From a virus: a stretch of DNA of 64,000 nt. The stretch lies in the IMG/VR virus record IMGVR_UViG_3300021960_000053, positions 1 to 64,000 of that record; one strand, given 5' to 3'. Position 1 is the stretch's first letter, and every line of letters starts with the position of its first letter. The translations under genes and the position numbers were made by a program. This document shows positions 1 to 64,000 of this stretch, piece by piece. The notes beneath the pieces were generated by a model. The model was not told the origin of the DNA and ran no database searches. It saw only the letters and a list, made by a program, of their open reading frames with translations.

Positions 1-869
1 AGAGCGAGACCAATGATACCAATAGAACTAACCCAAAGACCCATGACGGGTACAAAAAGCATAAAGAAGTGAAGCCAACGCTTATTACTAAAGGCAATGC
101 CGAATATCTGTGACCAGAAACGGTTAGCAGTAACCATCGAATAGGTTTCTTCTTCTTGAGTTGTATCAAATGCTTTAAAAGTGTTTGCCTGATCACTGTC
201 CTCATACAAAGTATTCTCTACTGTAACACCATGAATGGCAGAAAGCAATGCTCCACCAAGGATACCTGCTACGCCCATCATATGAAAAGGATTCAGGGTC
301 CAGTTGTGGAATCCTTGGAGGAAGAGCAGGAACCTGAAGATTGCTGCGACCCCGAAGGAGGGGGCAAAGAACCAGCTGCTTTGACCGAGGGGATAGATAA
401 GGAAAACGCTAACGAAGACAGCAATAGGACCAGAGAAAGCAATAGCATTGTAAGGACGAATTCCAACGAGACGGGCAATTTCAAACTGCCGAAGCATAAA
501 ACCTATGAGAGCAAAGGCTCCGTGGAGCGCCACAAAAGGCCAGAGTCCCCCAAGTTGGCACCAGCGGACGAAATCTCCCTGAGACTCAGGACCCCAAAGT
601 AGAAGAAGAGAATGACCCATAGCGTCAGCAGGGCTTGACACAGCTGCTGTAAGGAAATTGCAGCCCTCAAGGTAAGAAGACGCAATCCCGTGGGTATACC
701 AGCTTGTAACAAACGCCGTGCCAGTAAGCCAGCCACCAATTGCAAGATAAGCAGTGGGAAAAAGTAGTAATCCAGACCAACCCACAAAGACAAAGCGATC
801 CCTTTTAAGCCAGTCATCGAGGACATCGAACCACCCCCTCTGCGGAATTGTTAGTGTACTTGTTGTCAT
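1..869 (-). CDS. psbD: Photosystem II D2 protein, 3' part beyond the window
   Basis: Reaction-centre protein D2 of photosystem II, the partner of D1 in the thylakoid membrane. Reading the minus strand from the ATG at 869 gives an uninterrupted frame to the window edge (289 of about 351 codons). It contains the D2 hallmarks [15 protein letters not shown] near the N-terminus, [30 protein letters not shown] and [10 protein letters not shown], the last carrying an iron/quinone-binding His. The N-terminus ([13 protein letters not shown]) differs from usual host D2 but the rest is typical. It lies 168 bases downstream of psbA behind a terminator, with an AAGG ribosome site about ten bases before the ATG. 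Phage D2 is believed to sustain host photosynthesis during infection. No frameshift is seen in the visible part. Confidence 0.96.
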
Positions 870-968
870 TAGTTTTAACCTTTGAATCTTTTAACCAGTA
901 TAACTGAGGGTAAGTATCCATAATTATTTCCCTCAATTTGTATGGAGTATCTGTACTAATCATTGGAG

Positions 969-993
969 AAAAAAAGGGGACCGATCGGCCCCC
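969..993 (-). terminator. Rho-independent terminator after psbA
   Basis: On the minus strand a GC-rich stem (GGGGGCC / GGTCCCC around GATC) is followed directly by seven T residues. It separates psbA from psbD, so psbD probably depends on readthrough or on its own promoter in the short gap. Confidence 0.85.
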
Positions 994-1036
994 TAGTTGT
1001 TTTCTTAATAAACGGTGTTTATTATGAATCCGAGTA

Positions 1037-2119
1037 TCAACCGATAGCAGGTGCTTGGAGTGCCACAGGAGTGGACTCAGCAGCAGCAAGGTCAAGAGGG
1101 AAGTTGTGAGCATTACGCTCGTGCATGACTTCCATACCCAGACCAGCACGATTGAGAACATCTGCCCAAGTGTTGATCACTTTACCCTGACTATCAACGA
1201 TAGACTGGTTGAAGTTGAAACCGTTCAGGTTAAAAGCCATAGTGCTGACACCAAGAGCAGTAAACCAGATACCGACCACTGGCCAAGCAGCAAGGAAGAA
1301 GTGAAGAGAACGAGAATTATTAAAGGAAGCATACTGGAAGATCAGACGACCAAAGTATCCATGAGCAGCAACAATGTTATAGGTCTCTTCTTCTTGACCG
1401 AACTTGTAACCATAGTTCTGAGACTCATTCTCGGTGGTTTCACGAACCAGCGAGGAAGTAACCAGAGAACCGTGCATTGCACTGAACAGAGAACCACCGA
1501 AGACACCAGCAACTCCAAGCATGTGGAAGGGGTGCATCAGAATGTTGTGCTCTGCTTGGAAGACAAGCATGTAGTTGAAAGTACCACTGATACCCAGGGG
1601 CATCGCATCAGAGAAAGAACCTTGACCGAAAGGATAGACCAGGAATACAGCAGAAGCAGCAGCAACAGGAGCACTGTAAGCAACGCAGATCCAAGGACGC
1701 ATACCCAGACGATAGGACAGTTCCCACTCACGACCCATGTAGGCATAGATGCCGATCAGGAAGTGGAAGACAACCAGTTGGAAAGGACCACCATTGTAAA
1801 GCCATTCATCAAGGGATGCGGCTTCCCAAATGGGATAGAAGTGAAGTCCAATTGCGTTAGAAGAGGGGATAACAGCACCAGAGATGATGTTGTTACCATA
1901 CATCAGCGAACCAGCAACGGGTTCACGGATTCCATCGATATCGACGGGAGGTGCCGCGATGAATGCGACGATGAAACAAATGGTAGCGGCAAGGAGGCAA
2001 GGAATCATGAGGACTCCGAACCAACCAACATACAGACGATTGTCAGTGCTGGTGACCCATTCGCAGAATTGTTCCCAAGCAGTATTCGATTGTTGTTTTT
2101 GTGAAAGTGTAGCAGTCAT
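1037..2119 (-). CDS. psbA: Photosystem II D1 protein
   Basis: Full-length D1 (360 residues), the fast-turnover core protein of photosystem II carrying ligands for the Mn cluster, P680 and QB. Diagnostic segments are [31 protein letters not shown] and the C-terminal [13 protein letters not shown], followed by a 15-residue extension that host CtpA would remove. The residue equivalent to D1 position 130 is Glu (E131 here, in [11 protein letters not shown]). Glu at this position marks the high-light form of cyanobacterial D1; Gln marks the low-light form. The gene has its own sigma-70-like promoter and a leader of about 165 bases, and is followed by a terminator. No intron interrupts it. A long plus-strand open frame across it is only a shadow. 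Confidence 0.99.
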
Positions 2120-2289
2120 TGTTAGTAGACAGATAGTAAGACCATCAGGGAAATGGTGGAGATACTATGCTCCCCGCACCCTTAGCGGGGATATGAGAGA
2201 CGGATTTGTGACCCAGCCTAGTCTCGGTCAAGCGGCAGGGAAGTAATGTTGCGAATCCTTAAAGGTCCGTTACATTTGTTTACTTATTT
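2120..2289 (-). promoter_or_regulatory. psbA 5' leader with hairpin
   Basis: About 165 bases of untranslated leader lie between the promoter and the psbA ATG. It contains a stable hairpin (CCCCGC TAAGGGT GCGGGG) at about 2173-2191. I see no credible gene in it. A long structured leader suggests control of psbA translation or mRNA stability; that function is inferred. Confidence 0.55.
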
Positions 2290-2319
2290 ATTGTAGCATC
2301 CAGGTTAGAGACCTGTCAA
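2290..2319 (-). promoter_or_regulatory. Sigma-70-type promoter for psbA
   Basis: The minus strand reads TTGACA (2319-2314), 18 bases, TACAAT (2295-2290). It overlaps the end of the halogenase gene and points at psbA. An AATAAATA element overlapping the -10 resembles a T4 late promoter but is not exact. Confidence 0.75.
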
Positions 2320-3417
2320 GGGATGTACATTGTCAATCCAGTTACGGAAATAGGTGGTGTACCAATGACCATAAGTAGGTGTATCGTCATTGATCAGTTC
2401 AAGTCTTGACTTAGACTTTGCATCAGTGATGAAATCGAAGAACCGCTGATCATAAGAATGAGAGCGACTCATCTCCTCCGCTGCTGACCAGAACATTGTA
2501 GCATACTTAGACCCGTTAGCGTAATGCCAGAGGATGAAATTCTGTACCTCTTCGACATCTGTCACAAGCTCTTGGAGGATCGACCTCTTTGATCTTCCAT
2601 CAAAGATCCATTGGCAAACTAAAGAAGTCCAACGATAGTATGTTTCAACCGAACTCGCTTCTAATGGTTCGATAAACAACAACCTATTACCATTCAAGAT
2701 AACCTTATCATTTTGAATTGGTTTCCTGGCAAGATAGTTATTGAAATGCAAAGTATCGGTCGGAGTAACACCAAACATTTTTTGTATGTTTACTTTTGCT
2801 TCTTCATTGGAAGTGTATTTGTTGTTGTACAAATATCCATACGAAGTAAATCCTTTGTTGGGTATGCCGAAGCACCACCCGTCTGGAGTAGCAATACAAC
2901 GAGTCCAGTGCTGATCAGGATCTCTGTAACTGTCCCGACCTAAGACAACACTGTTCAAAGGATTCTTAAGGATGTTGTAATAAGAAAAATCTTTAGGAGT
3001 TCCTCTACAGTCAAAGACATAATCGCAATCCAATTCATTGCAATCATCAACATGTCTTTCTATAAATTTACATACCTTCTTTGCAATCATACACTCTCTC
3101 AGTTTGTCTGGAGAGTAGTGTATTGCCATGTAATCCATGGGAAATGGGTTGAAGAACTTATCTTTCTTCTTTCCCCATCCCTCATACAAAATTCCTGATT
3201 TAAATGTGGCGTCGATCTCATTGTTATACCAATCGACACCAAGAATCTCATGAATAAGACCGACAAAGTTTACTAAAGATCCCTGTCCTACTTTCTCAAT
3301 AGGAATCTTAGGATCGTAATAAACTTCAATCTCTACATCTTGACCGTAAGTTTCTCTAATCAAAAATAGGGCAACGACTAAACCGCCGTTGCCCCCACCA
3401 ACAACACCAATTTTCAT
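2305..3417 (-). CDS. prnA: Flavin-dependent tryptophan-halogenase-like protein
   Basis: 370-residue member of the tryptophan halogenase (PrnA-type) flavoprotein family, which uses FADH2, oxygen and halide to halogenate an aromatic substrate. An N-terminal Rossmann motif (VVGGGNGGLVVAL, residues about 5-17) binds FAD. DGWCFGIP near residue 190 stands where the family has its GWxWxIP motif, and RLLFIEPLEASSVE is another conserved block. It is shorter than the roughly 500-540 residues of antibiotic-pathway halogenases, so the substrate pocket may differ. It overlaps the preceding 54-residue gene by four bases (ATGA) and its end carries the psbA promoter. The substrate is unknown; a flavin reductase would have to come from the host. 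Confidence 0.85.
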   Translation of the reverse strand: MKIGVVGGGNGGLVVALFLIRETYGQDVEIEVYYDPKIPIEKVGQGSLVNFVGLIHEILGVDWYNNEIDATFKSGILYEGWGKKKDKFFNPFPMDYMAIHYSPDKLRECMIAKKVCKFIERHVDDCNELDCDYVFDCRGTPKDFSYYNILKNPLNSVVLGRDSYRDPDQHWTRCIATPDGWCFGIPNKGFTSYGYLYNNKYTSNEEAKVNIQKMFGVTPTDTLHFNNYLARKPIQNDKVILNGNRLLFIEPLEASSVETYYRWTSLVCQWIFDGRSKRSILQELVTDVEEVQNFILWHYANGSKYATMFWSAAEEMSRSHSYDQRFFDFITDAKSKSRLELINDDTPTYGHWYTTYFRNWIDNVHPLTGL

Positions 3418-3578
3418 TGAGAATACTCTTTTAACACATCAAGAACTTTGTTCAAAGCATCATGAGCTCCATCATGCCAGTCACCATTCTTAGCGTAATG
3501 CTGTCCATTATAGAGTTCATTCTTTAATCTGTAAACTCTATACAAGAGATCATTCTTTGTCACGATACTTCTAGGCAT
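3414..3578 (-). CDS. Small conserved phage protein, 54 residues
   Basis: A short frame starts MPRSIVTKNDLLYRVYRL and ends VLDVLKEYSQ, with its stop overlapping the halogenase ATG (ATGA). It is charged and helix-prone with no membrane segment. I do not recognise a function. Start/stop coupling to the next gene and the lack of any competing frame support it. Confidence 0.7.
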   Translation of the reverse strand: MPRSIVTKNDLLYRVYRLKNELYNGQHYAKNGDWHDGAHDALNKVLDVLKEYSQ

Positions 3579-3580
3579 AA

Positions 3581-3808
3581 TTAAGGAAGGGGGAGAGCAG
3601 GACCAGTTACTTTAGGCATCTCTGGCATAGCACCACTGATCATGCCAGGGAGTGCTTCTGTTACTGATGCTGTGACTTGCTCGATTGCTTGCTTCTTTGC
3701 TGCTTCAATCATAGCATCCTTATTGAGGAGCACATATGCGCTACCACCAATGAGGGCAGCAGAAGTAAGACCAGAAAGCAGTGCAATAACATTGATTAGT
3801 TTTTGCAT
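3581..3808 (-). CDS. Single-pass membrane protein of cyanophages
   Basis: About 75 residues starting MQKLINVIALLSGLTSAA, with one hydrophobic helix (INVIALLSGLTSAALIGGSA) then an amphipathic stretch (DAMIEAAKKQAIEQVTASV) and a Pro-rich end (GPALPLP). The frame can be read back to 3847, but that would place the start inside a terminator-like hairpin. I therefore prefer the adjacent ATGs at 3811 or 3808. Similar short proteins with this layout recur in cyanomyoviruses; function unknown. The next gene starts three bases after its stop. Confidence 0.75.
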   Translation of the reverse strand: MQKLINVIALLSGLTSAALIGGSAYVLLNKDAMIEAAKKQAIEQVTASVTEALPGMISGAMPEMPKVTGPALPLP

Positions 3809-3822
3809 CATGCTATTAGAAA

Positions 3823-3845
3823 GGGACACCTTATATAGGTGTCCC
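3823..3845 (-). terminator. Terminator-like hairpin after the peroxiredoxin gene
   Basis: A perfect inverted repeat GGGACACCT / AGGTGTCCC with a five-base ATATA loop, followed by TTTCT on the minus strand. The T-run is weak, so it may be a partial terminator or an mRNA-stabilising hairpin. Confidence 0.55.
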
Positions 3846-3850
3846 AAATA

Positions 3851-4399
3851 TTACTCTTCGTCTTCTTCTTCGAGACCCAAATGTTCTTTGATCCTCTTAT
3901 AAACATTCAGAGGAGTTGATTCTTCATAAGGATCTCCCACATAATTGTGTGATAGACCTTCTTCATCGAACATCAGTTCAATCTCACCGTCAACAACATA
4001 AGCAGCATAACGCCAAGAACGATTACCGAATCCGATGTTAGTTTTCTTAACGAGCATGCCAATGCCATCGGCAAGTTCAGCATTCCCGTCAGGAATCATT
4101 TCAACTTTAGTAATCTCAAGAGACTTTGCCCATGCTTCCATCACATAGTCGTCGTTAACACTGGTGCAATAGATTGCATCAATACCAAGATCCTTGACGA
4201 ACTTATCGTAGAGATCTTCATATGCGGGAAGCATTTCGTTGGTGCAGGTAGGAGTAAATGCACCAGGAAGTCCGAACAGAATTACTTTCTTTCCAGCAAA
4301 GTAATCTGCAGTATCAACGATTTGATACTTCTCCATCTCACCATTCTCATCAGGAACAGGAGATCCTTGAAGGTGGAATCTTGCGTGGGGAATTCTCAT
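3851..4399 (-). CDS. Peroxiredoxin (Prx5-like, type II)
   Basis: 182-residue AhpC/TSA-superfamily thiol peroxidase expected to reduce hydrogen peroxide and alkyl peroxides. The peroxidatic Cys sits in PGAFTPTCTNEML (about residue 52), the signature of the Prx5 subgroup. The thioredoxin-fold core continues through SVNDDYVMEAWAK and the C-terminus is strongly acidic. It starts two bases after an hli stop (TGATATG). Within this photosynthesis-associated operon it probably protects photosystems or phage products from reactive oxygen, although that role is inferred from context. Confidence 0.9.
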   Translation of the reverse strand: MRIPHARFHLQGSPVPDENGEMEKYQIVDTADYFAGKKVILFGLPGAFTPTCTNEMLPAYEDLYDKFVKDLGIDAIYCTSVNDDYVMEAWAKSLEITKVEMIPDGNAELADGIGMLVKKTNIGFGNRSWRYAAYVVDGEIELMFDEEGLSHNYVGDPYEESTPLNVYKRIKEHLGLEEEDEE

Positions 4400-4400
4400 A

Positions 4401-4520
4401 TCACCAAATGCCAGGAATCAGTTGACCAGTTGTAATGTAAGCACCGACACCAGCAACGAAACCAATCATTGCCAGGCGAGCATTGAGGATCTCTGCCTCA
4501 GGAGTAAAGAGTTTTTTCAT
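4401..4520 (-). CDS. hli: High-light-inducible protein, short form
   Basis: 39-residue single-helix chlorophyll-binding protein beginning MKKLFTPEAEILNARLAMI and ending TGQLIPGIW. It keeps the core ExxNxRxAMxGF chlorophyll-binding motif and the terminal TGQxIPG of Hli/Scp proteins. It overlaps the 50-residue gene upstream by 23 bases and is followed two bases later by the peroxiredoxin. Hli proteins quench excess excitation or stabilise photosystem assembly in the thylakoid. Confidence 0.93.
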   Translation of the reverse strand: MKKLFTPEAEILNARLAMIGFVAGVGAYITTGQLIPGIW

Positions 4521-4650
4521 AGTGCTTGTGGAGTTTAGGAACAAGATATGGACGGGAGAAAACTTGTTTAAGGGACATAGTTTTCAATTCTTCTTTTTGT
4601 TCTGGGGATAGAGAACCCCAACGAAGACGAGCCAGAATATTCTTAAGCAT
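4498..4650 (-). CDS. Small basic protein, 50 residues
   Basis: The frame reads [19 protein letters not shown] at the start and ends HKHYEKTLYS. It overlaps the genes on both sides (8 and 23 bases), as expected for a translationally coupled operon. It is Lys/Arg-rich with no motif I know. It is inferred to be real from its position and clean frame between hli and the 81-residue gene. Confidence 0.6.
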   Translation of the reverse strand: MLKNILARLRWGSLSPEQKEELKTMSLKQVFSRPYLVPKLHKHYEKTLYS

Positions 4651-4888
4651 TATATGGATGTTTTTGTTTCAGATTAGGATCAGGAATACTGTCTACTTTT
4701 TCTCTGGCAGGTTTGATGACAATGAACTTATCATTCTTGAGAGTGCCAGCAATCTGAACCTGAAGTTGATCTTCAGAAGACCATGCACCAGAATCAACTA
4801 ATTTTTCTAAAGCGATTGCTAGTTGTCCAAGCATGTCAGCGGTAACGCTATTGACTGGGACAGAAGCAGATGGAGCGAATGACTTCAC
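4643..4888 (-). CDS. Conserved hypothetical protein, 81 residues
   Basis: Starts [19 protein letters not shown], followed by a helix ([17 protein letters not shown]) and a beta-rich C-terminal half ([20 protein letters not shown]). No domain recognised. Its start overlaps the ferredoxin stop by four bases (ATGA), so it is cotranscribed with petF and hli. Its position inside the photosynthesis-redox operon is the only clue to its role. Confidence 0.75.
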
Positions 4889-5178
4889 AGGTTTTCTTCC
4901 TGCTCAGTAAGAATCACACAGTCGCTGGTGGGATATGCCACACAGGTAAGCACCCAACCTTCAGCGATTTGATCATCGTCAAGGAAGGATTGCTCTTCGT
5001 TATCTACGGTGCCAGAGATGAGTTTCCCTGCACAAGCACTACAAGCGCCTGCTTTGCACGACGAAGGGAGGTCAACGCCTGCCTCTTCTGCTGCTTCAAG
5101 AATGTACTGATCTTCAGGACATTCGATTTTAGTCTCAGTTCCATCAGGAGATTGGAGAGTAACGCTGTAAATGGTCAT
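4885..5178 (-). CDS. petF: Plant-type [2Fe-2S] ferredoxin
   Basis: 97-residue soluble electron carrier. The cluster ligands are CKAGACSAC plus a downstream Cys in VLTCVAYP, the canonical C-x4-C-x2-C-xn-C plant-type pattern. The ATG at 5178 is preferred over an upstream in-frame ATG at 5193 because it gives the family N-terminus (MTIYSVTL) and a TGATG overlap with the small gene upstream. A plausible client within this window is the phage bilin reductase PebS (51.6-52.3 kb), which is ferredoxin-dependent. Confidence 0.96.
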
Positions 5179-5276
5179 CAGTAAGTGTCGCAAACTTTTT
5201 CAACGGATGCTGCCAGGAGAACGAACCAGGCAACAGATACCATTGTAAAGAAAACTGAAGTCATTGTCAAATCCAT
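5178..5276 (-). CDS. Tiny membrane peptide between hli and petF
   Basis: A 32-residue frame (28 if the second ATG at 5264 is used) made almost wholly of one hydrophobic helix ([18 protein letters not shown]) and ending VEKVCDTY. Its ATG follows the hli stop by two bases and its TGA overlaps the ferredoxin ATG, so it is embedded in a coupled operon. A consensus promoter overlaps its first codons. It resembles the very small single-helix subunits of photosystems in size, but no match can be claimed. Confidence 0.6.
5242..5270 (-). promoter_or_regulatory. Internal sigma-70 promoter ahead of petF
   Basis: Minus strand TTGACA (5270-5265), 17 bases, TACAAT (5247-5242). It lies inside the tiny membrane-peptide gene, and transcripts would start just upstream of petF. 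The sequence is near consensus; coding overlap means chance cannot be excluded. Confidence 0.55.
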
Positions 5277-5278
5277 TG

Positions 5279-5482
5279 TCAGAAAATGCCAAAAAAGAGT
5301 TTACCAGTAGCGAGGTAAGATACAGCACCAAAGATGATGCCCATCATTGCCCAACGACCATTATACATCTCCGTGGTCTGCATAGGGGTCAGCAGTCCCT
5401 TACGGTTGTACTCTTGATAAACCATCTCGGGCTCCTTTGCCCACATATTCATCTGTCCGTTTTCATTAGTAGTTACGGTCAT
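5279..5482 (-). CDS. hli: High-light-inducible protein, long form
   Basis: 67-residue Hli with a hydrophilic N-terminal extension and the conserved transmembrane chlorophyll-binding helix EMYNGRWAMMGIIFGAVSY followed by TGKLFFGIF. The start at 5482 (MTVTTNENGQ) is chosen because the longer frame would begin upstream of the promoter-proximal region. It is the first gene after a perfect consensus promoter, so it is probably expressed early together with petF and peroxiredoxin. Confidence 0.94.
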   Translation of the reverse strand: MTVTTNENGQMNMWAKEPEMVYQEYNRKGLLTPMQTTEMYNGRWAMMGIIFGAVSYLATGKLFFGIF

Positions 5483-5506
5483 GATCTGTTTGTAAAGATT
5501 TACAAC

Positions 5507-5535
5507 ATTATATAGCAAAAAGAAAGGGGTGTCAA
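5507..5535 (-). promoter_or_regulatory. Perfect consensus sigma-70 promoter for hli-petF
   Basis: Minus strand TTGACA (5535-5530), exactly 17 bases, TATAAT (5512-5507). Both hexamers match consensus. The -35 element sits in the loop and 3' arm of the upstream terminator hairpin, so termination and re-initiation are fused in about 40 bases. Confidence 0.85.
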
Positions 5536-5544
5536 GCACCCCTT
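5517..5544 (-). terminator. Terminator overlapping the hli promoter
   Basis: Minus strand AAGGGGTG / CACCCCTT stem with a CTTGA loop, then TCTTTTT. It ends the transcript of the upstream secreted-peptide and beta-barrel genes and overlaps the -35 of the next promoter. Confidence 0.85.
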
Positions 5545-5577
5545 GTTATTGTATCCTGACAGACTAAGTATTAATAC

Positions 5578-5718
5578 TTAGCGTTTATAGTTTGGATTTT
5601 TTCTAAGAAAATTTCTGACATAAGAGTCAGAATCTATATCCATTTTGTAGTGGGCATGAAGGTGTACTCCTTCTATCACTACAAATGTTGTTAATAGAAA
5701 GAGTACAGCCCACTTCAT
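5578..5718 (-). CDS. Small exported or membrane-anchored peptide, 46 residues
   Basis: The frame begins MKWAVLFLLTTFVVIEG, a short basic start followed by a hydrophobic signal or anchor helix, and ends FLRKNPNYKR. It starts four bases after the stop of the beta-barrel-like protein, suggesting joint expression and joint targeting to the envelope. Its stop codon lies in an 18-base perfect palindrome. Function unknown. Confidence 0.65.
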   Translation of the reverse strand: MKWAVLFLLTTFVVIEGVHLHAHYKMDIDSDSYVRNFLRKNPNYKR

Positions 5719-5721
5719 TTA

Positions 5722-6093
5722 TCAGAAGGTGAACTTCAGACCAGCCTTAGTGCCGTAGGAACGATCAACACCAGCAACGCCGCTGCCCAGGAAGGAAACT
5801 TCGCCGTAAGCAGACAGTTGCTCGGTCAGACCAGCGGAAAGACCAGCCTTACCAGAGGGAACGGTGTCAGAAGCACCGCCGTCAGGAGCAACGATGGTAG
5901 CACCAGCTTGGACATACCAACCAGCGGATTCGCCCAGAGCGCCTTCGTAGCCAACATGGGTGTCAATGTTGGTGCCAGAGTAGTTGGAACCAGTGAAACC
6001 AGAGTTGGCTTCGACATTCACATAAGGACCTGCCATAGCAGCGCCAGCGAAAAGGGGAGCAGCAGCCAGAGCTGCGATAGTGGACTTAAGCAT
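5722..6093 (-). CDS. Small outer-membrane-like beta-barrel protein with signal peptide
   Basis: 123 residues with a Sec signal peptide (MLKSTIAALAAAPLFAGAAM, cleavage likely after AMA). The mature part consists of alternating hydrophobic/polar strands (YVNVEANSGF, GYEGALGESAGWYVQAGATI, AGLKFTF) and ends in aromatic Phe, typical of outer-membrane barrels. Short proteins of this type occur in many cyanophages. It might alter the host outer membrane, for example to exclude further phages, but that is inference. An extended -10 promoter and a T4 late promoter both lie upstream. Confidence 0.8.
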   Translation of the reverse strand: MLKSTIAALAAAPLFAGAAMAGPYVNVEANSGFTGSNYSGTNIDTHVGYEGALGESAGWYVQAGATIVAPDGGASDTVPSGKAGLSAGLTEQLSAYGEVSFLGSGVAGVDRSYGTKAGLKFTF

Positions 6094-6177
6094 TTGAAAA
6101 AACCTCGTTAAAATTTACTTGCGGAGTGATTACCCGCAGATGATGGATCGGATTCGACTTCCCGATCGCATTTAAAG

Positions 6178-6183
6178 ATTATA
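6178..6183 (-). promoter_or_regulatory. Extended -10 promoter element ahead of the beta-barrel gene
   Basis: Minus strand TGCTATAAT with no good -35. The TGn extension can replace a -35. It would give a leader of about 80 bases containing a TGCGG/CCGCA hairpin and a GAGG ribosome site before the ATG at 6093. Confidence 0.5.
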
Positions 6184-6224
6184 GCACAGAATGGAGCGCG
6201 AGTAGTTGAGGCGGTCATTCCATG

Positions 6225-6244
6225 AACTGTCACATGTGACAGTT
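6225..6244. repeat. 20-base perfect palindrome next to a late promoter
   Basis: AACTGTCACATGTGACAGTT is fully self-complementary and sits five bases downstream of a TATAAATA element, where transcription would start. It could be a 5' mRNA hairpin or a protein-binding operator. Confidence 0.7.
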
Positions 6245-6248
6245 GTAA

Positions 6249-6256
6249 TATTTATA
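6249..6256 (-). promoter_or_regulatory. T4-type late promoter
   Basis: TATAAATA on the minus strand, the exact element recognised by gp55-loaded RNA polymerase in T4. It lies just after the GT25 gene and drives the beta-barrel-like gene. Confidence 0.7.
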
Positions 6257-6260
6257 CATA

Positions 6261-7052
6261 TTACTTCCCTTCAAAACCAGGGGGTAACCGACCAAGGTAA
6301 GGATTGAGATCGAAGAACTGATTCCAATCTTCAACCATGTTAGCATCGTTCCTCCAGAAATTCCAAAGGGCATCATGACAATTACGATGGAACACATCGA
6401 TATGCATGTCATGAATGTCTGACCCAAGAGCAATCTTATACATTAAGATTGGCATGGCATAGGTCAGACCACTGTTGTAGAGAAGATCATCAGCAACAGC
6501 GCGTGGTTTAATTCTACCATCTAGTTTGTACTTCCCATTCTTAGTATAAAGATCGAGAAGTTTATGACCATACCTGCGATTAATGACATAGGCAGCTGTT
6601 GAAAAGTCATTTACGAAGCGATAATGCATCTGCATGACAGGCATCGCAGGGTTGATGATTGCAATCTGGAGACAATCCCATGCAGCAGGTGCATGGCGAA
6701 AGAAATCTTTCCAAGAAAATGGCCAATGCTTGACCACTTCTAGATCGCAATCATCTTCCATCATTATAGCATAATCATCAGTGGAAGTTTCCAACCAATG
6801 TTGAATTGCTTTGAGGTGAGAAGTTACACAACCAATCTCACCCGATGACATATTGTCTGGATATTTACCAGCAATAATATCACTCAGGTCATCATGACGA
6901 CCGTCATAGGCAGAGATCCTAGTATGTTTTTCAATTTGCCAATATGCAAATTGATCTTCCATAAACTTACGACGATCTGTTTTATCGTCTAAGTTCAACC
7001 AATAGATATGAGGAATGTCTTTGAGTTTTGGTGCAGATTTATTTTTGTCCAT
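6261..7052 (-). CDS. Glycosyltransferase family 25 protein
   Basis: 263 residues of the GT25 (LPS glycosyltransferase) family. Signature blocks are IYWLNLDDKTDRRKFME near the N-terminus, SSGEIGCVTSHLKAIQ, and the acidic metal-binding motif MMEDDCDLE (about residues 110-118). Such enzymes usually transfer galactose or related sugars to lipopolysaccharide cores. The start at 7052 is chosen because it reads MDKNKSAPKLKDIPH; it overlaps the upstream gene by 14 bases. It is the last gene of the glycan cluster. Confidence 0.88.
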   Translation of the reverse strand: MDKNKSAPKLKDIPHIYWLNLDDKTDRRKFMEDQFAYWQIEKHTRISAYDGRHDDLSDIIAGKYPDNMSSGEIGCVTSHLKAIQHWLETSTDDYAIMMEDDCDLEVVKHWPFSWKDFFRHAPAAWDCLQIAIINPAMPVMQMHYRFVNDFSTAAYVINRRYGHKLLDLYTKNGKYKLDGRIKPRAVADDLLYNSGLTYAMPILMYKIALGSDIHDMHIDVFHRNCHDALWNFWRNDANMVEDWNQFFDLNPYLGRLPPGFEGK

Positions 7053-7992
7053 GCTTAGCAATCACTTCGTTCACATTAGGTAGGTAATGGTTTTGCAGGA
7101 CATTAGTCCAATCAAACTCTTTAGCATACTCTAGGATCTCTTCCCGATGGGAGACTGAATACTCCCTGTTCTTGATTATAGCATACTCAACATATTCCAC
7201 ATCATCAATCTTTGATTCTGGAATAACTGTAATAAACTCACGATCAAGATCCAGGTTTGCTGTAGCAAACTCACTGACCACAACACCGAGACCAGAAGCA
7301 AATGCTTCCATGATAACCAGAGAGTGTGCCTCACCATCAGACAGGAGCACAAGGTTACCATAGTCAGTCAGATAGTCATGGAGATATTCTTTCTTCCATT
7401 CACCGAGATAGTTTTTGTTAGCATTGAACCTCTTGTCAGCAATGTTACCAGCAAAGAACAGACTGTCGATGGACTGGAACTTATGCTGACGCTTACGGTA
7501 GTCAATCTTGGCAAGGTAGATACTACGGTCAGGGAACTCTGGTTCATCCGTGGTGCGGAAGAGATCTAGGTTTACACCATTAGGAACGATAGCAAGTTTC
7601 TCTTCTGGGATATCACCAAAGAATTGATACGCTTTCTTGATGCCTTCGGAGAGGCAGAAGACATTCGGTTTAGTCCGTTGGAAGTGACCGAAGATCTGCC
7701 CATACCCATTCATCTTGTCTGGGCGTTCGATGTAGGCAAAGTGGGTGGTACACGCACAAGGATATTGCACATAAGGATAGAGAACAACCCAGTCGTCATA
7801 ATGAATATGCACGAAATCAGGGCGAAACGCATTGATTCTCTTGATGATCTCTCTAGGATCTGAGACATTGATGATGTCAACTTCATGACCTAACTTCTCC
7901 AAGGTAAGTTTGTAGTCCCAGATAAGACTCTCTACTGCTCCCCAACCTACGGGAGGGATAGGAGTGGCGGGACCAACGATAGAGAATCTCAT
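7039..7992 (-). CDS. GT4-like glycosyltransferase, copy B
   Basis: 317 residues of GT-B fold. The N-terminal glycine-rich loop (IVGPATPIPPVGWGAVESL) and the C-terminal nucleotide-sugar-binding block with the E-x7-E arrangement (SLVIMEAFASGLGVVVSE) are characteristic of retaining GT4 enzymes. It is a clear tandem paralogue of the gene upstream (7989-8951): both start with the GPxxxIPPxGWGAVE pattern and share WDY followed by LGHEV/RVEIIN. Start and stop overlap by four bases (ATGA). The sugar and acceptor cannot be read from sequence. Confidence 0.85.
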   Translation of the reverse strand: MRFSIVGPATPIPPVGWGAVESLIWDYKLTLEKLGHEVDIINVSDPREIIKRINAFRPDFVHIHYDDWVVLYPYVQYPCACTTHFAYIERPDKMNGYGQIFGHFQRTKPNVFCLSEGIKKAYQFFGDIPEEKLAIVPNGVNLDLFRTTDEPEFPDRSIYLAKIDYRKRQHKFQSIDSLFFAGNIADKRFNANKNYLGEWKKEYLHDYLTDYGNLVLLSDGEAHSLVIMEAFASGLGVVVSEFATANLDLDREFITVIPESKIDDVEYVEYAIIKNREYSVSHREEILEYAKEFDWTNVLQNHYLPNVNEVIAKHGQK

Positions 7993-8951
7993 AGTAACGA
8001 CTGCAACTTCGGAATGTATTCATAAGCAAGAATGTTTTCAAGACCGAATTCGTAAATGCCGTATTCTCTGATCTCTTTTCTATGCTGCTTAGATACTTTT
8101 TTATTGTTCTCGATTGTCTCAAGAACATATTCAAGGTTATTTATTTTGCTTTCTGGGATTACATCAATCCAAGGTTTAGAAGTGTCAAGTTCAGGAGCAA
8201 CTGCTTCCGAACAAACAACACCAAGTCCACAAATCAATCCCTCTTTAATAACAAGAGGAGTGGTATTCTCAACTTCACTCAAGAGAGCAATGTTTGAATA
8301 GCAAGTAATGTACTCATTGAGTTTTTCTCTAACGACTTCTCCCTTATAGTTCTTATTCCTCTTATCAAACTTACCACCAAACTCCATGCGACCCATAAAG
8401 TCAACGCTATCAATTTTCTCTAGGAGATACTGACGCTTACGGTCTACAATCTGAGAGAAGCAAAGAGTTCTATCCCAACTAGCAAACTCATCAAACTTAT
8501 AAGGTTCGGGGCGAACTCCTAGTTTACTCAACCAGACACGATTAGGATTAGCACCAAGACTAATCCAGGTATCAATATCTTTCTGAGATGAACAGAAAAT
8601 ATGATGCTTTCTATTAGCAGCAATTTTTTGAGCGATGGGTCCATAACCATCTCTACCCCACATATGTGGAGTATTAACATATGGATAATGACTAGAGACG
8701 ATCAGTGCTCCGCATAAAGGAGCCAGGTCATCAATGATGTCATGGAAAACATCATAATGAAGGTGAACAATGTCATACTTTCCGTGAGCAACTTCAAATT
8801 TGATTAGTTCCCTGTCGGGAGTGTTAATGATTTCAACACGATGACCCAAGTCTCTAAGGATCATGGTGTAATCCCAGATAAGCATCTCTACAGCACCCCA
8901 CCCATCAGGCGGAATCTGCATAATGCCAGGACCAATCAAAGCAATTTTCAT
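7989..8951 (-). CDS. GT4-like glycosyltransferase, copy A
   Basis: 320 residues of GT-B fold, starting MKIALIGPGIMQIPPDGWG. The ATG at 8951 overlaps the stop of the preceding GT-A gene (ATGA) and is preferred to the ATG five codons upstream. The C-terminal block TPLVIKEGLICGLGVVCSE corresponds to the donor-binding E-x7-E region. It is paralogous to the next gene downstream, so this pair probably arose by tandem duplication and now adds two successive or alternative sugars. Confidence 0.85.
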   Translation of the reverse strand: MKIALIGPGIMQIPPDGWGAVEMLIWDYTMILRDLGHRVEIINTPDRELIKFEVAHGKYDIVHLHYDVFHDIIDDLAPLCGALIVSSHYPYVNTPHMWGRDGYGPIAQKIAANRKHHIFCSSQKDIDTWISLGANPNRVWLSKLGVRPEPYKFDEFASWDRTLCFSQIVDRKRQYLLEKIDSVDFMGRMEFGGKFDKRNKNYKGEVVREKLNEYITCYSNIALLSEVENTTPLVIKEGLICGLGVVCSEAVAPELDTSKPWIDVIPESKINNLEYVLETIENNKKVSKQHRKEIREYGIYEFGLENILAYEYIPKLQSLL

Positions 8952-9787
8952 CTGTAAGTCTCCCAATACATCGTCTCTTTAATTTGATTAACAAATCCAG
9001 GGCTATGTGCAATAAGTGATGGAATGTTTTGGTATGCTGCATGGAAGGCAAACACTTTTTCGTATTCATCTTCCTGAGGATTCTTACCATACCAAATACC
9101 ATCAACAAGTTTCATGTCTTGTTGAGTTGCCGCAGCACAATGATTGAATGCACCGTTAGTAAATTTATATCCGCCAACTTCGTTCATGGCAAGACAGAGA
9201 ACAAGCTCGTCTGTGACACCATCATGCAATCCACCATCACCAAAGATGTCATTAAAGATTTCCATGTAACGAGTAAACAAATTATCATGCTTACCCTTCT
9301 GAAAAAGGAATGCTCCCGACGCAGCATAGTCATAGGTACTAAGATCCTCTGGAAAATATTTTCCAAGTCCAGTCTTATCTACTTGAACTTTACGGATATA
9401 ATCTTCTAGGGTAGGCACCCACCAGTGACGGGCAATCAAGAAATCATCTTGTGCCTCTTCAATCAATTGATCAACACGATCATTGACAACTACACAATCG
9501 GTATCAAGATAGATGCAGTAGTCAGTTTCTACATGCTTGAAGACATTATAACGCTCCGCCCAAATGTGTGGTTGAAACCAGTTACGATCATCCTCATTAC
9601 GAATAGCATCAGCATTTGCCTTGACAATCTTTACTTTAGGATCATCGATATCCAACCGATCATCCATATCAAGGATAACAATTTCATGATCTTGTTCGAT
9701 CCTCTCAAGGGATTCACAAGCCCTCATCAAATTCTTATAGTAACTATCATCGCCACCAACGATGAATCCAAAACTCAGTTTAGTCAT
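8948..9787 (-). CDS. GT-A fold glycosyltransferase
   Basis: 279 residues with an N-terminal nucleotide-binding half (LSFGFIVGGDDSYYKNLMR, EIVILDMDD) and a metal-binding DxD motif in YCIYLDTDCVVVND (about residues 92-105). These are features of GT2/GT8-like inverting or retaining GT-A enzymes; the family cannot be assigned securely. It lies in the glycan operon with a four-base overlap to its upstream neighbour. Confidence 0.75.
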   Translation of the reverse strand: MTKLSFGFIVGGDDSYYKNLMRACESLERIEQDHEIVILDMDDRLDIDDPKVKIVKANADAIRNEDDRNWFQPHIWAERYNVFKHVETDYCIYLDTDCVVVNDRVDQLIEEAQDDFLIARHWWVPTLEDYIRKVQVDKTGLGKYFPEDLSTYDYAASGAFLFQKGKHDNLFTRYMEIFNDIFGDGGLHDGVTDELVLCLAMNEVGGYKFTNGAFNHCAAATQQDMKLVDGIWYGKNPQEDEYEKVFAFHAAYQNIPSLIAHSPGFVNQIKETMYWETYR

Positions 9788-10707
9788 AGTAATTTAAGAA
9801 GTCCGTTGATACGATTGACATAAGTATGATGCTCTCTAGTATGACGCATCTGTCTAAGAATGAGTTCTTTGTCGTCTTTATTACGAAGACCTTCTTCAAA
9901 CAACTCTAAAATATTCTCCCTACAAATAACATCAGGACCAGCAAACTCTGCTAGTTTGGGGGAGTTTGTAAGTCCAAGATTACCATAACTCATAGTCTTG
10001 AATACTCTACAAGTTTTAGTTCCCCACAATTTATGAGTTTCATTTCTAAGGTCGGGAGAAAGAAAAGATTTCTGCATCAATCCTCTCATGACTTCACCAT
10101 CAATAGGGTTAGTCCAAGGGTTAGACCATACAGTATCCACACCAATTTTAGCACATAACTGAGCAAACTCTTTAATAAGATGTGCGTTCATAAATCTACC
10201 ATCGGGAGAAATACTACCGATAAAATAGAAAGTATTCTCTCTCTGGATGTTTACCCAGTCTTCATTAAATTCTTCTGGAAGAATATCAGTTGCCCACGCT
10301 AAGTAAGAGATATCATATCCTTTTTCCTTTGACATGGCACGATCAACACATACGCCAGTGTCCAGTTCTTCAAACTGGGTGACATCGTGATCGAATTCAT
10401 AGTTATCATTATCCATCTTATCTTGATGGTAACGCATGTCAATCAGTTTCTTGACATTGCCAAGATACTTCTCAGGATTCACACATACATGCACATAATA
10501 TGTGCTGTTCTTCCTCAAAGGAATATTTTTATCAGCATACCCTTCTGTAAAGAACACGCAGTCATCATAATCAAAGTCTTCAGGATACTCATTGTCATGG
10601 AACCAAAAGACTTCGTGACCTGCTCTCTCTAATGCTTTTTGAAATCCTTCATGCACATATGAATATGTGTCAGAGTGAAGAGGATATCCCCAGAGAACAC
10701 AACGCAT
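9784..10707 (-). CDS. Probable GT-B glycosyltransferase (CgeB-like)
   Basis: 307 residues. The N-terminus MRCVLWGYPLHSDTYSYVHE and the C-terminal segment (SYGNLGLTNSPKLAEF, then a helix and REHHTYVNRINGLL) resemble the glycosyltransferase-like proteins of the CgeB/DUF3880 type, in which a short-range nucleotide-sugar site is followed by a HTY-R motif. It is flanked by an FkbM-type methyltransferase and a GT-A enzyme in the same operon. Donor and acceptor are unknown. Confidence 0.65.
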   Translation of the reverse strand: MRCVLWGYPLHSDTYSYVHEGFQKALERAGHEVFWFHDNEYPEDFDYDDCVFFTEGYADKNIPLRKNSTYYVHVCVNPEKYLGNVKKLIDMRYHQDKMDNDNYEFDHDVTQFEELDTGVCVDRAMSKEKGYDISYLAWATDILPEEFNEDWVNIQRENTFYFIGSISPDGRFMNAHLIKEFAQLCAKIGVDTVWSNPWTNPIDGEVMRGLMQKSFLSPDLRNETHKLWGTKTCRVFKTMSYGNLGLTNSPKLAEFAGPDVICRENILELFEEGLRNKDDKELILRQMRHTREHHTYVNRINGLLKLL

Positions 10708-11408
10708 CAGACTCTCCCCAGCATGTAATCTTCTGCTTTCTTAGTTTCTCCAGTCACACACTTCATAGCATCGATAGTATGAGAAGGGACAAGATCAGGA
10801 TGAGCCCACCAATCTTCGAAAGGATGCTGATCGTCAACGGAAATATTGTCAGCAATAAGAACATAACCGAATGACTCAAGATACTCACGAGAAGCATCAC
10901 GGACTTCAGGACCATCGTTGTAAGAGTCATGCTCGAAGGTGATGGTGGCGAACTTATACTTATTAAGATCGATACGCTTCAGTGCCTCAAAGGTAACAGA
11001 AGAAGGTTCACAATCTACCTGAAGGTAATCAAAGGTAGGACCAAGACCAACTTCCTCAAACAGTTCATCGAAGTCAGCAGTAGTTGCATCACCTACAGCA
11101 ACCTTTGCTCTACGATGTTTGTTATAAAGATCAGACTCATGTTCTTTAATTTCAAATCCAATACCATCCCATTCAAAACGAGACTCAAGCAGAGCAGTAT
11201 TGTTAGAAATAATAGGATGACCAGATCCAATCTCAACGAATGTTCCCCTCGGTCTTCCATCAGTCATACACAGGACAAACATATCCTGATAACACTGAGA
11301 AAAATTCTGATGACTTACCAGTTCAAGTCCAGGGAATTTATAACGGATTTCACTTGCTTTTTCAGCAGTGTAAAAGGTTGGCATTTGCCAGGCATTAGGG
11401 TCGCTCAT
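10707..11408 (-). CDS. FkbM-type SAM-dependent methyltransferase
   Basis: 233 residues of the Methyltransf_21/FkbM class, enzymes that O-methylate sugars or polyketides. The SAM-binding glycine loop is TFVEIGSGHPIISNN (about residues 55-69). Acidic residues follow each later strand (GIGFEIKEHES, YLQVDCEPSS, TITFEHD). It overlaps the GT6 gene by four bases and ends where the next glycosyltransferase begins. It probably methylates the glycan assembled by this cluster, which is inference. Confidence 0.82.
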   Translation of the reverse strand: MSDPNAWQMPTFYTAEKASEIRYKFPGLELVSHQNFSQCYQDMFVLCMTDGRPRGTFVEIGSGHPIISNNTALLESRFEWDGIGFEIKEHESDLYNKHRRAKVAVGDATTADFDELFEEVGLGPTFDYLQVDCEPSSVTFEALKRIDLNKYKFATITFEHDSYNDGPEVRDASREYLESFGYVLIADNISVDDQHPFEDWWAHPDLVPSHTIDAMKCVTGETKKAEDYMLGRV

Positions 11409-12112
11409 ACTTGATAAGATGAATTATCTTTGGCTAGGTGAATAATTTTTTGCTCGTAAGGATAGTTTGGAAAACATTCGGGGAATGCATAGTCAGGAGG
11501 TAGAGCATTAACCTCATCCTGATTTTCAATAAAGAATCTATTCAAATGACTCTCATCATGCCATAAGGCAATTATACCATTTTCATAGTCTTTGTCAACT
11601 CTATCTCTCAAGAGTTTCATCATAGGAATTACAGACTCAATCCTACCTCCCCATAGACATCCTTGATAGTAAGACTGTTGTTCTCCAGTCACACATGCTT
11701 CAGATTCAAGACGCCGCTCAAAGGTCCCAGTTCCAGTATTGTAATGGCATGGATGATGGACAGCAATATAATCTTTGCCGAACTTGAAGAATTCTTCAGG
11801 AGAAATTTCCTGATTGACTTTCATATCAGCATCAAGGAATAACAACCAATCGTGCTCCTCCAACTCTTCTTGTGCTAACAAGATCGTATGGAACCTCTCT
11901 AAGGTAATAGAGGGCCATTCTTTATGAGGAATTTTCAGGACTGTTATATGGTCAGGTAATGCATCCCCTACAATTTCACCATCGGTAAAGATAAAGTATT
12001 GCTTACGAAGTTCGGGAAACAAATATTTTTCACAAGACTCATAGTATCCAGGAAAAAAATTAAGATACTTATTAGTACCAATAAAAATTATTGCAACTGT
12101 TGCATTTTTCAT
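11405..12112 (-). CDS. GT6 glycosyltransferase (ABO blood-group type)
   Basis: 235-residue retaining alpha-1,3-Gal/GalNAc transferase of family GT6, the family of human ABO transferases and animal alpha-1,3-galactosyltransferases. Seen directly: the metal/donor motif LFLDADMKV (DAD at 94-96), the acceptor region SYYQGCLWGG (148-157) and WHDESHLNR (184-192). WHDESHLN is also present in animal GT6 enzymes, where its Glu (here E187) is catalytic. It is soluble, with no membrane stem. The start at 12112 overlaps the GT11 stop (ATGA). GT6 in animals acts on Fuc-alpha-1,2-Gal acceptors, which the adjacent GT11 enzyme could make. Confidence 0.93.
   Translation of the reverse strand: MKNATVAIIFIGTNKYLNFFPGYYESCEKYLFPELRKQYFIFTDGEIVGDALPDHITVLKIPHKEWPSITLERFHTILLAQEELEEHDWLLFLDADMKVNQEISPEEFFKFGKDYIAVHHPCHYNTGTGTFERRLESEACVTGEQQSYYQGCLWGGRIESVIPMMKLLRDRVDKDYENGIIALWHDESHLNRFFIENQDEVNALPPDYAFPECFPNYPYEQKIIHLAKDNSSYQV
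11571..11598 (-). promoter_or_regulatory. Candidate internal promoter inside the GT6 gene
   Basis: Minus strand TTGACA (11598-11593), 16 bases, TATAAT (11576-11571), within codons for VDKDYENGII. Both hexamers are consensus, but it is wholly coding, so chance is possible. If active it would boost FkbM and the downstream glycosyltransferases. Confidence 0.4.
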
Positions 12113-12918
12113 ACCACTTCCCAACCTTCGCAATACAGATCTTTAGTGTCATTGATTTGATTCAGAGGAGGACCAAACCATTTAGATGGTGCGACTACTC
12201 TCTTGTTCGGATTAGTGCAGAGCCATGCTCCCCACCAACTAAAAGAACTATTAGCAATAATAAAATCACTGCAGAGAGACATCATACAAAGATCAAGATA
12301 CTGATCATTTGTTTCGGAAACTAAGAACCTGTCGTTATCGAACATTTCTTCTTGGAGGCACCACTCTGGATCATCAGAGAAAATAATCACTTCACGATTA
12401 GAGTCGAACCTTGCCAACGCTTCCTTATAGTAATTTATATCACAAATAGGATGGTGAGAATAATTGGCGTAGTCAGTACGACGAACATGTAATGCAATGG
12501 GATTAGTGACATCCGTAATCATCTTCTTACATGGTTCCAGATACTCATCCTTGAATTTAAAGTCAAGGAGAAGATCTTCTCTAATGTGCTTGAAGTATTT
12601 TTCTGACTGGAAGAAACCAAATATACTTACAAAGTCTGGACAATTGTTAAAGAGATTCTCATCAAACTCAAAAGACTCTTCCCTGACAATGGGACGATCT
12701 TGATCAATAGACTGAACCTGAAGAGCACTTAAACTTGAAAGTTCAAAGGGAACAAACAGTTGATGCTCATTCCATTCATCTGCTTTGTTCTTATAATTTG
12801 ATGGGGGAACACAGTAGTTGAACCCCCGATTAGCAGCGATACCCTTTACAGCAGCATACTGAAACATTTGATTGGCAAGACGCTCTTTCATCTTGCCGAC
12901 ATAGTTAATACCAATCAT
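12109..12918 (-). CDS. GT11 alpha-1,2-fucosyltransferase
   Basis: 269 residues of family GT11, which transfer L-fucose from GDP-fucose, most often alpha-1,2 to galactose. Family motifs in order: ERLANQMFQYAAVKGIA (residues about 12-28, the GDP/acceptor-binding N-terminal motif), ALHVRRTDYANY (the HxRRxD motif that binds GDP-fucose), FSDDPEWC, and CSDFIIANSSFSWWGAWL. It directly follows the GDP-fucose synthase gene with a four-base overlap, which supports fucose as donor. Together with GT6 it can produce an H-antigen-like and then A/B-like structure. Confidence 0.92.
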   Translation of the reverse strand: MIGINYVGKMKERLANQMFQYAAVKGIAANRGFNYCVPPSNYKNKADEWNEHQLFVPFELSSLSALQVQSIDQDRPIVREESFEFDENLFNNCPDFVSIFGFFQSEKYFKHIREDLLLDFKFKDEYLEPCKKMITDVTNPIALHVRRTDYANYSHHPICDINYYKEALARFDSNREVIIFSDDPEWCLQEEMFDNDRFLVSETNDQYLDLCMMSLCSDFIIANSSFSWWGAWLCTNPNKRVVAPSKWFGPPLNQINDTKDLYCEGWEVV

Positions 12919-13868
12919 CTCGTTTGAATATCAGTGTTTTCAATAAACCACTTATAGGTTTCGCGTAGACCATCTTGAAGATTGTACTTTGGTTTCCAAC
13001 CTTTATCTAAAAGTTTGGAGTAATCAAGAGGACGCTTGGGAGTGCCATCAGGTTTAGAAGTATCCCACTCAATTTTCCCTGTGTACCCAGTTACATTAGC
13101 GACCATGTTAGCAAGTTCTGCAATGGTCACATCTTCACCAGATCCAACATTCAACAACTCTGCAGACTCGTAGTTCTCCATAGCGAAGAGACATGCGTCT
13201 GCAAGGTCATCAACATAGAGAAACTCACGACGAGGGGTGCCTGTGCCCCAGCAGGTCACTGGAGCGTCTCCTACGGTCCAGTTGTTGAACTTCTGGAGCA
13301 TAGCAGGGATCACATGCCCGTTCATGGGGTGGAAGTTATCGTTAGGACCATACAGATTGGCAGGCATCAGGGAGACACCCTTGAACCCGTACTGCTTGTA
13401 GTAAGACCTCAGCATGTAGATGCCATGGATCTTAGCAAGAGCATACGCATCGTTGGTAGGCTCCAGTTCTCCAGACATCAGAGACTCTTCCTTTACAGGA
13501 GTCGGTGCAAACTTAGGGTAGATACATACGCTTCCAAGGAAAAGAAACTTTTGTACACCATGCTTCCAGGCATAGTGAATAAGGTTGGTTTGGATCTGAG
13601 TGTTCTGGTAGATAAACTCTGCCGAGTAAGTATCATTGGCATGGATACCACCGACACGAGCAGCAGCATCAAACACATAGTCGATACCTTCAGACCTGAA
13701 GAACTTTTCGACAGCAAACTGATCCATAAGATCAAGCTCCTGCCGAGTTCTAGTAATGATGTTCTCATAACCTTCTTCTTGAAGACGGCGAACAATGGCA
13801 GATCCAACTAAACCACGATGACCAGCGACAAAAATTCTTGCGTGTTTCTGCATTGTTCTCAGTTTCAT
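12915..13868 (-). CDS. fcl: GDP-L-fucose synthase
   Basis: 317-residue short-chain dehydrogenase/epimerase that converts GDP-4-keto-6-deoxymannose to GDP-L-fucose using NADPH. The N-terminal Rossmann motif is FVAGHRGLVGSAIV and the catalytic Tyr-Lys pair sits in NDAYALAKIHG. The block SVCIYPKFAPTPVKE is typical of WcaG/Fcl. ATG 13868 overlaps the C-methyltransferase stop; a second in-frame ATG at 13853 would also give the family N-terminus. It acts after the Gmd encoded two genes upstream. Confidence 0.96.
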   Translation of the reverse strand: MKLRTMQKHARIFVAGHRGLVGSAIVRRLQEEGYENIITRTRQELDLMDQFAVEKFFRSEGIDYVFDAAARVGGIHANDTYSAEFIYQNTQIQTNLIHYAWKHGVQKFLFLGSVCIYPKFAPTPVKEESLMSGELEPTNDAYALAKIHGIYMLRSYYKQYGFKGVSLMPANLYGPNDNFHPMNGHVIPAMLQKFNNWTVGDAPVTCWGTGTPRREFLYVDDLADACLFAMENYESAELLNVGSGEDVTIAELANMVANVTGYTGKIEWDTSKPDGTPKRPLDYSKLLDKGWKPKYNLQDGLRETYKWFIENTDIQTR

Positions 13869-15115
13869 GGAATAATTACGACTTCAGGTTCGGGAAGTGG
13901 GAATAAGAACCGACGACCTTTAAACTTTTCATTCTTCAGGAAGAAATCTCTAAAGTGCCAGGGAAGAACAATATGAAGATCATATTCTTTTTCCAGCACA
14001 CTCTCTTCGCTAGTAATAGGAATCCAAGTTCCAGGTGTAAAGGATCCGTCTTTGTCAGGATTAACATCACCAACAGCGGCAACATCTTTAGGACCAATCT
14101 CCCAGGTTTGCAGCGTTACATTTCCTTTAGTGCTGGCACCAAGGGCACAGATCTTAGAACCATTACGACGATAGAAGTCCATGATTTCCCAGAACTGTTT
14201 CTTACAGGCATTAATACGCTCTGCAAAAGCTTCCCAAGGTTCAACGGTATCCAGTTTGTCTTCCAACTCTGAGGCAATAAGAGCAGTAAGTTTTACTGTA
14301 CATTCCTTACGCTCACTGTTGGTAGAAGGAGTTACTACTACAGAGATACTACCACCATTAACATCATTGAATTCAAAATCAACAATCTTGAATCCAGACT
14401 TATCCATGATGTACTTGAGTTGTCTCATACCATAGTAGGAGAGATGCTCATGACATACTGTGTCAAACGAATTGACCCGCAGCATCGTTGGCATATAACT
14501 TTGCTCAAGCACCCAGATTCCGCGAGGATCAAGGATGTCATGGACCTGGCGGGCAAACTCGCAGGGATCTTCAAGGTCATAGAACATCGAGAACGATGTA
14601 ACTACCTTTGCTTTCTGCTTACCGAACCGCTCACGATAAACATCGGAAGAGAAGAAGTCGGCAATATAATTTACATTCTCAGGAATGTAATCTCTAAACT
14701 TTTTCGAGGTGGGATCAATGCTCATGAGTTGCAGATCATGGGGGAAGAACCCCAAGAAGGTGCCATCATTACCTGCAATATCAATTACGATATCGCCAGA
14801 GTTAAACTTGACATCACGCATAATCTTCTCTGCCTTTCCACGCAGGTGACGAACCATGCTACCGTTCAGACCAGAACGATAACCATACTCTTCACCATAC
14901 ATGGTAGGAAGATCAAAGGTATGTTCTAGTTGAACATGACCACATCCACCTTTAGACTCGTCACACTTGACGAGAGTGAGAGGACCTTTGTACATGTCCT
15001 CATCGATCTCTTTGGGAAAAATGCCAGAAAGATATTGATCACCAAGATCCAAGACTGTGATCAGGTGTTCATTACCACATACTCTGCACTTTTCAATTCT
15101 GTGAAATTTACTCAT
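13865..15115 (-). CDS. NDP-sugar C-methyltransferase (TylC3-like)
   Basis: 416 residues with the three-part layout of sugar C-methyltransferases: an N-terminal zinc domain (CRVCGNEH near residue 9 and [10 protein letters not shown] near 51), a SAM-binding domain ([15 protein letters not shown]) and a C-terminal domain. The active-site motif [13 protein letters not shown], matching the conserved HEH(L/I)xYY of TylC3/NovU/CloU enzymes, is present. Those enzymes methylate C-3 or C-5 of 4-keto-6-deoxy sugars. Here the nearby Gmd produces a 4-keto-6-deoxy sugar, so a branched deoxysugar derived from it is plausible; this is inference. Confidence 0.87.
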
Positions 15116-16104
15116 TGTCCGTTAATACACATGTCTTCTACAAGATCTTGGAAACTATATTCTGGTTCCCATCCTAGCACAGTTTTTGCTTTTGTTGCAT
15201 CCCCAAGTAGTTGCTCTACTTCTGTTGGGCGGTAGTATTTAGGGTCTACGCGAACGATCACTCTGTTGAGATTCTTACAGAATCCAACTTCATCAAGACC
15301 CTCTCCACGCCACTCAATATTGAATCCAAAGTAAGATGCAGATTCGTTAACAAACTCACGAACACTACGCATCTCACCTGTAGCAAGAACAAAATCATCA
15401 GGAGTTTCGTGCTGAACAATCATCCACATACCACGAACATAATCTAATGCATGTCCCCAATCACGCTGAGCATCCAGATTGCCTAGTTCTAGGACATCTT
15501 GGAGTCCACTAGAGATGCGTGAGAGTCCTCTCGTGATCTTACGGGTAACGAAGGTTTCACCTCTCCGTGGGGACTCATGATTGAAAAGTATGCCATTGCT
15601 AGCATGGATACCATACGCTTCACGATAGTTCTTAACAATCCAATATGCATACATCTTTGCTACACCATATGGTGAGCGAGGATAGAAAGGAGTGGTCTCT
15701 TTCTGAGGGACCTCTTGAACAAGTCCATACAGTTCGCTTGTGGATGCCTGATAGAACTTACAAGGATGTTCCAATAAACGAATAGCCTCTAGGAGACGCA
15801 GGGTTCCTAGAGCATCAACTTCTCCCGTATACTCAGGCATATCAAAAGACACCTTTACATGACTCATGGCAGCAAGGTTATACACCTCAGTAGGTTTGAT
15901 CTTTTGAATCAAACTCATGAGGTTACCTGCATCAGTCATGTCTCCATAATGTTTATGGATTTTATTATAGATGTGATCAATACGATGCGTATTAATTAAA
16001 GAAGAACGGCGTACAATGCCGTGAACTTCATACCCCTTTTGGAGAAGAAATTCGGCAAGGTACGAACCGTCCTGTCCTGTTATTCCTGTAATTAATGCTC
16101 TCAT
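15112..16104 (-). CDS. gmd: GDP-mannose 4,6-dehydratase
   Basis: 330-residue short-chain dehydratase that makes GDP-4-keto-6-deoxy-D-mannose, the precursor of GDP-L-fucose. The NADP-binding motif [19 protein letters not shown] is at the N-terminus and the catalytic YxxxK is in [13 protein letters not shown]. Family blocks [13 protein letters not shown] and [17 protein letters not shown] are intact. It is the first enzyme of the glycan cluster, overlapping the next gene by four bases. Length and motifs are as in the bacterial family. Confidence 0.96.
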
Positions 16105-16287
16105 TTAAACGATTTTGATATGATCTTCAGACATCAAATCTGCTGAAGACTTGTCTGCAATATTACGAAGACCCAAATAGTGACGCCAAAGTTCTGACAG
16201 CGTATTGGTCTCTTCGTCGTTATTTAGTGCAGCGATCAAAGCGTCTTTGACTGCATCAGCAGCGTTTTGATAATCAGTGTAAGTCAT
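16105..16287 (-). CDS. Small hypothetical protein, 60 residues
   Basis: Acidic, helical protein starting MTYTDYQNAADAVKDALIA and ending SEDHIKIV. It lies one base before gmd and three bases after the preceding gene, so it is part of the same transcript. No domain recognised. Confidence 0.65.
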   Translation of the reverse strand: MTYTDYQNAADAVKDALIAALNNDEETNTLSELWRHYLGLRNIADKSSADLMSEDHIKIV

Positions 16288-16289
16288 AA

Positions 16290-16526
16290 TTAATCGTACT
16301 TGCGATAGGCACCCACTTCGGGGTCAGGGTCTAACCATTTGGTGTATTCTTTGTCTTCGATAGCAAGATGAAGTTGCATCTCATTATCGCAAAGATACAT
16401 GTCATTGTAACGCTTGGTCCATTCGTGATACTTTTGAATGCGGCAATCAGGTTTACCGTTGATTTCTAAAGTACCACAGGTTACATAACGGTAAGGATAC
16501 CGCTCAAGAATCACATTCGGTTTCAT
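16290..16526 (-). CDS. Hypothetical protein, 78 residues
   Basis: Starts MKPNVILERYPYRYVTCG. Tyr-, Trp- and Cys-rich for its size, with two Cys (VTCGTL, DCRIQ) and one in YLCDNEM, but no clear zinc motif. The shorter start at 16526 limits overlap with the upstream gene to 23 bases; a start at 16556 is possible. Function unknown. Confidence 0.65.
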   Translation of the reverse strand: MKPNVILERYPYRYVTCGTLEINGKPDCRIQKYHEWTKRYNDMYLCDNEMQLHLAIEDKEYTKWLDPDPEVGAYRKYD

Positions 16527-16740
16527 CGATAACACCTTCTTCAAGGAGATCAGCATAGAGACAGTCTAGCAGAATCTCGTAATCATCACAAGGATCGTTC
16601 ATGAATTGAACGCCTTTTTCTTCGTAGTATTTGGTTACCTTACGGAAGACCTTAGGATACTGATGGTCAAGAGCAACTTGCCCCTCAACAGTGCCACGAA
16701 GGATGTTGATATGCTTTTTGAACTTAGTGGTGACAGACAT
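16504..16740 (-). CDS. Conserved small acidic protein, 78 residues
   Basis: Starts MSVTTKFKKHINILRGTVEG and ends with an acidic helix (LLEEGVIDETECDS). The first half is basic and the second half acidic. It overlaps its neighbours on both sides. No function recognised; the gene neighbourhood of very short overlapping frames is typical of cyanophage accessory regions. Confidence 0.65.
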   Translation of the reverse strand: MSVTTKFKKHINILRGTVEGQVALDHQYPKVFRKVTKYYEEKGVQFMNDPCDDYEILLDCLYADLLEEGVIDETECDS

Positions 16741-16957
16741 CGTTCTGTTTGTTTACCTTGTTATTATACTCCACCTGATCGCTTTTGGGAAGTTCAGGTG
16801 GACGGTCGTTCCAGTGTCTGATGGCATTGGCGACGATCGCAATATTAGTTATGAAATAAGAGATAAAAATAAGGGTGCGGATAACCGCAACCCTATCAGA
16901 CTCTTTATTATCTCCTGTTGCTTTCTCTCCTAAAGCTTTACACCAAAGTCTCCACAT
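16724..16957 (-). CDS. Small single-pass membrane protein, 77 residues
   Basis: Starts MWRLWCKALGEKATGDNKES, then one transmembrane helix (VAVIRTLIFISYFITNIAIV) and a charged tail. The region coding for the helix start also forms a terminator-like hairpin with a T-run at about 16864-16887. Cyanophages commonly carry a short protein with this KALGEKATG start; function unknown. Confidence 0.7.
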   Translation of the reverse strand: MWRLWCKALGEKATGDNKESDRVAVIRTLIFISYFITNIAIVANAIRHWNDRPPELPKSDQVEYNNKVNKQNDVCHH

Positions 16958-17180
16958 TAGATTTTTTAGATGATGCCAACGAGTTGCGAGGAACCTTGGA
17001 CTTGAATTCGTCTTTCAAATTATACTGTATTTCGTAGTTCTCAGTCAAGACATAATAACCAGTGAGATCTTTACCATTGTCAGTCCACCCATAAGAGATA
17101 ACCCGTTCGTTTACATCACGAAGATCAATCTTTTTATCGGTATTGAGATAGTGATTAAAACGCTGGTGAAGGTTGATCAT
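16938..17180 (-). CDS. Hypothetical protein, 80 residues
   Basis: Starts MINLHQRFNHYLNTDKKIDL and contains ERVISYGWTDNGKDLTGYYV, suggesting a small mixed alpha/beta fold. It overlaps the zinc-ribbon gene upstream by four bases (ATGA) and the membrane-protein gene downstream by 20. No function recognised. Confidence 0.65.
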   Translation of the reverse strand: MINLHQRFNHYLNTDKKIDLRDVNERVISYGWTDNGKDLTGYYVLTENYEIQYNLKDEFKSKVPRNSLASSKKSNVETLV

Positions 17181-17425
17181 CGTGTTTCGAAGTTGAGTTT
17201 ACGAACTTTGCGCTTGCGTCTGTTCTCTTGGTATTCTAAGTCGCCCTTGGACAAAACGCTAGAACTCTTAAGACTGTTTTCAGAATTGACCAATACGACT
17301 TTACTTAAGTCAGCAGCAGAAACTTTATCCCCGATTACTGTGGTCATGTTCTCGCATCCACAGCACTGAGTTTTGTTCGAGCTGATCAATTCTAGATTGC
17401 ACATTTTGCATCTGACAGATAACAT
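17177..17425 (-). CDS. Small zinc-ribbon protein, 82 residues
   Basis: An N-terminal CxxC (VRCKMCNLEL, residues 6-9) and a second pair (QCCGCENM, about 22-25) form a likely one-zinc ribbon. The remainder is basic (ENRRKRKVRKLNFETR). Such proteins often bind nucleic acid or RNA polymerase. It lies directly downstream of the tRNA-Val gene. Another frame (17325-17483) overlaps its first third. Confidence 0.7.
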   Translation of the reverse strand: MLSVRCKMCNLELISSNKTQCCGCENMTTVIGDKVSAADLSKVVLVNSENSLKSSSVLSKGDLEYQENRRKRKVRKLNFETR

Positions 17426-17483
17426 AATCTAACCTCTTTTTAATATCTTCCAAATCTAATTGGATAGATTTTTTTAATTTCAT
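17325..17483 (-). CDS. Possible overlapping coiled-coil peptide, 52 residues
   Basis: A minus-strand frame starts at the discriminator base of tRNA-Val (MKLKKSIQLDLEDIKKRL) and runs out of frame into the zinc-ribbon gene. Hydrophobic residues fall on a regular heptad: L11, L18, M25, I32 and I14, V21, V28, L35. Such regularity is unusual for a chance frame, but I cannot confirm expression, so confidence is low. Confidence 0.35.
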   Translation of the reverse strand: MKLKKSIQLDLEDIKKRLDYVICQMQNVQSRIDQLEQNSVLWMREHDHSNRG

Positions 17484-17554
17484 GGGAAATACTGGATTCG
17501 AACCAGTGACTTATTGCTTGTAAGGCAACCACTCTACCGCTGAGTTAATCTCCC
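17483..17554 (-). tRNA. tRNA-Val (anticodon TAC)
   Basis: Cloverleaf with acceptor stem GGGAGAT / ATTTCCC, D-arm CTCAGCGGTAGAG, anticodon loop CTTACAA (TAC) and T-arm GGTTCGAATCC. No CCA encoded. It begins directly after the CCA of tRNA-Arg, so the two are likely processed from one precursor. Confidence 0.93.
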
Positions 17555-17631
17555 TGGCGACTCAGGAGGGACTTGAACCCCCGACCAACTGCTTAGAAGG
17601 CAGATGCTCTATCCAACTGAGCTACTGAGTC
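17555..17631 (-). tRNA. tRNA-Arg (anticodon TCT)
   Basis: Acceptor stem GACTCAG / CTGAGTC, D-arm AGCTCAGTTGGATAGAGC, anticodon loop CTTCTAA (TCT), T-arm GGGGGTTCAAGTCCC, discriminator G and an encoded CCA. Its first two bases overlap the TGA of the oxygenase gene upstream. It reads the AGA codon, which is rarer in many cyanobacterial hosts. Confidence 0.94.
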
Positions 17632-18229
17632 ACGAAAACATAAAAGTGTAATTAACTCTTCGATTTCCAGAACCATGTTTCATTGAAACTTTATTGGTTT
17701 CATGGAAGTATTTAGAGTTAAATATAAGAAGACGATTACACGCATAAGGAATAATCGTCTTCTTAGAGTTAGTGTACTCTAGATATTTCCTAATCAACTT
17801 GACATCCGTATTATACTCGCGCCAGGTCCATGTCGGAGGCGGTTTAATATCATAAAGAATTAAACCGTTTTTCTCTGGATCTTCTACAGAAGAATCTGGA
17901 GTGACCCAGAGATTCACATTATAGCATGCTGGATCAGCATGCGGGGTAACGCCGTTGGCGTTGTTGTCGTAAACGAATGCCCAACCTCTGTCAAAACGAC
18001 CGAGGAATGGGAACCTCGTTTCCAACCCTGTAATTATAGCAGATAGAAGGGGATGCCGCAAGCGGTCTGGAGAGAAGTTAAGTGAGTAATAGTCTTCGTA
18101 GATATCATCTGGATCATCTGCATTGAGAGCATACTCACGCAAGTCATCAATAACATCTGGCAGAAACAAATTATCTACCACATGATACCTTTCCTCTTCA
18201 ATTATTTTCTTTACGGTATTTGAATGCAT
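17630..18229 (-). CDS. 2-oxoglutarate/Fe(II) oxygenase-like protein 1
   Basis: 199 residues with a double-stranded beta-helix core. The iron-binding HxD is in VTPHADPACYNVNLWVTP and a distal His in FNSKYFHETNK, followed by a basic residue (NRRVNYTFMF) for 2-oxoglutarate. This resembles small prolyl-hydroxylase-like enzymes common in cyanophages. Substrate unknown. Its stop codon overlaps tRNA-Arg, so translation and tRNA maturation compete on this transcript. Confidence 0.75.
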   Translation of the reverse strand: MHSNTVKKIIEEERYHVVDNLFLPDVIDDLREYALNADDPDDIYEDYYSLNFSPDRLRHPLLSAIITGLETRFPFLGRFDRGWAFVYDNNANGVTPHADPACYNVNLWVTPDSSVEDPEKNGLILYDIKPPPTWTWREYNTDVKLIRKYLEYTNSKKTIIPYACNRLLIFNSKYFHETNKVSMKHGSGNRRVNYTFMFS

Positions 18230-18728
18230 ATGTAAAACGATGTTCAGAAACTAAAGGAGTTGCTCTATGCAATACCCAAGAAGTAAATTTAACAAGAGTA
18301 TTTGGAATTGGAGGAATAGCAATGATCTTTTGATCTAGATAGAATTCTGTAGTTCCCCCATCATTTAGTCCATTATACATTTTATTTGCATAAAAAAGAA
18401 TTGTAATTTGATCTTCATCATCTTCACAATCTTGATGAAAGTTTGCTATTTCTCTAGGAGCAAAACAATTAATATATGCTCTGTATAATTCGTAACTTTC
18501 AAGTTCTGGAAACTTATCAAGAACGATACCATTTAGAATGTCAACAATTTCTGTATCTTGTTCACAATCTGGATCCAACTCAGAAACTAATCCAGTTGGT
18601 TTAAATTTTTCCTCGTCCGTCTCTCCATAAGTATAAGAAGCATTGTAAGCAAAATTGGATACTTCTCTAAAATCTTCAGGAGATAAAGCTTTATCCACTG
18701 CAAGAATGCTTGGTCTTTGTTTTGTCAT
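18198..18728 (-). CDS. 2-oxoglutarate/Fe(II) oxygenase-like protein 2
   Basis: 176 residues. Iron ligands HxD in IANFHQDCEDDEDQITILFY and distal His in FTSWVLHRATPLVSEHRFTY, with the following Arg as probable 2-oxoglutarate ligand. The segment GGTTEFYLDQK is the jelly-roll strand-turn found in prolyl-4-hydroxylase relatives. It lies between tRNA-Gly and the next oxygenase, overlapping the latter by 32 bases. Substrate unknown. Confidence 0.82.
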   Translation of the reverse strand: MTKQRPSILAVDKALSPEDFREVSNFAYNASYTYGETDEEKFKPTGLVSELDPDCEQDTEIVDILNGIVLDKFPELESYELYRAYINCFAPREIANFHQDCEDDEDQITILFYANKMYNGLNDGGTTEFYLDQKIIAIPPIPNTLVKFTSWVLHRATPLVSEHRFTYAFKYRKENN

Positions 18729-18736
18729 ATTAAATA

Positions 18737-18808
18737 AGCGGGGTATCGGAATCGAACCGACGACATCTAACTTGGAAGGATAGCGTTCTACCGCTGAACT
18801 AACCCCGC
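18737..18808 (-). tRNA. tRNA-Gly (anticodon TCC)
   Basis: Acceptor stem GCGGGGT / ACCCCGC, D-arm GTTCAGCGGTAGAAC, anticodon loop CTTCCAA (TCC) and T-arm GTCGGTTCGATTCCGAT. No CCA encoded. A TATAATGTATC element lies ten bases upstream. Confidence 0.94.
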
Positions 18809-18817
18809 GATAGATAC

Positions 18818-18823
18818 ATTATA
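18818..18823 (-). promoter_or_regulatory. Extended -10 promoter for tRNA-Gly
   Basis: Minus strand TGCTATAATGTATC just upstream of tRNA-Gly and overlapping the end of the upstream oxygenase. The TATAATGTAT string recurs at 53347 and 59335, both in intergenic gaps. Confidence 0.5.
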
Positions 18824-19385
18824 GCACATCTTCTAACTTTCTGACGCGCCAGACCACAGTATATCTATACACATAAGGATGGCGTGGTCCTAGACCCCTG
18901 TGAGGAATTTCAGACGGGAAGATAAGAACTCTACCAGGAACATATTCATGTTCCTCTATAACTTCATTGTCTTCATTTACAATTTGAAATTGACCACCCC
19001 ATTCTTTAGAGTCCCATTTAGTATTCACCATATACATGATGGTGTAATCTCCAGGATCTCCATCAACATGGGATGTACCATCACAAAAAGAGTGTTGTAG
19101 GTTGAAATCGATTCTATTTAAAAGAAGAGGAAAGTCAACCTGCTCCTCAATATGAGCGAACATATTAAAGAAACACTCACACTTGGGAGTCCAGTTAACT
19201 ATATGATTGATCGAACTTCTTTCAAAAAGATTTTCACCAAATAATTTATGAGTGCCATGTTGCCCTGCAGGATAACCAGTACCGTTTGCCTCATTGATAG
19301 CAGTTACAGGAAGATGGAGCATAGTCTTCTCAACCTGCACCATATAGTCATAATCAAAAAGGTTATCTAAAATTTGAGCAATCAT
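18819..19385 (-). CDS. Prolyl-4-hydroxylase-like 2OG/Fe(II) oxygenase 3
   Basis: 188 residues. HxD is in SHVDGDPGDYTIMYMVN and the distal His in IFPSEIPHRGLGPRHPY, with RYTVVWRV as closing strand and 2OG-binding Arg. EWGGQFQIV matches the GG.F strand of the P4H-type jelly roll. All catalytic ligands are present, so it is probably active. The target could be a peptidyl proline or another small substrate; nothing in sequence decides. Confidence 0.87.
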   Translation of the reverse strand: MIAQILDNLFDYDYMVQVEKTMLHLPVTAINEANGTGYPAGQHGTHKLFGENLFERSSINHIVNWTPKCECFFNMFAHIEEQVDFPLLLNRIDFNLQHSFCDGTSHVDGDPGDYTIMYMVNTKWDSKEWGGQFQIVNEDNEVIEEHEYVPGRVLIFPSEIPHRGLGPRHPYVYRYTVVWRVRKLEDVL

Positions 19386-19714
19386 TAATCACGCTGTCTC
19401 CAGTCATCAGGTTTATCTCTTTGGAACCAATCTACAATTTCATCTGCAGATTTAAACCCCGTACTATGGTTGGATGGGTCGGGGTCTCCTAGTCCCATCC
19501 TATTCATAAAATCATCCATACTTCCTTCTTGAATATCTCCCGCTGCTTGGCGTCGTGCTTTGTTTAACCAGTCTCTTGCAGTTGTATATGACTTGGCAAG
19601 TTTCTCTGCCCAAATCATATCCTCAAGATTCACCTCTTCTTTGTTTGATATCTTCTTACAGATACCTTCAAGACGAAGACGATACTGTGTTGACAGCATA
19701 CCAGATATGTCCAA
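19385..19714 (-). CDS. Conserved hypothetical protein, 109 residues
   Basis: Helical N-terminal two thirds (EGICKKISNKEEVNLEDMIW, AEKLAKSYTTARDWLNKARR) and a short charged tail ending KPDDWRQRD. A second ATG at 19699 (MLSTQYRLRL) is an alternative start. No domain recognised. It sits between two oxygenases and shares one base with the downstream gene. Confidence 0.7.
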   Translation of the reverse strand: MDISGMLSTQYRLRLEGICKKISNKEEVNLEDMIWAEKLAKSYTTARDWLNKARRQAAGDIQEGSMDDFMNRMGLGDPDPSNHSTGFKSADEIVDWFQRDKPDDWRQRD

Positions 19715-19732
19715 TCTTTCTAGTATTTAGGA

Positions 19733-20377
19733 CTATATCTGTATCCATTTGGACGGAGAGGTAACAACATTTTCATACTGGTCGTCTACATTTTCTGTAG
19801 ATGTTACAAAAATATCGTACACAATAGATGCTCTAAACTGTTCACCATAAAAATCTGTGACTCCATGGAGCATAGAAGAAGGAAAGATGATTAAGTCTCC
19901 TACTTGAGGATCGATTTTATAATATGAGTATTCATCTCTCAAAGTTACAGGCATAGAATCTAAAACTCCAAGATTACTGAATGCTAGTTCTCCGCCTTCT
20001 CCTTCTGTTCTAAGATAATAAACAGCACTAAAGTGTGACCCTCTATGAGTGTGGTGAGAAGTTTTTCCCTCCTGAGAATTACAGACTGTAGTCCATGCCT
20101 TTTGAACAAAGATATTATATTCTAAATCAGAGATTTGACTTAGATAGTCTTTCATTGATTGTGAGATTACATAGTTCAACCAGTAAAACTCTTTATTGTG
20201 CTGAAGAAGAAAGAACTTTGGTATATCTTGATCTCCAGTTAGTCCACCGTAACCTTCAATATCTTTCTGGTTTTTGTAGTAAAACTCCTCAGCATATCTC
20301 ATCATACCTTCCATAATATTAGAAGGACAATCAAAATGAGTATGATAAATTGGAATTGAAAATAAGTTTTTGATCAT
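19733..20377 (-). CDS. 2OG/Fe(II) oxygenase 4 (TIGR02466-like)
   Basis: 214 residues resembling the phage/marine-bacterial family of putative 2OG-Fe(II) oxygenases. The block TSHHTHRGSHFSAVYYL provides histidine ligands. IIFPSSMLHGVTDFYGEQFR provides the distal His and an Arg. The N-terminus (FSIPIYHTHFD) is the usual short strand of this family. It starts three bases after tRNA-Ser, so it shares the tRNA promoter region. Confidence 0.84.
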   Translation of the reverse strand: MIKNLFSIPIYHTHFDCPSNIMEGMMRYAEEFYYKNQKDIEGYGGLTGDQDIPKFFLLQHNKEFYWLNYVISQSMKDYLSQISDLEYNIFVQKAWTTVCNSQEGKTSHHTHRGSHFSAVYYLRTEGEGGELAFSNLGVLDSMPVTLRDEYSYYKIDPQVGDLIIFPSSMLHGVTDFYGEQFRASIVYDIFVTSTENVDDQYENVVTSPSKWIQI

Positions 20378-20379
20378 AA

Positions 20380-20466
20380 CGGAGAGTTAGGGATTTGAAC
20401 CCTAGATGAAGTTACCCCCATACAGCATTTCCAGTGCTGCTCCTTAAACCACTCGGACAACTCTCC
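20380..20466 (-). tRNA. tRNA-Ser (anticodon GGA)
   Basis: 87-base class II tRNA with a long variable arm, acceptor GGAGAGT / ACTCTCC, anticodon loop CTGGAAA (GGA) and T-arm TAGGGTTCAAATCCCTA. No CCA encoded. It is part of a three-tRNA run. Confidence 0.94.
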
Positions 20467-20468
20467 AA

Positions 20469-20540
20469 CTCCCCTGGCAAGATTCGAACTTGCGACCCAT
20501 TGATTAACAGTCAACTGCGCTACCGCTGCGCCACAGAGGA
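20469..20540 (-). tRNA. tRNA-Asn (anticodon GTT)
   Basis: Acceptor TCCTCTG / CAGGGGA, D-arm GCGCAGCGGTAGCGC, anticodon loop CTGTTAA (GTT) and T-arm GCAAGTTCGAATCTTGC. Two bases separate it from tRNA-Ser, implying a shared precursor. Confidence 0.94.
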
Positions 20541-20547
20541 ATGAAGG

Positions 20548-20619
20548 AGCCACATGTCAGATTCGAACTGACGACCTACCGCTTACAAGGCGGTTGCTCT
20601 ACCACTGAGCTAAAATGGC
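20548..20619 (-). tRNA. tRNA-Thr (anticodon TGT)
   Basis: Acceptor GCCATTT / ATGTGGC (one mismatch), D-arm GCTCAGTGGTAGAGC, anticodon loop CTTGTAA (TGT) and T-arm GTCAGTTCGAATCTGAC. First of the Thr-Asn-Ser run downstream of a TTGACA-TACAAT promoter. Confidence 0.93.
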
Positions 20620-20630
20620 GTGTGTGATAT

Positions 20631-21125
20631 TTATTTGTTGAAATAATCCTTTCGGTAGTATCTACCGAGGATATTACTATTGTAGTATGCAGGAGTGCCA
20701 TCTGTCAAGGCACTCGTCAACACATCATGAAGAAATAATTGACGAGTCTCCTCGTAGTTTACCCTTCCTGGGGTTCCGTGGAGAGAAAGAATTTCTCGTG
20801 AAAATCCATCCCTACCGCTTTGCCTAATATCTTCTTTAAGCTCTGGACAACTTCCGTAGTATTTCTTCCAGTCACTTTCAATCGTAACTCTTCTTTGTCT
20901 ATTACTACTGCTAGTTCTAGGCTTTCGTTTTGACCAGAAGTACTTCCTACCAATGTAGGATTTTCCCGTTGCATTATTTGTAATCCTGTAGACAAAACCG
21001 AAGTTGTCGCCAATGTCATCAGACTCAAAGTGGTGACCATCGTACATCCAAGGGTTAGGATAGGAGCATGAGCCAGAAGAAGCTCCCCCTTCGCCCTCAT
21101 TTTTTCTCTCAAGGTCGTCATTCAA
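20631..21125 (-). CDS. GIY-YIG family endonuclease-like protein
   Basis: 164 residues. FVYRITNNATGKSYIGRKYF (about residues 44-63) carries a VY...YIG arrangement, the nuclease signature. SDWKKYYGSC follows in the position of the conserved Arg/Glu region. The N-terminal 40 residues are a disordered Gly/Ser/Glu linker. Phage GIY-YIG proteins include free-standing homing endonucleases and repair or host-DNA-degrading nucleases; which applies here is unclear. Its 3' end contains the promoter of the tRNA run. Confidence 0.75.
   Translation of the reverse strand: MNDDLERKNEGEGGASSGSCSYPNPWMYDGHHFESDDIGDNFGFVYRITNNATGKSYIGRKYFWSKRKPRTSSSNRQRRVTIESDWKKYYGSCPELKEDIRQSGRDGFSREILSLHGTPGRVNYEETRQLFLHDVLTSALTDGTPAYYNSNILGRYYRKDYFNK
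20679..20708 (-). promoter_or_regulatory. Sigma-70 promoter for the Thr-Asn-Ser tRNA run
   Basis: Minus strand TTGACA (20708-20703), 18 bases, TACAAT (20684-20679), the same hexamers and spacing as the psbA promoter. It lies in the 3' end of the GIY-YIG gene, about 60 bases before tRNA-Thr. Confidence 0.7.
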
Positions 21126-21182
21126 ATGAATTTCAAAGAACTCTAAGGTATATAGAAGATCTAGATCAACCCTAGCAAAGCG

Positions 21183-21211
21183 ATTCTACTCATAAAAAAG
21201 AATCTTGTCAA
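21183..21211 (-). promoter_or_regulatory. Sigma-70 promoter for the GIY-YIG gene
   Basis: Minus strand TTGACA (21211-21206), 17 bases, TAGAAT (21188-21183). The -35 overlaps the stop codon of the upstream oxygenase, and the start of the GIY-YIG gene lies about 58 bases downstream of the -10. Confidence 0.65.
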
Positions 21212-21774
21212 GCCATTGTAAATGTATTCATCCCAAGAGTGGGAGAAAACCATCCAGTTAAAATATATTTGTCACCCTTTAAAGGAGGATTACCCCTATG
21301 AAGATGGGTAAAAGAACCTGGCCAAATCACTGCCATGTTTTTCTTTGGTTTAATTCTAATTCTTTGGTATAAGAATTCAGTTTCTCCACCTTCTTCAACA
21401 TCATTTAGATAAATCATCCAAGCAACCATTCTGCTAACATCACTATATGACCCATCTTCGCAATGCCAAGTGTGATATCCTTCACTGGGAGAAGTTTTTT
21501 GAAGAAGTACAGTTCCCGTAAACCAATCTTTCCTACTTTTAAGATATGGAAATTCTTCAAGATAATTTGCAAATGCATTATTAATTAGAAAATTATTAAT
21601 GTCTTTTGCTAAAACAGGGTAAAAAGGATCAAGAGTAAACTGTTTATCTTGTAAGTGAGCCGTAACGCTCCTATGATCATAAACTATTTGATTGTTAACC
21701 CTATCTAAAAGAAATTCAATGCATTCTTCTGATAAAACATTTTCATAAGTTTTAATAAAATTTTGTTCTTCCAT
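21208..21774 (-). CDS. 2OG/Fe(II) oxygenase 5 (prolyl-4-hydroxylase-like)
   Basis: 188 residues. HxD-type ligands are in GYHTWHCEDGSYSDVSRMVAW (the pair before the DGS turn). EEGGETEFLYQRIRIKPKKN gives the jelly-roll strands typical of P4H domains, and the distal His is in WPGSFTHLHRGNPP. ILTGWF closes the domain. A TTGACA-containing promoter candidate precedes it. Substrate unknown. Confidence 0.85.
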   Translation of the reverse strand: MEEQNFIKTYENVLSEECIEFLLDRVNNQIVYDHRSVTAHLQDKQFTLDPFYPVLAKDINNFLINNAFANYLEEFPYLKSRKDWFTGTVLLQKTSPSEGYHTWHCEDGSYSDVSRMVAWMIYLNDVEEGGETEFLYQRIRIKPKKNMAVIWPGSFTHLHRGNPPLKGDKYILTGWFSPTLGMNTFTMA

Positions 21775-21832
21775 AATTTTAAATAATTTATTTTTATCAA
21801 ATTGATAGGGTTGTCAACCCCCCTTTAGTATT

Positions 21833-23803
21833 TTACTTAGAAAGTCTTCTTAAATCGTAACCACCAAGTCTTCTGGTGTCATATCCAGGAGAAGAAACGG
21901 AAGAATTTGGTCGATTAGAATTTGTAGGTTTGTTGGTTGCAGGATCGGGTTTATTAGTAGGTCTTGATTGAGTACCAGAATTAGTAGGTTTTGATTGAGT
22001 ACCAGAATTAGTAGGTCTTGATTTAGTACCAGTTGGATTGGGACCATGTGAAAATTCAGGACCGCGAGCACCAGATCTATTTTCAGCAGCTCTTCTTCTA
22101 TCTCTGTAATCTTGAACTGGATCTTCACCCAGGAGCTCCTCTACGATGCTTTCGATCTGTTCAGCAGTCAGTTGCTCCATGATCGCCTCAGCGTGCTCTA
22201 CGCTGTCCATGAGACCGTTCTCATCAAGGTATGTTAGGATGATGTCATAGAGATTAAAATCATCCTTCATCCAACGGGGAACAGTGTCATCCTTTTTGGA
22301 TGCCATTTCTTTGCGAGCCTTTTCGTTGTTCTCATGACGCTTCTTCATATTTGTTTCCAAATACGAATCATCATCATCCTTTTCTTTTTTGTACTCGGGA
22401 TGATCGTCTACGCTATGCCCACGCTTCTTCTCAAGGCGTTCCTTTCTCTCTTCAGTTCCCTTCTCGGGATCTTTGTCGCGGATACCCTCCAATTGGAGTT
22501 CTTCACCTTGAAGCGCCTTCTTGCGTTGATGTAGTCTATCTACTAATGTACCACCATTACCCTGTCCAGATTCCGCTGCTTTCTTCTGCTTTGTCAGGTT
22601 CCTCACCAAACCAAGACCAGCGGCACCGATACCCAGTGCAGCACCAGCAGCAAGTGCAGGAGCGATCTCATCGATCTGTTCACCCTCTGCTTCGTAGTGT
22701 GCTTTAAGATCTCCAGGAGCTTTGATCTCTTTGGGTTTGCCAGTCTTGGGGTCGGTAATCATTTTGATTCTAGACTTGCCAGTGGCAGGATCTTCCCAAG
22801 GATTCAGAGTTCCTTTTACGGGAGGGAATCCTTCTACCAGTTCACCATCAACTTCATAAGAATTCTTAAGGGTACTACCAGGCATTCCATCCATCTGGGG
22901 ATTCCTACCCTTGTAAGTCATCTTAGACTTAGGAGGATTGGCACTCATCAGAGGATTAGGTGTCATGCCAGATCTTCTGCCATAGTTAGCACCAAAGTTT
23001 GCCTTGAACTTAGTTTGTCCAAGAGTCTCTGCTTCTCTGGTAGCAGCAGATGCTGCTTTAGTGTCTCCTGCATTTGCTGCAGACTTTGCCTTTGCCTGTA
23101 GTGCCTTGTAGTCAGCGTTAGGGTCGGGTTTAGGTGCAACAGGTTTAGCAGCAACAGGTTGTTTAACAGGTTGTTTAACAGGTTGTTTAACAGGAGCAAA
23201 TGGATCTTCTCTTGGTTTATCCGCCTTTGGAATAGTTACCTTAGTAGGTTCTACTTTAGCAGCAGGTCTTGGTGGTGTATAAGGTTCAGCAACTCTGGGG
23301 AGTGGTCCCACACCAGTTTTTTGTGCTTGTTTATCCAAGAAAGGTTTCAGGTTAATTTCTTTAGCCTTTTTAGGGTTGTTGTTTAACCAGCTACTAAGAT
23401 CAACAAATTCTGCGATTGCTCTGGCTTGCTTCTTCTCAGCGGTGTGAAGGTCCTCATAGATGCGAGGGTTAACTGCCTGCAGGGCAGCACGGAACTCGTG
23501 CCCTACAACCTCTTTGGGGAGTGCTTCGATGATGTTATCCAGGAGTCTGCTGCTCTCGTATCCTTCGCCAATCAGAACTTCAGCAATGGCACGATACTGT
23601 TCAGCATAGACAGGGTTCATTGCCTGCAGTCTCTTCAGGTAGAAGGACTCGCATGTGCATTTGTCTACTTTCTTTTTATCGACTTTCTTCCCTTCGGGAT
23701 TGTCGTCTTTTCTATTCCAGTCCTTAACTTCTTCCTCGGACTTCTTGCCTTCGGCAATCCGAGAATAAGCTTCAGCGAGGTTGTTGATATGAGAGGGAAG
23801 CAT
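21833..23803 (-). CDS. Large low-complexity virion-type protein
   Basis: 656 residues, hydrophilic and modular. Order: helical N-terminal part (YAEQYRAIAEVLIGEG, CTCESFYLKRLQ), Pro/Lys linker with three VKQP repeats, Ala/Lys-rich middle, a short hydrophobic patch after DEIAPA (LAAGAALGIGAAGLGL), a strongly charged stretch, the conserved helix pair DFNLYDIILTYLDENGLMD, and a Thr/Ser/Pro repeat tail (GTQSRPTNS). The LYDIIL...Y helix pair is common in cyanophage structural and scaffold proteins. The frame opens at 23842, but a late promoter overlaps those codons, so I take the ATG at 23803. A virion role is inferred from the late promoter and composition. Confidence 0.72.
   Translation of the reverse strand: MLPSHINNLAEAYSRIAEGKKSEEEVKDWNRKDDNPEGKKVDKKKVDKCTCESFYLKRLQAMNPVYAEQYRAIAEVLIGEGYESSRLLDNIIEALPKEVVGHEFRAALQAVNPRIYEDLHTAEKKQARAIAEFVDLSSWLNNNPKKAKEINLKPFLDKQAQKTGVGPLPRVAEPYTPPRPAAKVEPTKVTIPKADKPREDPFAPVKQPVKQPVKQPVAAKPVAPKPDPNADYKALQAKAKSAANAGDTKAASAATREAETLGQTKFKANFGANYGRRSGMTPNPLMSANPPKSKMTYKGRNPQMDGMPGSTLKNSYEVDGELVEGFPPVKGTLNPWEDPATGKSRIKMITDPKTGKPKEIKAPGDLKAHYEAEGEQIDEIAPALAAGAALGIGAAGLGLVRNLTKQKKAAESGQGNGGTLVDRLHQRKKALQGEELQLEGIRDKDPEKGTEERKERLEKKRGHSVDDHPEYKKEKDDDDSYLETNMKKRHENNEKARKEMASKKDDTVPRWMKDDFNLYDIILTYLDENGLMDSVEHAEAIMEQLTAEQIESIVEELLGEDPVQDYRDRRRAAENRSGARGPEFSHGPNPTGTKSRPTNSGTQSKPTNSGTQSRPTNKPDPATNKPTNSNRPNSSVSSPGYDTRRLGGYDLRRLSK
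21953..22033 (-). repeat. Tandem 27-base repeat encoding GTQSRPTNS-like units
   Basis: Three near-identical 27-base units encode GTKSRPTNS, GTQSKPTNS and GTQSRPTN- in the C-terminal tail of the large virion-type protein. Units differ by few bases, as expected for recent slippage expansion. Confidence 0.8.
23157..23192 (-). repeat. Three 12-base direct repeats (VKQP)
   Basis: GGTTGTTTAACA repeats three times without variation on the plus strand and encodes VKQP units in the linker of the large virion-type protein. Identity of the copies suggests a recent, variable-number expansion. Confidence 0.85.
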
Positions 23804-23829
23804 CTTACTTAGACAGACTCCAGTAGAAG

Positions 23830-23837
23830 TATTTATA
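23830..23837 (-). promoter_or_regulatory. T4-type late promoter for the large virion-type gene
   Basis: TATAAATA on the minus strand, 27 bases before the ATG at 23803 and immediately after a strong terminator. Confidence 0.8.
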
Positions 23838-23844
23838 TCCATGC

Positions 23845-23884
23845 AAAAAGAAGACCTCCCTGATAGTTGCCAGGGAAGTCTTCT
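23845..23884 (-). terminator. Strong terminator before the large virion-type gene
   Basis: A 14-base-pair stem with one mismatch (AGAAGACTTCCCTG / CAGGGAGGTCTTCT) followed by TTTTT on the minus strand. It ends the nrd operon and its small downstream genes. Confidence 0.9.
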
Positions 23885-23903
23885 GCGCCGACGATATTCA
23901 GTT

Positions 23904-24041
23904 CTATTTAGAATACTTAAACTTCATTGCCTGCATCATCCATGCCTGGGAGAGAGACTTTGGTCCTTCTTTGAGGACCTTAAGCACTCTCTCATCAGTC
24001 TCAGATTGCAATGCTTTTGTTTTCCAATCAGAGTTTGCCAC
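23904..24041 (-). CDS. Small hypothetical protein with GTG start, 45 residues
   Basis: Frame from GTG at 24041 reads (M)ANSDWKTKALQSETDERV and ends AWMMQAMKFKYSK just before the terminator. It overlaps the stop of the upstream 71-residue gene. Helical and charged. The position between a coupled gene and a terminator, and lack of another frame, support it. Confidence 0.55.
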   Translation of the reverse strand: MANSDWKTKALQSETDERVLKVLKEGPKSLSQAWMMQAMKFKYSK

Positions 24042-24243
24042 CGACTACACCTTCATGTTTTGTAGATTCAACACCATCCCAACCATCCTGTAGTCCCTTC
24101 AAATAAAAACGAGTCATTCTAATGACAACATCTTTATCTAATCCAGTAACTAATCCTTTACCATCCTTGTTAAAGGACTCCCAAGACTTCCACTTCTTTT
24201 GCTCAACACGAAAGCAATCATCGATCCACTCATATTCAATCAT
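24028..24243 (-). CDS. Conserved hypothetical protein, 71 residues
   Basis: Starts MIEYEWIDDCFRVEQKKW, continues with RMTRFYLKGLQDGWDGVES. Trp/Tyr-rich and charged. Its ATG overlaps the stop of the tiny membrane peptide upstream (ATGA) and its end overlaps the next small gene. No function recognised. Confidence 0.7.
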   Translation of the reverse strand: MIEYEWIDDCFRVEQKKWKSWESFNKDGKGLVTGLDKDVVIRMTRFYLKGLQDGWDGVESTKHEGVVGGKL

Positions 24244-24326
24244 AGTTTATTATTTTTAATTGGCCAAGTTAATTCCAGTGTTGTTGTCAACAAAAGAATG
24301 AATGCAAAAACAAATAAATGTGCCAT
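24240..24326 (-). CDS. Tiny membrane peptide, 28 residues
   Basis: Frame MAHLFVFAFILLLTTTLE followed by LTWPIKNNKL. It is one hydrophobic helix with a short polar tail. Its ATG overlaps the upstream TGA (TGATG) and its TGA overlaps the downstream ATG, so both junctions are coupled. That arrangement, rather than homology, is the evidence that it is translated. Confidence 0.6.
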   Translation of the reverse strand: MAHLFVFAFILLLTTTLELTWPIKNNKL

Positions 24327-25024
24327 CACATGAAAAATGTTTTAAAAACGCTGACAGATTTTGAAGCATACATGAAATAATAAAGTGATAAATCCTCTTC
24401 GGATAAATTAGGAAGAGGTAGATCAAATCTAGATTTCAATTCATTATACACCAACAAATTAGAAACATACATTCCTACTTGTTGAGATCTAATATTGGAA
24501 CCTCTAGCAATGATTTGTTCTAAGGTCCAGAACCATAAAGTATCGCATTCAATTTTTTCACAAATTTTCGAAGTATTTTGTAGCAGCAGATATTCATTTC
24601 TGCACTCTTCTTCGTAATGATCTAGAAGTAAAGTATCACACTTACCTTCATAATCATGTACATCAGAATGGATCACTTCAACATTATCAAAAAAAGAAGG
24701 ATTGATATATCTATGATATTCAATGACTTCTTTATTTTTTTCAATAACTGTTACCTTAGTAACCTCTTTTTTATTTAAGATCCAGTTCTCTCTTACCCCC
24801 AGACCCAAACCAGTACATATACAATGTCCTTTTGCTAGATCATAATGCGAATATAATTCAAAGGCTTGATCATGATCTTTATTTCTATAAGACATCCACT
24901 CCTCACCATTTAAAGAGAGTTGGAAACAGTCATCGATAGAATTATATGTAACTTCGAATCCATCCCTCTTGTATGGTTTTAATTTTGGGGGAGTATAATT
25001 TAATTGGTTGAGAAGACGAATCAT
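24326..25024 (-). CDS. Class I SAM-dependent methyltransferase-like protein
   Basis: 232 residues. The SAM-binding strand-loop is GHCICTGLGLGVRENWIL (about residues 66-83) and the acidic residue after the second strand is in TKVTVIEKNKEVIEYH, matching spermidine-synthase-like Rossmann methyltransferases. DTLLLDHYEEE follows where the catalytic face would be. Substrate unknown. It follows nrdB by three bases. Confidence 0.72.
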   Translation of the reverse strand: MIRLLNQLNYTPPKLKPYKRDGFEVTYNSIDDCFQLSLNGEEWMSYRNKDHDQAFELYSHYDLAKGHCICTGLGLGVRENWILNKKEVTKVTVIEKNKEVIEYHRYINPSFFDNVEVIHSDVHDYEGKCDTLLLDHYEEECRNEYLLLQNTSKICEKIECDTLWFWTLEQIIARGSNIRSQQVGMYVSNLLVYNELKSRFDLPLPNLSEEDLSLYYFMYASKSVSVFKTFFM

Positions 25025-25027
25025 GAA

Positions 25028-26158
25028 CTACAATTGAAATCCTGCAAAAGTGTCTTTCTCGACATCTTGTTTGATGCCACCGACAATATAGGACTCGACT
25101 TCGGTCTCTTGGGGAGCAACCTGAAGACCTTTGGAGGAGATCCAGTGTTGTGTCCAGGGGAGAGGATTATTTTTGGCAGAGATATCATAAAGAGGTTTCA
25201 TCCCAATGGCTTTCATACGACGATTGGCGATCCATTCGACATACTGGCACAGAAGTTTTTCATTCAGACCAATCATGGATCCATCTTTGAACAAATATTC
25301 CGCCCACTGCTTCTCCTGATTAACTGCATGCTGGAAGGTTTGAATCAACCAGGATTCTTCCTCCTTAGCAATTTGCTGCATGTCTGGGTCATCGCCCTCA
25401 ATCCATTTGTTGATGATGTTTTGAGTAATGACAAGGTGCTGATTTTCGTCTCTTGCGATGAGAGAGATAATTTTAGCGGATCCTTCCATAAGCTTGAGTT
25501 CACCAAACGCAAACGAGCAAGCGAACGAGACATAAAACCTGATGCCTTCGAGAATGTTGACATTGGCTACAGCACGGAAAAGTTTTCTCTTAAGTTCATA
25601 ACGATTTTCTTTGAAGGTGCCTGCACCTTCTTGTGCATACTTCCAGTCATCACTAACACCATACTGCTGTGCAGCATTAATGAAGTCATCATATGCCTGG
25701 GTGATAGCACTTGCCCTCTCAAGAATTCTCTGGTCCTCAATAATAGTATCAAAGACTTCTGAAGGGTCACTGTAAACATTTTTGATGATGTATGTGTATG
25801 AGCGACTATGGATCATTTCCATAAACTGCCACACATTCATACATGCTTCCAATTCAGGAAGGGAACAGTATGGAGTAAACGCCATACCAGGACCACGACC
25901 CTGAATAGAGTCTAGCATAACCTGATACTTTAGGTTGCTAGTAAAGATATGTTTTTGTTCTGGACGAAGTGTATGATAGTCAGAACGATCTTTTTGTAGG
26001 GAAACCTCCTCTGGTCTCCAAAAATAACCCAACTGTTGCTGGGTCAATTTGTCAAAGATAGGATACTTGTATGAATCGTATCTCTGAATGCTAAGGGGAG
26101 ATCCAAAAAACATTGGTTGTTTTTTAGGATCTGTGGCGTTTGTGTTGAATACAGTCAT
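25028..26158 (-). CDS. nrdB: Ribonucleotide reductase small subunit
   Basis: 376-residue class I beta subunit that houses the diiron-tyrosyl radical centre. Iron-ligand segments visible include LEACMNVWQFMEMIHSRSY (Glu/His), RDENQHLVITQNII (Glu/His) and the mid-protein helices between. The ATG at 26158 (MTVFNTNATDPKKQP) is preferred to an upstream GTG that would overlap nrdA. It follows nrdA by 31 bases and supplies deoxynucleotides for phage replication. Confidence 0.96.
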   Translation of the reverse strand: MTVFNTNATDPKKQPMFFGSPLSIQRYDSYKYPIFDKLTQQQLGYFWRPEEVSLQKDRSDYHTLRPEQKHIFTSNLKYQVMLDSIQGRGPGMAFTPYCSLPELEACMNVWQFMEMIHSRSYTYIIKNVYSDPSEVFDTIIEDQRILERASAITQAYDDFINAAQQYGVSDDWKYAQEGAGTFKENRYELKRKLFRAVANVNILEGIRFYVSFACSFAFGELKLMEGSAKIISLIARDENQHLVITQNIINKWIEGDDPDMQQIAKEEESWLIQTFQHAVNQEKQWAEYLFKDGSMIGLNEKLLCQYVEWIANRRMKAIGMKPLYDISAKNNPLPWTQHWISSKGLQVAPQETEVESYIVGGIKQDVEKDTFAGFQL

Positions 26159-26189
26159 TCCTTCAATAACTGTTTCTTTTTCTTTAGTC

Positions 26190-28484
26190 CTAAATTGCAC
26201 AGGCGTCACACTCCTCTTGCTTGCTAAGATTATTGAGTAGGTTTTCTAGAACCGATTCTGTTTTTTGATCTTCTACTTCATCCGTTTTGTTGTCGTAAGT
26301 ATTTTGGTAGTAGGATGTCTTCCACCCGTACTTATATGTAGTCAGAAGATCATTTGCCATGACAGAGACTGGCACTTCATTATCACTATAGTTCTCAGGA
26401 TTGTAACTCCAGTTTCCAGAGATTGCCTGGTCAAAGAACTTTTGCATCAAGGCAACAATCTTGATATAACCTTCATTCGACGGCATATCCCAAAGAAGCG
26501 TGTAGTGATGTTTGAGAGAATTGTATTGGGGGACAATCTGCTTAAGAGGTCCTTTCTTGGACTTCTTAGTGGACAGGAATCCACGAGGAGGTTCGATTCC
26601 ATTGGTAGCGTTTGACACAACGGAACTGCTCTCCGAAGGCATTTGTGCGGACAAAGTGCTGTTCCTGAGTCCGTAGGATACGATAGATTCTCTAAGAGCC
26701 TCCCAATCATAGTTTAACTTATGCGGTACGATTCCGTCAACATCCTTCTTGTATGTATCAATCGGAAGAATACCTGAAGAATACTTGGTACGATCAAAGT
26801 AACCGCAAGGTCCAAGTTCCTTAGCAAGTTGATTGGATGCCTTTAGCAGATAATACTGAAACGCCTCTGTAAGGTCGTGTACGAGTTGATGTGCCTCTTG
26901 ATCATTATAACCCACCCGATGCTTCGCAAGGTAGTGTGCAAGACCAATATAACCCACACCCAGAGAACGACGATTCTTGGTGCCTACCTCTGCTGCCTTA
27001 ACGGGATATCCTTGGAAATCGATAAGGGCATCCAGACCACGCACAGAGAGGTCACAGAGTTCTTCCAGTTCGTCCAGGTGACGAATCTTACCGACATTGA
27101 TAGCAGACAGAATGCACAGAGCAATCTCACCTTCACCATCAATGTGCTGAAGAGGTTTGGTAGGCAGAGTAATCTCTTGGCAGAGGTTGCTCATCTCAAC
27201 CTTATCCTTGAAGGAAGAGTGAGAGTTACAGTGGTCGATGTTCATAATGTACAGACGACCAGTCTCTGCTCTCTCTTTCAGCAGATTCAGGAAAAGTTCT
27301 TGTGCTGAAACAGACTGTCTTGGAATAGACTTATCTGATTCATAACCCACATAAAGCTCGTCAAATCTATCAGTACCAAAAGCATCATACAGACCAGGAA
27401 CATCGTGCGGACTGAAGAGGGAAATTGACTCGTTCTTGATGAAACGCTCATAGAAGAGTTTGGTGATTTGAATACTGTAGTCTAAACGACGAACACGGTT
27501 ATCTTCGGTTCCTTTATTATTTTTTAGTACGATGATGTCTTGGATTTCTTTGTGCCAGATTGGGAAGTGGACAGTCGCTGATCCACCTCTGATGCCATTT
27601 TGAGTGCAGCATCTGACAGTTGCTTCAAACTTTTTGAGGAAAGGGACAACGCCTGTGTGCTGAACTTCTCCGCCTCTGATTTTGCTGTTGATGCCACGGA
27701 TTCTACCCGCGTTGATACCGATTCCCGCCCTTTGTGCAACATATCTGCCAATAGCCATATCGCTAGTAAAGATACTATCGAGGGTGTCATCAACATCAAC
27801 AAGCACACAGCTAGCGAATTGTCGAAGTGGAGTTCTAACTCCCGCCATGATAGGTGTGGGAATGTTGATTTTGTGCTTCGATGTTGCGTCGTAGTACCGC
27901 TTGACATAATCGAGTCTCGTTTCTTTGGGATACTCTGCAAAGATCGTAGCAGCGATCATCAAGTACATAAACTGGGGAGTCTCATAGACATCTCCAGTGC
28001 TACGATCCTGAACGAGATATTTATCGGCTACCTGACGAAGACCAGCATAGGTGAACAGCATGTCACGCTCATGGTCAATATATCCATTCAGTTTTTCCCA
28101 CTCTTCAGCAGAATATTTTACTACGATCTCTGCGTCATAGACGCCTCTCTTCACACAATTCTCAACATGCTGTTGCAGAGTAGGGCACTCATGCATACGA
28201 CCCCACAGTTGCTTCCTCAGAGCAAACAGAAGAAGTCTAGCAGCAACGAACTGATAGTTCGGATTCTCAAGGTCAATCAGGTCACTAGCACTACGAATCA
28301 AGATCTCCTGAATCTCAGCAGTGGTAACACCATCATAAAACTGAATGCCAGAATTGATTTCAATCTGAGAGGCAGAGACGCCCGCAAGATCTTTACATGC
28401 CTCATCAACCATCTTGTGCATCTTGTTTAGATCAAGCGATTCCAATTCGCCAGATCTTTTACGAACTTTAGTCCCGTTGCTCAT
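26190..28484 (-). CDS. nrdA: Ribonucleotide reductase large subunit
   Basis: 764-residue class I alpha subunit reducing ribonucleoside diphosphates. N-terminal ATP-cone region (VRKRSGELESLDLNKMHKM), active-site segments FASCVLVDVDDTLDSIF and MSNLCQEITLPTK, and a C-terminal cysteine pair (EECDACAI) for re-reduction. The ATG at 28484 overlaps the primase stop (ATGA). It is encoded in the same transcript as gp61 and nrdB, linking precursor supply to replication. Confidence 0.97.
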   Translation of the reverse strand: MSNGTKVRKRSGELESLDLNKMHKMVDEACKDLAGVSASQIEINSGIQFYDGVTTAEIQEILIRSASDLIDLENPNYQFVAARLLLFALRKQLWGRMHECPTLQQHVENCVKRGVYDAEIVVKYSAEEWEKLNGYIDHERDMLFTYAGLRQVADKYLVQDRSTGDVYETPQFMYLMIAATIFAEYPKETRLDYVKRYYDATSKHKINIPTPIMAGVRTPLRQFASCVLVDVDDTLDSIFTSDMAIGRYVAQRAGIGINAGRIRGINSKIRGGEVQHTGVVPFLKKFEATVRCCTQNGIRGGSATVHFPIWHKEIQDIIVLKNNKGTEDNRVRRLDYSIQITKLFYERFIKNESISLFSPHDVPGLYDAFGTDRFDELYVGYESDKSIPRQSVSAQELFLNLLKERAETGRLYIMNIDHCNSHSSFKDKVEMSNLCQEITLPTKPLQHIDGEGEIALCILSAINVGKIRHLDELEELCDLSVRGLDALIDFQGYPVKAAEVGTKNRRSLGVGYIGLAHYLAKHRVGYNDQEAHQLVHDLTEAFQYYLLKASNQLAKELGPCGYFDRTKYSSGILPIDTYKKDVDGIVPHKLNYDWEALRESIVSYGLRNSTLSAQMPSESSSVVSNATNGIEPPRGFLSTKKSKKGPLKQIVPQYNSLKHHYTLLWDMPSNEGYIKIVALMQKFFDQAISGNWSYNPENYSDNEVPVSVMANDLLTTYKYGWKTSYYQNTYDNKTDEVEDQKTESVLENLLNNLSKQEECDACAI

Positions 28485-29449
28485 ACCTTTTTCCACTCTG
28501 TAAATTTAACTTTTGCTTCTAGACCTGAGTATGTATTTAATTTTAACACATCCATAACATTGTGTCCAGCGAGGACCATATCATTGATGTCCTTCTCTAC
28601 GATTCCACTTGGCCAGATGATGACTCTCTCGCCTCTTGATATGCATTTGTCAATGCGATCGACGATCTCTCGATTACGGGGTTCATTATCGTAAACAAAA
28701 ACGAGATCATTTCCTTCAAGACAACGAAGGTTACCGTCAGCACCACACAGAGCCACACTATTGTTGACGAAAGTGCTGTCAAAGGGTCCTTCGACCACAT
28801 AGATAGGTAATTTTGTATCGACTCCATCATATCCATAAATCTTTGGTGCATTGTCATCCAACATCACGGTGATATATTTAACACGGTTAGGACCTATAGC
28901 CCTTCCCTGAAAACCGATTAGGTTTTGATTATAAAACAAAGGAATAATTATCCTAGATTCTTCATGAGAAGTGCTTGTGAATACCTCTTGAAAGGTATTA
29001 GCAAAGGACTTGAACTTCTCAGCGAAGTAAAACTTGGACGGATCAATCCTCCGTCCTTCCAGATACTTTTTTGCAGTGTCAACCTCACTGCAGAGAGGGA
29101 GATCTAACTTTGCAATGAACTTTGGTTTCTCAAAAACAAACTCGGGTTCATCAACAACAAAGTTTCTGCCCGTATGTCCTTCCTTGAACTTCTCGATAGA
29201 ATACTTCTTATGCAGAGTAGAGTCTAACTTCTTCAAGAAGTTGTTGAGTGACATCGAAGCACCACAGTTATGGCACTTAAAATTGGTGTTGTTCTTTACT
29301 GAATAGATATACCCACGCGCTTTGTTCTTGTACCGCTGGGAATCTCCACAGATAGGGCAACGAAAATTATAAAGATCTGCCTTTACTCTTTTAAACTTCT
29401 GAAGTCTAGCAGAGACAAGACCGATGTACTTGGAATCAATTAGGTCCAT
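28481..29449 (-). CDS. gp61: DNA primase (gp61-like)
   Basis: 322 residues. An N-terminal zinc ribbon (CPICGDSQRY near residue 31 and CHNCGASM near 59) recognises the template. A Toprim catalytic domain follows, with Glu in PIYVVEGPFDSTFVNN and acidic residues in LVFVYDNEPRN. This is the T4 gp61 layout; it synthesises RNA primers in the primosome with gp41. A TTGACA-N17-TACAAT promoter lies 24-52 bases upstream. Confidence 0.93.
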   Translation of the reverse strand: MDLIDSKYIGLVSARLQKFKRVKADLYNFRCPICGDSQRYKNKARGYIYSVKNNTNFKCHNCGASMSLNNFLKKLDSTLHKKYSIEKFKEGHTGRNFVVDEPEFVFEKPKFIAKLDLPLCSEVDTAKKYLEGRRIDPSKFYFAEKFKSFANTFQEVFTSTSHEESRIIIPLFYNQNLIGFQGRAIGPNRVKYITVMLDDNAPKIYGYDGVDTKLPIYVVEGPFDSTFVNNSVALCGADGNLRCLEGNDLVFVYDNEPRNREIVDRIDKCISRGERVIIWPSGIVEKDINDMVLAGHNVMDVLKLNTYSGLEAKVKFTEWKKV

Positions 29450-29861
29450 TCACCAGACTAGTGCCTGGGACTATTGTACTCGTTATCGGTGCAGGTGTCA
29501 ACTTAAAACCGATGGATGGAAGGAACTGAACAGCAAAGATGATTGCACTGGCACTGATGGTAACCATCCAGAGCATCTTCTGGTTCTCATCTACCTTCTT
29601 CTCCAGGTCATCAAACTTCTCAGTCATTCTTTCAAACATCTTCTCATCATATTTCTGATGATCATTGATCATCTTAATGATTGCCTGGTTTGCTTTGTCA
29701 CCTTCATCCAAACGATTCTCATGTCGCTCAAGGATGATGGCAGTTTTGTTTGTATTTTCTTGAATGGAAGTTACAGCACGCTCTAACTTGTCCAGCATTT
29801 CTTTGGACAAGTCCTCATAAATTTCTAACTTCGATTCAAGAACTCCTAGTTTTGCGAACAT
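29436..29861 (-). CDS. Coiled-coil protein with C-terminal membrane helix
   Basis: 141 residues. Residues about 1-95 form a long charged coiled coil (LERAVTSIQENTNKTA, MFERMTEKFDDLEKKVDE). One hydrophobic helix (MLWMVTISASAIIFAVQFL) and a Pro/Thr tail follow. The topology resembles phage envelope or spanin-like accessory proteins, but no specific assignment can be made. It overlaps the primase by 14 bases. Confidence 0.72.
   Translation of the reverse strand: MFAKLGVLESKLEIYEDLSKEMLDKLERAVTSIQENTNKTAIILERHENRLDEGDKANQAIIKMINDHQKYDEKMFERMTEKFDDLEKKVDENQKMLWMVTISASAIIFAVQFLPSIGFKLTPAPITSTIVPGTSLVNGPN
29473..29501 (-). promoter_or_regulatory. Sigma-70 promoter for gp61-nrdA-nrdB
   Basis: Minus strand TTGACA (29501-29496), 17 bases, TACAAT (29478-29473), located in the 3' end of the coiled-coil gene and aimed at the primase-nrd transcript. 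Confidence 0.7.
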
Positions 29862-30024
29862 GGTCTAACCAGCGTTTGCGTGAACCTTTACCCATGTAAA
29901 TGTTTCGCCCAGCAACGGGTCCTTTAGGATCAGAGTTATCAGAAAAGCCGCCAGATGCTCCAGGAGCATTAGCGACCATCATCTCTTTCAAGATGTCATA
30001 CACTTTTTGTAAGCGGCGATCCAT
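29836..30024 (-). CDS. Small hypothetical protein, 62 residues
   Basis: Starts MDRRLQKVYDILKEMMVANA, then a Gly/Ser/Pro linker (PGASGGFSDNSDPKGP) and a basic end (KGSRKRWLDHVRKTRSS). The ATG at 30024 overlaps the upstream TGA (TGATG), so it is preferred to a longer start at 30051. Similar short proteins with a helix plus basic tail are common in cyanophages; function unknown. Confidence 0.7.
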   Translation of the reverse strand: MDRRLQKVYDILKEMMVANAPGASGGFSDNSDPKGPVAGRNIYMGKGSRKRWLDHVRKTRSS

Positions 30025-30395
30025 CAGACTGCTCGTAACTGCTCCAGACAATATTCATCATCGATAATATTATTTAGTTCCGTGCGTGGGTAATCGGGAA
30101 CTCTACCAAGATAGGTTAGAAAACTTTTGGTACAAGACCATAGATCTCTATCTAATTTAAAAAAGAGCAACGGAACTCCAGCGTCCCCAAATACATTAAA
30201 AAGGACTATGAAGTGATTAAGAATCAGATGAGTTCTTAACTCTCCGCTATTCTTATATCTCTTCAGTAGCCTTTTAATGTATTTGATTCTTTTAAGATCA
30301 TCATAAAAATCTTCCTCAGTTACTGCCTGAGGATTTTCATAATTCTTAATAGCAAATAAGAGATAGTTACTATCGTTCAATTCATCGAATTTCAT
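30024..30395 (-). CDS. Conserved phage protein, 123 residues
   Basis: Starts MKFDELNDSNYLLFAIKNYE and contains RIKYIKRLLKRYKNSGELR and LILNHFIVLFNVFGDAGVPL. All-helical with a conserved-looking NHxIVLxNVFG block that I associate with a widespread family of uncharacterised T4-like cyanophage proteins. No enzymatic motif is visible. Confidence 0.75.
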   Translation of the reverse strand: MKFDELNDSNYLLFAIKNYENPQAVTEEDFYDDLKRIKYIKRLLKRYKNSGELRTHLILNHFIVLFNVFGDAGVPLLFFKLDRDLWSCTKSFLTYLGRVPDYPRTELNNIIDDEYCLEQLRAV

Positions 30396-30403
30396 TCACT
30401 TTA

Positions 30404-30946
30404 TCATACATCAGTAGGATAAACGATGCTGCCAGCACCAGTGCTAATGCCACCGCTGCCAGTAGAATCGGCACCCATGGCAACCAGAGTTTCTGTCTTA
30501 ACTCTATAATTTCCGTGGCAATCGATATAGGTTTGAACACCTACCCATCCATAATGAGTAACAGAACCACTGTGACCCATTGCAACGGCAGAAGTAGAAA
30601 TGCCATAGACAATTTTGTCTTCGACACCGTAGGTATTCTCACTGAAAGTGGAATCTCCTACAGTATATACAGGCAGTTCACTGACATAGAAGTCAGTAGC
30701 GGCGATAGCAGCACCAGAGAGACCAGCAGTACTAGCAATGCTCAGAACTCTTTCACTGGTAATACCAGAGATAACTGCATCTCCATAGTATGTGCCGACA
30801 CCATCACGAATGCCGAAGCGGATTACTTGACCAACTTCCAGATCAGTAGCGAAAGAAGTACCAGCACCTGTGACCGTACCAGTAGCATAATCCAGGCTAA
30901 CTGTGCCAGTGGAAGTTACATTGTCGTTATTGCCCCAGAGAGCCAT
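30404..30946 (-). CDS. Probable virion structural protein (beta-rich)
   Basis: 180 residues of Gly/Ser/Thr-rich beta strands starting MALWGNNDNVTSTGTVSLDY, with GTSFATDLEVGQVIRFGIRD and TVGDSTF blocks. Composition and the exact late promoter just upstream point to a decoration or tail-associated protein. No enzymatic motif. It ends in a flexible Gly/Ser segment (STGSGGISTGAGS). Confidence 0.75.
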   Translation of the reverse strand: MALWGNNDNVTSTGTVSLDYATGTVTGAGTSFATDLEVGQVIRFGIRDGVGTYYGDAVISGITSERVLSIASTAGLSGAAIAATDFYVSELPVYTVGDSTFSENTYGVEDKIVYGISTSAVAMGHSGSVTHYGWVGVQTYIDCHGNYRVKTETLVAMGADSTGSGGISTGAGSIVYPTDV

Positions 30947-30980
30947 GTTTTTGCACCCAATGTACGATTTTTCTTAGAAT

Positions 30981-30988
30981 TATTTATA
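30981..30988 (-). promoter_or_regulatory. T4-type late promoter for the beta-rich virion gene
   Basis: TATAAATA on the minus strand 35 bases upstream of the ATG at 30946, preceded by TTGACT. Confidence 0.75.
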
Positions 30989-30990
30989 AG

Positions 30991-31194
30991 TCAAGCATCC
31001 TCGCGGGTTTTAATCGCTGCCTTAACTTTTTCAAACAGTTCGTCGTCAGCAGTAGTCTTAGTCAGTTTAACTGCTTTACCGACAATAAGGAGACACAGAT
31101 CGATGAGTTTTTCACCCAGTTCTGCATCGTCGGGGATCTTAGCGATAGCGGCATCAACTACTTTGTATGCCAGGGGAAGTAAAAAAGAGACCAT
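30991..31194 (-). CDS. Small hypothetical protein, 67 residues
   Basis: Starts MVSFLLPLAYKVVDAAIAKI, a partly hydrophobic amphipathic N-terminus, then two helices (GEKLIDLCLLIVGKAVKL, ELFEKVKAAIKTREDA). It may be peripheral to membranes. Its end touches the late promoter of the next gene. Function unknown. Confidence 0.7.
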   Translation of the reverse strand: MVSFLLPLAYKVVDAAIAKIPDDAELGEKLIDLCLLIVGKAVKLTKTTADDELFEKVKAAIKTREDA

Positions 31195-31202
31195 GATTTT
31201 TA

Positions 31203-31226
31203 CCTATATGGTATACCCTATATAGG
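31203..31226. repeat. 24-base imperfect palindrome between two genes
   Basis: Arms CCTATAT and ATATAGG flank a self-complementary GGTATACC core. It lies between the stop of the 443-residue gene and the ATG at 31194, where an operator or stability hairpin could act. Confidence 0.5.
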
Positions 31227-31227
31227 C

Positions 31228-32559
31228 TCAATCTCTTGCAGAATCGTATTTCTCCCTTGCCTTAGATTCTTTCTTCTCTTTAGAAGTGAATCCATGCTTA
31301 CGAACACGCTCGTTATGCTTCTTAATGCGATCTTGAGTCAGTTCACCTTCAGTCTGCTTGCGACCTCTTTCCTTTTTCTCCTGACGAGAACCAGGATACT
31401 CCTTACGGAACTTGTCGGTGATCCCTTTAGCACGACCTTCCCTTTCTAACTCAGCAACTTTCTTACCCTTCTCTTCAACTTCGGGTTTGCGAGCACCTTC
31501 TGCGATAGCAGCGATCTCTTCCTTTACAGATTTTTGCAACTCTTCTTTTTTCTTTAAATTTTCTTTTTCTTGATTTGCTGCTGCCATTTTGGAAAGACCA
31601 CCAATAGCACTGCCTACACCTCCAACAGCTTGAAGTGGAGCAGTAGCTGCACTAAGGGCACCACTGACGAGACCTGAAGCAGCACCTTTAGCAACACCTC
31701 CAACAATTGCACGGCCTACGCCTTTTTGAAGTAGAGCACCACCAACAGCTCTTGCTAATAGTGCAGGAGCAATCTCATTAATCTCAGTTTCTTCTTTGAC
31801 TTTTTTCTTTTCTGGAAGACCATCGTGCTTAGTAGATGCAAAATCTTTTACATCTTTCTTCTTCATGCTGGCAGCAACTTTGGCAACCTCAGGCGATGCC
31901 GCTCCCTCACCTTTCTGAGCAGCTCTGACCATACCCATGAAACGCTGCTGCTTTCTAGAGACTGCTTTCTCACTTAAAGTCTCCTCTTTCATCTTAACTA
32001 CTTTTCCACCCAACTTCTTCTTATCAATCATTCCCTGCAGAAGTTGATCTGGAGTTTGATTGGTCTTGGATGCATCAATCTGTTCTTTCTGGCAATTAGG
32101 AACTTCTTTACCACCCTTCTTCTTAGTTCCTCTGGCAACATATCCATCCCAGCACTTACCAGCACCGACATTCTTCCGTGCTTGCTTGAGACCCTCTTGA
32201 ATATCAGGATTGATTTTAATGATATTCTTTACGGGTTTCTCTTCGATTGTTATTTCTTTCTCGTCAGAGGTCGTCGCCTTGTCGGCGGGATACAACTTTT
32301 TTTCGTTTAAACCCTCAACCTTTTGACGGAGAGACATTTCCAATTCTTCTTTCTTAACACGCTTTGCTTTCTCAGCAGCGATAGCAGCACCAACTGCCTG
32401 ACGACGCTTTCTCAGGTAGGAATCGGACTTATCAGAGTCACCATCATTATCAATATCAGAGTCTTCCTTACCAACAGGGTCCAACTTTTCAGACATAAAA
32501 ACATTGGCCATGCTATTAAGCATGATTTGCTCTGCGCTATCTTCAATAAAGTTTTTCAT
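31228..32559 (-). CDS. Charged virion-type protein with DUF3008-like segment
   Basis: 443 residues, very Lys/Glu-rich. A central block (SRKQQRFMGMVRAAQKGEG, then SPEVAKVAASMKKKDVKDFA and STKHDGLPEKK) matches the short DUF3008 motif seen in many phage proteins. A Gly/Ala hydrophobic region follows the words INEIAPALLARAVGGALLQ, paralleling the DEIAPA patch in the 656-residue protein at 21.8-23.8 kb. The late promoter upstream suggests a packaged or scaffold protein; that is inference. Confidence 0.72.
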   Translation of the reverse strand: MKNFIEDSAEQIMLNSMANVFMSEKLDPVGKEDSDIDNDGDSDKSDSYLRKRRQAVGAAIAAEKAKRVKKEELEMSLRQKVEGLNEKKLYPADKATTSDEKEITIEEKPVKNIIKINPDIQEGLKQARKNVGAGKCWDGYVARGTKKKGGKEVPNCQKEQIDASKTNQTPDQLLQGMIDKKKLGGKVVKMKEETLSEKAVSRKQQRFMGMVRAAQKGEGAASPEVAKVAASMKKKDVKDFASTKHDGLPEKKKVKEETEINEIAPALLARAVGGALLQKGVGRAIVGGVAKGAASGLVSGALSAATAPLQAVGGVGSAIGGLSKMAAANQEKENLKKKEELQKSVKEEIAAIAEGARKPEVEEKGKKVAELEREGRAKGITDKFRKEYPGSRQEKKERGRKQTEGELTQDRIKKHNERVRKHGFTSKEKKESKAREKYDSARD

Positions 32560-32582
32560 CGAACCTAAAAGCTTTGCGTCTG

Positions 32583-33782
32583 CTATCTTTTATTTATAAA
32601 TGACTTTACCTTCTCCAGGGGAGTAAGGGTCTGTACATATTCTCTGTAAGAATCTGTTCCGATTTCGCGTTTGGAAGCAGGAACTCCAGAGGGAATACGA
32701 GAAACATACTCAGTCAAGTCTCTAATCCAAGACTTGAACATGATGCCTTCCTTAGTTACTGCAATAACATGATTAGCGCCACGGCGAATGACTCTACCAA
32801 TCAATCCAGTATTAAGAGATTCTACAAGTGAACCCATACCAAAAATATCGCCAGAGAGATAGTGCTCTCTAAGAGTTCTGGAATCATACTTAGGTGCAAT
32901 TTGCCACATCTCAACGCCTTCAGTTTTTGCTGCAGCACCCATAGATCTTTGAACTGTATTAAACAGTTCTCTAGCAACTACACCCTTAGCAGCTTTAGGA
33001 AGTCCCTTTCTAAATGATTCAAAGTCTCCGTCTGCTGCTAGTGCTCGTAATTTCGAAGCAGACATGCCCTCGACCCCTTCAGCATCGGGGTCCCGTTCTC
33101 CAGCAGAGATGACATTAATCGCATCAAAATTATAGAGTTGCCCGTTGTATTTGTTTGCGAGGTTCTCAAACTCTTTTTGTCTGTCAGCACCAACCACGAT
33201 GTTGACACTGGCATATCCTTCGGTGTCTGCATGTTTCAAAGCATCAAAAATAGTACGAACAGAAGGATCGTATACGATCGCGTTCGAATGATCAGGGAAC
33301 ATCTTCTTCATGAAGAGAACCTTTGTCTCTGCATCAAGAGGGTTCTTTTGAGGATCTACAGAGTGAGAAGGATATACAACATACTGCTCACCCGCAGCAG
33401 TCTTCTTAATTGTATCTAAAAGTTTTTCATGACCAGATGTAGGAGGATTGAATCTACCAAATCCGATGGTGAGAGTTCCTCTGGTCTTTTCTACTTCCTC
33501 AACCTCTCCCTCTTCGGGTTGCATTCCACCCTGTCCAGGAGCAGGCGGGGGTGGTTCTTGAGGGGGAAGTCCTCTAGCAGCGGGTCCAGGTCTTGTAGGA
33601 TCACTCTCTTGTGCGGGCTTTCTACCGCTAGTGAATACTAATTCACCTTCTACAGTTCTACCTACAATTCTATTCTGAGCATCCAACCACGATCCATGAC
33701 CATCGCCCTTCAAACCAAGCTTCTTTGCTTGCTTTGCAGCGTTAGTCTGTGCCTCGTTTAAAAACTGGAAGAAACTCTTCAT
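32583..33782 (-). CDS. Virion-type protein with nucleotidyltransferase-like domain
   Basis: 399 residues. After an N-terminal MKSFFQFLNEAQ leader and a Pro-rich linker comes a Rossmann-like cytidylyltransferase/NadM-type domain. GFGRFNPPTSGHEKLLDTI (TSGH in place of HxGH) starts it and GMSASKLRALAADGDF resembles the C-terminal ISxTxxR phosphate motif. NIVVGADRQKEFENL fits the middle strand. The final 130 residues are unrelated. It sits among late virion-type genes, so it may be a structural protein with a captured enzymatic domain. Confidence 0.72.
   Translation of the reverse strand: MKSFFQFLNEAQTNAAKQAKKLGLKGDGHGSWLDAQNRIVGRTVEGELVFTSGRKPAQESDPTRPGPAARGLPPQEPPPPAPGQGGMQPEEGEVEEVEKTRGTLTIGFGRFNPPTSGHEKLLDTIKKTAAGEQYVVYPSHSVDPQKNPLDAETKVLFMKKMFPDHSNAIVYDPSVRTIFDALKHADTEGYASVNIVVGADRQKEFENLANKYNGQLYNFDAINVISAGERDPDAEGVEGMSASKLRALAADGDFESFRKGLPKAAKGVVARELFNTVQRSMGAAAKTEGVEMWQIAPKYDSRTLREHYLSGDIFGMGSLVESLNTGLIGRVIRRGANHVIAVTKEGIMFKSWIRDLTEYVSRIPSGVPASKREIGTDSYREYVQTLTPLEKVKSFINKR
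32591..32598 (-). promoter_or_regulatory. T4-type late promoter for the 443-residue gene
   Basis: TATAAATA on the minus strand, 32 bases before the ATG at 32559, overlapping the end of the nucleotidyltransferase-like gene. Confidence 0.75.
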
Positions 33783-33787
33783 GATTA

Positions 33788-34393
33788 TTATGCAAATACC
33801 CGCCGTGTATTCTCCGCAACTCTATTTATATTAAAGGATACAGTCATACGAAGATGTTTGCTATCATTCTTTTTAACAAAGTGTTTTAGATTAGATGGAA
33901 ATATGAGTATATCCCCTTCTTCTACAGGGATATCTGCATGTTCTAGAACATGGGGATTGAGTCTCTCATCCATAAACTCACCATCAAACATGAAAGAATT
34001 TATTTGTTCTAGAGGATTGCAAAATGTTGTACCTTCATGCTCATAAGGATTAAACAACACATAATGAATTGCAGAATAGAATCCAGGTAAATGAGTGTGA
34101 GGTTCTTGATAATGAGATCGATCATAAGTGTTCATCCAAATCTCATGAATGTATGGTCTATGAGTCAATCCAATATCATTCTTCCATTGCTGAAGAATGT
34201 CAATATAATTATCACTAATCTCTTGAGGAAATGCTCCTTGAAATTCTGTCCTCACATTGCAAAACCATCCATCTGGAGTTCCATTAACAGAGAAGTCTTT
34301 GTAAGAGTTGTACCTCTCTAACATGAACTTCTTTATTTCTGTGGGATCAAGATGATACTTATATACTCGCTGAGGAAACAAATCAATGTGCAT
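33788..34393 (-). CDS. 2OG/Fe(II) oxygenase 6 (TIGR02466-like)
   Basis: 201 residues. QEPHTHLPGFYSAIHYVLF supplies the N-terminal histidines and ILIFPSNLKHFVKKND the distal His; RMTVSFNIN closes the jelly roll. This subgroup is frequent in cyanophages and marine bacteria, with no established substrate. It begins one base before the end of the 443-residue gene (34395-35726) and carries a late promoter for the next gene in its last codons. Confidence 0.84.
   Translation of the reverse strand: MHIDLFPQRVYKYHLDPTEIKKFMLERYNSYKDFSVNGTPDGWFCNVRTEFQGAFPQEISDNYIDILQQWKNDIGLTHRPYIHEIWMNTYDRSHYQEPHTHLPGFYSAIHYVLFNPYEHEGTTFCNPLEQINSFMFDGEFMDERLNPHVLEHADIPVEEGDILIFPSNLKHFVKKNDSKHLRMTVSFNINRVAENTRRVFA
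33823..33830 (-). promoter_or_regulatory. T4-type late promoter for the nucleotidyltransferase-like gene
   Basis: TATAAATA on the minus strand inside the last codons of the oxygenase gene, 41 bases before the ATG at 33782. Confidence 0.7.
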
Positions 34394-34394
34394 T

Positions 34395-35726
34395 TCATTC
34401 TAATTTGATATACGGAGCAGAGTAACTTGCCTGAGAACTAGCATACAAATAAAGATCTTGCACTACTTGATCTTGTATTTGCTTTGGTGCCTTCTTCATG
34501 GTTAACAGCAAATTCATGACGAGGTACTTTGAGTATCTGTACTTATCAGAATTTCCTTGTATTGTTTTGGCAGCGGCACCCACTTGTGCTGGACTAATTA
34601 TACCATAGTCTGCCATCATTTGCGCTATGTTGGCGCAATGTTTTTCCGTGTTTGATTTTGCCAAAGCAGCAGACTCTGACGATGCAGGAATCTGCGGTAG
34701 TCCATGTCTCTTGAGAATAAAATTGATTGGACCCAAAGAAACCTTACCCTGGTTAGCAGACGCACCCTTAATCTCTCCCTGCCATCCAGTCAGTGATGCT
34801 TCTCCACCAAAACTTCTAAACTGGATCTTCTCTGTTGTTCCAGCACCCCACTGAATATAACCATCCATAGCATCCATATTAGTGGTAGTTCCTCTAAAAG
34901 ATGCAGTTACTGCCTTCTTATCCGTAGGGAAATTTTTCTTACTAATGATTCCTCTACTGCTAGTAATCTTTTTAAGAGAGACTCCAATCAGTTGATTAGA
35001 TTGAACATACTCGAACATCTTTTCATTCAATCCCTTTAGAGTTCTTTCTGCTTGTAACTCTCCAGGATTAAAACCTGCACCAACCATGTAGATGTCAGCA
35101 GGACTCCACTTGTTTAGGTTACCAAAAGCAGACTCTTCTCTATTGATTGCCGTAAATGTTTTTTCGATAGCATTAACAACAGGAGATCCTCTGTGAAAAG
35201 TGAACCTACCAGAATTTCCATACATTTTAAACAGAGCATTTGCACCAGCAATAGATGAGTTAATCCAATCATCTGGCAATGCATTTACCATGTTATCGAA
35301 TTTTTCATCAGTGATTGCAGTTGCTGCTGCTCTTACAAAATTATCCTTAGTAACATCCTTGATCGTCATCTCACGACGAAGAACATTAAAAACTACAGCA
35401 GCATAAAGTGCCTGAGATGATTCGGCAAGTTTAGTTAATGCAGCACCAGCGCCAGATCCTCCACCACCACCTTTCTTGTAGATGAGTTTGATGAGACCTT
35501 TTTGAAGTGCAATCTTAGTTACAGGAAAAGAGGACTCACTCTTGTCAATTTCATTGACAAAAGGAACCCTCAATCTAATTAATTCTTTAGATATTTTATC
35601 CTGGGTCTCTGCTCTTTGTGCAGAGATGATTCTAATTTTATCTACCTTAGGTCCAGATTTGACGACTTTAGTCTGCACTCCTTTAAGAGCAGCATTCAAT
35701 GCCAATAATACTTCTCCGTCAGACAT
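34395..35726 (-). CDS. Large conserved hypothetical protein, 443 residues
   Basis: Starts MSDGEVLLALNAALKGVQTK. It has a Gly-rich linker (KKGGGGGSGAGAAL) near residue 85, then a globular part with NKWSPADIYMVGAGF and EYVQSNQLIGVSLKKI. The KWxPADI...IGVSLK arrangement recurs in uncharacterised phage proteins. No catalytic motif is certain. Lack of a late promoter directly upstream and its place after mazG suggest an accessory rather than clearly structural role. Confidence 0.7.
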   Translation of the reverse strand: MSDGEVLLALNAALKGVQTKVVKSGPKVDKIRIISAQRAETQDKISKELIRLRVPFVNEIDKSESSFPVTKIALQKGLIKLIYKKGGGGGSGAGAALTKLAESSQALYAAVVFNVLRREMTIKDVTKDNFVRAAATAITDEKFDNMVNALPDDWINSSIAGANALFKMYGNSGRFTFHRGSPVVNAIEKTFTAINREESAFGNLNKWSPADIYMVGAGFNPGELQAERTLKGLNEKMFEYVQSNQLIGVSLKKITSSRGIISKKNFPTDKKAVTASFRGTTTNMDAMDGYIQWGAGTTEKIQFRSFGGEASLTGWQGEIKGASANQGKVSLGPINFILKRHGLPQIPASSESAALAKSNTEKHCANIAQMMADYGIISPAQVGAAAKTIQGNSDKYRYSKYLVMNLLLTMKKAPKQIQDQVVQDLYLYASSQASYSAPYIKLE

Positions 35727-35727
35727 T

Positions 35728-35934
35728 TTATTCTATCTGGTCGTCAAGACTATTTAGATAGTCTTTCTCAGTTTGATAGGGTTGTTTTTTGCCAGACCAG
35801 ATTTCATAACCCTCTACAAGGTCTGGAATTAACCACTGGTCCACCCGATAACAATACTTCCAGTTGGCAGGTTGAATACAATTCATCACGACAACTTGAA
35901 AGAATGCTACTAGGTGGATCCAGAAACTATACAT
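35728..35934 (-). CDS. Small hypothetical protein, 68 residues
   Basis: Starts MYSFWIHLVAFFQVVVMNCI, a hydrophobic N-terminus that may be a membrane anchor, followed by a soluble Trp/Tyr-rich part (ANWKYCYRVDQWLIPDLVEG). The ATG overlaps the stop of the 56-residue gene upstream (TGATG). Function unknown. Confidence 0.7.
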   Translation of the reverse strand: MYSFWIHLVAFFQVVVMNCIQPANWKYCYRVDQWLIPDLVEGYEIWSGKKQPYQTEKDYLNSLDDQIE

Positions 35935-36104
35935 CAGTCTTTCATTGCTTCGTCAAGAGCAGCATCGATCTTACCAATCACTTCACGAATTTGAACAATG
36001 CGAGGAGGAACACACTTTTCATCATAAGTATATCCTTCTTGAGTATTGACAAGGGACTGCATTACATAAACGGCAGTCTGGGGATCGAGTTCAAGGTTAA
36101 TCAT
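35934..36104 (-). CDS. Small conserved protein, 56 residues
   Basis: Frame MINLELDPQTAVYVMQSLVN ... ending IDAALDEAMKD. Helical and acidic. Both ends are coupled to neighbours by TGATG overlaps (mazG upstream, 68-residue gene downstream), which is good evidence for translation. No function recognised. Confidence 0.72.
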   Translation of the reverse strand: MINLELDPQTAVYVMQSLVNTQEGYTYDEKCVPPRIVQIREVIGKIDAALDEAMKD

Positions 36105-36748
36105 CAAAGGTCACCTGCTTTACGGTTTTCAGAATAATATGCATCGAAGGTTCCTTCTGGATAACGAGCAGCAAGTTTGCTGATGTTACGATCCAGAACT
36201 TCTTCCAGAGAGATGTCCAGTGCCATACATGCCTGAGCGACATACCACATGACATCACCGAGTTCGATCTTCAGGTGCTCGATGTTATCAGCGTTCCAGG
36301 GTTTGCCTTGGAAGGTGATCTTCTTAACGATCTCCATGAACTCGCCACCTTCAGCAGCGATACCAACAGCAGCAGTCAGGAGACGCTGGATGTCACAACC
36401 TTCTGCTTGCAGAGATGCAACACGAGCAATGAACTGAGCATTGTCCTTAGAAGGAGCACTGGTAACCTGATCGACAAACTCAATATATTTGGAGAGATTG
36501 GCAATCTCACGCCTGCTTTGAGTAACAACTACTTGCATACTTTCAACAGCACGAGCTTGCTGTTCAGCAGCAGGAGCACCTTGAGGACCAGTAGGATTGA
36601 CAGGGTTATCTTGCCACTGTTCAGTGCCAGGATCTCCAGGTTCCATCTCCCAGAACTCCTTAGCACGGGGACGGGAAGGAGCAGGAGGTTGCTGAGGACG
36701 CTGAGGTTCAGGAATATTGTCAGCGATTGCAGAGGAATAAGTAGGCAT
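36104..36748 (-). CDS. mazG: MazG-type nucleotide pyrophosphohydrolase
   Basis: 214 residues. The all-alpha NTP-PPase core lies in residues about 70-205, with metal-binding motifs EGGEFMEIVKK (ExxE) and LKIELGDVMWYVAQA (ExxD). Cyanophage MazG proteins hydrolyse nucleoside triphosphates and have been proposed to alter host (p)ppGpp signalling or recycle nucleotides. The first 70 residues are a Pro/Gln-rich extension (PQRPQQPPAPSRPRAK) absent from the core family. A start at 36535 (MQVVVTQSRRE) would remove it; I cannot decide from sequence. Confidence 0.88.
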   Translation of the reverse strand: MPTYSSAIADNIPEPQRPQQPPAPSRPRAKEFWEMEPGDPGTEQWQDNPVNPTGPQGAPAAEQQARAVESMQVVVTQSRREIANLSKYIEFVDQVTSAPSKDNAQFIARVASLQAEGCDIQRLLTAAVGIAAEGGEFMEIVKKITFQGKPWNADNIEHLKIELGDVMWYVAQACMALDISLEEVLDRNISKLAARYPEGTFDAYYSENRKAGDL

Positions 36749-36753
36749 AATAA

Positions 36754-37623
36754 TTATTCAAATTGAGTTTGTTTTGGATGATAATTGAATAGAGTGTCAA
36801 GTCTGAAGTGTTCCCAACTATAGGAAACCGTATCTATGTATTTGTCTTCAAAGTCAAAATCTTCAGGAGACAAAGAGAAAAAAATAGACAAGACTAACCT
36901 CTGACTATCAGAGAACCAACTAGGTTCAATGAATGGATTATGGAGGTTCATAGTTGGGTAAACTACTAGACTATTATACCCTATCGTGACAGAAGTTTCA
37001 AATGAAAAATCTTCATAGTTTTTAATCTGAAACCACGAATCTACAGTTTGAAATTCGTGACGATCATAAAAGTTTTGCAAACTATTTTTATCTTTACGGT
37101 CAAAATCTAAAGCATTAGTTTTACCGCGCCATGACCAAAATCCTGTAGTAACTGGATCAACACTCTTGGAGAAATTTATGTTTGTGACGAAACACGGAAT
37201 ATCATCCAGTGTATCTAAAAGAGGAGTATCGATATGAGGATAACAACATAGACTTCCAGTAGAATCTAATGTCATATTTCCGCTTGTGCATTGGGTATAT
37301 AAATCCCAAACACTTAATTTAGAAACACCGAATAATGGTTTAAGTCTCTGCTCTAACTGCTGCGCAATTATTGGACGCAACATGTCAGGGAATCTATGAG
37401 TAAGACCAGGACGAACATTATCACTATCAATAAAGTATCTTGTTTCCCAGTAGTCAAGATTCTCAAAGAACTCAGATACTAGATCTGGATTCTTATAAAC
37501 ATCATTTGCTACAAGAACAGGAACTTTATCATTTAAGAGACGAAATTCGAACTCAAGGTTGTTAACCGCAGAGATTTTATTCCAAATTTCTGTTGCTGAT
37601 CTAATCAAACTTAAATCCCTCAA
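36754..37623 (-). CDS. DUF6445/2OG-oxygenase-like protein
   Basis: 289 residues. VLVANDVYKNPDLVSEFFE resembles the opening strand-helix of 2OG-oxygenase-like families. CCYPHIDTPLLDTLDD gives an HxD pair, and VVYPTMNLHNPFIEPSWF plus QRLVLSIFF the distal His and Arg, in the right order and spacing for a double-stranded beta helix. I therefore place it, with moderate confidence, as a further non-haem iron oxygenase-like protein. It overlaps gp41 by 23 bases. Confidence 0.62.
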   Translation of the reverse strand: MRDLSLIRSATEIWNKISAVNNLEFEFRLLNDKVPVLVANDVYKNPDLVSEFFENLDYWETRYFIDSDNVRPGLTHRFPDMLRPIIAQQLEQRLKPLFGVSKLSVWDLYTQCTSGNMTLDSTGSLCCYPHIDTPLLDTLDDIPCFVTNINFSKSVDPVTTGFWSWRGKTNALDFDRKDKNSLQNFYDRHEFQTVDSWFQIKNYEDFSFETSVTIGYNSLVVYPTMNLHNPFIEPSWFSDSQRLVLSIFFSLSPEDFDFEDKYIDTVSYSWEHFRLDTLFNYHPKQTQFE

Positions 37624-38977
37624 ACTTGTTTTCCTTTACAAAGTTCTCTGCATCATTTTCGTCACCACGATCATGGAGACTCCCACCTTCAGACTGATCA
37701 CAGTCATAAAGTCTCATCTTTGCCCTGTCAATACCTACAACAAACCGCTTGTTTACTGTTGGATCGTTATACCTATTCTTCAACTGCTTCACCATAATTT
37801 GCCCGAGTCCTTCAAGATCTTCAGATGAAATAAGGGCAAACATAAGATCAGCAGTAGCAGGGAGGCCAAAGGACTCGCTAGTGTCAGTAATGTCAACATC
37901 ACTGCTGCTATAACCAGAACGAGTGGTCTGGGTGGCAGATACGATAGGGACCTCTGCTTCGACAGCAAGCCCTCTAAGCTCTTCAGCAATTGCCTTGATA
38001 TAGCTATATGAATTAACACCAATCGCACCGCGATAGCGTGAGGAAGAGCATATATTAAGGTAATCGATGAAAATAATATCAGGACGAAAAGACTTCTTAA
38101 GTGCCAGATCGTTGAGCAGAGATTTAAAGTGTCCCGCATGGGCAGATGCTGTCGGGTACTCTTTAATTATAAGAGTTCCCTGAGTCTTCTTAGCAAGGTT
38201 ATTGACTTTTGTTTCGAACATCTGACGAGGAAGATCGACTAGATCTCTGATGTTAACATTAAGCAGATTAGCGTCGATTCTTTCTGCAATTTTCTCTTCA
38301 GCCATTTCAAGCGTGATGTATAGGACATTTTTGCCCTGTAGTAACACCGAGCTTGCGACATGACACATAAACAGAGATTTACCAACCCCCGTGCCAGCAA
38401 GAGCAATATTAAGTGTTTTGTTAGGGAGCCCGCCTTTCGTAATCTTGTTAAAGTATTCGAGGTCGAACGGGATCTTAGATTCTTGTTTATGATAGGATTC
38501 GTAGCGTTGCTCATAGTCTTCAAGATAATCATGTCCGATGTGATTATCAAACGAGACTGCAAGGGCATCCGACAGAATACTAGGGATAGCATCCCTAGTT
38601 TTCTTAGAATCTTTGCCGTCTGCAATTTGAATGGATTCCATGAGTGCCAAATAGATGGCACGATCACGGCACCATTTCTCAGTGGCATCGAGCAACCACT
38701 GAGAATGAGTCTCCGATTCACGGAGAACTTCAACTAACCCTAGAGCGTCTTTGAACTCTTGTTCAGATAGGTCTCCCCTGTTCTGAATCTCAATGCTAAG
38801 AATTTCTGGTGTCAGAATTTTGTCATACTCCTGGGCAAAGGAGGTGACTTCTTCAAAGATAACTTTTTCAGTACGCTCCTGAAAATATTCAGGATTAATA
38901 AAGGGAAGAACTTTCCTTAGAAACTCTTCATCATGAATGAGATTTCTAAGGATAGTGAGTTCAATACGATCATTCAT
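37601..38977 (-). CDS. gp41: Replicative DNA helicase (gp41/DnaB-type)
   Basis: 458-residue hexameric 5'-3' helicase of the phage replisome. The RecA-type core has Walker A LAGTGVGKSLFMCH (about residue 197), Walker B in PDIIFIDYLNICSS and the conserved SATQTTRSGY. The N-terminal domain (about 150 residues) is shorter than in bacterial DnaB, as in T4 gp41. It shares its first base with the end of uvsX, forming the tight gp43-uvsX-gp41 block. Confidence 0.95.
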   Translation of the reverse strand: MNDRIELTILRNLIHDEEFLRKVLPFINPEYFQERTEKVIFEEVTSFAQEYDKILTPEILSIEIQNRGDLSEQEFKDALGLVEVLRESETHSQWLLDATEKWCRDRAIYLALMESIQIADGKDSKKTRDAIPSILSDALAVSFDNHIGHDYLEDYEQRYESYHKQESKIPFDLEYFNKITKGGLPNKTLNIALAGTGVGKSLFMCHVASSVLLQGKNVLYITLEMAEEKIAERIDANLLNVNIRDLVDLPRQMFETKVNNLAKKTQGTLIIKEYPTASAHAGHFKSLLNDLALKKSFRPDIIFIDYLNICSSSRYRGAIGVNSYSYIKAIAEELRGLAVEAEVPIVSATQTTRSGYSSSDVDITDTSESFGLPATADLMFALISSEDLEGLGQIMVKQLKNRYNDPTVNKRFVVGIDRAKMRLYDCDQSEGGSLHDRGDENDAENFVKENKFEGFKFD

Positions 38978-39981
38978 TAGGCACCATAACTAAATTCGTT
39001 CTTAGCAATCTCATCGAGTTGCTGCATCACTTCTTCAGTGAAATATACTTCTGGTTCTTTAAGGATTTGCTTTGCATAAAGCTTTTTGCCGTCGATCTCA
39101 TACCGACCTGCGACATTTTTCCAGAGACCGCCCAGTTCACCGAGTTCAAGAAGACCATAATATCTATCAAGACCACGCTCATCGTAATAAAGACGAACTT
39201 CCACATCTTTGTTTTCCTTACTTAAACGAGATTTAGCAGTCTTTGCTTTGATAATGTTTCCAACAACCTCGGTTCCATCTTTCTCTTTTTTCTTTGAGAG
39301 ATAGATGATAGTAGAAGCAGCATATTTAAGACCAGAACCACCGCCCATTTCCTTTGTAGGAACATAGGCACCAATGACATCGTAGGTATGATTAGTAACG
39401 ATCATCGGGATATTTGCTTGACCCAGTTTAAGGGTAAGCATACGGAATGCACCTTTGACAAGTTGAGATTTAGTCATGTCCCGAACTTGTTTATCGTTCA
39501 GAGCATCAGTAATCTCTTTATCAGTAGAGAGCATACCAAGAGAGTCTAGCACAAAAATACAAGGTTTACGCTCATCTACAGATTTTTTTAAGTAAATGTC
39601 TACTGCTTTCAGTGCCTTACTACGAAACTCTTCGATGGTAACAACATTGACAACTACCAAACGCTTGGTGTCAATACCACGAGATTCAATCAGTGATTTA
39701 GTGATAGCTGCCTCAGTATCAAAGTAGAGACAATAACCATCGGGGTTAGAATCAAGAAAATTCTTAACCATAGCGAGAGAAAAGAAAGTCTTTCCAGTAC
39801 TAGACTCTCCAGCAATAGCAGTAATCTTATTGCCAGATACACCACCAAATACACTACCTGACACCAGTGCGTTAAAAATGTACGAACCAGTGTCAACATA
39901 ACTTTCAGATTCTTCAATGTCTGCTGCGAGTTTGGTGTAGTCATCACCAATCTCTTTTACAATATCTTTAAGAAAGTCCAT
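38977..39981 (-). CDS. uvsX: RecA-like recombinase UvsX
   Basis: 334-residue strand-exchange protein used for recombination-dependent replication and repair. Walker A is [17 protein letters not shown] (about residues 54-70), Walker B lies in [11 protein letters not shown], and the DNA-binding loop region follows [12 protein letters not shown]. It is somewhat shorter than T4 UvsX (391), as usual in cyanophages. It directly follows the 65-residue gene downstream of gp43. Confidence 0.95.
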
Positions 39982-40179
39982 TCAATACCAACGCATGCTT
40001 TTCAAGTATTCTAGCACATTCTCACGAACATCCAACAGTTCGGTGTAGCACTTTTGATTGTGGGCACACTGCCTCAGTTCTTGATCTGGTTTAAGAACAC
40101 TTTCAATAAAAAGGTCTAGACCACGATTCCATTTATCTTTTTTTGATTCGGTATCTACGATAGAATTTTGATCGTTCAT
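39982..40179 (-). CDS. Small conserved protein between gp43 and uvsX, 65 residues
   Basis: Starts MNDQNSIVDTESKKDKWNRG and ends ENVLEYLKSMRWY. Helical with two Cys (RQCAHNQKCYTELL). The ATG at 40179 overlaps the polymerase stop (ATGA) and is preferred over a longer start. Its fixed place in the replication operon suggests an accessory replication role, but no family is recognised. Confidence 0.75.
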   Translation of the reverse strand: MNDQNSIVDTESKKDKWNRGLDLFIESVLKPDQELRQCAHNQKCYTELLDVRENVLEYLKSMRWY

Positions 40180-42671
40180 GAGAAAAACATTTCTAGGTTT
40201 GCGGTTTTCTCCACAGACCACCCAATAGCATCTAGGATGATCCTTAGAGGTTCTAAGAATGCCTTGTCAAATTGCAAGTCATAATCAACATATTTGGAGA
40301 TGTTGAGTTCTGTTGGAAAGTCCTGAATGAAAGAGATAACATTCTCATGAATGATATTGGGTTTCTTCAGATAACAAAACTTGATCTTCTCCCCGTTTTG
40401 GATCAATGAATACTTATGGGTAAGATTTCCTTTCTTAATGTAGTGATTGTACAGGAGTGCTCCCCGAACATGAATCGGGGTTGCCTTGACATAGATGTCA
40501 GAGCTGGATTTATACTTGGTTACATCACTAACAGATCTCGGAAAAGAAATTTCCTCAGGAGCAAGTTTCTTAAACTTGCTACGGCATTGATCTATGTAGT
40601 CTATCATAGCATCTTCTGATCCTGACATCATAATTTTAAAAGATTCTTTAAGCATTTGACGACAGGGTGCAGGGGTTGATGATTTAACTGCCTCAATACC
40701 CATAACCTTCAGTTTAGGTTCAGTATATGCAACTCCCTCGCTGTTCCAAACATTAAGAATATACCGTTTCTTAGCAGTCCAAATACCACGGTCAGCGATA
40801 TTCTCCCGCTTCATACTCATTTTCTGTTCATATGCCGAAACATAATCCGCAAGTTCCTGATAGCTGGACTCGATGAATGGTTCCAACTTTTCTTGACAGA
40901 TCTTGTCAAGTATCCCCACAACTGCTGCTTTATCACCAGACTTATTACCAAAAAATTGAGTAACAAGAGGTCCAAGATTAAGATAGATTGAGTCTGTATC
41001 GCTAGCGATGACATAATCTTCGCGTTCTGTACGCAAAAGTTTATTTAGATATTCGTTCATTTTGTTCTCGATCCAGCGAATCGAGACCTGGCCAGACAGA
41101 GTGATTGCCTCAGCGTTTGCTAGTTTGAAATACCTGAAGTATTGATTACCAATGGCACCATAAGCAGAGTTAAGAGAAATCTTCTTTGCCATCTGAATGT
41201 TATTGCAGCGGGCAATCTCTTTCTTAAGGGCGTCGGTAGGAGTCTTCTCGTATTGTTGCTTGGCAGCAAGCATCTTCTTCTTAAAGATGACACGCTCACC
41301 ATACATTTTCTCCATCAGTTCGGGAAGAAATCCCTTTTTGTTCTTACGGAACATAGCACCGTTAGGACAAACGGAATAGTCCTTGTACATTTCAAAGTTG
41401 ATTTCTTCCTTCAGGATCCTTTCAACAGATGCAGTGGGATGCCGCTCCTCGATGATGGTTTCAGGGGAGATGTTGTACTGCATAATGAGATGAGGATAAA
41501 GGGAATTAAGATCAAAAGAGACCACCCAATCATACACCCCAGGATTCGGTTCCTTAACATAAGCACCCGCGTACTTTTCATCTTTGTCTGTCTGCTCCTT
41601 AGGAGGAATAACGATACCTTTCTTCTTAAGGTAGTTATAAATGATGGTATCCCACATCCTAACTTGATAGAAGACATCATTATAGTTAACTTTGGCATCA
41701 TATGCCATAGTCAGAGCGAGCTCGATCAACTTCATCTTGTCCTCAAGACGGTCTACGAGCTCCACATCGATGATGTTATATTCTACAAACTTCTGCCAAC
41801 CGTTAGTATAGAACTCTTGGAAGGTATCAAACTCGGAGTGATCAAGTTTCTTCTGACCGAGTTCTACATTAGCAATGTGGTCCAGACGATAAGATTCCTG
41901 ATTTGTATAAGTGAATTTCTTATACAGATCGAGATAATCTAGTTGTGTAATGCCCCCAATATCGTAATAAATCTGTTGACGACCCTTGATGAATACCTCT
42001 TTCTGGGACACTAGACCCCAGGGAGACAGTCTCTTAGCAAGTTTCTCACCAAGAACACGATCAATACGCTTTGCAATAAACGGGATGTCGAACAGTTGGA
42101 TGTTCCAACCAGTTACAACATCGGGAGTATTGTCCATCCACCAGTGGATGAAATCATTCAGAAGATCACGCTCATTATTGAACTGAAGATAACGAACATT
42201 ATCCTGTTTGATCTTAAATGGACCTTGACCCCAGGTAGTAATCTCCTTGGTGTTGTAGTCCTGAATAGTAATCAACAAAATCTCCTGGTCTGCTGATGCA
42301 ACATCAGGGAACCCATTCTCAGAACGGGTCTCAATATCGACCGTTACGAGACGAATCTTACTGATATCAAAGTCAATCTGATCTTGAGGATACTTATCCG
42401 AGATGTATTGATAGATGAACCGTTCGTTACCGTAGATCTTAAAGTTCTCTACCTGTGAATACTTTTTAATAAACTCCCGACAGTCAGATACCGACCCAGG
42501 TTTAATGGGTTCGACATAATCACCATCGAGAGTTTTGTAGAAAGTTTCTTTCTTTGCGGGAACAAAGAGAGTGGGTTGATATTTTTCACGAAACTGAATG
42601 TACTCACCATTTTCATAACCACGAACGAGGAACTGGTCCCCAATCATTTGTACATTAGTATAGAATTTCAT
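40176..42671 (-). CDS. gp43: DNA polymerase (family B, gp43)
   Basis: 831 residues. 3'-5' exonuclease motif I is VTVDIETRSENG (D112, E114). Polymerase motif A is SFDLNSLYPHLIMQYN, motif B is KISLNSAYGAIGN and motif C is ASDTDSIYLNL. All catalytic acids are present, and length fits cyanophage gp43 (shorter than T4's 898). No intein or intron interrupts the active-site motifs. The gene follows two short beta-rich genes and is controlled in T4 by RegA and by itself. Confidence 0.98.
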   Translation of the reverse strand: MKFYTNVQMIGDQFLVRGYENGEYIQFREKYQPTLFVPAKKETFYKTLDGDYVEPIKPGSVSDCREFIKKYSQVENFKIYGNERFIYQYISDKYPQDQIDFDISKIRLVTVDIETRSENGFPDVASADQEILLITIQDYNTKEITTWGQGPFKIKQDNVRYLQFNNERDLLNDFIHWWMDNTPDVVTGWNIQLFDIPFIAKRIDRVLGEKLAKRLSPWGLVSQKEVFIKGRQQIYYDIGGITQLDYLDLYKKFTYTNQESYRLDHIANVELGQKKLDHSEFDTFQEFYTNGWQKFVEYNIIDVELVDRLEDKMKLIELALTMAYDAKVNYNDVFYQVRMWDTIIYNYLKKKGIVIPPKEQTDKDEKYAGAYVKEPNPGVYDWVVSFDLNSLYPHLIMQYNISPETIIEERHPTASVERILKEEINFEMYKDYSVCPNGAMFRKNKKGFLPELMEKMYGERVIFKKKMLAAKQQYEKTPTDALKKEIARCNNIQMAKKISLNSAYGAIGNQYFRYFKLANAEAITLSGQVSIRWIENKMNEYLNKLLRTEREDYVIASDTDSIYLNLGPLVTQFFGNKSGDKAAVVGILDKICQEKLEPFIESSYQELADYVSAYEQKMSMKRENIADRGIWTAKKRYILNVWNSEGVAYTEPKLKVMGIEAVKSSTPAPCRQMLKESFKIMMSGSEDAMIDYIDQCRSKFKKLAPEEISFPRSVSDVTKYKSSSDIYVKATPIHVRGALLYNHYIKKGNLTHKYSLIQNGEKIKFCYLKKPNIIHENVISFIQDFPTELNISKYVDYDLQFDKAFLEPLRIILDAIGWSVEKTANLEMFFS

Positions 42672-42961
42672 TCACCAAGAAGTTCGTTGTATGCTTGAAG
42701 GATAAAAGATTCTGGATCAACCAGGGTTAGGATAGTATCACTTTGGATTCTACACTTTTTCTGAGAACTCAACTTCATTATAGTCCATGGTTTCAGACGA
42801 TCTTTGTATGGACCATCATAGTCCTCATCTTGAGGGATAAACTCATAAGGATTTGTAAGTTCGCAGTCTGGTTCTCCAATGTCAGCACCATAAACCTCTT
42901 CGACGCCAGCGATGAGACATTTATAGTCTTCTTTAAGAACAATAACTTTAACTGATGGCAT
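42668..42961 (-). CDS. Small beta-rich protein ahead of gp43, 97 residues
   Basis: Starts MPSVKVIVLKEDYKCLIAGV and contains PYEFIPQDEDYDGPYKDRLK and a closing helix (PESFILQAYNELLG). Strand-turn pattern (VIVLKEDYKCLIAGVEEV ... CRIQSDTILTLVDP) suggests an Sm-like or SH3-like barrel, as for the gene upstream. It is coupled to both neighbours by short overlaps. Function unknown. Confidence 0.68.
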   Translation of the reverse strand: MPSVKVIVLKEDYKCLIAGVEEVYGADIGEPDCELTNPYEFIPQDEDYDGPYKDRLKPWTIMKLSSQKKCRIQSDTILTLVDPESFILQAYNELLGE

Positions 42962-43259
42962 CAATCAACTCCCTGTACATATTTTTAAGATCAGCAACTG
43001 GTTCAAAAACCGTTTGAACTGAACTAGGATTGACAATAAAACTAGTGTCAGTGGTTAATGGTTGCCAAGTAGCAAGAGAAACTTGAGAGGTATTATTAAG
43101 TTCCTCCGAAGAATCTTCCATTAGTGTCATTGTAGGTTGCAGGATGACACGGTATGGATTATTGAAAAGATATTGACGAGTTTTATCTTCAGGATCAACC
43201 AATTCTTTAATATCAGCAATGATTTTATCATTGCCAATCACAGCGACTCTAACCGACAT
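42948..43259 (-). CDS. Sm-like small protein, 103 residues
   Basis: Starts MSVRVAVIGNDKIIADIKEL and continues NNPYRVILQPTMTLMED. The strand order (VRVAVIGNDKIIADIKEL, then YLFNNPYRVILQ) matches the Sm1 motif pattern of phage LSm-like proteins. These are thought to bind RNA or DNA, which is family inference only. It is the first gene after a combined terminator-promoter. A second protein of similar pattern is encoded at 59426-59863. Confidence 0.68.
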   Translation of the reverse strand: MSVRVAVIGNDKIIADIKELVDPEDKTRQYLFNNPYRVILQPTMTLMEDSSEELNNTSQVSLATWQPLTTDTSFIVNPSSVQTVFEPVADLKNMYRELIDAIS

Positions 43260-43281
43260 AATAGACTTTTTACCTCTTACT

Positions 43282-43310
43282 AGTATAACATGAAAAAGGG
43301 GGGCGATCAA
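43282..43310 (-). promoter_or_regulatory. Sigma-70 promoter embedded in a terminator
   Basis: Minus strand TTGATC (43310-43305), 17 bases, TATACT (43287-43282). The -35 lies in the loop of the hsp20 terminator, the same design as at 5507-5544. It drives the two small genes and gp43. Confidence 0.65.
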
Positions 43311-43316
43311 CCCCCC
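43293..43316 (-). terminator. Terminator after hsp20
   Basis: Six-base-pair G/C stem (GGGGGG / CCCCCC) with a TTGATCG loop followed by TTTTT on the minus strand. Confidence 0.88.
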
Positions 43317-43321
43317 GATAT

Positions 43322-43756
43322 TTAGAACCAGTCCTTACGCTTATGCGCCTCTGGGACAATCTTCCCAAGAGTCACTGTCAAAAGACCATCCTCAAAGGTC
43401 ACATCCCTAACTTCCGTCTCATCAGAGAGCGTCCAGACCCTCGTAAAGGACCTCTGCGCCAGTCCCTTGTGGGAGAAGATGGTATCGGTCTCTTTGTCCT
43501 CCTTCTGCCCCTCTACGAAGAGTTTACCAGCCTCCGTATAGACAGACACCTCCGCCTTCCTAAATCCTGCTAAGGCGACTTCCAGCTTACATTCAGTATT
43601 GCTGATGTTGTAGAGGTTATATGGGGGATAATTAGAAGTAGTTTCGTGTAGTTTGAAGATACGATCGAAATAATCATCCATGCCAATGCTATTGCGTGTG
43701 ATCTTATCCATCAAAGCAGAAAGATCCGACGCATTATACCGTGCAAGGTTTGCCAT
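43322..43756 (-). CDS. hsp20: Small heat-shock protein Hsp20
   Basis: 144 residues with the alpha-crystallin domain in about residues 40-135: YNISNTECKLEVALAGFRKA, LFVEGQKEDKE and the terminal strand FEDGLLTVTLGKI. A disordered N-terminus and IVPEAHKR tail are usual. The ATG at 43756 has an AAAGGAG ribosome site; a longer frame would start upstream of it. Cyanophage Hsp20 is assumed to aid folding or stabilise membranes during infection. It has a late promoter and a TATAAT element upstream and its own terminator. Confidence 0.95.
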   Translation of the reverse strand: MANLARYNASDLSALMDKITRNSIGMDDYFDRIFKLHETTSNYPPYNLYNISNTECKLEVALAGFRKAEVSVYTEAGKLFVEGQKEDKETDTIFSHKGLAQRSFTRVWTLSDETEVRDVTFEDGLLTVTLGKIVPEAHKRKDWF

Positions 43757-43816
43757 TATGGTAGCTCCTTTAAAAGCGAGTTTGTGTTGTGTGGACCCTT
43801 TCGGCATCCAATACTA

Positions 43817-43822
43817 ATTATA
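43817..43822 (-). promoter_or_regulatory. -10 element ahead of hsp20
   Basis: TATAAT on the minus strand right after the RegA terminator, about 60 bases before the hsp20 ATG. No clear -35 is seen. Confidence 0.45.
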
Positions 43823-43834
43823 ATAGTTTGCATT

Positions 43835-43859
43835 AAAAAGGGGGTGTTGGTAACCCCCA
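43835..43859 (-). terminator. Terminator between regA and hsp20
   Basis: GGGGGT / ACCCCC stem with a short loop followed by TTTTT on the minus strand. Confidence 0.88.
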
Positions 43860-43912
43860 TAAAGTAGCGTATATTCCGTATGTATAGAGTCGCGCACGAA
43901 ATGGCGACGAAC

Positions 43913-43920
43913 TATTTATA
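43913..43920 (-). promoter_or_regulatory. T4-type late promoter for hsp20
   Basis: TATAAATA on the minus strand at the very end of regA. It lies upstream of the regA terminator, so a late transcript must read through that hairpin to reach hsp20. Confidence 0.65.
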
Positions 43921-44359
43921 CGGTTTCTTCTCCTTCTACCTTAGTCTTGCGACCAATGTTATATTTTGTTTCAAGCACCCAGTTGTTCTTATCCTTGTAA
44001 GAAAGAACTTTAATTTGATTAAGAGGAGCAATGTCCTGAATCTTTTCAGCATCAACGACAGTAATCAGACCCCAATCAGCAAGGAGTTGGGAAATTCTAT
44101 TACGACGCTGGACATCGTTGACAGTAAGATTTGCTTTCTTACCGTCAAGAGCAAACAGTTCTTTGAAATGGACGATGTAATATCTACCCTGCTTGTGAAG
44201 AATGTGGCAGGATTGATACAGTTTCTTTTCCTTTCTGGATGCTACACCGATTCTGGTCAGGGTCTCTCGCACCTTCAGGAAATCATCAGGTTCACTCAGA
44301 GAAACTTCAATCATCTTCTCGGGCGACCAATCAACGGTCGGTTCAACAACGACGCTCAT
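43916..44359 (-). CDS. regA: Translational repressor RegA
   Basis: 147-residue RNA-binding protein that in T4 represses early mRNAs, including those of gp44, gp45, gp43 and RegA itself, by occluding the start codon. Conserved blocks DDFLKVRETLTRIGVAS, LYQSCHILHKQGRYYIVHFK and NRISQLLADWGLI are present. The C-terminus is slightly longer than T4's 122. It sits in the T4-like order gp44-gp62-regA-gp43, although with inserts. Confidence 0.94.
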   Translation of the reverse strand: MSVVVEPTVDWSPEKMIEVSLSEPDDFLKVRETLTRIGVASRKEKKLYQSCHILHKQGRYYIVHFKELFALDGKKANLTVNDVQRRNRISQLLADWGLITVVDAEKIQDIAPLNQIKVLSYKDKNNWVLETKYNIGRKTKVEGEETV

Positions 44360-44383
44360 CTCAATTAATGAAAAATGTTTGTA

Positions 44384-45214
44384 TTATTTATCTAAACTTT
44401 TCTTGACTTCGTTAAGAGCTTCCTGAAGAATTCTCCTTGGTTCTTCATATGTCATTTTGATCAACCATTTTTTATCCCAAAATTCGTCTAGTTTACAACT
44501 CTTACCAGTAAAATCCTCATAGATTCCTAAGAAAAGACTAAACAATCCCCATTGACTTGACGGAAAATATGCGGGGGAAAGGCAAACAAAGATGGCATCA
44601 TATTCATAGTTTCCATGATCATATTGCTCTTTAAAACAGGTTTCCCATTTACAAGGATTACCAACATAATCACAGATAAACTTATTGAAAGGAGTACGAG
44701 TATCTTCATCTGCCTTAGAATCATTATTTCTGATCCAAGTCATACTATCCAACTTGTTCTGGGAATGCAAATATCCTCCCCAGCTCCCCTCATCAACTTT
44801 ACCAAAAGCTTTTGTCATCTCATATTCTAAAATATGACCAGCCATATGTTGCTGTTCATCTCCAGCACAGTCTTCATCAACATAACACCCTGCTAAGAAA
44901 TCATCGTGGTGATCAATATTGACAATCTCAATATGATCTTTGTCATGTAGATATTCCAGAATATAATCATGATCCATTCCAAACCAAACATGAGCATTTG
45001 GACTGGCGACAAGTGCTTTAGTAAATGTATCTAAAAGATATTCTAAGCATTCTTCATCGATTATTTTTTCCCTGGTGTTTAGAGAAGGATACCTCAGAAA
45101 ATAATAATACCATTTTGTAAATGGATGCCACTCAGAAAACATTTCATTGTCTTCATTTGGCCATTCATCTACAGTGGGAAAAGCATAATCAATATCAATG
45201 CTTAAGACTTTCAT
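44384..45214 (-). CDS. Arginase-fold-like (UPF0489-like) protein
   Basis: 276 residues. The N-terminal strand MKVLSIDIDYAFPT and the block EIVNIDHHDDFLAG (about residue 98) give a DxHxD metal-binding pattern like that of the arginase/deacetylase fold. VWFGMDHDYILEYL precedes it, and VCLSPAYFPSSQWGLF sits where the C-terminal metal acids or the UPF0489 signature would be. The assignment to a ureohydrolase-like fold is inference. Location between gp62 and regA is not part of the T4 order, so it is an accessory insertion. Confidence 0.55.
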   Translation of the reverse strand: MKVLSIDIDYAFPTVDEWPNEDNEMFSEWHPFTKWYYYFLRYPSLNTREKIIDEECLEYLLDTFTKALVASPNAHVWFGMDHDYILEYLHDKDHIEIVNIDHHDDFLAGCYVDEDCAGDEQQHMAGHILEYEMTKAFGKVDEGSWGGYLHSQNKLDSMTWIRNNDSKADEDTRTPFNKFICDYVGNPCKWETCFKEQYDHGNYEYDAIFVCLSPAYFPSSQWGLFSLFLGIYEDFTGKSCKLDEFWDKKWLIKMTYEEPRRILQEALNEVKKSLDK

Positions 45215-45591
45215 TTTTTAATACCACCTGTATCCATTTTCTTATGGATGAATTTGATTTGCTCTGGCGAGAGAATCTTAAGTGCTTGTTGTGCCTTTTC
45301 GTTACTGTACCCGTAGTATTTTTTTACTACTTCGAGGTCAGCAATCTTCTCTTGCTTCAACCAGGGAGAGAATCTCTTCTTCTTTCTCAGACTATGTAGC
45401 ATGAAATGGTACTGCATGTCTTTGTTAAGATGAGTATTCTTATTCATCTCATTGGCAAACAAGATGGCATCGATGTGTCCAGACATACAACGATTCACGA
45501 TGTAAGCAGGATACTTTTTGCATGCCTCAGGATCTTCACTAAGGTCCTGCTTGTTTGTGTTAATAGAGTTCAACCAGTCTTTCAGTTCCAT
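45211..45591 (-). CDS. gp62: Clamp loader small subunit gp62
   Basis: 126 residues. Starts MELKDWLNSINTNKQDLSED; ATG 45591 lies just after the Dam stop and is preferred to a longer frame running into Dam. Helical pattern with YIVNRCMSGHIDAILFANEM and MLHSLRKKKRFSPW is typical of gp62, which with gp44 loads the gp45 clamp. It normally follows gp44 directly; here about 2.6 kb of nuclease and methylase genes intervenes. Confidence 0.9.
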   Translation of the reverse strand: MELKDWLNSINTNKQDLSEDPEACKKYPAYIVNRCMSGHIDAILFANEMNKNTHLNKDMQYHFMLHSLRKKKRFSPWLKQEKIADLEVVKKYYGYSNEKAQQALKILSPEQIKFIHKKMDTGGIKK

Positions 45592-45592
45592 A

Positions 45593-46444
45593 TCAATAAT
45601 TAACCAAAACGAGTTCTTTACGATCTTGTTGTTCCCGCATATACTGACCAACCGAACGCATGGTATAGGTCAGATCAAACTCAGATGCTTTCCAGTTAGT
45701 GAACCGATCTTTAACGAGTTGACTTGAGTTGTAACTTACAAGACTATCTATCTTACAAGCAGAGCAGTCAGCAGCAAACTTATCGTGATCAAATCCTTTG
45801 TGCATTGATCCTTTACGACCATAAAGATTGTCTTTGATGTCGTAAGGCGGATCAAGATAGATAAAGATCTTTTGATCTACAAGACCGAAGCACTTGTCTG
45901 GAGATTCATCCAGAAGATAATCGTAAGAGTAGTTTGTGATATTCCAGTTCTTGATTAGTTCTGAGTAGAAGGGCAGTTTGTCAATTCCCCTGAAGGAGAA
46001 GTTTGAGTCACTTGCTTGGGCAGAGAATGAACTGGATTCAGTAAGACCTGAGAAAGAGCATTTATTAACAACATAGAAGGAAACAGCACGCTGGAAATTT
46101 TCACTGTCTTCCAGAGGTCTAGCAAGATATGCTTTGGCGTCAAGGAATAAGTTTTTAGCACTTGCAGGATCAACATGGCGTTGTTTAAGTTGATTTAGTT
46201 CATCTCTCATCTCACGACCAAACATCTGGAGTTGCTGCCAGAAGTTGACCAGAGGTTCATAAAGGTCATTGACCCATACCCTGCTGTCAGGGTAACGCTT
46301 AGTCCATTCGATAGCGAAGGAACCGCCACCTAGGAAAGGTTCCCTCAGTTCATCATACTCCTTGTCGGGGATATAAGAGAAAAGTTTTTGTACGGCACGA
46401 GACTTGCCGCCAGGATAACGAAGGGGGGTTTTCAAAGATTTCAT
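45593..46444 (-). CDS. dam: DNA adenine methyltransferase (Dam family)
   Basis: 283-residue D12-class N6-adenine methyltransferase. Motif X is TPLRYPGGKSRAVQKL, the SAM-binding motif I is REPFLGGGSFAIEW, and catalytic motif IV is FIYLDPPYDIKD (DPPY). The family usually recognises GATC. Its ATG overlaps the stop of a PD-(D/E)XK-like gene (ATGA), a restriction-modification-like pairing. It could protect phage DNA from GATC-cutting host nucleases or from the neighbouring nuclease. Confidence 0.92.
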   Translation of the reverse strand: MKSLKTPLRYPGGKSRAVQKLFSYIPDKEYDELREPFLGGGSFAIEWTKRYPDSRVWVNDLYEPLVNFWQQLQMFGREMRDELNQLKQRHVDPASAKNLFLDAKAYLARPLEDSENFQRAVSFYVVNKCSFSGLTESSSFSAQASDSNFSFRGIDKLPFYSELIKNWNITNYSYDYLLDESPDKCFGLVDQKIFIYLDPPYDIKDNLYGRKGSMHKGFDHDKFAADCSACKIDSLVSYNSSQLVKDRFTNWKASEFDLTYTMRSVGQYMREQQDRKELVLVNY

Positions 46445-47076
46445 TCAAAAAATTCCATTACGGTTTGCTTCTGTGGGAAGAAGAAGTCTGGATATGCTTC
46501 GATCAGTTTAACATCATACATGCAAGAAATCAACATGTCTCTGATCTGAAAATCAGGTTTTTTTCTAACTTTGAACGAACGATCCAGAACAGGACTCTTA
46601 CTCTGAATAAACCACCCATTTTCATCAATAGGAATAAGATTGGCAGGGATCTTCCAAATCATTTCTCTCAGCGGTGTGACTAAAACATGATAGAAGACAT
46701 CAATACTATCTGGTCCATAAAAACATTTAGATGGATCAGATTTAGATCCAGAAGACTGAAACCTAAAGTCAAAAGTATCTCTTCTAACTTCGATACCGCG
46801 ACGGACTCTTAGACCAGTATCGATTTTAGCTTTCCAAGCAACCTTCTTAACCTGAGCTCTTTCAATCTTTCTCGGATCGTCACCTTGAACCCACCAATCA
46901 GTTCCTTGATCGACGAGAGGTTTTCCGAAATTAATTTTGTTTTTTAAAAAATACTTTGCAACGATATGCTCCGCTGCTTCTCCGATAAAAACGGTATCCG
47001 AATTCTTTCTATCAAATTCAGTATCAAACTCCTCGGGAAGCAGAGGGGGCATAAACGCAGGGACAATAATAGACAT
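46441..47076 (-). CDS. PD-(D/E)XK endonuclease-like protein coupled to Dam
   Basis: 211 residues. FIGEAAEHIVAKYFLKNKI supplies the N-terminal Glu, and LVDQGTDWWVQGDDPRKIER then AQVKKVAWK gives a D-x(n)-QVK nuclease core. EMIWKIPANLIPI resembles the strand after the core in intron-type PD-(D/E)XK homing enzymes such as I-Ssp6803I. Transcribed from its own late promoter and translationally coupled to Dam. Either a homing nuclease or a restriction enzyme matched to Dam; sequence alone does not decide. Confidence 0.6.
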   Translation of the reverse strand: MSIIVPAFMPPLLPEEFDTEFDRKNSDTVFIGEAAEHIVAKYFLKNKINFGKPLVDQGTDWWVQGDDPRKIERAQVKKVAWKAKIDTGLRVRRGIEVRRDTFDFRFQSSGSKSDPSKCFYGPDSIDVFYHVLVTPLREMIWKIPANLIPIDENGWFIQSKSPVLDRSFKVRKKPDFQIRDMLISCMYDVKLIEAYPDFFFPQKQTVMEFFE

Positions 47077-47094
47077 AACTTAAAATATAAAAGA

Positions 47095-47130
47095 AATAAC
47101 AGAACACACATTGCTGAGTGTTCTGTTATT
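47095..47130. repeat. 13-base-pair inverted repeat following a late promoter
   Basis: Arms AATAACAGAACAC and GTGTTCTGTTATT, with a ten-base loop, begin within the TATAAATA element on the minus strand. The late transcript would begin with this hairpin. Confidence 0.7.
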
Positions 47131-47134
47131 TATA
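47127..47134 (-). promoter_or_regulatory. T4-type late promoter for the nuclease-Dam pair
   Basis: TATAAATA on the minus strand, directly after the T-run of a terminator and 51 bases before the ATG at 47076. Confidence 0.8.
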
Positions 47135-47135
47135 C

Positions 47136-47159
47136 AAAAAAACCACCAAAGTTGGTGGT
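47136..47159 (-). terminator. Terminator after the invaded gp44 region
   Basis: ACCACC / GGTGGT stem with loop AACTTT followed by seven T residues on the minus strand. It isolates gp44 and its inserted nuclease genes from the downstream nuclease-Dam pair. Confidence 0.9.
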
Positions 47160-47177
47160 GTTAGTATTTGTTAACAA

Positions 47178-47201
47178 TTACTTAAACTTGCACTCAACCA
47201 T
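47178..47201 (-). repeat. Duplicated gp44 3' end (third copy)
   Basis: This 24-base stretch reads MVECKFK-stop on the minus strand and matches 20 of 24 bases at the true end of gp44 (48200-48223). It overlaps the stop of the PD-(D/E)XK gene in another frame and belongs to no gene here. Confidence 0.8.
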
Positions 47202-47823
47202 AAACAACTTTGAATTTTTCATAATCTTTTTTTAGTTCCGATACTCTTATTCCAGTTTTGTCAGGTAAATGTTCTACAGGAATCATCCAAACTGTGTCAT
47301 CTATAACACTAATGAATGCCATATAATCAACGATCTCCCTATACGGTATCCTATCAGTATGATTGGTCATGAGATGAAACTGTGCTTTTGCTGAGGAATA
47401 CTGTGCAGTTGATTTTACCTGAACTCTTTCAAAATTTTTTCCATCTTTTGATATGATAAAATCAGATCCCCAAATATCTTCAACTGGTTTATAAACTTGA
47501 TAACCCTTCACCATCATCAAATTTTTAAACTTATCTTCACAAATTCTTCCAAGACCTTTTCTTAGAGTGGCAATTTTTACATCCTCAGGATTAAACAAAC
47601 TGTTTTTAAGAACTTGATTTGTGCCAATTATTTCTTGATACTTTTTCTTTGCCTCAATAATTGCTTCATCTTTATTTCTAGTTTTAAGCGACCAATGTCC
47701 CCCTCTCCGCCACCCTGATTTTTTTAGAATACGAAGATACCAAGTTGGTTGACCATATCTTTGAAAGATACTTGCATCGGGGTCATTATTGAATGACTCT
47801 ACATTTTGGAAAACCTCGCTCAT
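47194..47823 (-). CDS. PD-(D/E)XK endonuclease of the intron-homing type
   Basis: 209 residues. The core reads GRICEDKFKNLMMVKGYQVY (N-terminal Glu), DIWGSDFIISKDGKNFERVQ and VKSTAQYSS: a D-x(n)-QVK nuclease site followed by VDYMAFISVIDDTVWMIPVE. This is the arrangement of the PDDEXK_5 group that includes the group I intron enzyme I-Ssp6803I. No intron is present, so it would be free-standing. Its ATG overlaps the HNH gene stop, and a copy of the gp44 C-terminal codons lies at its end. Confidence 0.72.
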   Translation of the reverse strand: MSEVFQNVESFNNDPDASIFQRYGQPTWYLRILKKSGWRRGGHWSLKTRNKDEAIIEAKKKYQEIIGTNQVLKNSLFNPEDVKIATLRKGLGRICEDKFKNLMMVKGYQVYKPVEDIWGSDFIISKDGKNFERVQVKSTAQYSSAKAQFHLMTNHTDRIPYREIVDYMAFISVIDDTVWMIPVEHLPDKTGIRVSELKKDYEKFKVVYG

Positions 47824-47840
47824 TTAAAATTACATTCCAT
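47820..47840 (-). repeat. Duplicated gp44 3' end (second copy)
   Basis: The last codons of the HNH gene read MECNFK-stop, matching the VECKFK-stop end of gp44. The AAATGA that ends it also contains the ATG of the next gene, exactly as at the gp44/HNH junction. Confidence 0.7.
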
Positions 47841-48203
47841 AAGATATTTTTCTGCCATTTTAATTCCAGCAAGAGTATCACCAAGATTACCAATGGCAGA
47901 ATTACACTGATAACATAACCAACCTCTAAATTTATTGGTTTGATGATCGTGGTCAAAAACTAACATTTCAGTTGTTTTTCCACAACATCTGCATGGAGTA
48001 CCAAGAGGAGGTCTTTCCATATTCAACTCTTGCATGAGTTTTTTTGCCTGAGATGAATGTGCTTTCCCCCCTACTCTACGACAAACTTTACACTCGCTGC
48101 GGTATCTTTTAGGATAAAGTTTGCCATTTACTATTCTTTCAGAATGACATAGATGAAATTCACTCAAAGGTTTAGTTTTGCCACATATGCGACACTCTTT
48201 CAT
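47820..48203 (-). CDS. HNH endonuclease (endonuclease VII-like)
   Basis: 127 residues. N-terminal zinc pair (CRICGKTKP, then CKVCRRVGG), a second pair (CRCCGKTTEM, LCYQCNSAI) and the catalytic core LVFDHDHQTNKFRGW (the His of DHDH then Asn). GNLGDTLAGIKMAEKYL is the conserved C-terminal helix of the recombination endonuclease VII family. In phages this fold serves both Holliday-junction resolution (gp49) and free-standing homing. The ATG at 48203 overlaps the gp44 stop. Position inside gp44-gp62 favours homing. Confidence 0.85.
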   Translation of the reverse strand: MKECRICGKTKPLSEFHLCHSERIVNGKLYPKRYRSECKVCRRVGGKAHSSQAKKLMQELNMERPPLGTPCRCCGKTTEMLVFDHDHQTNKFRGWLCYQCNSAIGNLGDTLAGIKMAEKYLMECNFK

Positions 48204-49144
48204 TTGAACTTGCACTCCACCATAATTTCAGTCAACGCCGCGAGGAGGTTGATCTCCTGGTCGGCAACAAATGCGATCTGATACTGATACTTAGCAATGA
48301 TGAGGACAGCAGCAGCAATGCTAGGACCCTCCAAGGTGCTATAAAGAGCATCGTAAACACGACGCAGTAATACGCTAGGATCATTATCCAGATTATTAAC
48401 GACCCATTTGCGAACTGACTGAAAGTCCTTCTGCTTGAGTTTCTGGAGGAGATCATTTACCTTAACATCCCCAAACTCTGCAAGGATTGCCGAATCAATT
48501 TTACCACCCACCGAGTACCTTTGGCACTCGTTGAGGACACGACGCCAGTCAGGGAAGTGCTTGTTGATGAGTTCGACAAGAACTTTTTCGTCATAGGCAA
48601 TACCTTCTCCAGAAAGAATTTGTCCAAGACGCCTAAAGAAGTCTGCTGCGATTGCAGGTTTCTGCCTTGCAGTAATAGAAAATTCGACGACGGCACACCG
48701 AGAATGAAGGGGTTCGATGATTTTGTTTTTGTAGTTACAGGTGAAGATGAACCTACAGTTGCCATAAAACGCCTCAATATTAGCCCGTAGGAGGAGCTGT
48801 ACATCGTGGGTTGTGTTATCAGCCTCGTCGATAATGATGACCTTGTGCGGTGCATCTGAAGAAAGTGAGACGGTCGAAGCAAAGTTCTTTGCTTGATTCC
48901 GTACAGTATCGAGAAATCTACCTTCGTCGGATCCATTGATAATAATATAGTCGCAGTTTAGTTGCTCGCAAATAGCGCGAGCGATAGTTGTCTTGCCACA
49001 ACCAGCAGGACCTGCAAGAAGCAGGTTAGGAATCTCTCCTTGTGCTAGGAAATCCTGAAAGGTTTTCTTTGTAGCAGCAGGAAGGATACACTCATCAATA
49101 GTTTTGGGACGATACTTTTCGACCCAGAGAAAATCACTACGCAT
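48200..49144 (-). CDS. gp44: Clamp loader large subunit gp44
   Basis: 314-residue AAA+ ATPase that opens and loads the gp45 sliding clamp. Walker A LLAGPAGCGKTTIARAI (about residue 46), Walker B VIIIDEADNTTH, and the SRC arginine-finger motif in LHSRCAVVEF. Starts MRSDFLWVEKYRPKTIDECI; this shorter ATG avoids overlap with the upstream gene. Its last codons (VECKFK-stop) are the sequence repeated at the ends of the inserted nuclease genes downstream. Confidence 0.95.
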   Translation of the reverse strand: MRSDFLWVEKYRPKTIDECILPAATKKTFQDFLAQGEIPNLLLAGPAGCGKTTIARAICEQLNCDYIIINGSDEGRFLDTVRNQAKNFASTVSLSSDAPHKVIIIDEADNTTHDVQLLLRANIEAFYGNCRFIFTCNYKNKIIEPLHSRCAVVEFSITARQKPAIAADFFRRLGQILSGEGIAYDEKVLVELINKHFPDWRRVLNECQRYSVGGKIDSAILAEFGDVKVNDLLQKLKQKDFQSVRKWVVNNLDNDPSVLLRRVYDALYSTLEGPSIAAAVLIIAKYQYQIAFVADQEINLLAALTEIMVECKFK

Positions 49145-49146
49145 AA

Positions 49147-49656
49147 TCAAATCCAGTCAGGTTTACGATGGGGCAACCTAATATAATTATCGCACACCCA
49201 TGGTTTAGATGCAATGTACATCTTGTACGCATCAAAAGTTGTAATGCTTGTATCCAGTTTATATTCGTCAGGCATAGCTCTGGCAAAGGGAGTAACCTTA
49301 TCCAGTTTACCTTTGGGGAAAAGGTAGTATGCTTGCACTAAAGTATTCTCACAAGCATGAGTTTTGTTATACCTCAAGGTATATTCGTCACACAGATTTA
49401 GTCCCCACTTGATTAACCAATAGGCGTTATCCACGGTGTCTGCCGCCCACTTCGTACAAGGGTGGTTGCGAAAGGCACCTTTCTCTGTCGCATAGGGCGT
49501 CCCGTCTCTTTTTCCCAGAGTTCCGTAAGAGTGATACCAAGGAGAAGCAACAATAGATAGCATTTGGCAACACTCCAAGGGCATCTTGACAACATGTTTG
49601 TCAGGAAGACAGATGGCACTTTCAGCAGGAAACGGATGTGTGACAAAGATATTCAT
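49147..49656 (-). CDS. Conserved phage protein, 169 residues
   Basis: Starts MNIFVTHPFPAESAICLPDK and continues HVVKMPLECCQMLSIV. Cys, His and Trp are frequent (RNHPCTKWAADTVDNAYWLI). The start block with DKHVVKMxLExxQML recurs in uncharacterised marine phage proteins. No known catalytic motif. Its ATG overlaps the SpeD stop by four bases. Confidence 0.72.
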   Translation of the reverse strand: MNIFVTHPFPAESAICLPDKHVVKMPLECCQMLSIVASPWYHSYGTLGKRDGTPYATEKGAFRNHPCTKWAADTVDNAYWLIKWGLNLCDEYTLRYNKTHACENTLVQAYYLFPKGKLDKVTPFARAMPDEYKLDTSITTFDAYKMYIASKPWVCDNYIRLPHRKPDWI

Positions 49657-49988
49657 TCTAAAGGTCTTACGAATTCATTGCTGATGGTGTCTTTGGCATG
49701 AAGAACCATCTTCATGTAGTCTACTCCTTTTTGGGGATCGGTATGGTCCCCACAGGTGAAAATGTCACATACTGCCATACCTATCTCTGGCCAAGTGTGA
49801 ATGCTGATATGGGACTCAGCGAGCATTGCTACACAAGTCACACCCTGAGGTTGAAACTTGTGTGAGTTCAAAGCAAGTAAGGTAGAACCACATTGAATAG
49901 ATGCATGATAAACTACATCTCTCACATAGTTCTCATCATCCAAGAGATCGGAAGAGCATTCCTTAAGGGTAAACAGGATGTGTCTCAT
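49653..49988 (-). CDS. speD: S-adenosylmethionine decarboxylase proenzyme
   Basis: 111-residue prokaryotic-type SpeD that self-cleaves to form a pyruvoyl cofactor and makes decarboxylated SAM for spermidine synthesis. The cleavage site Glu-Ser and catalytic His are in LAESHISIHTWPE (about residues 56-68), and the catalytic Cys is in FTCGDHTDP. All key residues are present. Cyanophages carry it as an auxiliary metabolic gene; polyamine may neutralise packaged DNA or support photosystems, both inferences. Confidence 0.95.
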   Translation of the reverse strand: MRHILFTLKECSSDLLDDENYVRDVVYHASIQCGSTLLALNSHKFQPQGVTCVAMLAESHISIHTWPEIGMAVCDIFTCGDHTDPQKGVDYMKMVLHAKDTISNEFVRPLE

Positions 49989-49999
49989 TTACATGTTTC

Positions 50000-50569
50000 T
50001 CAAATTAAGTTAAAAGCAATAATTATGCGGTCCTCATTACTTGCATGAGGTCTAGCCATATGTAATAGGTTGGAAGGGAAAATTAAAAGGTCACCTTCTT
50101 TAACAAGAACACCACCAGACTCATTTACTCCAGACTCATTTATGAAGGGGGAGTAGAAAAAGGTTCCTTCATGTTCTTCAGACAGTTTAGCATAAAAAAC
50201 ACATGCATATCCAAGGGCACCATGAGTGTGTGGAATATGAGTATCTCCTGCTTTATATTTTTGACACCAAAATTCATTTATTGCAGTAAACTTATATGAA
50301 CAAATTTCATGAAATTCATCCAAATATGGTTTTACAATAGAAAGAAAAGAATCTTGATATTCTTTTTTATGACCACTAAAAAAATCTGTGTAAAAGATAT
50401 TGGGATCCGCAGTTGTGTACTTTGGATCCTCAAAAGGAATCATGTTTAAAATTCTATCTCTTTCACGATTCCACTCTTTAACATAAATTCTAGTTAAAGA
50501 TATCTTAAACAGGTCAATAAAATCAACCCTCGTAGTTTGAGTCAGGTTCGAGTGCGATGTAGTAGTCAA
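50000..50569 (-). CDS. 2OG/Fe(II) oxygenase 7 (TIGR02466-like)
   Basis: 189 residues. THIPHTHGALGYACVFYAKL gives the N-terminal histidines, LLIFPSNLLHMARPHASNED the distal His, and RIIIAFNL the closing strand and Arg. KYKAGDTHIPH is the usual lead-in of this subgroup. The first 20 codons overlap gp45 by 46 bases and no better start is visible. Substrate unknown; it is isolated from the oxygenase group at 17-22 kb. Confidence 0.82.
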   Translation of the reverse strand: MTTTSHSNLTQTTRVDFIDLFKISLTRIYVKEWNRERDRILNMIPFEDPKYTTADPNIFYTDFFSGHKKEYQDSFLSIVKPYLDEFHEICSYKFTAINEFWCQKYKAGDTHIPHTHGALGYACVFYAKLSEEHEGTFFYSPFINESGVNESGGVLVKEGDLLIFPSNLLHMARPHASNEDRIIIAFNLI

Positions 50570-51194
50570 GGTTGTAATTGTGGTTGGTGAACTTAGAAAG
50601 CAGTTTCTTGGAGATTACAACATCATAAGAACCAGGAATCAGTTTGATATTCTCGATCTTAAAGTTGAACTCAAAGGTCTTGTCAGTCTTACCAACAGTC
50701 AGAGCAAACTCGTTAGAGTTATCATTCTTCTTATCACGGACCATCAGGGTGATATTCTCACCGTCACCAACAGCGGCAAGGTCAGGCAACTGATATACGG
50801 AAGACGCTTTCAGCAGTTTCTGCAGTTGAACACTTTCCAGTTGGAAGCAAACATCTTGCGAGGGAAGAGTGATTGCTTTCTCAGGAGGAGTGATAATGAC
50901 CTCAGGATCGGCAAAGGCAAACTTGACCTTAGTAGTCTTACCCTCACGGATGATCATGTAAGAATCATGCTTCAGGTCAATGTCAGGGTCATTCATCAGA
51001 CCCACACCGTTCAGGAACTGGGGAAGGTCATAGATACCGAAGTCCTTTTCAAAGTTCTCATCGATATCTGCTTCTGCCAGGATGTTCTTCATCACCGAGA
51101 TGGTACGAAGTTTGGAACCCCTCTTCACCAGGATAGACTGGTTGATAGAAGAAAAGTTTTCGAGAAGGTTAATAGTTTTTTCAGAAAGTTTCAT
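50523..51194 (-). CDS. gp45: DNA polymerase sliding clamp gp45
   Basis: 223-residue trimeric processivity clamp for gp43, which in T4 also activates late transcription through gp55. Conserved segments are MKLSEKTINLLENFSSINQS at the start, FGIYDLPQFLNGVGLM and the final VISKKLLSKFTNHN with YYIALEPDS. The ATG at 51194 is preferred to a GTG two codons upstream. It overlaps the DUF3310 gene by 14 bases. Confidence 0.95.
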   Translation of the reverse strand: MKLSEKTINLLENFSSINQSILVKRGSKLRTISVMKNILAEADIDENFEKDFGIYDLPQFLNGVGLMNDPDIDLKHDSYMIIREGKTTKVKFAFADPEVIITPPEKAITLPSQDVCFQLESVQLQKLLKASSVYQLPDLAAVGDGENITLMVRDKKNDNSNEFALTVGKTDKTFEFNFKIENIKLIPGSYDVVISKKLLSKFTNHNYNLDYYIALEPDSNYEG

Positions 51195-51639
51195 ATCCAC
51201 GCTCAGTAGTCTCCTTGTCTAGTCCAGCGAAGTGATAAAGAAGAACAGCATAATGAATGATCTTCTTAATGTCCATTTTAGCAGATCCCTTCTTATCATA
51301 ACGGGATGCATACTTAAGAATATTGCTACGGCAGAAAGCAGCAGCATCTCCAACAGACTCGATCAGATCAAGAGTCTGAGTTCCGTTGTCAGAGTTGTAG
51401 TGAGCACGATAGGTGTCACTAATATAGTCCTTCACAAGTTGAAGGATCTCATCTTCATTGTATTTGTACACAGATTTATTTGTTGTTAAAACGATATGAT
51501 CGGAGGAACTAGTTGCTGGCAATGGCGTCCAGTCGTAACCACCATTTTCCGATACCCATTTTTCTCCAGTCACAGTATAACTGTACTGTTCGTCTTCAGG
51601 ACCGTACATTTCGTCGTATAAAAAAGACCATGCTGTCAT
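51181..51639 (-). CDS. DUF3310 family protein
   Basis: 152 residues. The C-terminal half has the DUF3310 layout: a helix from LDLIESVGDAAAFCRSNILK, then YASRYDKKGSAKMDIKKIIH and YAVLLYHF. That is the nucleotide-kinase-like helical motif found in many phages. The N-terminal half (WSFLYDEMYGPEDEQYSY) is acidic and Tyr-rich. Biochemical role is not established. Confidence 0.78.
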   Translation of the reverse strand: MTAWSFLYDEMYGPEDEQYSYTVTGEKWVSENGGYDWTPLPATSSSDHIVLTTNKSVYKYNEDEILQLVKDYISDTYRAHYNSDNGTQTLDLIESVGDAAAFCRSNILKYASRYDKKGSAKMDIKKIIHYAVLLYHFAGLDKETTERGYETF

Positions 51640-52298
51640 TTTACCACCTCATTAGAATTTTGTCCATAGGTAAAGAGAAACTCACTAACTAGTGATTCTG
51701 CTTTATCTTTACCGAACTTGTTCTCTAAGTACCCACTTACAGGATCTAACTTTTTCATATAGGTATCAAAGTCAGAATAGAGAGAAATATCCAATCCACT
51801 AGGACAAGCGGATTCTAACATATCTTTGTAGATAGTGAGATACTTTTTGAAAGTTTCGAGATGATCATTGACCTCAGACATGGTGCATTTAGCAACATAA
51901 ATGTGATCAGAGAAATGATTTCCAGGTTCAAAGAAACGAAAATTGCCTTCTGACTTGGGAAGATCTGGATGAGTGAAGAGGTAATTTTCTACTGGGTGTT
52001 GGAAATCAAATACAAGAACGACTTTCTTTTCAAAGAAACCCATTAGGTCCATCCCAAAGCAAGGGAGGTTAGATCCCGTCTTAGGATAGATGATCGTGTT
52101 GTAGATACAGGACTTCTCATCCCAGATCTCAACTTCTCTAGACTTAATAATATATCTGTTGCTGTAGATTTTTGCAGAGAGGGAGGTTCCTTTCTCCTCC
52201 CAATCTGCCCAGTCACAGATATTTTCTAGATCAGGAAAAGTCTCCCACAGGACTTTCTTGTAGTTCATCCACAAGTTTTGAGAAATCGACATCTGCAT
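51636..52298 (-). CDS. pebS: Phycoerythrobilin synthase (ferredoxin-dependent bilin reductase)
   Basis: About 220 residues of the FDBR family. Phage PebS performs both steps from biliverdin to phycoerythrobilin using ferredoxin. Family blocks: IYNTIIYPKTGSNLPCFGMDLM with the first catalytic Asp in GMDLM, VLVFDFQHPVENYLF, RFFEPGNHFSDHIYV, and LYSDFDTYMKKLDPVSGYLE with the second catalytic Asp. These match P-SSM2 PebS strongly from memory. The ATG at 52298 or 52292 fits its N-terminus best but overlaps cobS by about 65 bases. No haem oxygenase is in this window, so biliverdin must come from elsewhere. Confidence 0.93.
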   Translation of the reverse strand: MQMSISQNLWMNYKKVLWETFPDLENICDWADWEEKGTSLSAKIYSNRYIIKSREVEIWDEKSCIYNTIIYPKTGSNLPCFGMDLMGFFEKKVVLVFDFQHPVENYLFTHPDLPKSEGNFRFFEPGNHFSDHIYVAKCTMSEVNDHLETFKKYLTIYKDMLESACPSGLDISLYSDFDTYMKKLDPVSGYLENKFGKDKAESLVSEFLFTYGQNSNEVVK

Positions 52299-53322
52299 CA
52301 ACTTTATCGTAAAGGTCAAGGAAAGCACTCTTGGTCTCATCGTCGAAACGATTCAAGCAGACTTGAATTGCTTTTTGCTTATCGTTCCAGATGGAGAATG
52401 CACGGACAATGTGAACAAGACGACGAGTAGAAATAACCTCGTCAACCCCACCATCGTAAAAAGTCTTACGGATGATGTCTGCCCAATCGCAGAGACGCTT
52501 ACAGAAGTCAACATCACTGCAGAGAGCAGAAAGAATCTTCTCTTCGATCTTGGCAGTAGGATACTCCTGCTCAAAGGTCACAGGGAAACGCTCAAGAAAT
52601 GCCTCATTCAGCACATTGGTGCCGATGAAACGACCATCATCGCTACCCTTACCCTTGGTGTTGGCAGTGGCGATGACATTGAAACCAGCAGCAGGGGTCA
52701 CTTGCTTACCGATCTTCTTCAGGAAGACACCCTTACCTTCAAGGATAGATTGCAGACACAGGATCTTGTTAGAAGCAAGGTCGATCTCGTCTAGAAGGAG
52801 AACAGCTCCACGCGAAAGAGCCTCCACGACGGGTCCATTATGCCAGACAGTTTCGCCATTAACAAGACGGAACCCACCAATAAGATCATCCTCGTCAGTT
52901 TCAATCGTGATATTTACACGAATCAACTCCCTATTTAGTTGGGCACATGCCTGTTCTACACTAAAGGTCTTACCGTTACCAGACAGACCAGTGATAAAAG
53001 CAGGATAGAAAATGCCGCTCTGAATGATCTTTTTAATATCAGCAAAATTACCAAACTTGACGAAGGTATCATCTTTTTGGGGAACAAGGTTTTGCTCTAC
53101 AGCAGGCAAAGCAGCTGGTGCATGGAAACTCTGCTCAAGTTTTTCTTGCACAGTTAGATTCCAAACACCACGCTTAACTTTATACTGATCAAGTTTCTTA
53201 GTTGCGGTTGGATAAGAAATGCCCTGAGCAGCGCAATACCCACGGACATCAGCAGCAGTGATGTGATCTCCGAAGGCATCACGGAGAGAGTTAGCAAGTT
53301 GTTCGGAGGACAAGCGAGGCAT
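52231..53322 (-). CDS. cobS: CobS-like MoxR AAA+ ATPase
   Basis: 363 residues. N-terminal helix-turn-helix-like part (about 90 residues), then a MoxR-type AAA+ core with Walker A TGLSGNGKTFSVEQA, Walker B AVLLLDEIDLAS and RFPVTFEQEYPTAK. Annotated in cyanophages as CobS, a cobaltochelatase subunit of aerobic cobalamin synthesis. It pairs with the VWA protein upstream, but the third chelatase subunit (CobN) is absent here. A general MoxR/VWA remodelling function is equally possible. Confidence 0.88.
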   Translation of the reverse strand: MPRLSSEQLANSLRDAFGDHITAADVRGYCAAQGISYPTATKKLDQYKVKRGVWNLTVQEKLEQSFHAPAALPAVEQNLVPQKDDTFVKFGNFADIKKIIQSGIFYPAFITGLSGNGKTFSVEQACAQLNRELIRVNITIETDEDDLIGGFRLVNGETVWHNGPVVEALSRGAVLLLDEIDLASNKILCLQSILEGKGVFLKKIGKQVTPAAGFNVIATANTKGKGSDDGRFIGTNVLNEAFLERFPVTFEQEYPTAKIEEKILSALCSDVDFCKRLCDWADIIRKTFYDGGVDEVISTRRLVHIVRAFSIWNDKQKAIQVCLNRFDDETKSAFLDLYDKVDADVDFSKLVDELQESPVGDFS

Positions 53323-53346
53323 TGTGATTTCCTTTGGTATGTATAC

Positions 53347-53352
53347 ATTATA
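53347..53352 (-). promoter_or_regulatory. Candidate -10 ahead of cobS
   Basis: Minus strand TATAATGTATACA in the 70-base gap between the VWA gene and cobS. The same string occurs before gp55. No good -35 is present. Confidence 0.45.
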
Positions 53353-53393
53353 ACCCAGAGTAATCGGTCAGGAGACCTCTGGTGGACAGTTCA

Positions 53394-55499
53394 TCAAGCG
53401 ACCAGTTGAATGAATTCGTTTAAGACACGCTTGTTCATTTTTTTGTTCGCTAGAGACTTCTTAAATGCGCTCTTAATTTGAGACTTAGATGCATCATCCG
53501 ATACTTCAAATTCAGAACTTTGAGAAAGAACTTGGTTACCAAGAACAAAGTATGAGTGATACCCACCGTTCTTAATCACAAATGATTTGTCTTTCTTCCA
53601 TTGATTACGCATCTTTTGCTGCTCATCATATTCGTTTTCATACTGGAAGATCATGTTGTTGTAACTAGATCCACCACCAATGATACGGAATCCGATGAAG
53701 TTTACTTCTGGGAAAGTTGACTTCAAATCATTGAGCATAGATTTGGTGAATTGATGATAGATGCAGGAAAGACGAGTCAGTTCTCCAGTTTTAAGATTAC
53801 GAAGGAAAGTACTGTCACTAACCCTACGATTACGAATCTGTGGATTACCTTCCCAGTCACGCTGGAGCATAATAGTACGAGAAGGAATAGATGCCTCTCC
53901 GTCAGTAAGAACAACACAGTTTACTTTCTCCACTCCAGTCTTCTTTTTAAACTGAGGAAGAATGTAATGAAGGGTGATCAATGCTTCATTCAAAGGAGTT
54001 CCTGACAGATACATCTGGGGAGGACAGAAACCATAGTGACTGGTAAATGAATGAGCGATTGCCCAAATGTTTTGCATTTGCTTCTCTGCAACAGAATTCT
54101 TTACCTTGCTGGTAAGGATATTAAGCATGGAGAATTCATCGGAGACATAGAGTTTGTCTTCTTCCTTTGGATTATTTGGCACACGACCAGATTTATAATT
54201 CCACTCGTTAGTGAAAGCATAAACATCGTAAGGAATACCAACTTTCCTGCAGAACCAAATCAAGTTATAAAGTTGCTTAAGAGTGGGGACAAGAATGTCT
54301 GCCATGGATCCAGACCAATCAAGCACAAATACAAGTCCGTGATTTTTTCCGTCTGGCAGAATGGTTACTTTCTTGAACAGATCTTCATTGTACTTATAGG
54401 TATGAAGTTTGCTGCAATCAAGCACACCAGTTCTACTCACACTAGCACGAGCATAAGCAGTGGCAGATTTCTTACACTCAAACTCCTTCACAAGATAACT
54501 GACTTCTTTTGCAGCTTCTTTCTTAAAGGATTGATAAGATTCTTTATGGGTAACATCATAATCCATATGGATGAACCTTTCTTTAAAATCGCCAAAGCAG
54601 CAATCAATATACTCATGAATCATGTCGGAAGAGACGATAACATGATCAAGATCGAGTTTAGGAATAGTCACATAAGAGATGAAACTATCACTCATGTTTG
54701 CAAGTTGACGCAACTTATCTTCTAAAGAAGTCACGGTCTTTGCTTCAGTCTCATCTACGGGACTATCGCCAAGTTCTTCATCTTCGTTGGCATTGTTTTC
54801 TTCGTTGGCATTATCGTTGTCATTCTCCTCATCAGAATCGCCTGATTGCTGCCCAGACTGTTGCTGCTGAGGTTGGGGTTCTTGCTCTTCTTCGGCACCT
54901 TCCTCGCCCTCCTGAGGGGGAGGAGAAGTGATATTTGCCTCAGGGGTCATTTCCTTGGCATACTCATTCATCAAACGAGCTGCTTCCAGAGCATCATCAA
55001 ACGACTCAGCATCTGCAATAGCATTGATGATTTCCATCTCTTTCCCACGGTTAATGGGAATGTTGATATAGTTGCCGATCTTGAACCAGAGGTTTGCACG
55101 ATCAGCAAACGACATTTTAGAGAAGTCTACACCTTCTAGTTCAAAGAAGTCTTGATCTTGAAGTTGACTATATCCACGAGAAAAAGTTTTGTTCAGACCA
55201 GCATAACGACGCTTCATCAACTTTTCGATGCGAGCGTCTTCAGTGATATTGACAAAACTGTGGGGGACATTTTTCCACTTATCTTCCTTCTGCCAATCAC
55301 GGGAGTCTGTGAACAGTGCATGACCAACCTCGTGCGAGACGAGAAGATCATAAACAGACTCGGACGAGATATTCCATACTGGCAAAGTCAAGACGCGACG
55401 CACAACATCGAACTGAGCGGTCTCCACATTGCGATGCTCGATGAGAAGGTTCTCGGTAGCGAGCAGTTTAGCAAGTTTGCCTTTGACTTCGTGCAGCAT
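53394..55499 (-). CDS. cobT: CobT-like VWA protein with N-terminal HExxH motif
   Basis: 701 residues. N-terminal zincin-like signature LVSHEVGHALFTDSRDW (about residue 50), a Gln/Glu/Asn-rich acidic linker (QPQQQQSGQQSGDSDEEN), then a C-terminal VWA domain with the MIDAS motif FVLDWSGSMADI and a later acidic LTDGEAS. It has a strong AGGAGGAG ribosome site. Cyanophages carry this gene beside the MoxR ATPase under the name CobT. The intact HEVGH hints at a metallopeptidase role not explained by cobalt insertion. Confidence 0.85.
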   Translation of the reverse strand: MLHEVKGKLAKLLATENLLIEHRNVETAQFDVVRRVLTLPVWNISSESVYDLLVSHEVGHALFTDSRDWQKEDKWKNVPHSFVNITEDARIEKLMKRRYAGLNKTFSRGYSQLQDQDFFELEGVDFSKMSFADRANLWFKIGNYINIPINRGKEMEIINAIADAESFDDALEAARLMNEYAKEMTPEANITSPPPQEGEEGAEEEQEPQPQQQQSGQQSGDSDEENDNDNANEENNANEDEELGDSPVDETEAKTVTSLEDKLRQLANMSDSFISYVTIPKLDLDHVIVSSDMIHEYIDCCFGDFKERFIHMDYDVTHKESYQSFKKEAAKEVSYLVKEFECKKSATAYARASVSRTGVLDCSKLHTYKYNEDLFKKVTILPDGKNHGLVFVLDWSGSMADILVPTLKQLYNLIWFCRKVGIPYDVYAFTNEWNYKSGRVPNNPKEEDKLYVSDEFSMLNILTSKVKNSVAEKQMQNIWAIAHSFTSHYGFCPPQMYLSGTPLNEALITLHYILPQFKKKTGVEKVNCVVLTDGEASIPSRTIMLQRDWEGNPQIRNRRVSDSTFLRNLKTGELTRLSCIYHQFTKSMLNDLKSTFPEVNFIGFRIIGGGSSYNNMIFQYENEYDEQQKMRNQWKKDKSFVIKNGGYHSYFVLGNQVLSQSSEFEVSDDASKSQIKSAFKKSLANKKMNKRVLNEFIQLVA

Positions 55500-55668
55500 G
55501 GATCTCCTCCTGTATGCACCTATTATAAGACCCCCGACGCTGGTCGGAGGTCTTGGTGTGACGCTTTTTAAATTGTCTTAGCCTTGCTTTTGCTTGCCTC
55601 AATGCTTGAGGTTTTAAGTGGCGCTTTTGTTCTTTTTTAGAATGGTGCTGCCAGTTTGGCGTGTTCAT
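55468..55668 (-). CDS. Possible small basic protein, 66 residues
   Basis: Starts MNTPNWQHHSKKEQKRHLKP and continues RQAKARLRQFKKRHTK. Extremely Lys/Arg/Gln/His-rich, like a nucleic-acid-binding peptide. The last third reads through a hairpin, a TATAAT box and the cobT ribosome site, which argues against it. The basic N-terminal two thirds, filling an otherwise empty gap, argue for it. Confidence 0.4.
   Translation of the reverse strand: MNTPNWQHHSKKEQKRHLKPQALRQAKARLRQFKKRHTKTSDQRRGSYNRCIQEEIHAARSQRQTC
55522..55554 (-). terminator. Hairpin and -10 element ahead of cobT
   Basis: Minus strand AAGACCTCCGAC / GTCGGGGGTCTT hairpin (55554-55527), one mismatch, followed immediately by TATAAT (55527-55522). 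It has no T-run, so it may be an attenuator or operator. The TATAAT could start cobT transcription. Confidence 0.5.
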
Positions 55669-55690
55669 TGCCCTATGGCGATGGATTGAC

Positions 55691-57421
55691 CTAGGATTCT
55701 ACCACATTCTTTTCGTTCTTAAAAGAGAATCCGCCTTTTTTAGTGAACTCAATCACATTATTAAACTTATCGAGCATGTCTCCTTTGTGAGAGATGACAA
55801 AGGTGTTAGCGTCTTGAATGACATACCTAATAATCTTAGTAAATTCGTCTGTACCAACAGTATCAAGAGAACTGTCAAAGACTTCATCTAGGATGAGGAG
55901 GTTTGTGTTTGCTGAGTTTTTGAACCTGGCAACTTCCCTCCATGCGAAAAGAAGTGCCAGGTCGATTCTCATCTTCTCCCCCTCAGAGAATGAGGAATAA
56001 GTGAAGTTGTCGTGAACAGGACTTTGAATGGTCTCATTAAACTCTTCATCAAGATGGAAGTTAATATAAAAGTCCATCATCTGAAGATAACGATTAACTT
56101 GTTTGTTGATAAGAGGCAAGTACTTTTTGATAATCTTTGCCTTGACTCCACCATCTTTAAGCAGTGAATAAGCAAAGTCGTTATACTTTACTTCCTCGTT
56201 TTTATCAGCAAGTTTACCGTAAATTACCTGAAGATCATTCTTGAATCCTTCTAACTTCTCATGCTCAGAATTTCTGTTTTGTAGCTGACTGGTAAGAGTT
56301 TGAATTTCTGATTGTAGATCTCCGACCTGTCGCTGATACCCAGCAATCCGAACATTGTTTTGAGAAATGTCATGCGTTAGATTCGTAACCTCCGAGGACA
56401 GTTTAGTGAAAAGACGCTCTCTGTTTTCCTCTTCCTTTATCGACTCCTCCAGTTTTGTAAAACCTTCTCTGAGTTCCTTTGCTTTATTTTGAGCGTCTGT
56501 AATTTTATTTAGACGGAATTCTTCCTCAATCGATTGGGTGCAAGTGGGGCATACCGTATTCTCTGTGAAGAACTGATGTTCTTTAGTAATCGTTGTAACT
56601 TTCTGTGAAATTTTGCCTCTAAGATTTCCCAACTTACGAAGTTGTTGTGTGGAATTTTTGACAGACTCCATCTCTTCAGTTAAGGATTCAATCTTTTTAG
56701 AGATATCCTCATTCTTTGTATTAAGAACTCCAGAGTCAAAGCAGAGTTTTTCAATCTTTAGTTTATCTTCTTCAATTCTAGTTTTGTGACGATTTTCAAG
56801 GTCCTCAATAAAACCTTCTTGCATCTTAATCTTATCCTTGACATTTTCTTTCTTCAAGGTCAGACTCTTAATAACCTCCTTAGACTGCCGTATTTCCTCC
56901 TTGAGGATGTTGTTCATGGCAGAGAAGATACGAATATCCAAAAGGTCCTCAATGACCTCTCTACGGTGCGCCTGGGCGAGTTGCATGAACGGCACAAAGT
57001 TACTGCTACCCAGGATAACAATCTGAGTGAAAGACTTATAATTTAGTTTGAGGATTTGATCTTCCAGAATCTTCTGATTGGCACGATCATCTGCCTCTTT
57101 ATTTTTCATTTCACCATTTACCAGGATATCAAACACATTTGGTTTGATACCACGACGAACGACATATTGCTTGGGACCGACTGAGAACTCAACTTCTACC
57201 AAACATCCTTTTTCGTTGGTACTGTTCACCAACTGAGGTTTGTTAATCTTACGATACGGTTTGTTGAACAAAGCAAAACACAACGCATCAAGCATTGTCG
57301 ATTTACCAGCACCATTAGTTCCAACAACTAAAGTAGTTGAGGATTTGTTCAGAGCGATTTCAGTCCACTGGTCTCCAGTAGAGAGAAAGTTTTTCCATCT
57401 AAGTTTTTCAAATGTTATCAT
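55691..57421 (-). CDS. gp46: Recombination endonuclease subunit gp46 (Rad50-like)
   Basis: 576-residue SMC-type ATPase working with gp47 to resect DNA ends. Walker A VVGTNGAGKSTMLDALCFA near residue 33, long coiled coils with a CxxC zinc hook (NTVCPTCTQSIEE, about residue 290), the signature SSFSEGEKMRIDLALLF and Walker B NLLILDEVFDSSLD. Its order and length match T4 gp46. Transcribed with gp47, from which it is separated by a small DUF3110-like gene. Confidence 0.96.
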   Translation of the reverse strand: MITFEKLRWKNFLSTGDQWTEIALNKSSTTLVVGTNGAGKSTMLDALCFALFNKPYRKINKPQLVNSTNEKGCLVEVEFSVGPKQYVVRRGIKPNVFDILVNGEMKNKEADDRANQKILEDQILKLNYKSFTQIVILGSSNFVPFMQLAQAHRREVIEDLLDIRIFSAMNNILKEEIRQSKEVIKSLTLKKENVKDKIKMQEGFIEDLENRHKTRIEEDKLKIEKLCFDSGVLNTKNEDISKKIESLTEEMESVKNSTQQLRKLGNLRGKISQKVTTITKEHQFFTENTVCPTCTQSIEEEFRLNKITDAQNKAKELREGFTKLEESIKEEENRERLFTKLSSEVTNLTHDISQNNVRIAGYQRQVGDLQSEIQTLTSQLQNRNSEHEKLEGFKNDLQVIYGKLADKNEEVKYNDFAYSLLKDGGVKAKIIKKYLPLINKQVNRYLQMMDFYINFHLDEEFNETIQSPVHDNFTYSSFSEGEKMRIDLALLFAWREVARFKNSANTNLLILDEVFDSSLDTVGTDEFTKIIRYVIQDANTFVISHKGDMLDKFNNVIEFTKKGGFSFKNEKNVVES

Positions 57422-57677
57422 CTTGAAATGGCGGGATCACAATGTCCTCAGAGGTAATAATAGTGTACTTGTAATTATACATCTCACACGCTTTTATTGC
57501 AACCTCTTCGTCAACTTCAACAGTCATCATCTCTACGCCATGATCTTCTTCTAGTTGCATGGCATATCTTTCAGCGTCGTCCTCTTCTTCAAACATGAAA
57601 AGAACTTTATCACCACTCTTATCTTTTACAGCGTAAGCACCTTCGTCTTTTTTATTTTTTTCCGACAGCAGAAACAT
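57408..57677 (-). CDS. DUF3110-like small protein
   Basis: 89 residues. VLFMFEEEDDAERYAMQLEE is close to the conserved core of DUF3110, a family of small cyanobacterial proteins. YNYKYTIITSEDIVIPPFQD is a matching C-terminal strand. It overlaps both gp46 (14 bases) and gp47 (1 base), so it is firmly fixed in the operon. A host-type family inserted between two subunits of one nuclease complex may point to a role in that complex; that is inference. Confidence 0.75.
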   Translation of the reverse strand: MFLLSEKNKKDEGAYAVKDKSGDKVLFMFEEEDDAERYAMQLEEDHGVEMMTVEVDEEVAIKACEMYNYKYTIITSEDIVIPPFQDDNI

Positions 57678-58729
57678 TACTCAACTTCACACGCTTTAGT
57701 GTATAGGGAACCAAAAAGTGTTTTGACTTTAGACTTGTCAATCTCCACTTCTGCTTCTTCAATATATCTATTCAAAATAGAAATAGTGTTTTCTTCTTCG
57801 CTGATTTCGGATTCTTCTCCATGCAACCAACCTTGGTTGTAATCAAAGTTCTCGATGATCTTTAATTCTTCAACACCAACGGTGTAAAGTTTATCAATAA
57901 ATTTCTCAAAATCTTTGGGTTTAGTTTTCTTACGAACGATTACCTTTACAATTTTACCAGCATATTCTGCTGCATTGAACATCTGATGGGGAGTATCCTC
58001 ATAGTAGATGTTATAGAACATGTGGTTAGGATTATCAACTGGGGTCAACTCATATGACTCAGTATCAAAGATATGAAATCCTCTGGGATCGTTGACATCA
58101 TTCCAATACAGTTCGTAAGGATTTCCGAGATAGAAGATCTGACCATCACTACTACGAGTGTGATAGTGTCCAGAAAAGACACGATCAAACTTTCTCAAGT
58201 AATCTGCTTCATATCCACGATCTTGAGTGAAGCCACGATAAGCAGCAAACCCGTTCAATTCAAGGTGACCAACCGCAACCTTTGCCTTACTCTTCTTAAT
58301 GGCATTCATTGTCTGCTGTTCATTTTCCTTGTTAATCCAAGCAATGAAAGCAAACTTAGTTCCACCAATTACATGTTCGGCATAGTCAGTGATAGGGACG
58401 ATATTATCATACTCTCGTAAAAGTAAATCAACTGTGTTAACTGAGTTATTGTTTTTGTAGTAGGCAGTGTGATTACCCACAACAGTGTACACAGTAATTC
58501 CCATATCGCGGAGACGGTTGTAGTAATTCTCTTTAGCCCATTTAAGAGACCAGAGATCAATGCTTCTCCTATTGTCGAAAGTATCGCCCATATCGATAAC
58601 AGTTGTGATACCTTCTCGATCAAGCGTAGGAAAAAAAGTCCCATCGTAGAATTTTGCAAAGTAGTCATGAAAGAGTTTGCTACCCTTTCTTGCTCCAAAA
58701 TGTTGATCAGTGATGATTGCGATTTTCAT
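57677..58729 (-). CDS. gp47: Recombination endonuclease subunit gp47 (Mre11-like)
   Basis: 350-residue metallophosphoesterase nuclease. Metal-binding motifs in order: IITDQHFGAR (DxH), DMGDTFDNRR (GDxxD), VVGNHTAYY (GNH) and FSGHYHTRSS (GHxH), all intact. It forms the end-processing complex with gp46. Starts MKIAIITDQHF; the ATG overlaps the end of a 44-residue gene by 23 bases. Confidence 0.96.
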   Translation of the reverse strand: MKIAIITDQHFGARKGSKLFHDYFAKFYDGTFFPTLDREGITTVIDMGDTFDNRRSIDLWSLKWAKENYYNRLRDMGITVYTVVGNHTAYYKNNNSVNTVDLLLREYDNIVPITDYAEHVIGGTKFAFIAWINKENEQQTMNAIKKSKAKVAVGHLELNGFAAYRGFTQDRGYEADYLRKFDRVFSGHYHTRSSDGQIFYLGNPYELYWNDVNDPRGFHIFDTESYELTPVDNPNHMFYNIYYEDTPHQMFNAAEYAGKIVKVIVRKKTKPKDFEKFIDKLYTVGVEELKIIENFDYNQGWLHGEESEISEEENTISILNRYIEEAEVEIDKSKVKTLFGSLYTKACEVE

Positions 58730-58841
58730 CTTCAGTACCTTTTTCTAAATCACGAAGTCTTTTACGCCAGTATTCATTTTCATTATCAGTCTCACGCTCT
58801 TCTGCTTCATCAAACATGTAGTCTGGATAAGGTTGGGTCAT
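58707..58841 (-). CDS. Small acidic protein between gp55 and gp47, 44 residues
   Basis: Frame MTQPYPDYMFDEAEERETDN ... ending KGTEDENRNHH. Its ATG overlaps the gp55 stop (ATGA) and its end overlaps gp47 by 23 bases, so all of it is either coupled or shared. Strongly acidic with a basic WRKRLRDLEK helix. A partner of gp55 is conceivable from position; unproven. Confidence 0.6.
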   Translation of the reverse strand: MTQPYPDYMFDEAEERETDNENEYWRKRLRDLEKGTEDENRNHH

Positions 58842-59311
58842 CGACTTGTCCTGTACTGAATGTTGTCTTTGATCGTATTATAGTCACTTGCCATGCCGTT
58901 TGCACCATCTTCAACAACCATTACTTGATCATAACCAGTTCTCTCAATAATTTTGGTTTTGATTTCTAACTGCTTCTTCTCCTTTTGGATTCTACGAAGG
59001 AAAGCATAGTAAATGATCTGAGTAAAATATGCAAACGGGTTATTAGATTTCTCAGGATCAAAATTATGTATGTACTGAACGCAGTTCTCAATTCCATCAC
59101 CGATCATATCCTCTCTGAACATGTAGTTCACGAAGTTGGGTTTGTATGAAAGGTGTGTTGCGATCTTCAAAAAACAATCGCCCAAATAGTTACTGATCGG
59201 AGGTGGTGGAGTACCCTTTTCCTTTGCTTTCCTGCACTTGATGCGATACTCCACCATTGCGTCTAGCAAGTCTTTGTTATTTACATAGTGCTCCGATCTC
59301 TTTTTGGGCAT
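58838..59311 (-). CDS. gp55: Late sigma factor gp55
   Basis: 157-residue minimal sigma factor recognising TATAAATA late promoters, which are present at several places in this window. The region-2-like segment is EDMIGDGIENCVQYIHNFDP followed by NPFAYFTQIIYYAFLRRIQK, the hallmark of gp55. N-terminus SEHYVNNKDLLDAMVEYRIK. In T4 it works with gp33 and the gp45 clamp. Transcription starts from a good promoter at 59335-59363. Confidence 0.95.
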   Translation of the reverse strand: MPKKRSEHYVNNKDLLDAMVEYRIKCRKAKEKGTPPPPISNYLGDCFLKIATHLSYKPNFVNYMFREDMIGDGIENCVQYIHNFDPEKSNNPFAYFTQIIYYAFLRRIQKEKKQLEIKTKIIERTGYDQVMVVEDGANGMASDYNTIKDNIQYRTSR

Positions 59312-59334
59312 ATTGTGTGTTAATTCGTGTATAC

Positions 59335-59363
59335 ATTATAGCACAGCTTGACAAAGGTGTCAC
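59335..59363 (-). promoter_or_regulatory. Sigma-70 promoter for gp55-gp47-gp46
   Basis: Minus strand GTGACA (59363-59358), 17 bases, TATAAT (59340-59335) with TGC extension, 24 bases before the gp55 ATG. Confidence 0.7.
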
Positions 59364-59425
59364 TCATGAGTAGAATAACTTTGTCGAAGTTCAGAGAAAC
59401 TATAGCTTAGCTTTAATCTTTAAGA

Positions 59426-59863
59426 TTATACATGAGTAGCAATCCCTGCTTTCGGGTCTTGCTCCAGTTTAAATAGAGATTCTAATTTTTCTTTTGCTTT
59501 TGTTACATTACCTAAGTAACCCATCTTTTCGGAGGGTCTTACTCTTTTACCACCTACGGATCTGATTCCACCACTTGTTCTATCTTCAGCTTGATCAATA
59601 AGATAGTTAATGTAGTAGTCAACCATATCATTGTCTTCATCAACTTCTGTCATTGTGATGACTTTATCTTTATCGATGAAGAAAAACTGATCGTTTGGAA
59701 CATGCATCCATGGTTCCACTCTAATATAAGAACCCCTAGGTCCATGAACAGGTTGAATACAAACTGGATCTTGCAGGATCAGGGTATGTTCTTCTGCAGA
59801 AGTAATTGCAAATAACTCTTCTCCAGAGACCAACTTTATACTTGCGTAAAACTCTTCAGTCAT
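59426..59863 (-). CDS. Sm-like conserved protein, 145 residues
   Basis: Starts MTEEFYASIKLVSGEELFAI and continues EEHTLILQDPVCIQPVHG, a strand pattern of an Sm or SH3-like barrel (xxIKLxSGEExxA...LILxxP). VITMTEVDEDNDMVDYYIN and a helical tail follow. It overlaps uvsW by four bases. Function unknown; similar short barrels occur twice more upstream of gp43. Confidence 0.7.
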   Translation of the reverse strand: MTEEFYASIKLVSGEELFAITSAEEHTLILQDPVCIQPVHGPRGSYIRVEPWMHVPNDQFFFIDKDKVITMTEVDEDNDMVDYYINYLIDQAEDRTSGGIRSVGGKRVRPSEKMGYLGNVTKAKEKLESLFKLEQDPKAGIATHV

Positions 59864-61329
59864 TCTTTTTTCCTCAGATTGATGGTTACCATGTCATAAT
59901 GAAATTTCTCTTCGTTGTAAATTTTTATGCGTTCGATGAGATGATTCAATGTGTAATTTCTTTTTGATCTGTAGGTGCAGTCATCTGCAATGTCGTATAA
60001 AGTTGCACTAAACTTATTTGCACCTTTTCTTAGCACTCTCCCAATTGATTGGAGATTTCTTATCCTTGATTTTGAAGGAGAGGCAAAGATTACATTGTGT
60101 AAATTCTTGATGTTGATGCCTGTGGAAAATGTTCCGTAAGAGGCAACAATGATGGAGTTTTTTTCGTTTTCGATAATGGAACGGGCTAGTTCTCTGTCCT
60201 CAACATCGACCCCTCCATGAATAAAGAAGACCTTTCGATTGGTCTCAATATTTGTATTTATTAAATCGAAAAGTACCCTACCATGATCTTCGACTCTGTT
60301 AAACAAAACGAGAGTATTACCTGGGAGATCAATAGCAAGATTTTTAATGAAGTTGTTTCTTTGTTCATGCTTAATCAAGTATTCGATTTCATCTAGATAG
60401 GAATCAAAAACTCTCTCATCATGCTTAAGTAAAAGGATCTTTGCATTGAGTTTTGCAAGGTATCCCTTATTCATTAATTCTTCTGTACGAATCAATTTAT
60501 AAGATGGACCAAACAGTCCTTCTAACACCCATTTATGAGTTTGAGTTCCATCAAGAGTTCCAGTAAAACCAAAACGATATTTTGCTTGATGTAACTTTGT
60601 CATGATCTGTGTCAAAGACTTTGCTTTGAACAGGTGTGCTTCATCACCAATGACTACATTAAATCTTTCAAAGTAACTCTTTTCTAACTTATAGATAGAT
60701 TGCCAAGTAGTAATAACGACAGGTGCTTTTGCCTCTCGTTCACGACCAGCATAAATCTTATGGCAATACGATGAAGCGTCCCATCCATACTCCTCAAAGT
60801 CCTTATACATCTGCTCTACCAGAGATGTCGTTGGAACAACTAGGAGGATATTTTGTTTGCGCTCTGTATAGTACCTCACGATTGAGTAAATCATCAAAGA
60901 TTTGCCAGAGGCTGTTGGGCTTATCACTAACCTTCTATTGTGTCTTAGAGCACCGTATACTCCCTCTATTTGATAGTCTCTCGGAGGATGCTTAGCAATA
61001 GACTTCATGTAGTCTTTGACTCCTTCCTTAGAGATAAATTCATTCTCTTCATAAGGAGTTCCGTAGAACTTACTATCAACAAACTCATATTCATATCCAT
61101 GCCTCTGACAGAAAGAGACAAGTTTATCTAACAGACCAACATATAATTCTCTGGTGTGAGTAGAGAACAATCTAATCTTTCCATCCCAATATCTTTTACG
61201 ATACTGGTTCATGTACTTTGCTCCTTCGATATCAAAGGAGAAGTGATCTGCTAGTTCCTGATAGACATGAGGTTCTGATTCAATCTTCAGATAAACCTCA
61301 TTCTTTTTGGATATGACAAGTTTGCTCAT
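59860..61329 (-). CDS. uvsW: DNA/RNA helicase UvsW
   Basis: 489-residue superfamily 2 helicase that in T4 unwinds R-loops and promotes branch migration, switching replication from origin- to recombination-dependent mode. Motif I LVISPTASGKSLMIYS, motif II NVVIGDEAHLFK, motif III FTGTLDG and motif VI NLQSIGRVLRKG are intact. ATG 61329 (MSKLVISKKNEVYLK) follows the uvsY stop by two bases and is preferred over an upstream ATG inside uvsY. Confidence 0.95.
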   Translation of the reverse strand: MSKLVISKKNEVYLKIESEPHVYQELADHFSFDIEGAKYMNQYRKRYWDGKIRLFSTHTRELYVGLLDKLVSFCQRHGYEYEFVDSKFYGTPYEENEFISKEGVKDYMKSIAKHPPRDYQIEGVYGALRHNRRLVISPTASGKSLMIYSIVRYYTERKQNILLVVPTTSLVEQMYKDFEEYGWDASSYCHKIYAGREREAKAPVVITTWQSIYKLEKSYFERFNVVIGDEAHLFKAKSLTQIMTKLHQAKYRFGFTGTLDGTQTHKWVLEGLFGPSYKLIRTEELMNKGYLAKLNAKILLLKHDERVFDSYLDEIEYLIKHEQRNNFIKNLAIDLPGNTLVLFNRVEDHGRVLFDLINTNIETNRKVFFIHGGVDVEDRELARSIIENEKNSIIVASYGTFSTGINIKNLHNVIFASPSKSRIRNLQSIGRVLRKGANKFSATLYDIADDCTYRSKRNYTLNHLIERIKIYNEEKFHYDMVTINLRKKE

Positions 61330-61331
61330 AC

Positions 61332-61757
61332 TTACCCCGCACGGAAATTGTGCCAATCAATGATGTTCTTGATCAAATATCCTCTGTTGCTAACCTGTTT
61401 GATAATATCTTCCAGGTATGTCAACATGACATCGTAGTATTTGATTTTTAGAGTAGCAGCTTGCACCTTCTCGTCTGCTGCCATATACCGCTGAACAGCA
61501 TCTTTCTCCCTTACTTTATAGGGAAACGGATCGTCCACATATACTTCTGGATTTGCTTTACCTGTGTAGTAAAGGTGACGCTCTAACTTAATTTTATTTT
61601 CTACTGTCGTTGCTCTTTCTCGCAGTAGTTTTATGTTATTATAGAGGTCGAAATACTTTGCGTGTAAGGATGGTATCTTTGCAGATTCTTCATGTAAATT
61701 ATCTTGATCAATCTGTGAGTCTTTCTCCCACATACTTTGTATAGTTTCAAGATTCAT
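61332..61757 (-). CDS. uvsY: Recombination mediator UvsY
   Basis: 141-residue hexameric mediator that loads UvsX on gp32-coated single strands. Starts MNLETIQSMWEKDSQIDQDN; conserved HAKYFDLYNNIKLLRERATT and helical LEDIIKQVSNRGYLIKNIID match T4 UvsY (137 residues). It lies between the tail gene gp3 and uvsW, as in other cyanomyoviruses. Confidence 0.94.
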   Translation of the reverse strand: MNLETIQSMWEKDSQIDQDNLHEESAKIPSLHAKYFDLYNNIKLLRERATTVENKIKLERHLYYTGKANPEVYVDDPFPYKVREKDAVQRYMAADEKVQAATLKIKYYDVMLTYLEDIIKQVSNRGYLIKNIIDWHNFRAG

Positions 61758-61760
61758 AAA

Positions 61761-62291
61761 TTAAGTTTCCACTTCAATGGTATAGAACAGATACTTAAAA
61801 GTAACGGTTGCTGTAAAGTATGTATAATCCTGATCAGTGGCAGTAAATTCAAGAGCACTCAAAGAAATAGGAAACAAGTCTCTGAACTTTACGCGAGCAC
61901 TAACATTAAAATTACTGTTTAGGATAGCGAGTGTTCCGTCACTAAATTGCTCTTTAACATCCTTTTGTCCCTGAGCATTGGTAATTAATTCTTGAAACTC
62001 AGAAACACTCTCTGGATATCCAAGACCATAAATCCAGTTATGAATCTCTAAGTAATTTTCCAAGTCTTCATCAACAATAAACTGGAGAGTCAGATCTTCA
62101 AACTGAATATTATCCCCAGGCAAATCAATTGCTTTGAGATAATTTCCTACCTTAATATTTCCAAGTTGGATACCAGGAATCTTTGCACTGTTGGAAAAGA
62201 AATCAACCTTTGGTGTCTTTACAATGTTAAATTTAAATCCAACTGGCGACAAGTAATTCTTGTTCGCAATTTGTTTACCTAAAAATGACAT
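61761..62291 (-). CDS. gp3: Tail completion and sheath stabiliser gp3
   Basis: 176 residues, the same length as T4 gp3. Starts MSFLGKQIANKNYLSPVGFK and contains KIPGIQLGNIKVGNYLKAID, DLTLQFIVDEDLENYLEIHN and WIYGLGYP, the beta-rich pattern of tail-tube-terminator-related proteins. Its position between gp23 and uvsY is the cyanophage order. gp3 terminates tube polymerisation and stabilises the sheath. Confidence 0.85.
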   Translation of the reverse strand: MSFLGKQIANKNYLSPVGFKFNIVKTPKVDFFSNSAKIPGIQLGNIKVGNYLKAIDLPGDNIQFEDLTLQFIVDEDLENYLEIHNWIYGLGYPESVSEFQELITNAQGQKDVKEQFSDGTLAILNSNFNVSARVKFRDLFPISLSALEFTATDQDYTYFTATVTFKYLFYTIEVET

Positions 62292-62293
62292 GA

Positions 62294-62938
62294 TTACCTC
62301 GCTGTTCTAACATATACTTTTCTCTTACCATATTGTGTAGGTGTGAGATTTGGATCACCAGTGACCTGTCTTGCAGTAGCTCTCATTAAATCATAACTAG
62401 TGCTTTTGTTAACTTCACCTGCAGGACCAAAATTACCAGTATCCCTCACAGTTGCATTTGTAACTCTGGTATTTGCACCAGTTGGTTTTTGTGTGAACTG
62501 TAACTTGGTTCCAAAATCTTGAGACGGAGTTCCTGCCCATGTACCTGCAGGAACTTCATTTGCTTTATATCTGTAAGGAACTGCAACGCCAGTTGTTGCA
62601 CCTGTAAATGGAGTTCCGTCAGCAGTTCTTTGGACTTTATCTGCGCCAGTGTTATATCCTTGTGAAGTTGTATCTTTTGGACCGTAAGAACTGGTACTGA
62701 CAGGTTTCCATCCATATCTTTCTGCTTCTGCGGGAGTATGTGCCCTTGGAGTAAACTTATTAGTGCTCTTATCTAATACTCCAGGTTTATAATTTTTATA
62801 TGCTAAAACATTTGTATTAGCAGGTTTTGGTTTTGTTGCAGCAGATCTGTCAGCACCAGATATTTTATTCCATGCCCAAGTAAATGGGTTTCCTTCTACC
62901 AGAGCAGCATCTTCTCTGAATTGACGAAAGGTTTTCAT
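62294..62938 (-). CDS. Hypothetical protein next to gp23, 214 residues
   Basis: Starts MKTFRQFREDAALVEGNPFT, the MKTFxxFxxDA leader seen in several proteins of this phage. The rest is Thr/Gly/Pro/Lys-rich and apparently disordered (AEAERYGWKPVSTSSYGPKD) with no motif. Position between capsid and tail genes and composition suggest a minor virion or scaffold-associated protein; unproven. Confidence 0.68.
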   Translation of the reverse strand: MKTFRQFREDAALVEGNPFTWAWNKISGADRSAATKPKPANTNVLAYKNYKPGVLDKSTNKFTPRAHTPAEAERYGWKPVSTSSYGPKDTTSQGYNTGADKVQRTADGTPFTGATTGVAVPYRYKANEVPAGTWAGTPSQDFGTKLQFTQKPTGANTRVTNATVRDTGNFGPAGEVNKSTSYDLMRATARQVTGDPNLTPTQYGKRKVYVRTAR

Positions 62939-62955
62939 CTACACTAGGCGTCTTA

Positions 62956-62961
62956 ATTATA
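62956..62961 (-). promoter_or_regulatory. -10 element after the gp23 terminator
   Basis: TATAAT on the minus strand, 18 bases before the ATG at 62938. No clear -35. Confidence 0.4.
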
Positions 62962-62968
62962 TTTAGAT

Positions 62969-62995
62969 AAAAAAAGAGGGTCCTTTCGGACCCTC
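62969..62995 (-). terminator. Terminator after gp23
   Basis: Eight-base-pair stem GAGGGTCC / GGACCCTC with GAAA loop and seven T residues on the minus strand. A strong stop for the very abundant capsid transcript. Confidence 0.95.
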
Positions 62996-63029
62996 GGAGA
63001 CTTCCTTCACACGGATGTCTATTATAACA

Positions 63030-64000
63030 TCACATGAGGTTCTTAACAACAGTACGCTGGTAGTAGCGGTTGCTGTTGGAGGTGATACGACCAAGACCCT
63101 GGTTAGAAACATTACCCTCAGCGAAGGGGTTGGAGACAAGACCATAACGGGTCTTGAAGCCAATCTTGGGCTGGAAGCTGTTCTCACCGACGGCACGAAC
63201 CATCTGGAGGGGAACATAGGGGCAGTAGAAGAGACCAGCGTCATAGGGGCTGGAACCCTTGTAACCGACAACATAGTACTGGTTAGCAGCACTGTTGGCA
63301 GAGAAGGGATCGATATAGACTCTGTACTTACCGTTGATAGTACCAGCGAAGGTATTACCAGTGTCGTCAACCTGCAGGTTGGCGTTCAGAGCGGGGGTGT
63401 AATCGAGTACACCAGCCATGGTCAGAGCAGAGGCGACATCAGCGGAGGTCATGATGATGTTGCCCTTTCCTCTACGAGTTCTTTGGGCGATTCTGTTAGC
63501 ATCTCTCTCGATGTTGAACAGCAGACCCTTGAACTTCTCAACAGACCAACGACCGTTGGAGTCAACATCCAGGTCGAAGAATCCTTGGTTAGCAACATTG
63601 ACCTGAGAACCAGCTTCAGCGGTCTTATAGATGGTTCTGATGACTTCGCGGTTGATCTCAGCCAGGATCTCGCTGGACAGGATGTTAGCGAGTTCGGCTT
63701 CAGCGTTCAGACCGTGGATAGCACGGAGGTCCTGAGCCAGCTCCATGCTGTACTCAGCTTTCAGAGCACGAGACTTAGCGGTAACGGTGACCTTCTCGAT
63801 CGAGAATGCCATCTCGTTGAAGTTGGTGCCGTTGCCGTCACCCAGAGCTTCAGAGTCGCCAGTTGCGAAACCTTGACCAACGCTGTACTGAGCTTGAACA
63901 GCATCAGAAGCGGTGCCTTCCAGGATACCAGGGTTGGTGCCACGCTGAGTAGCGGTAGAACCGAAACCAACAGCCAGACCGTCATCGGTAGCAGCGGTGT
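63030..64000 (-). CDS. gp23: Major capsid protein gp23, 5' end beyond the window
   Basis: At least 323 residues of the HK97-fold capsid protein are visible; the frame remains open to the window edge. Diagnostic: EMAFSIEKVTVTAKSRALKA, YSMELAQDLRAIHGLNAEAE and LANILSSEILAEINREVIRT match T4 gp23. The C-terminus ends RYYQRTVVKNLM. Bases here are more GC-rich with strong codon bias, as expected for the most abundant product. The N-terminal part with the gp21 cleavage site is outside. Confidence 0.97.
   Translation of the reverse strand, partial: TAATDDGLAVGFGSTATQRGTNPGILEGTASDAVQAQYSVGQGFATGDSEALGDGNGTNFNEMAFSIEKVTVTAKSRALKAEYSMELAQDLRAIHGLNAEAELANILSSEILAEINREVIRTIYKTAEAGSQVNVANQGFFDLDVDSNGRWSVEKFKGLLFNIERDANRIAQRTRRGKGNIIMTSADVASALTMAGVLDYTPALNANLQVDDTGNTFAGTINGKYRVYIDPFSANSAANQYYVVGYKGSSPYDAGLFYCPYVPLQMVRAVGENSFQPKIGFKTRYGLVSNPFAEGNVSNQGLGRITSNSNRYYQRTVVKNLM

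Follow-up and report, generated by a model that had tools for sequence, protein, structure and literature searches.

We lean towards the view that a run of genes in the stretch of viral DNA analysed here (the window: 64,000 nucleotides, positions 1 to 64,000 of IMG/VR virus record IMGVR_UViG_3300021960_000053) synthesises an analogue of L-fucose that bears a C-methyl group, and transfers it, as judged from its sequence. Genes for Gmd, a C-methyltransferase (CMT) and an epimerase/reductase occur together, i.e., the gene set of the GDP route to virenose is present. According to the ORF list of the window, the run consists of 11 overlapping genes on the minus strand, from 16104 down to 6261:

15112..16104, minus strand: gmd, GDP-mannose 4,6-dehydratase (NCBIfam equivalog model TIGR01472, 550 bits, cut-off 415; Pfam GDP_Man_Dehyd, 2.1e-148, above cut-off; PDB 5uzh, 9.5e-142)
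13865..15115, minus strand: CMT, sugar C-methyltransferase of a "CHEH" subfamily (Pfam Methyltransf_13/23/14, all above cut-offs; PDB 4rv9, D-mycarose 3-C-methyltransferase, 1.1e-40; TcaB9, about 3e-30)
12915..13868, minus strand: fcl, GDP-4-keto-6-deoxymannose epimerase/reductase, Val-type (Pfam Epimerase, 9.5e-66, above cut-off; E. coli GDP-fucose synthetase, PDB 1bsv, 5.2e-105)
12109..12918, minus strand: GT11, alpha-1,2-fucosyltransferase family (PF01531 Glyco_transf_11, 87.3 bits, cut-off 23.9, 1.4e-24)
11405..12112, minus strand: GT6, ABO-type retaining glycosyltransferase, DXD type (PF03414 Glyco_transf_6, 98.7 bits, cut-off 25, 3.5e-28; closest solved relative BoGT6a in the PDB, 5.8e-30; ABO, about 1e-23)
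10707..11408, minus strand: putative sugar O-methyltransferase, FkbM-like (33% to a gene of DSL-LC02 with an FkbM family annotation; no Pfam match)
9784..10707, minus strand: putative glycosyltransferase, Glyco_trans_1_2-like (PF13524, 22.1 bits, below the cut-off of 25; no PHROG match)
8948..9787, minus strand: putative GT-A glycosyltransferase, fold nearest GT6/GT8/GT24 in an AF2 model (no Pfam and no PHROG match)
7989..8951, minus strand: glycosyltransferase, GT4-like (phrog_33732, 7.3e-70; Pfam Glyco_transf_4 below cut-off)
7039..7992, minus strand: glycosyltransferase, same PHROG as the preceding gene (phrog_33732, 2.2e-154)
6261..7052, minus strand: glucosyltransferase, relatives annotated as family 25 (phrog_2835, 1e-112; scanned from 7049, the ATG being at 7052)

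All five ORFs from gmd to GT6 are intact, with a four-base overlap at each of the four junctions, so that the genes, order and overlaps reported by an earlier sequence-only reading are confirmed and the Pfam families agree with it. That reading ended the operon at GT6, which proved too short: past GT6 comes the FkbM-like gene, which shares 4 bases with it, and a further five genes for putative glycosyltransferases carry the run on to 6261. GT6 was taken from the ATG at 12112, with an upstream TTG at 12133 in the ORF list. The AF2 model of the putative GT-A gene (pLDDT 79) has BoGT6a as its best VIA row (Z 17.1 with 214 aligned, rmsd 3.0), a rank that other GT-A families share, and no link in sequence was found between this gene (9787-8948) and GT6 (E 0.66). 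The window contains 7 copies of the late-promoter motif TATAAATA (shuffle mean 2.6), none of them upstream of gmd, and sigma-70-like sites were no more frequent in the window than in shuffles (25 vs 29). The earlier reading suggested a search for the five-gene order in other cyanophages; exactly gmd–CMT–fcl–GT11–GT6 was seen in 27 of 80 IMG/VR viral loci (the best 80 of 145, found with CMT alone, the records being mostly fragments), and given that the same order is kept with diverged proteins, we do not regard it as a product of chance. No DNA-level match to 7989-16104 was found among named phages.

The CMT combines Methyltransf_13, a SAM domain and Methyltransf_14, the arrangement of TylC3-type sugar C-3 methyltransferases, and its solved relatives are sugar C-methyltransferases, including TcaB9, which we take to act on C3. 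It matched no PHROG family at E 1e-3 and no NCBIfam model at 1e-5. Two residues before a Glu-His pair, the window CMT and 147 of 150 distinct sequences have Cys, where the three solved relatives printed have Tyr, a residue that is presumably catalytic in TylC3-type enzymes. Thus, the label "TylC3-like" given earlier is right as to kinship and wrong as to subfamily. Among the same best 80 of 145 viral loci, gmd immediately precedes CMT in 74 of the 79 that could be assessed, and fcl immediately follows it in 63 of the 67 assessable. Bacterial CMT loci (best 80 of 458 relatives) are likewise associated with gmd: 44 hold a Gmd of at least 53% identity, directly upstream in 14, another 34 have a Gmd paralogue of 34-53% directly upstream, and Fcl is rare, being directly downstream in 2 of the 80. 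The titles of these 80 bacterial records named no cyanobacterium as a candidate host source of the CMT.

Gmd and Fcl fall in the expected families, in agreement with the GDP-6-deoxyhexose supply route that had been read from the sequence. The Ser, Tyr, Lys, Cys and His named as catalytic in GDP-L-fucose synthase in the available part of PMC3539893 are kept in Fcl when aligned to 1bsv, and its score on the GDP-L-fucose synthase equivalog NF047922 is below the cut-off (446 bits, cut-off 500), as is that of the Fcl from the CMT-less DSL-LC03 (444). Its Val-type mark is V114, between S113 and C115, beside the catalytic Cys. In a motif scan that chose Fcls by this motif and not by CMT, a CMT was adjacent to 37 of 48 assessable Val-type viral Fcls, leaving eleven without one, and to none of the 70 viral Fcls of the Ser type that could be assessed among the matches listed (Fisher p 4e-21, calculated over events that are not independent, many of the 37 Val contigs being also in the CMT set). 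On the tree, CMT-linked Fcls belong mostly to one clade, starred there (30 of its 35 rows vs 2 of 93 other rows), and Val arose about once (2 changes); it is therefore better regarded as a clade label than as an independent test, and an independent-pairs test of Val with CMT gave no support. Nor is Val needed beside CMT, since a viral CMT cassette known from the CMT search (L055) and a bacterial CMT locus (L171) both have a Ser-type Fcl. Among the 21 records chosen for length (mostly fragments), all 17 with a CMT at least 64% identical hold one Fcl of at least 50% and one GT11 each. If the phage itself makes the donor of GT11, the CMT cassette would then be its source, although these fragments may miss a second Fcl elsewhere.

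The assignments to GT11 and GT6 made in the sequence-only reading were upheld by the Pfam families and by motifs. GT11 carries HxRRxD at 144-149, kept in all 95 relatives (counted without deduplication), and its structure model resembles the fucosyltransferases FUT8, POFUT1 and NodZ. On the tree, the GT11s that accompany the cassette are spread over two or three positions between the rest, and no coevolution of GT11 with CMT was detected; as GT11 does not track CMT, it may accept both donors or be confined to plain fucose. GT6 scores 189 bits on the NCBIfam subfamily NF041524 (below the cut-off of 250) and has both the DAD (residues 94-96) and the WHDESHLN (184-191) noted before, the DXD residues D94-A-D96 and the catalytic E187 being each present in 57 of 57 aligned sequences. 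Of the 56 distinct GT6 genes that could be assessed, 44 have GT11 directly upstream; the two form a conserved tight pair in cyanophage-like viruses, and the cyanophage setting suggested earlier holds. The A or B nature of the product does not follow from the donor-selecting triplet, which reads QGC here and, by column counts, in 48 of the 57 sequences ([A/C]GG in 9), unlike LGG of human A transferase, MGA of human B and AGG of BoGT6a. Two donor-selecting positions were taken from PMC4202792.

Based on these genes, we propose the following route. Gmd would convert GDP-mannose to GDP-4-keto-6-deoxymannose, and CMT would add a methyl to a carbon beside the keto group, C3 being likelier than C5. 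The Val-type Fcl would then epimerise whatever remains epimerisable and reduce C4, so that inversion at C3, as in TylC3, would give GDP-3-C-methyl-L-fucose and retention GDP-L-virenose. GT11 would transfer the methylated sugar in alpha-1,2 linkage to a galactose-type acceptor, GT6 would attach a hexose next to it through an alpha-1,3 bond, and the underlying chain may be built or trimmed by the other glycosyltransferases and the FkbM-like methyltransferase. This would cap either the host lipopolysaccharide or the virion with a methylated H/A/B-like structure. More tentatively, and with clearly less assurance than the making of a methylated sugar as such, we postulate that cyanophages and cyanophage-like viruses of a widespread group produce GDP-3-C-methyl-L-fucose themselves and, by means of GT11-GT6, cap the host surface or the virion with a blood-group-like trisaccharide whose C-methylation sets it apart from the plain fucose caps found on competing phages and hosts.

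The sequence-only reading took plain GDP-L-fucose to be the donor and named the C-methyltransferase while giving it no role. Gmd and Fcl could indeed make ordinary GDP-L-fucose, with GT11 and GT6 building the usual H and then A/B structures and CMT serving another sugar or a side branch. The intact families and motifs of GT11 and GT6, the Fcl residues named as catalytic in E. coli, the CMT-less gmd-fcl-GT11-GT6 run of DSL-LC03, the interleaving of GT11 relatives with and without CMT and the occurrence of a Ser-type Fcl beside CMT (L055) all agree with this. Yet almost all of the viral relatives studied have CMT placed between gmd and fcl, no second Fcl of at least 50% was seen in the 17 records whose CMT is close (mostly fragments), and no other maker of a 4-keto sugar was recognised in the run with Pfam or PHROG, so that we regard plain fucose as a less likely donor, although this is still the chief rival reading.

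It is rather unlikely that CMT methylates C5 (giving a noviose-like sugar), or that another glycosyltransferase takes its product while GT11 uses host GDP-fucose. C3 and C5 both flank the 4-keto group, no solved member was found for the CMT subfamily, TiaS2 places the methyl on the 5-methyl rhamnose of tiacumicin (available part of PMC6963833), and the run holds five other putative glycosyltransferases; the solved relatives of CMT, however, are named 3-C-methyltransferases or TcaB9, and in all 17 records whose CMT is close a GT11 is present too. Modification of phage DNA against restriction, the role that PMC10611076 proposes for GT6 in DSL-LC02 and DSL-LC03, seems highly improbable for these glycosyltransferases: GT6 is closest to enzymes that extend oligosaccharides, it is paired with a fucosyltransferase-family gene among nucleotide-sugar genes, and the Pfam and PHROG matches of the run include no base-modifying enzyme.

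To our knowledge, accounts of cyanophage sugar clusters usually class them as host-surface genes and name no product. The available part of PMC9602691 is an example. The cassette, with its named enzymes, defined order and clade-wide signature, offers a concrete candidate, a deoxyhexose 14 Da above fucose. If the methylated cap is real, it would be a virus-made carbon-branched sugar, a second system in which the proposed, unproven bacterial GDP route could be tested, and a chemical handle on whether it is the host surface or their own particles that such phages relabel.

That bacterial route is the GDP-L-virenose proposal for Coxiella burnetii, made in silico, which has the same enzyme order as the window, Gmd, a TylC3-type C-methyltransferase and an epimerase/reductase acting on GDP-4-keto-6-deoxymannose (available part of PMC3539893). 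By description, the Coxiella methyltransferase stands at 42-44% to TylCIII, EryBIII and AviG1 (same source), while the phage CMT is of the CHEH type and remotely related to the solved C-3 enzymes. As for the glycosyltransferases, WbwK (GT11) and WbnI (GT6) of E. coli O86 act in turn on galactose to give H and then blood group B; they are encoded on a bacterial chromosome, with no C-methyltransferase mentioned in the available part of PMC4202792, whereas the window is from a phage with CMT. Bacterial GT6 enzymes have NxN in place of DxD (same source), and BoGT6a of Bacteroides ovatus, although the closest solved relative, has NXN and AGG (available part of PMC3961637), in contrast to DXD and QGC in the window. 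Among phages, P-SSM2 of Prochlorococcus has gmd, fcl, GT11 and GT6 in one cluster as in the window, but with GT11 and GT6 two genes apart, no CMT and a GT6 only 33% identical. The metagenome-assembled cyanophage DSL-LC03 (OR003938) shares the gmd-fcl-GT11-GT6 run, but with no C-methyltransferase in it and with a Ser-type Fcl. Its counterpart DSL-LC02 (OR032571), also metagenome-assembled, has gmd-CMT-fcl with GT11-GT6 later in the cluster, other glycosyltransferases standing between cassette and pair, unlike the window; no discussion of its C-methyltransferase was found in the available text of PMC10611076. Given the DSL-LC03 run and the E. coli O86 pair, the whole operon as an A/B antigen unit is less new than had been claimed, and what is new relative to that idea is the methylated variant.

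The five genes proposed by the sequence-only reading are borne out, as all are intact, lie on the minus strand and overlap by four bases at each junction. The run extends past GT6, beyond these five, into an FkbM-like gene and further genes that are glycosyltransferase-like wherever any match was found:

16104-15112, minus, gmd
15115-13865, minus, sugar C-methyltransferase (CMT)
13868-12915, minus, fcl
12918-12109, minus, GT11
12112-11405, minus, GT6
11408-10707, minus, FkbM-like gene
10707-9784, 9787-8948, 8951-7989, 7992-7039 and 7052-6261, minus, further run genes

The conserved gene at 8948-9787 is a GT-A glycosyltransferase by its predicted model, whose nearest solved folds are those of GT6 enzymes, in a tie with LARGE1, LgtC and UGGT. 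It matches no Pfam or PHROG family, finds no credible sequence relative in the PDB and shows no sequence similarity to the window GT6. No late promoter consensus was found directly upstream of the run. The virus record is 72,967 bases long (the window covers 64,000 of them), and the phage-family matches of 20 window proteins outside the run (psbA, DNA polymerase, UvsX, DnaB-type helicase, nrdA, clamp loader and phrog_249 'porphyrin biosynthesis') fit a T4-like cyanophage. The window also carries six tRNA genes, a tryptophan-halogenase-like gene adjoining psbA (2305-3417; phrog_2928, 1.7e-69) and several 2OG-Fe(II)-oxygenase-like genes alternating with tRNA genes (18819-21774), whose relatives PHROGs also labels 'DNA endonuclease V'.

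The CMT, to which that reading gave no role, has the three-domain Pfam architecture of sugar C-methyltransferases, and its solved relatives are a D-mycarose 3-C-methyltransferase (1.1e-40), a sugar 3-C-methyltransferase (8.9e-31) and TcaB9 (about 3e-30). Glu223 and His224 are invariant in 150/150 distinct viral and bacterial relatives, and 147 of the 150 carry Cys where the three printed solved enzymes carry Tyr, the three others being remote paralogues (25-27% identity). Because of this replacement the CMT falls, by sequence, in a subfamily of its own, of which the PDB sequence matches include no solved member.

From a D-manno start, ordinary Fcl action would lead to the L-galacto configuration, i.e., fucose. 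Stereochemical bookkeeping predicts that methylation of C3 with inversion, followed by inversion of C5 and reduction of C4 by Fcl, would yield 3-C-methyl-L-fucose, and that methylation with retention before the same Fcl action would yield 3-C-methyl-6-deoxy-L-gulose, i.e., L-virenose. PMC3539893 reports C3 methylation with inversion for TylCIII and names L-virenose for this route, with C3 and C5 epimerised after methylation; our bookkeeping differs in having no later C3 epimerisation, a step that we dispute as described there, since C3 carries no hydrogen once it is methylated. The CMT may instead methylate C5; in PMC6963833, TiaS2 is the source of the methyl of a 5-methyl rhamnose.

The CMT is part of a widespread arrangement. 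With 7989-16104 as query, Megablast gave no match among 50,697 phage records, and protein searches of phage records returned 71 records for GT6 (every one below 60% identity), 103 for GT11, 85 for Fcl at E 1e-20 (one above 60%) and six for CMT, only DSL-LC02 being close (65.9%). An IMG/VR search with the CMT gave 145 relatives, and the five-gene order that had been proposed for a search elsewhere is found exactly in 27 of the best 80 of these loci, some being near-copies of one another. Eight more hold the gmd-CMT-fcl cassette with GT11 and GT6 further along the same stretch; many of the other 45 are short or end within the run, and some are long loci without GT11 or GT6 in the available stretch. 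Among assessable viral loci from the best 80, gmd (at least 45% identity) lies directly upstream of CMT in 74/79 and fcl directly downstream in 63/67. Among the best 80 of 458 bacterial relatives, Gmd of at least 53% identity occurs at 44 loci, directly upstream of CMT in 14; a Gmd paralogue (34-53%) takes that place in 34, and a gene that is neither in 32. Only two of these 80 have fcl directly downstream; one of them, L096 (an uncultured gammaproteobacterium contig), is the best cellular CMT match found, its CMT-fcl pair having 58% and 66% identity to the phage genes.

The window Fcl keeps the residues named catalytic for E. coli and has Val in place of Ser108, between Ser107 and Cys109. In a first set, Val was present in 47/48 CMT-adjacent Fcls vs 0/10 others, the one exception being the Ser-type Fcl (54% to that of the window) of L055, a short viral gmd-CMT-fcl contig. 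We also scanned viral contigs by motif, so that Fcls were not picked by their CMT (TCN codons only, for the first serine and for Ser108). Among 74 Val-motif stretches (19 outside Fcl, 7 cut off, 48 assessable), a CMT adjoins 37/48 Fcls, in four of them (L179, L198, L199, L200) a remote one (33-35% identity). By comparison, a CMT adjoins 0/70 assessable Ser-type Fcls among the matches listed (80 of more than 120 stretches; 1 outside Fcl, 9 cut off). Several of the eleven Val-type Fcls without CMT, inspected by eye, have gmd directly upstream, one locus (L191) being gmd-fcl-GT11-GT6. On a quick tree of 128 Fcls with many weak branches, the Val/Ser column left out, Val shows two state changes; CMT shows six, against a shuffled mean of 28.9. 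As Val changes only twice, it marks one Fcl clade in which CMT is usual, not universal, and this counts against independence; outside the clade CMT occurs in 2/93 rows, viral L055 and bacterial L171, both Ser-type.

We searched 21 CMT-bearing virus records whole, picked for length and without completeness estimates. Each of the 17 with a CMT at least 64% identical to that of the window holds one Fcl (at least 50% identity) and one GT11, some also holding weak SDR matches; several of the 21 are plainly fragments, so a second copy may lie outside the sequence present. L200 (IMGVR_UViG_3300023179_005629) has two Fcls of at least 50%, a Val-type adjoining its remote CMT and a Ser-type, and no GT11, and three records of a remote virus group (L079, L080, L081) have GT6, GT11, CMT and Gmd and no Fcl, these genes adjoining other nucleotide-sugar genes in L079.

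HxRRxD is present in 95/95 GT11 relatives. The PDB sequence search gave no credible chain for GT11; its predicted model (pLDDT 88, from 23 sequences) matched fucosyltransferases in 49/50 listed rows (FUT8, POFUT1, NodZ, plant FUT1), with modest TM-scores of 0.42-0.59 by query length. The closest solved structure to the window GT6 is BoGT6a (5.8e-30), followed by ABO transferases (about 1e-23), and the two DXD aspartates, like the catalytic Glu, are kept in 57/57 aligned sequences. Human A and B enzymes carry Leu/Met266 and Gly/Ala268, donor choice being ascribed to 266 (PMC4202792); at these positions the window GT6 has Gln and Cys (Q-G-C), as do 48/57 by column counts, with A/C-G-G in nine. 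Such a bulky pair would speak mildly against GalNAc as donor. A perfect sigma-70-like site (TTGACA-16-TATAAT with TG) lies within GT6 on the minus strand (11571-11598), window-wide counts being not above shuffles.

The enzyme families of the sequence-only reading thus stand, and its product, an A/B-like structure on GDP-L-fucose chemistry, stands in part only. Already known are the blood-group chemistry of bacterial GT11 and GT6 (PMC4202792), the occurrence of GT6 in cyanophages, two being mentioned (PMC3961637), and that of gmd-fcl in cyanophages (PMC10611076, PMC9602691), the last favouring host-surface change for such genes; the predicted glycan may lie on host lipopolysaccharide or on the virion. 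As far as our searches go, the new part is the predicted C-methyl branch, together with the wide conservation, in order, of its genes. For 56 distinct GT6 genes, counting that of the window, the upstream stretch is long enough to judge; GT11 is directly upstream in 44, within 3 kb in six and not in six, and the suppliers beside the pair vary between viruses. S-CAM9, Bellamy, S-8S56, S-PRM1 and SynMITS9220M01 have the pair with an SDR gene (those of S-CAM9 and Bellamy, the two scanned, did not reach NCBIfam cut-offs) DSL-LC03 has it with gmd-fcl, and the window has it with gmd-CMT-fcl; in P-SSM2 and ACG-2014f other genes separate GT11 from GT6, which are adjacent in the window.

Follow-up and report, generated by a model that had tools for sequence, protein, structure and literature searches.

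Two nuclease genes lie between gp44 and gp62, which encode the two clamp-loader subunits, in a virus from IMG/VR (record IMGVR_UViG_3300021960_000053, positions 1 to 64,000; this whole stretch of 64,000 nucleotides is referred to as the window), and each of them ends within a sequence resembling the 3′ end of gp44. How did these genes come to lie there, and why is the end of gp44 repeated? The reading that we favor is that both are likely to be free-standing homing-type nuclease cassettes inserted at the gp44 stop codon; the cutting, the route of repair and the advantage given by the repeated tail are inferred. On the minus strand the order was found to be gp44, an EndoVII-type HNH gene, a PDDEXK_5 gene, a tail copy, a terminator, p211, dam and gp62, with the following features:

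48200..49144, minus strand: gp44, sliding-clamp-loader large subunit, host gene of the insertion (Pfam AAA and Gp44_lid)
48200..48225, minus strand: 3′ end of gp44, the first tail copy, TTATGGTGGAGTGCAAGTTCAAATGA
47820..48203, minus strand: cassette 1, Endonuclease VII-type HNH nuclease of 127 aa (PF02945, E=1.6e-12)
47820..47843, minus strand: second gp44-tail copy (17/24 identical), forming the in-frame end of cassette 1
47194..47823, minus strand: cassette 2, PDDEXK_5 nuclease of 209 aa (PF11645, 31.5 bits against a cut-off of 26.1)
47178..47203, minus strand: third gp44-tail copy, out of frame with the nuclease, 20/24 identical
47077..47177, minus strand: terminator, TATAAATA late-promoter-like motif and inverted repeat, from the last tail to the next gene
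46441..47076, minus strand: p211, PD-(D/E)XK-like protein, flank and not cassette (weak phrog_5018 match)
45593..46444, minus strand: dam, adenine methyltransferase, flank (PF02086)
45211..45591, minus strand: gp62, small clamp-loader subunit, flank (PF16790)

The gp44 gene of the window showed 77% DNA identity to annotated cyanophage clamp loaders and was shown to be intact, with an ORF complete to its own stop; its last 24 nt are ATGGTGGAGTGCAAGTTCAAATGA (48223-48200). The ATG within the AAATGA of gp44 (48203) is the start codon of the HNH gene, giving an ATGA overlap with the gp44 stop, and the 3′ end of the HNH gene, CTTATGGAATGTAATTTTAAATGA (47843-47820), encodes the C-terminus MECNFK-stop. 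The start of the PDDEXK_5 gene (47823) overlaps the HNH stop through ATGA in the same way as the HNH gene does on gp44, and the PDDEXK_5 stop (47196-47194) falls inside the third tail copy, ATGGTTGAGTGCAAGTTTAAGTAA (47201-47178), in a different frame. This copy ends in TAA, like the native gp44 of L287, a relative without cassettes. A preliminary description made from the sequence alone had claimed that gp44 ends in VECKFK-stop, that the HNH gene ends in MECNFK-stop, that a third copy (MVECKFK, 20/24) lies out of frame, and that both inserted genes start at the ATG in the preceding AAATGA; all of these claims held. No Rfam match to a group I intron was found over window positions 45000-49400. 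Other features observed in the window were a pyrimidine dimer DNA glycosylase gene (PF03013) directly upstream of gp44 (49147-49656), three tandem 27-nt direct repeats with 93-100% identity (21953-22033), and four similar 55-nt stretches on the minus strand that resemble parts of tRNA genes (17494-20613).

The tail similarities might have arisen by chance or by shared protein constraint, a rival explanation that can be all but excluded. When both strands of the 64-kb window were scanned with the gp44 tail, 24 matches were obtained at gp44 itself, 20 at 47201-47178, 17 at 47843-47820, and 16 or fewer at all remaining positions. With a profile built from 99 gp44 tails, the two tail copies of the window scored 12.5 and 25.8 bits, and the maximum among about 642,000 control positions was 5.9 bits. 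The tail copies of nucleases located at gp44 scored 12.5-41 bits among the loci included in the profile scan, with the exception of the copy at a 132-aa PD-(D/E)XK gene (PD132) in L082 (9.2 bits). Chance similarity was ruled out by whole-window, reverse-strand and upstream controls, and in a larger survey not one of 1.93 million control positions matched a locus's own tail at 20/24 or more. The rival is also contradicted by pairs of empty and filled alleles, in which the extra copy is directly visible (see below). In its favor, the native C-terminus of a small-protein family (phrog_1201; L029, L160) is itself tail-like, and weak matches may therefore mislead; the second match in L029 and the phrog_1201 end in L160 were excluded as probable native features of this family.

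Retention of the tail for the peptide that it encodes was ruled out, since the cassettes read the tail in different frames; it is therefore the DNA and not the peptide that is kept. A second rival is that the tail is kept for translation, each insertion having to provide the gene that follows with the same signal for re-initiation, and that the recombination history is secondary. Support for this comes from a GGAG in the end of gp44, 11 nt before the overlapping ATG, from the ATGA start in 162/197 loci together with the use of the tail in different frames, and from the translational coupling of the T4 clamp-loader genes, which has been suggested for mobE too (PMC2988022). However, a ribosome-binding site cannot account for 19 identical letters (GGAGTGTGAATTCAAATGA), local variants (MCEC in L027) and the recipient's TAA kept in L011 remain unexplained, and L147, L272, L275, and L292 contain no tail. 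We regard this explanation as unlikely.

The preliminary description had proposed a search for cassette-free, one-cassette and two-cassette alleles. All three were found, with one, two, and three tails, respectively. Searches of isolate phages (tblastn and blastn) showed that most cyanophages have other genes behind gp44, that S-8S53 has the window-type HNH gene alone there, and that DSL-LC03 has a PDDEXK_5 gene there; many further gp44 loci were taken from IMG/VR contigs. All close PDDEXK_5 homologues (≥65% protein identity) found behind gp44 were accompanied by a second gp44 tail in the same position. In DSL-LC03 a second, unrelated HNH gene was observed behind the PDDEXK_5 cassette, directly before gp62 (L002:5581-6189).

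Five pairs of empty and filled alleles (L082/L084, L011/L285, S-8S53/S-PRM1, L116/L039, and window/L287) showed clean junctions, with insertion at the gp44 stop without loss of sequence. The near-isogenic L082 and L084 showed 96.1% identity over a block of 4,945 nt whose end coincides with the gp44 stop and, beyond a 405-bp insert in L082, 98.7% identity over 1,084 nt. For L011/L285 the corresponding values were 96.6% over 1,131 nt, a 341-bp insert, and 94.8% over 3,515 nt, while the flanks of S-8S53/S-PRM1 showed 91.4 and 93.7% identity and those of L116/L039 84.2 and 93.0%. In these four single-cassette pairs, the empty allele showed an overlap of 16-23 nt between the matching blocks, corresponding to the tail repeat. 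The window and L287 showed 87% identity on either side; L287 has a single gp44 tail ending in GTTGAGTGTAATTTCAAATAA, immediately followed by p211. No empty allele with the exact downstream sequence of the window, AARTAATTGTTAACAAATAC, was found, and L287 was the best empty relative. A cassette is shown to be a nuclease ORF whose 3′ end copies approximately 19-26 nt of the 3′ end of gp44. It is placed exactly after the last sense codon or the stop of gp44, so that the full gp44 sequence is kept and the next gene is again preceded by a gp44 tail, with its own start and stop.

The closest pairs also indicate where the extra tail comes from. In L082, the end of gp44, which contains an unusual GCG codon, was identical to that of the empty allele L084, and the downstream copy had the form seen in other cassettes of the same nuclease, which shows that the cassette brings the tail with it in the closest pairs. 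On the same grounds a target-site duplication at insertion is not favored. In L011, the cassette follows the final sense codon of gp44 (AAA) and precedes its native TAA; gp44 receives a TGA from the cassette, and the old gp44 TAA now terminates the nuclease gene. Elsewhere the final bases of the tail are those of the recipient, with TAA for L011 and the window, AAG for L028 and L183, and the MCEC type for L027, a pattern that crossovers within the tail would be expected to produce. The earlier claim that each insertion regenerates the host 3′ end therefore held only in part, since in the closest pairs the tail arrives with the cassette. Insert-free alleles with extra tail copies, named in advance as a refutation, were not borne out, as cassette-free alleles have one tail. 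The central claim of free-standing homing genes at the gp44 stop is supported by the allelic series, by mobility and by protein fold, with cutting being inferred.

In L287, p211 is the first gene after gp44, and only a few bases are present in place of the segment that separates the last tail from p211 in the window, where the TATAAATA motif lies at 47134-47127, after an intrinsic terminator (window 47160-47077, minus strand). Transcription of p211, dam, and gp62 may possibly have been re-wired after the insertions. The p211 gene overlaps dam through ATGA, and relatives of p211 were observed between gp44 and dam in L011, L032, L038, L040, L285, and L287; p211 and dam could conceivably form a nuclease/methylase pair. 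The end of p211 was also compared for a degraded tail (p=0.07), and none is claimed.

Pairwise comparisons showed that cassettes move between phages independently of gp44. The HNH genes of the window and S-8S53, which occupy the same site, showed 97.6% DNA identity, compared to 76.2% for their gp44 genes. Similarly, L011 and L012 showed 98.8% DNA identity in the cassette and 72.5% in gp44, and L082 and L116 showed 99.0% in PD132 and 76.4% in gp44. One and the same cassette was found to precede many different downstream genes, with the tail always forming the joint. Cassettes have also stacked one behind another and spread among distant phages. The PD132 cassette of L118 is flanked on both sides by identical 26-nt tails, TTTATGTGGAGTGTGAATTCAAATGA; in this locus (L118:3482-4409) an antisense HNH gene and the PD132 cassette were observed to be stacked, with a further tail-like stretch just upstream.

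No excess identity, as expected from co-conversion, was detected in the last 60-200 nt of gp44 among cassette-sharing pairs. This lowers the claim of membership among homing genes; co-conversion is a usual companion of homing in T4 and not a strict requirement, and the tracts may be short or erased. The finding is also one of the points in favor of a third rival, in which the tails are attachment sites and the cassette excises as a circle, tail to tail, and re-enters at another tail without gp44 being cut. Both junctions lie inside the tail, no co-conversion is seen outside it, cassettes are stacked behind tail copies (window, L161), and the L118 cassette lies between identical tails. On the other hand, the cassettes carry nucleases of homing families or the like and lack a recombinase gene, and 20 bp is short for general recombination. 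Attachment-site excision is considered improbable.

A survey of 207 non-redundant gp44 loci, which is a sample and not all gp44 loci in IMG/VR, showed gp44 to be followed by dozens of unrelated gene families (48 clusters). The next ORF begins in the ATGA of the gp44 stop in 162 of 197 loci. By our reading of the clusters, a nuclease gene was first after gp44 in approximately 43 loci. Of the nuclease groups, EndoVII, HNH_3, and PDDEXK_5 had Pfam support; PD132, PD134, PD174, and other PD-(D/E)XK groups gave no Pfam match where scanned, PD132 having a phrog_5018 link and the remainder being assigned by sequence motifs only. A tail copy was detected in 21/43 nuclease-first loci (EndoVII-type 5, PDDEXK_5 8, HNH_3 3, PD132 3, PD134 1, and PD174 1), and hence at least six nuclease families or subfamilies share the gp44 tail. 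In marine T4-like viruses, mobile nuclease genes from several unrelated families have repeatedly arrived at this one stop codon. Among about 154 loci with another gene first, only one (L106) contained a tail copy (Fisher p ~2e-15). When only loci fetched by gp44 queries were included, the counts were 8/29 nuclease loci and 1 of about 150 others (p 1.5e-6). The counts were tallied by hand, and kinship among the loci makes both p values optimistic. The other 22 of the 43 nuclease genes at the gp44 site, mostly diverged ones, had no tail (e.g., L144, L146, L147, and a 121-aa EndoVII group). The tail is thus common and not obligatory at nucleases of this site.

A fourth rival is that the nucleases are passengers in an interval between gp44 and gp62 that is a general hotspot for illegitimate recombination, the tail being a by-product of joining. 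The 48 clusters of unrelated genes that follow gp44 and the non-nuclease ORF with a tail in L106 speak for it, whereas the concentration of tails behind nucleases in the gp44-anchored loci speaks against it; we find it unlikely. The L106 ORF (L106:1416-1607) is small and membrane-like without a nuclease domain, and a tail-bearing ORF of this type was also observed in second place in L161, about 590-720 nt past the gp44 stop.

Homologues located elsewhere lacked the tail: PDDEXK_5 genes behind purC in L016 and L019 and another in L020, PD132 relatives in S-PRM1, S-MbCM6, and S-BM1, and an HNH gene in L010. In L016 (3306-4627) and L019 (1-813) the PDDEXK_5 nuclease was observed at the ATGA stop of purC, and S-RIM44 has an empty purC site. 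A duplication of the purC tail was not evident at this insertion in L016 and L019. The right end of the purC-inserted gene is GAATTTAAATTAAATGA, which could be a decayed gp44 tail and would then record a jump from gp44 to purC, although this is no more than a possibility.

Both cassettes of the window encode nucleases of families with proven homing members; cleavage by them is inferred. The AlphaFold model of the PDDEXK protein (mean pLDDT 81.5), based on an alignment of sequences from the window and IMG/VR only, had its best PDB match with 2ost, the homing endonuclease I-Ssp6803I (E=6e-5, probability 1.00), with modest TM-scores of 0.40-0.54. A PDB sequence search with the same protein gave nothing significant. 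The HNH protein carries FDHDHQTNKFRGWLCYQCN preceded by CCRCC, which corresponds to the CX2C-DHDH-R-CX2C-N pattern of EndoVII and F-CphI, and the conserved D, H, H, R, and N of the EndoVII motif are all present (compared with the motif in PMC6083498). A fifth rival is that the nucleases serve exclusion or restriction among co-infecting phages and not their own spread. EndoVII-like and PD-(D/E)XK folds are found in restriction enzymes, and a dam gene is nearby. However, the site-specific pattern and the transfer of cassettes need no exclusion, which would be a consequence of homing, and this explanation is considered very unlikely.

In the favored explanation, homing with a portable short homology arm, the nuclease would cut a cassette-free gp44 allele at or near the 3′ end of gp44, and the break would be repaired from a co-infecting cassette-bearing phage. 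The gp44 gene would provide the homology on the left and the carried tail a short homology arm on the right. As the genes behind gp44 vary among phages, the carried tail is the only sequence shared on that side; it may let the cassette enter any recipient and would preserve the original sequence in front of the downstream gene. One-sided homology with microhomology on the opposite side has been observed in T4 homing (Parker et al., cited in PMC2988022). Homing is supported by the pairs with clean junctions, the mobility, the six tail-sharing families, the tail-less off-site homologues, the I-Ssp6803I fold, and the F-CphI residues. Against it stand the absence of co-conversion, the 22/43 tail-less nucleases, the tail-bearing non-nuclease ORF in L106 and L161, the T4 genes without tails (see below), and the lack of cleavage data. 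In addition, gp44 is intact in filled alleles, which leaves no obvious reason for the donor to resist cutting. A bolder reading, which we consider less likely than not, sees in the gp44 tail a portable docking sequence that turns any nuclease gene acquiring it into a minimal mobile cassette. If so, movement would occur by recombination within the approximately 20-bp tail on both sides, unrelated nuclease families would share an interchangeable platform, and stacking would spare gp44 and its downstream partner.

The homing reading suggests how selfish nuclease genes can settle harmlessly beside essential phage genes when the other flank is not shared, and it suggests both a route of gene gain between the two clamp-loader subunit genes and a reason for the variability of this interval. 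The natural allele pairs include sequenced isolates (S-8S53 with a cassette and S-PRM1 without) and are suited to the study of intronless homing in the setting of the ocean's abundant cyanophages.

Several known systems resemble the gp44 cassettes in part. The T4 seg and mob genes are likewise nucleases between conserved replication genes, and mobE starts in an overlap with the nrdA stop (PMC2988022). However, T4 homing genes show co-conversion of flanks from distant cut sites, which the gp44 cassettes do not. None of nine T4 free-standing homing genes tested convincingly copies the tail of its upstream gene (mobC p=0.04, uncorrected for nine), and the tail as a general feature of T4 homing genes was therefore rejected. 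F-CphI, of the DHHRN family (PMC6083498), is like the HNH protein of the window a free-standing cyanophage nuclease with the EndoVII catalytic motif, but it targets psbA and the gp44 HNH proteins are found at a different site; the likeness was compared in the motif only. I-Ssp6803I, a PD-(D/E)XK homing endonuclease and the best fold match of the PDDEXK_5 protein, is encoded by an intron in a cyanobacterial tRNA gene, whereas the PDDEXK_5 gene at the gp44 site is free-standing. The cyanophage endonuclease T4-GC282 is comparable in that it is inserted at the 3′ end of gp17, another conserved gene (PMC3037559); passages of that paper on the gp17 insertion mention no tail copy. No report of such tails in phages was found in the open-access literature searched.

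The preliminary description had held the arrangement to be unlike introns or inteins, which is correct, but a close precedent exists in mobile ORFs with C-terminal duplications in fungal mitochondria, described for atp6 of Allomyces macrogynus and for atp6, atp9, cox2, and nad3 of Glomus (PMC3630166). These were the nearest precedent found. As in the gp44 cassettes, an endonuclease is located at the 3′ end of a conserved gene, and that end is present before and after the insert. In the fungal elements, it is a foreign copy that completes the host gene, and the native end has been displaced downstream (PMC3630166), whereas at gp44, in the closest pairs, the host-joined end is native (identical to the empty allele in L082/L084 and L011/L285) and the carried copy lies downstream. 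Unlike the fungal mobile ORFs, the gp44 cassettes have a repeat of only about 20 nt, belong to several nuclease families, and are found stacked.
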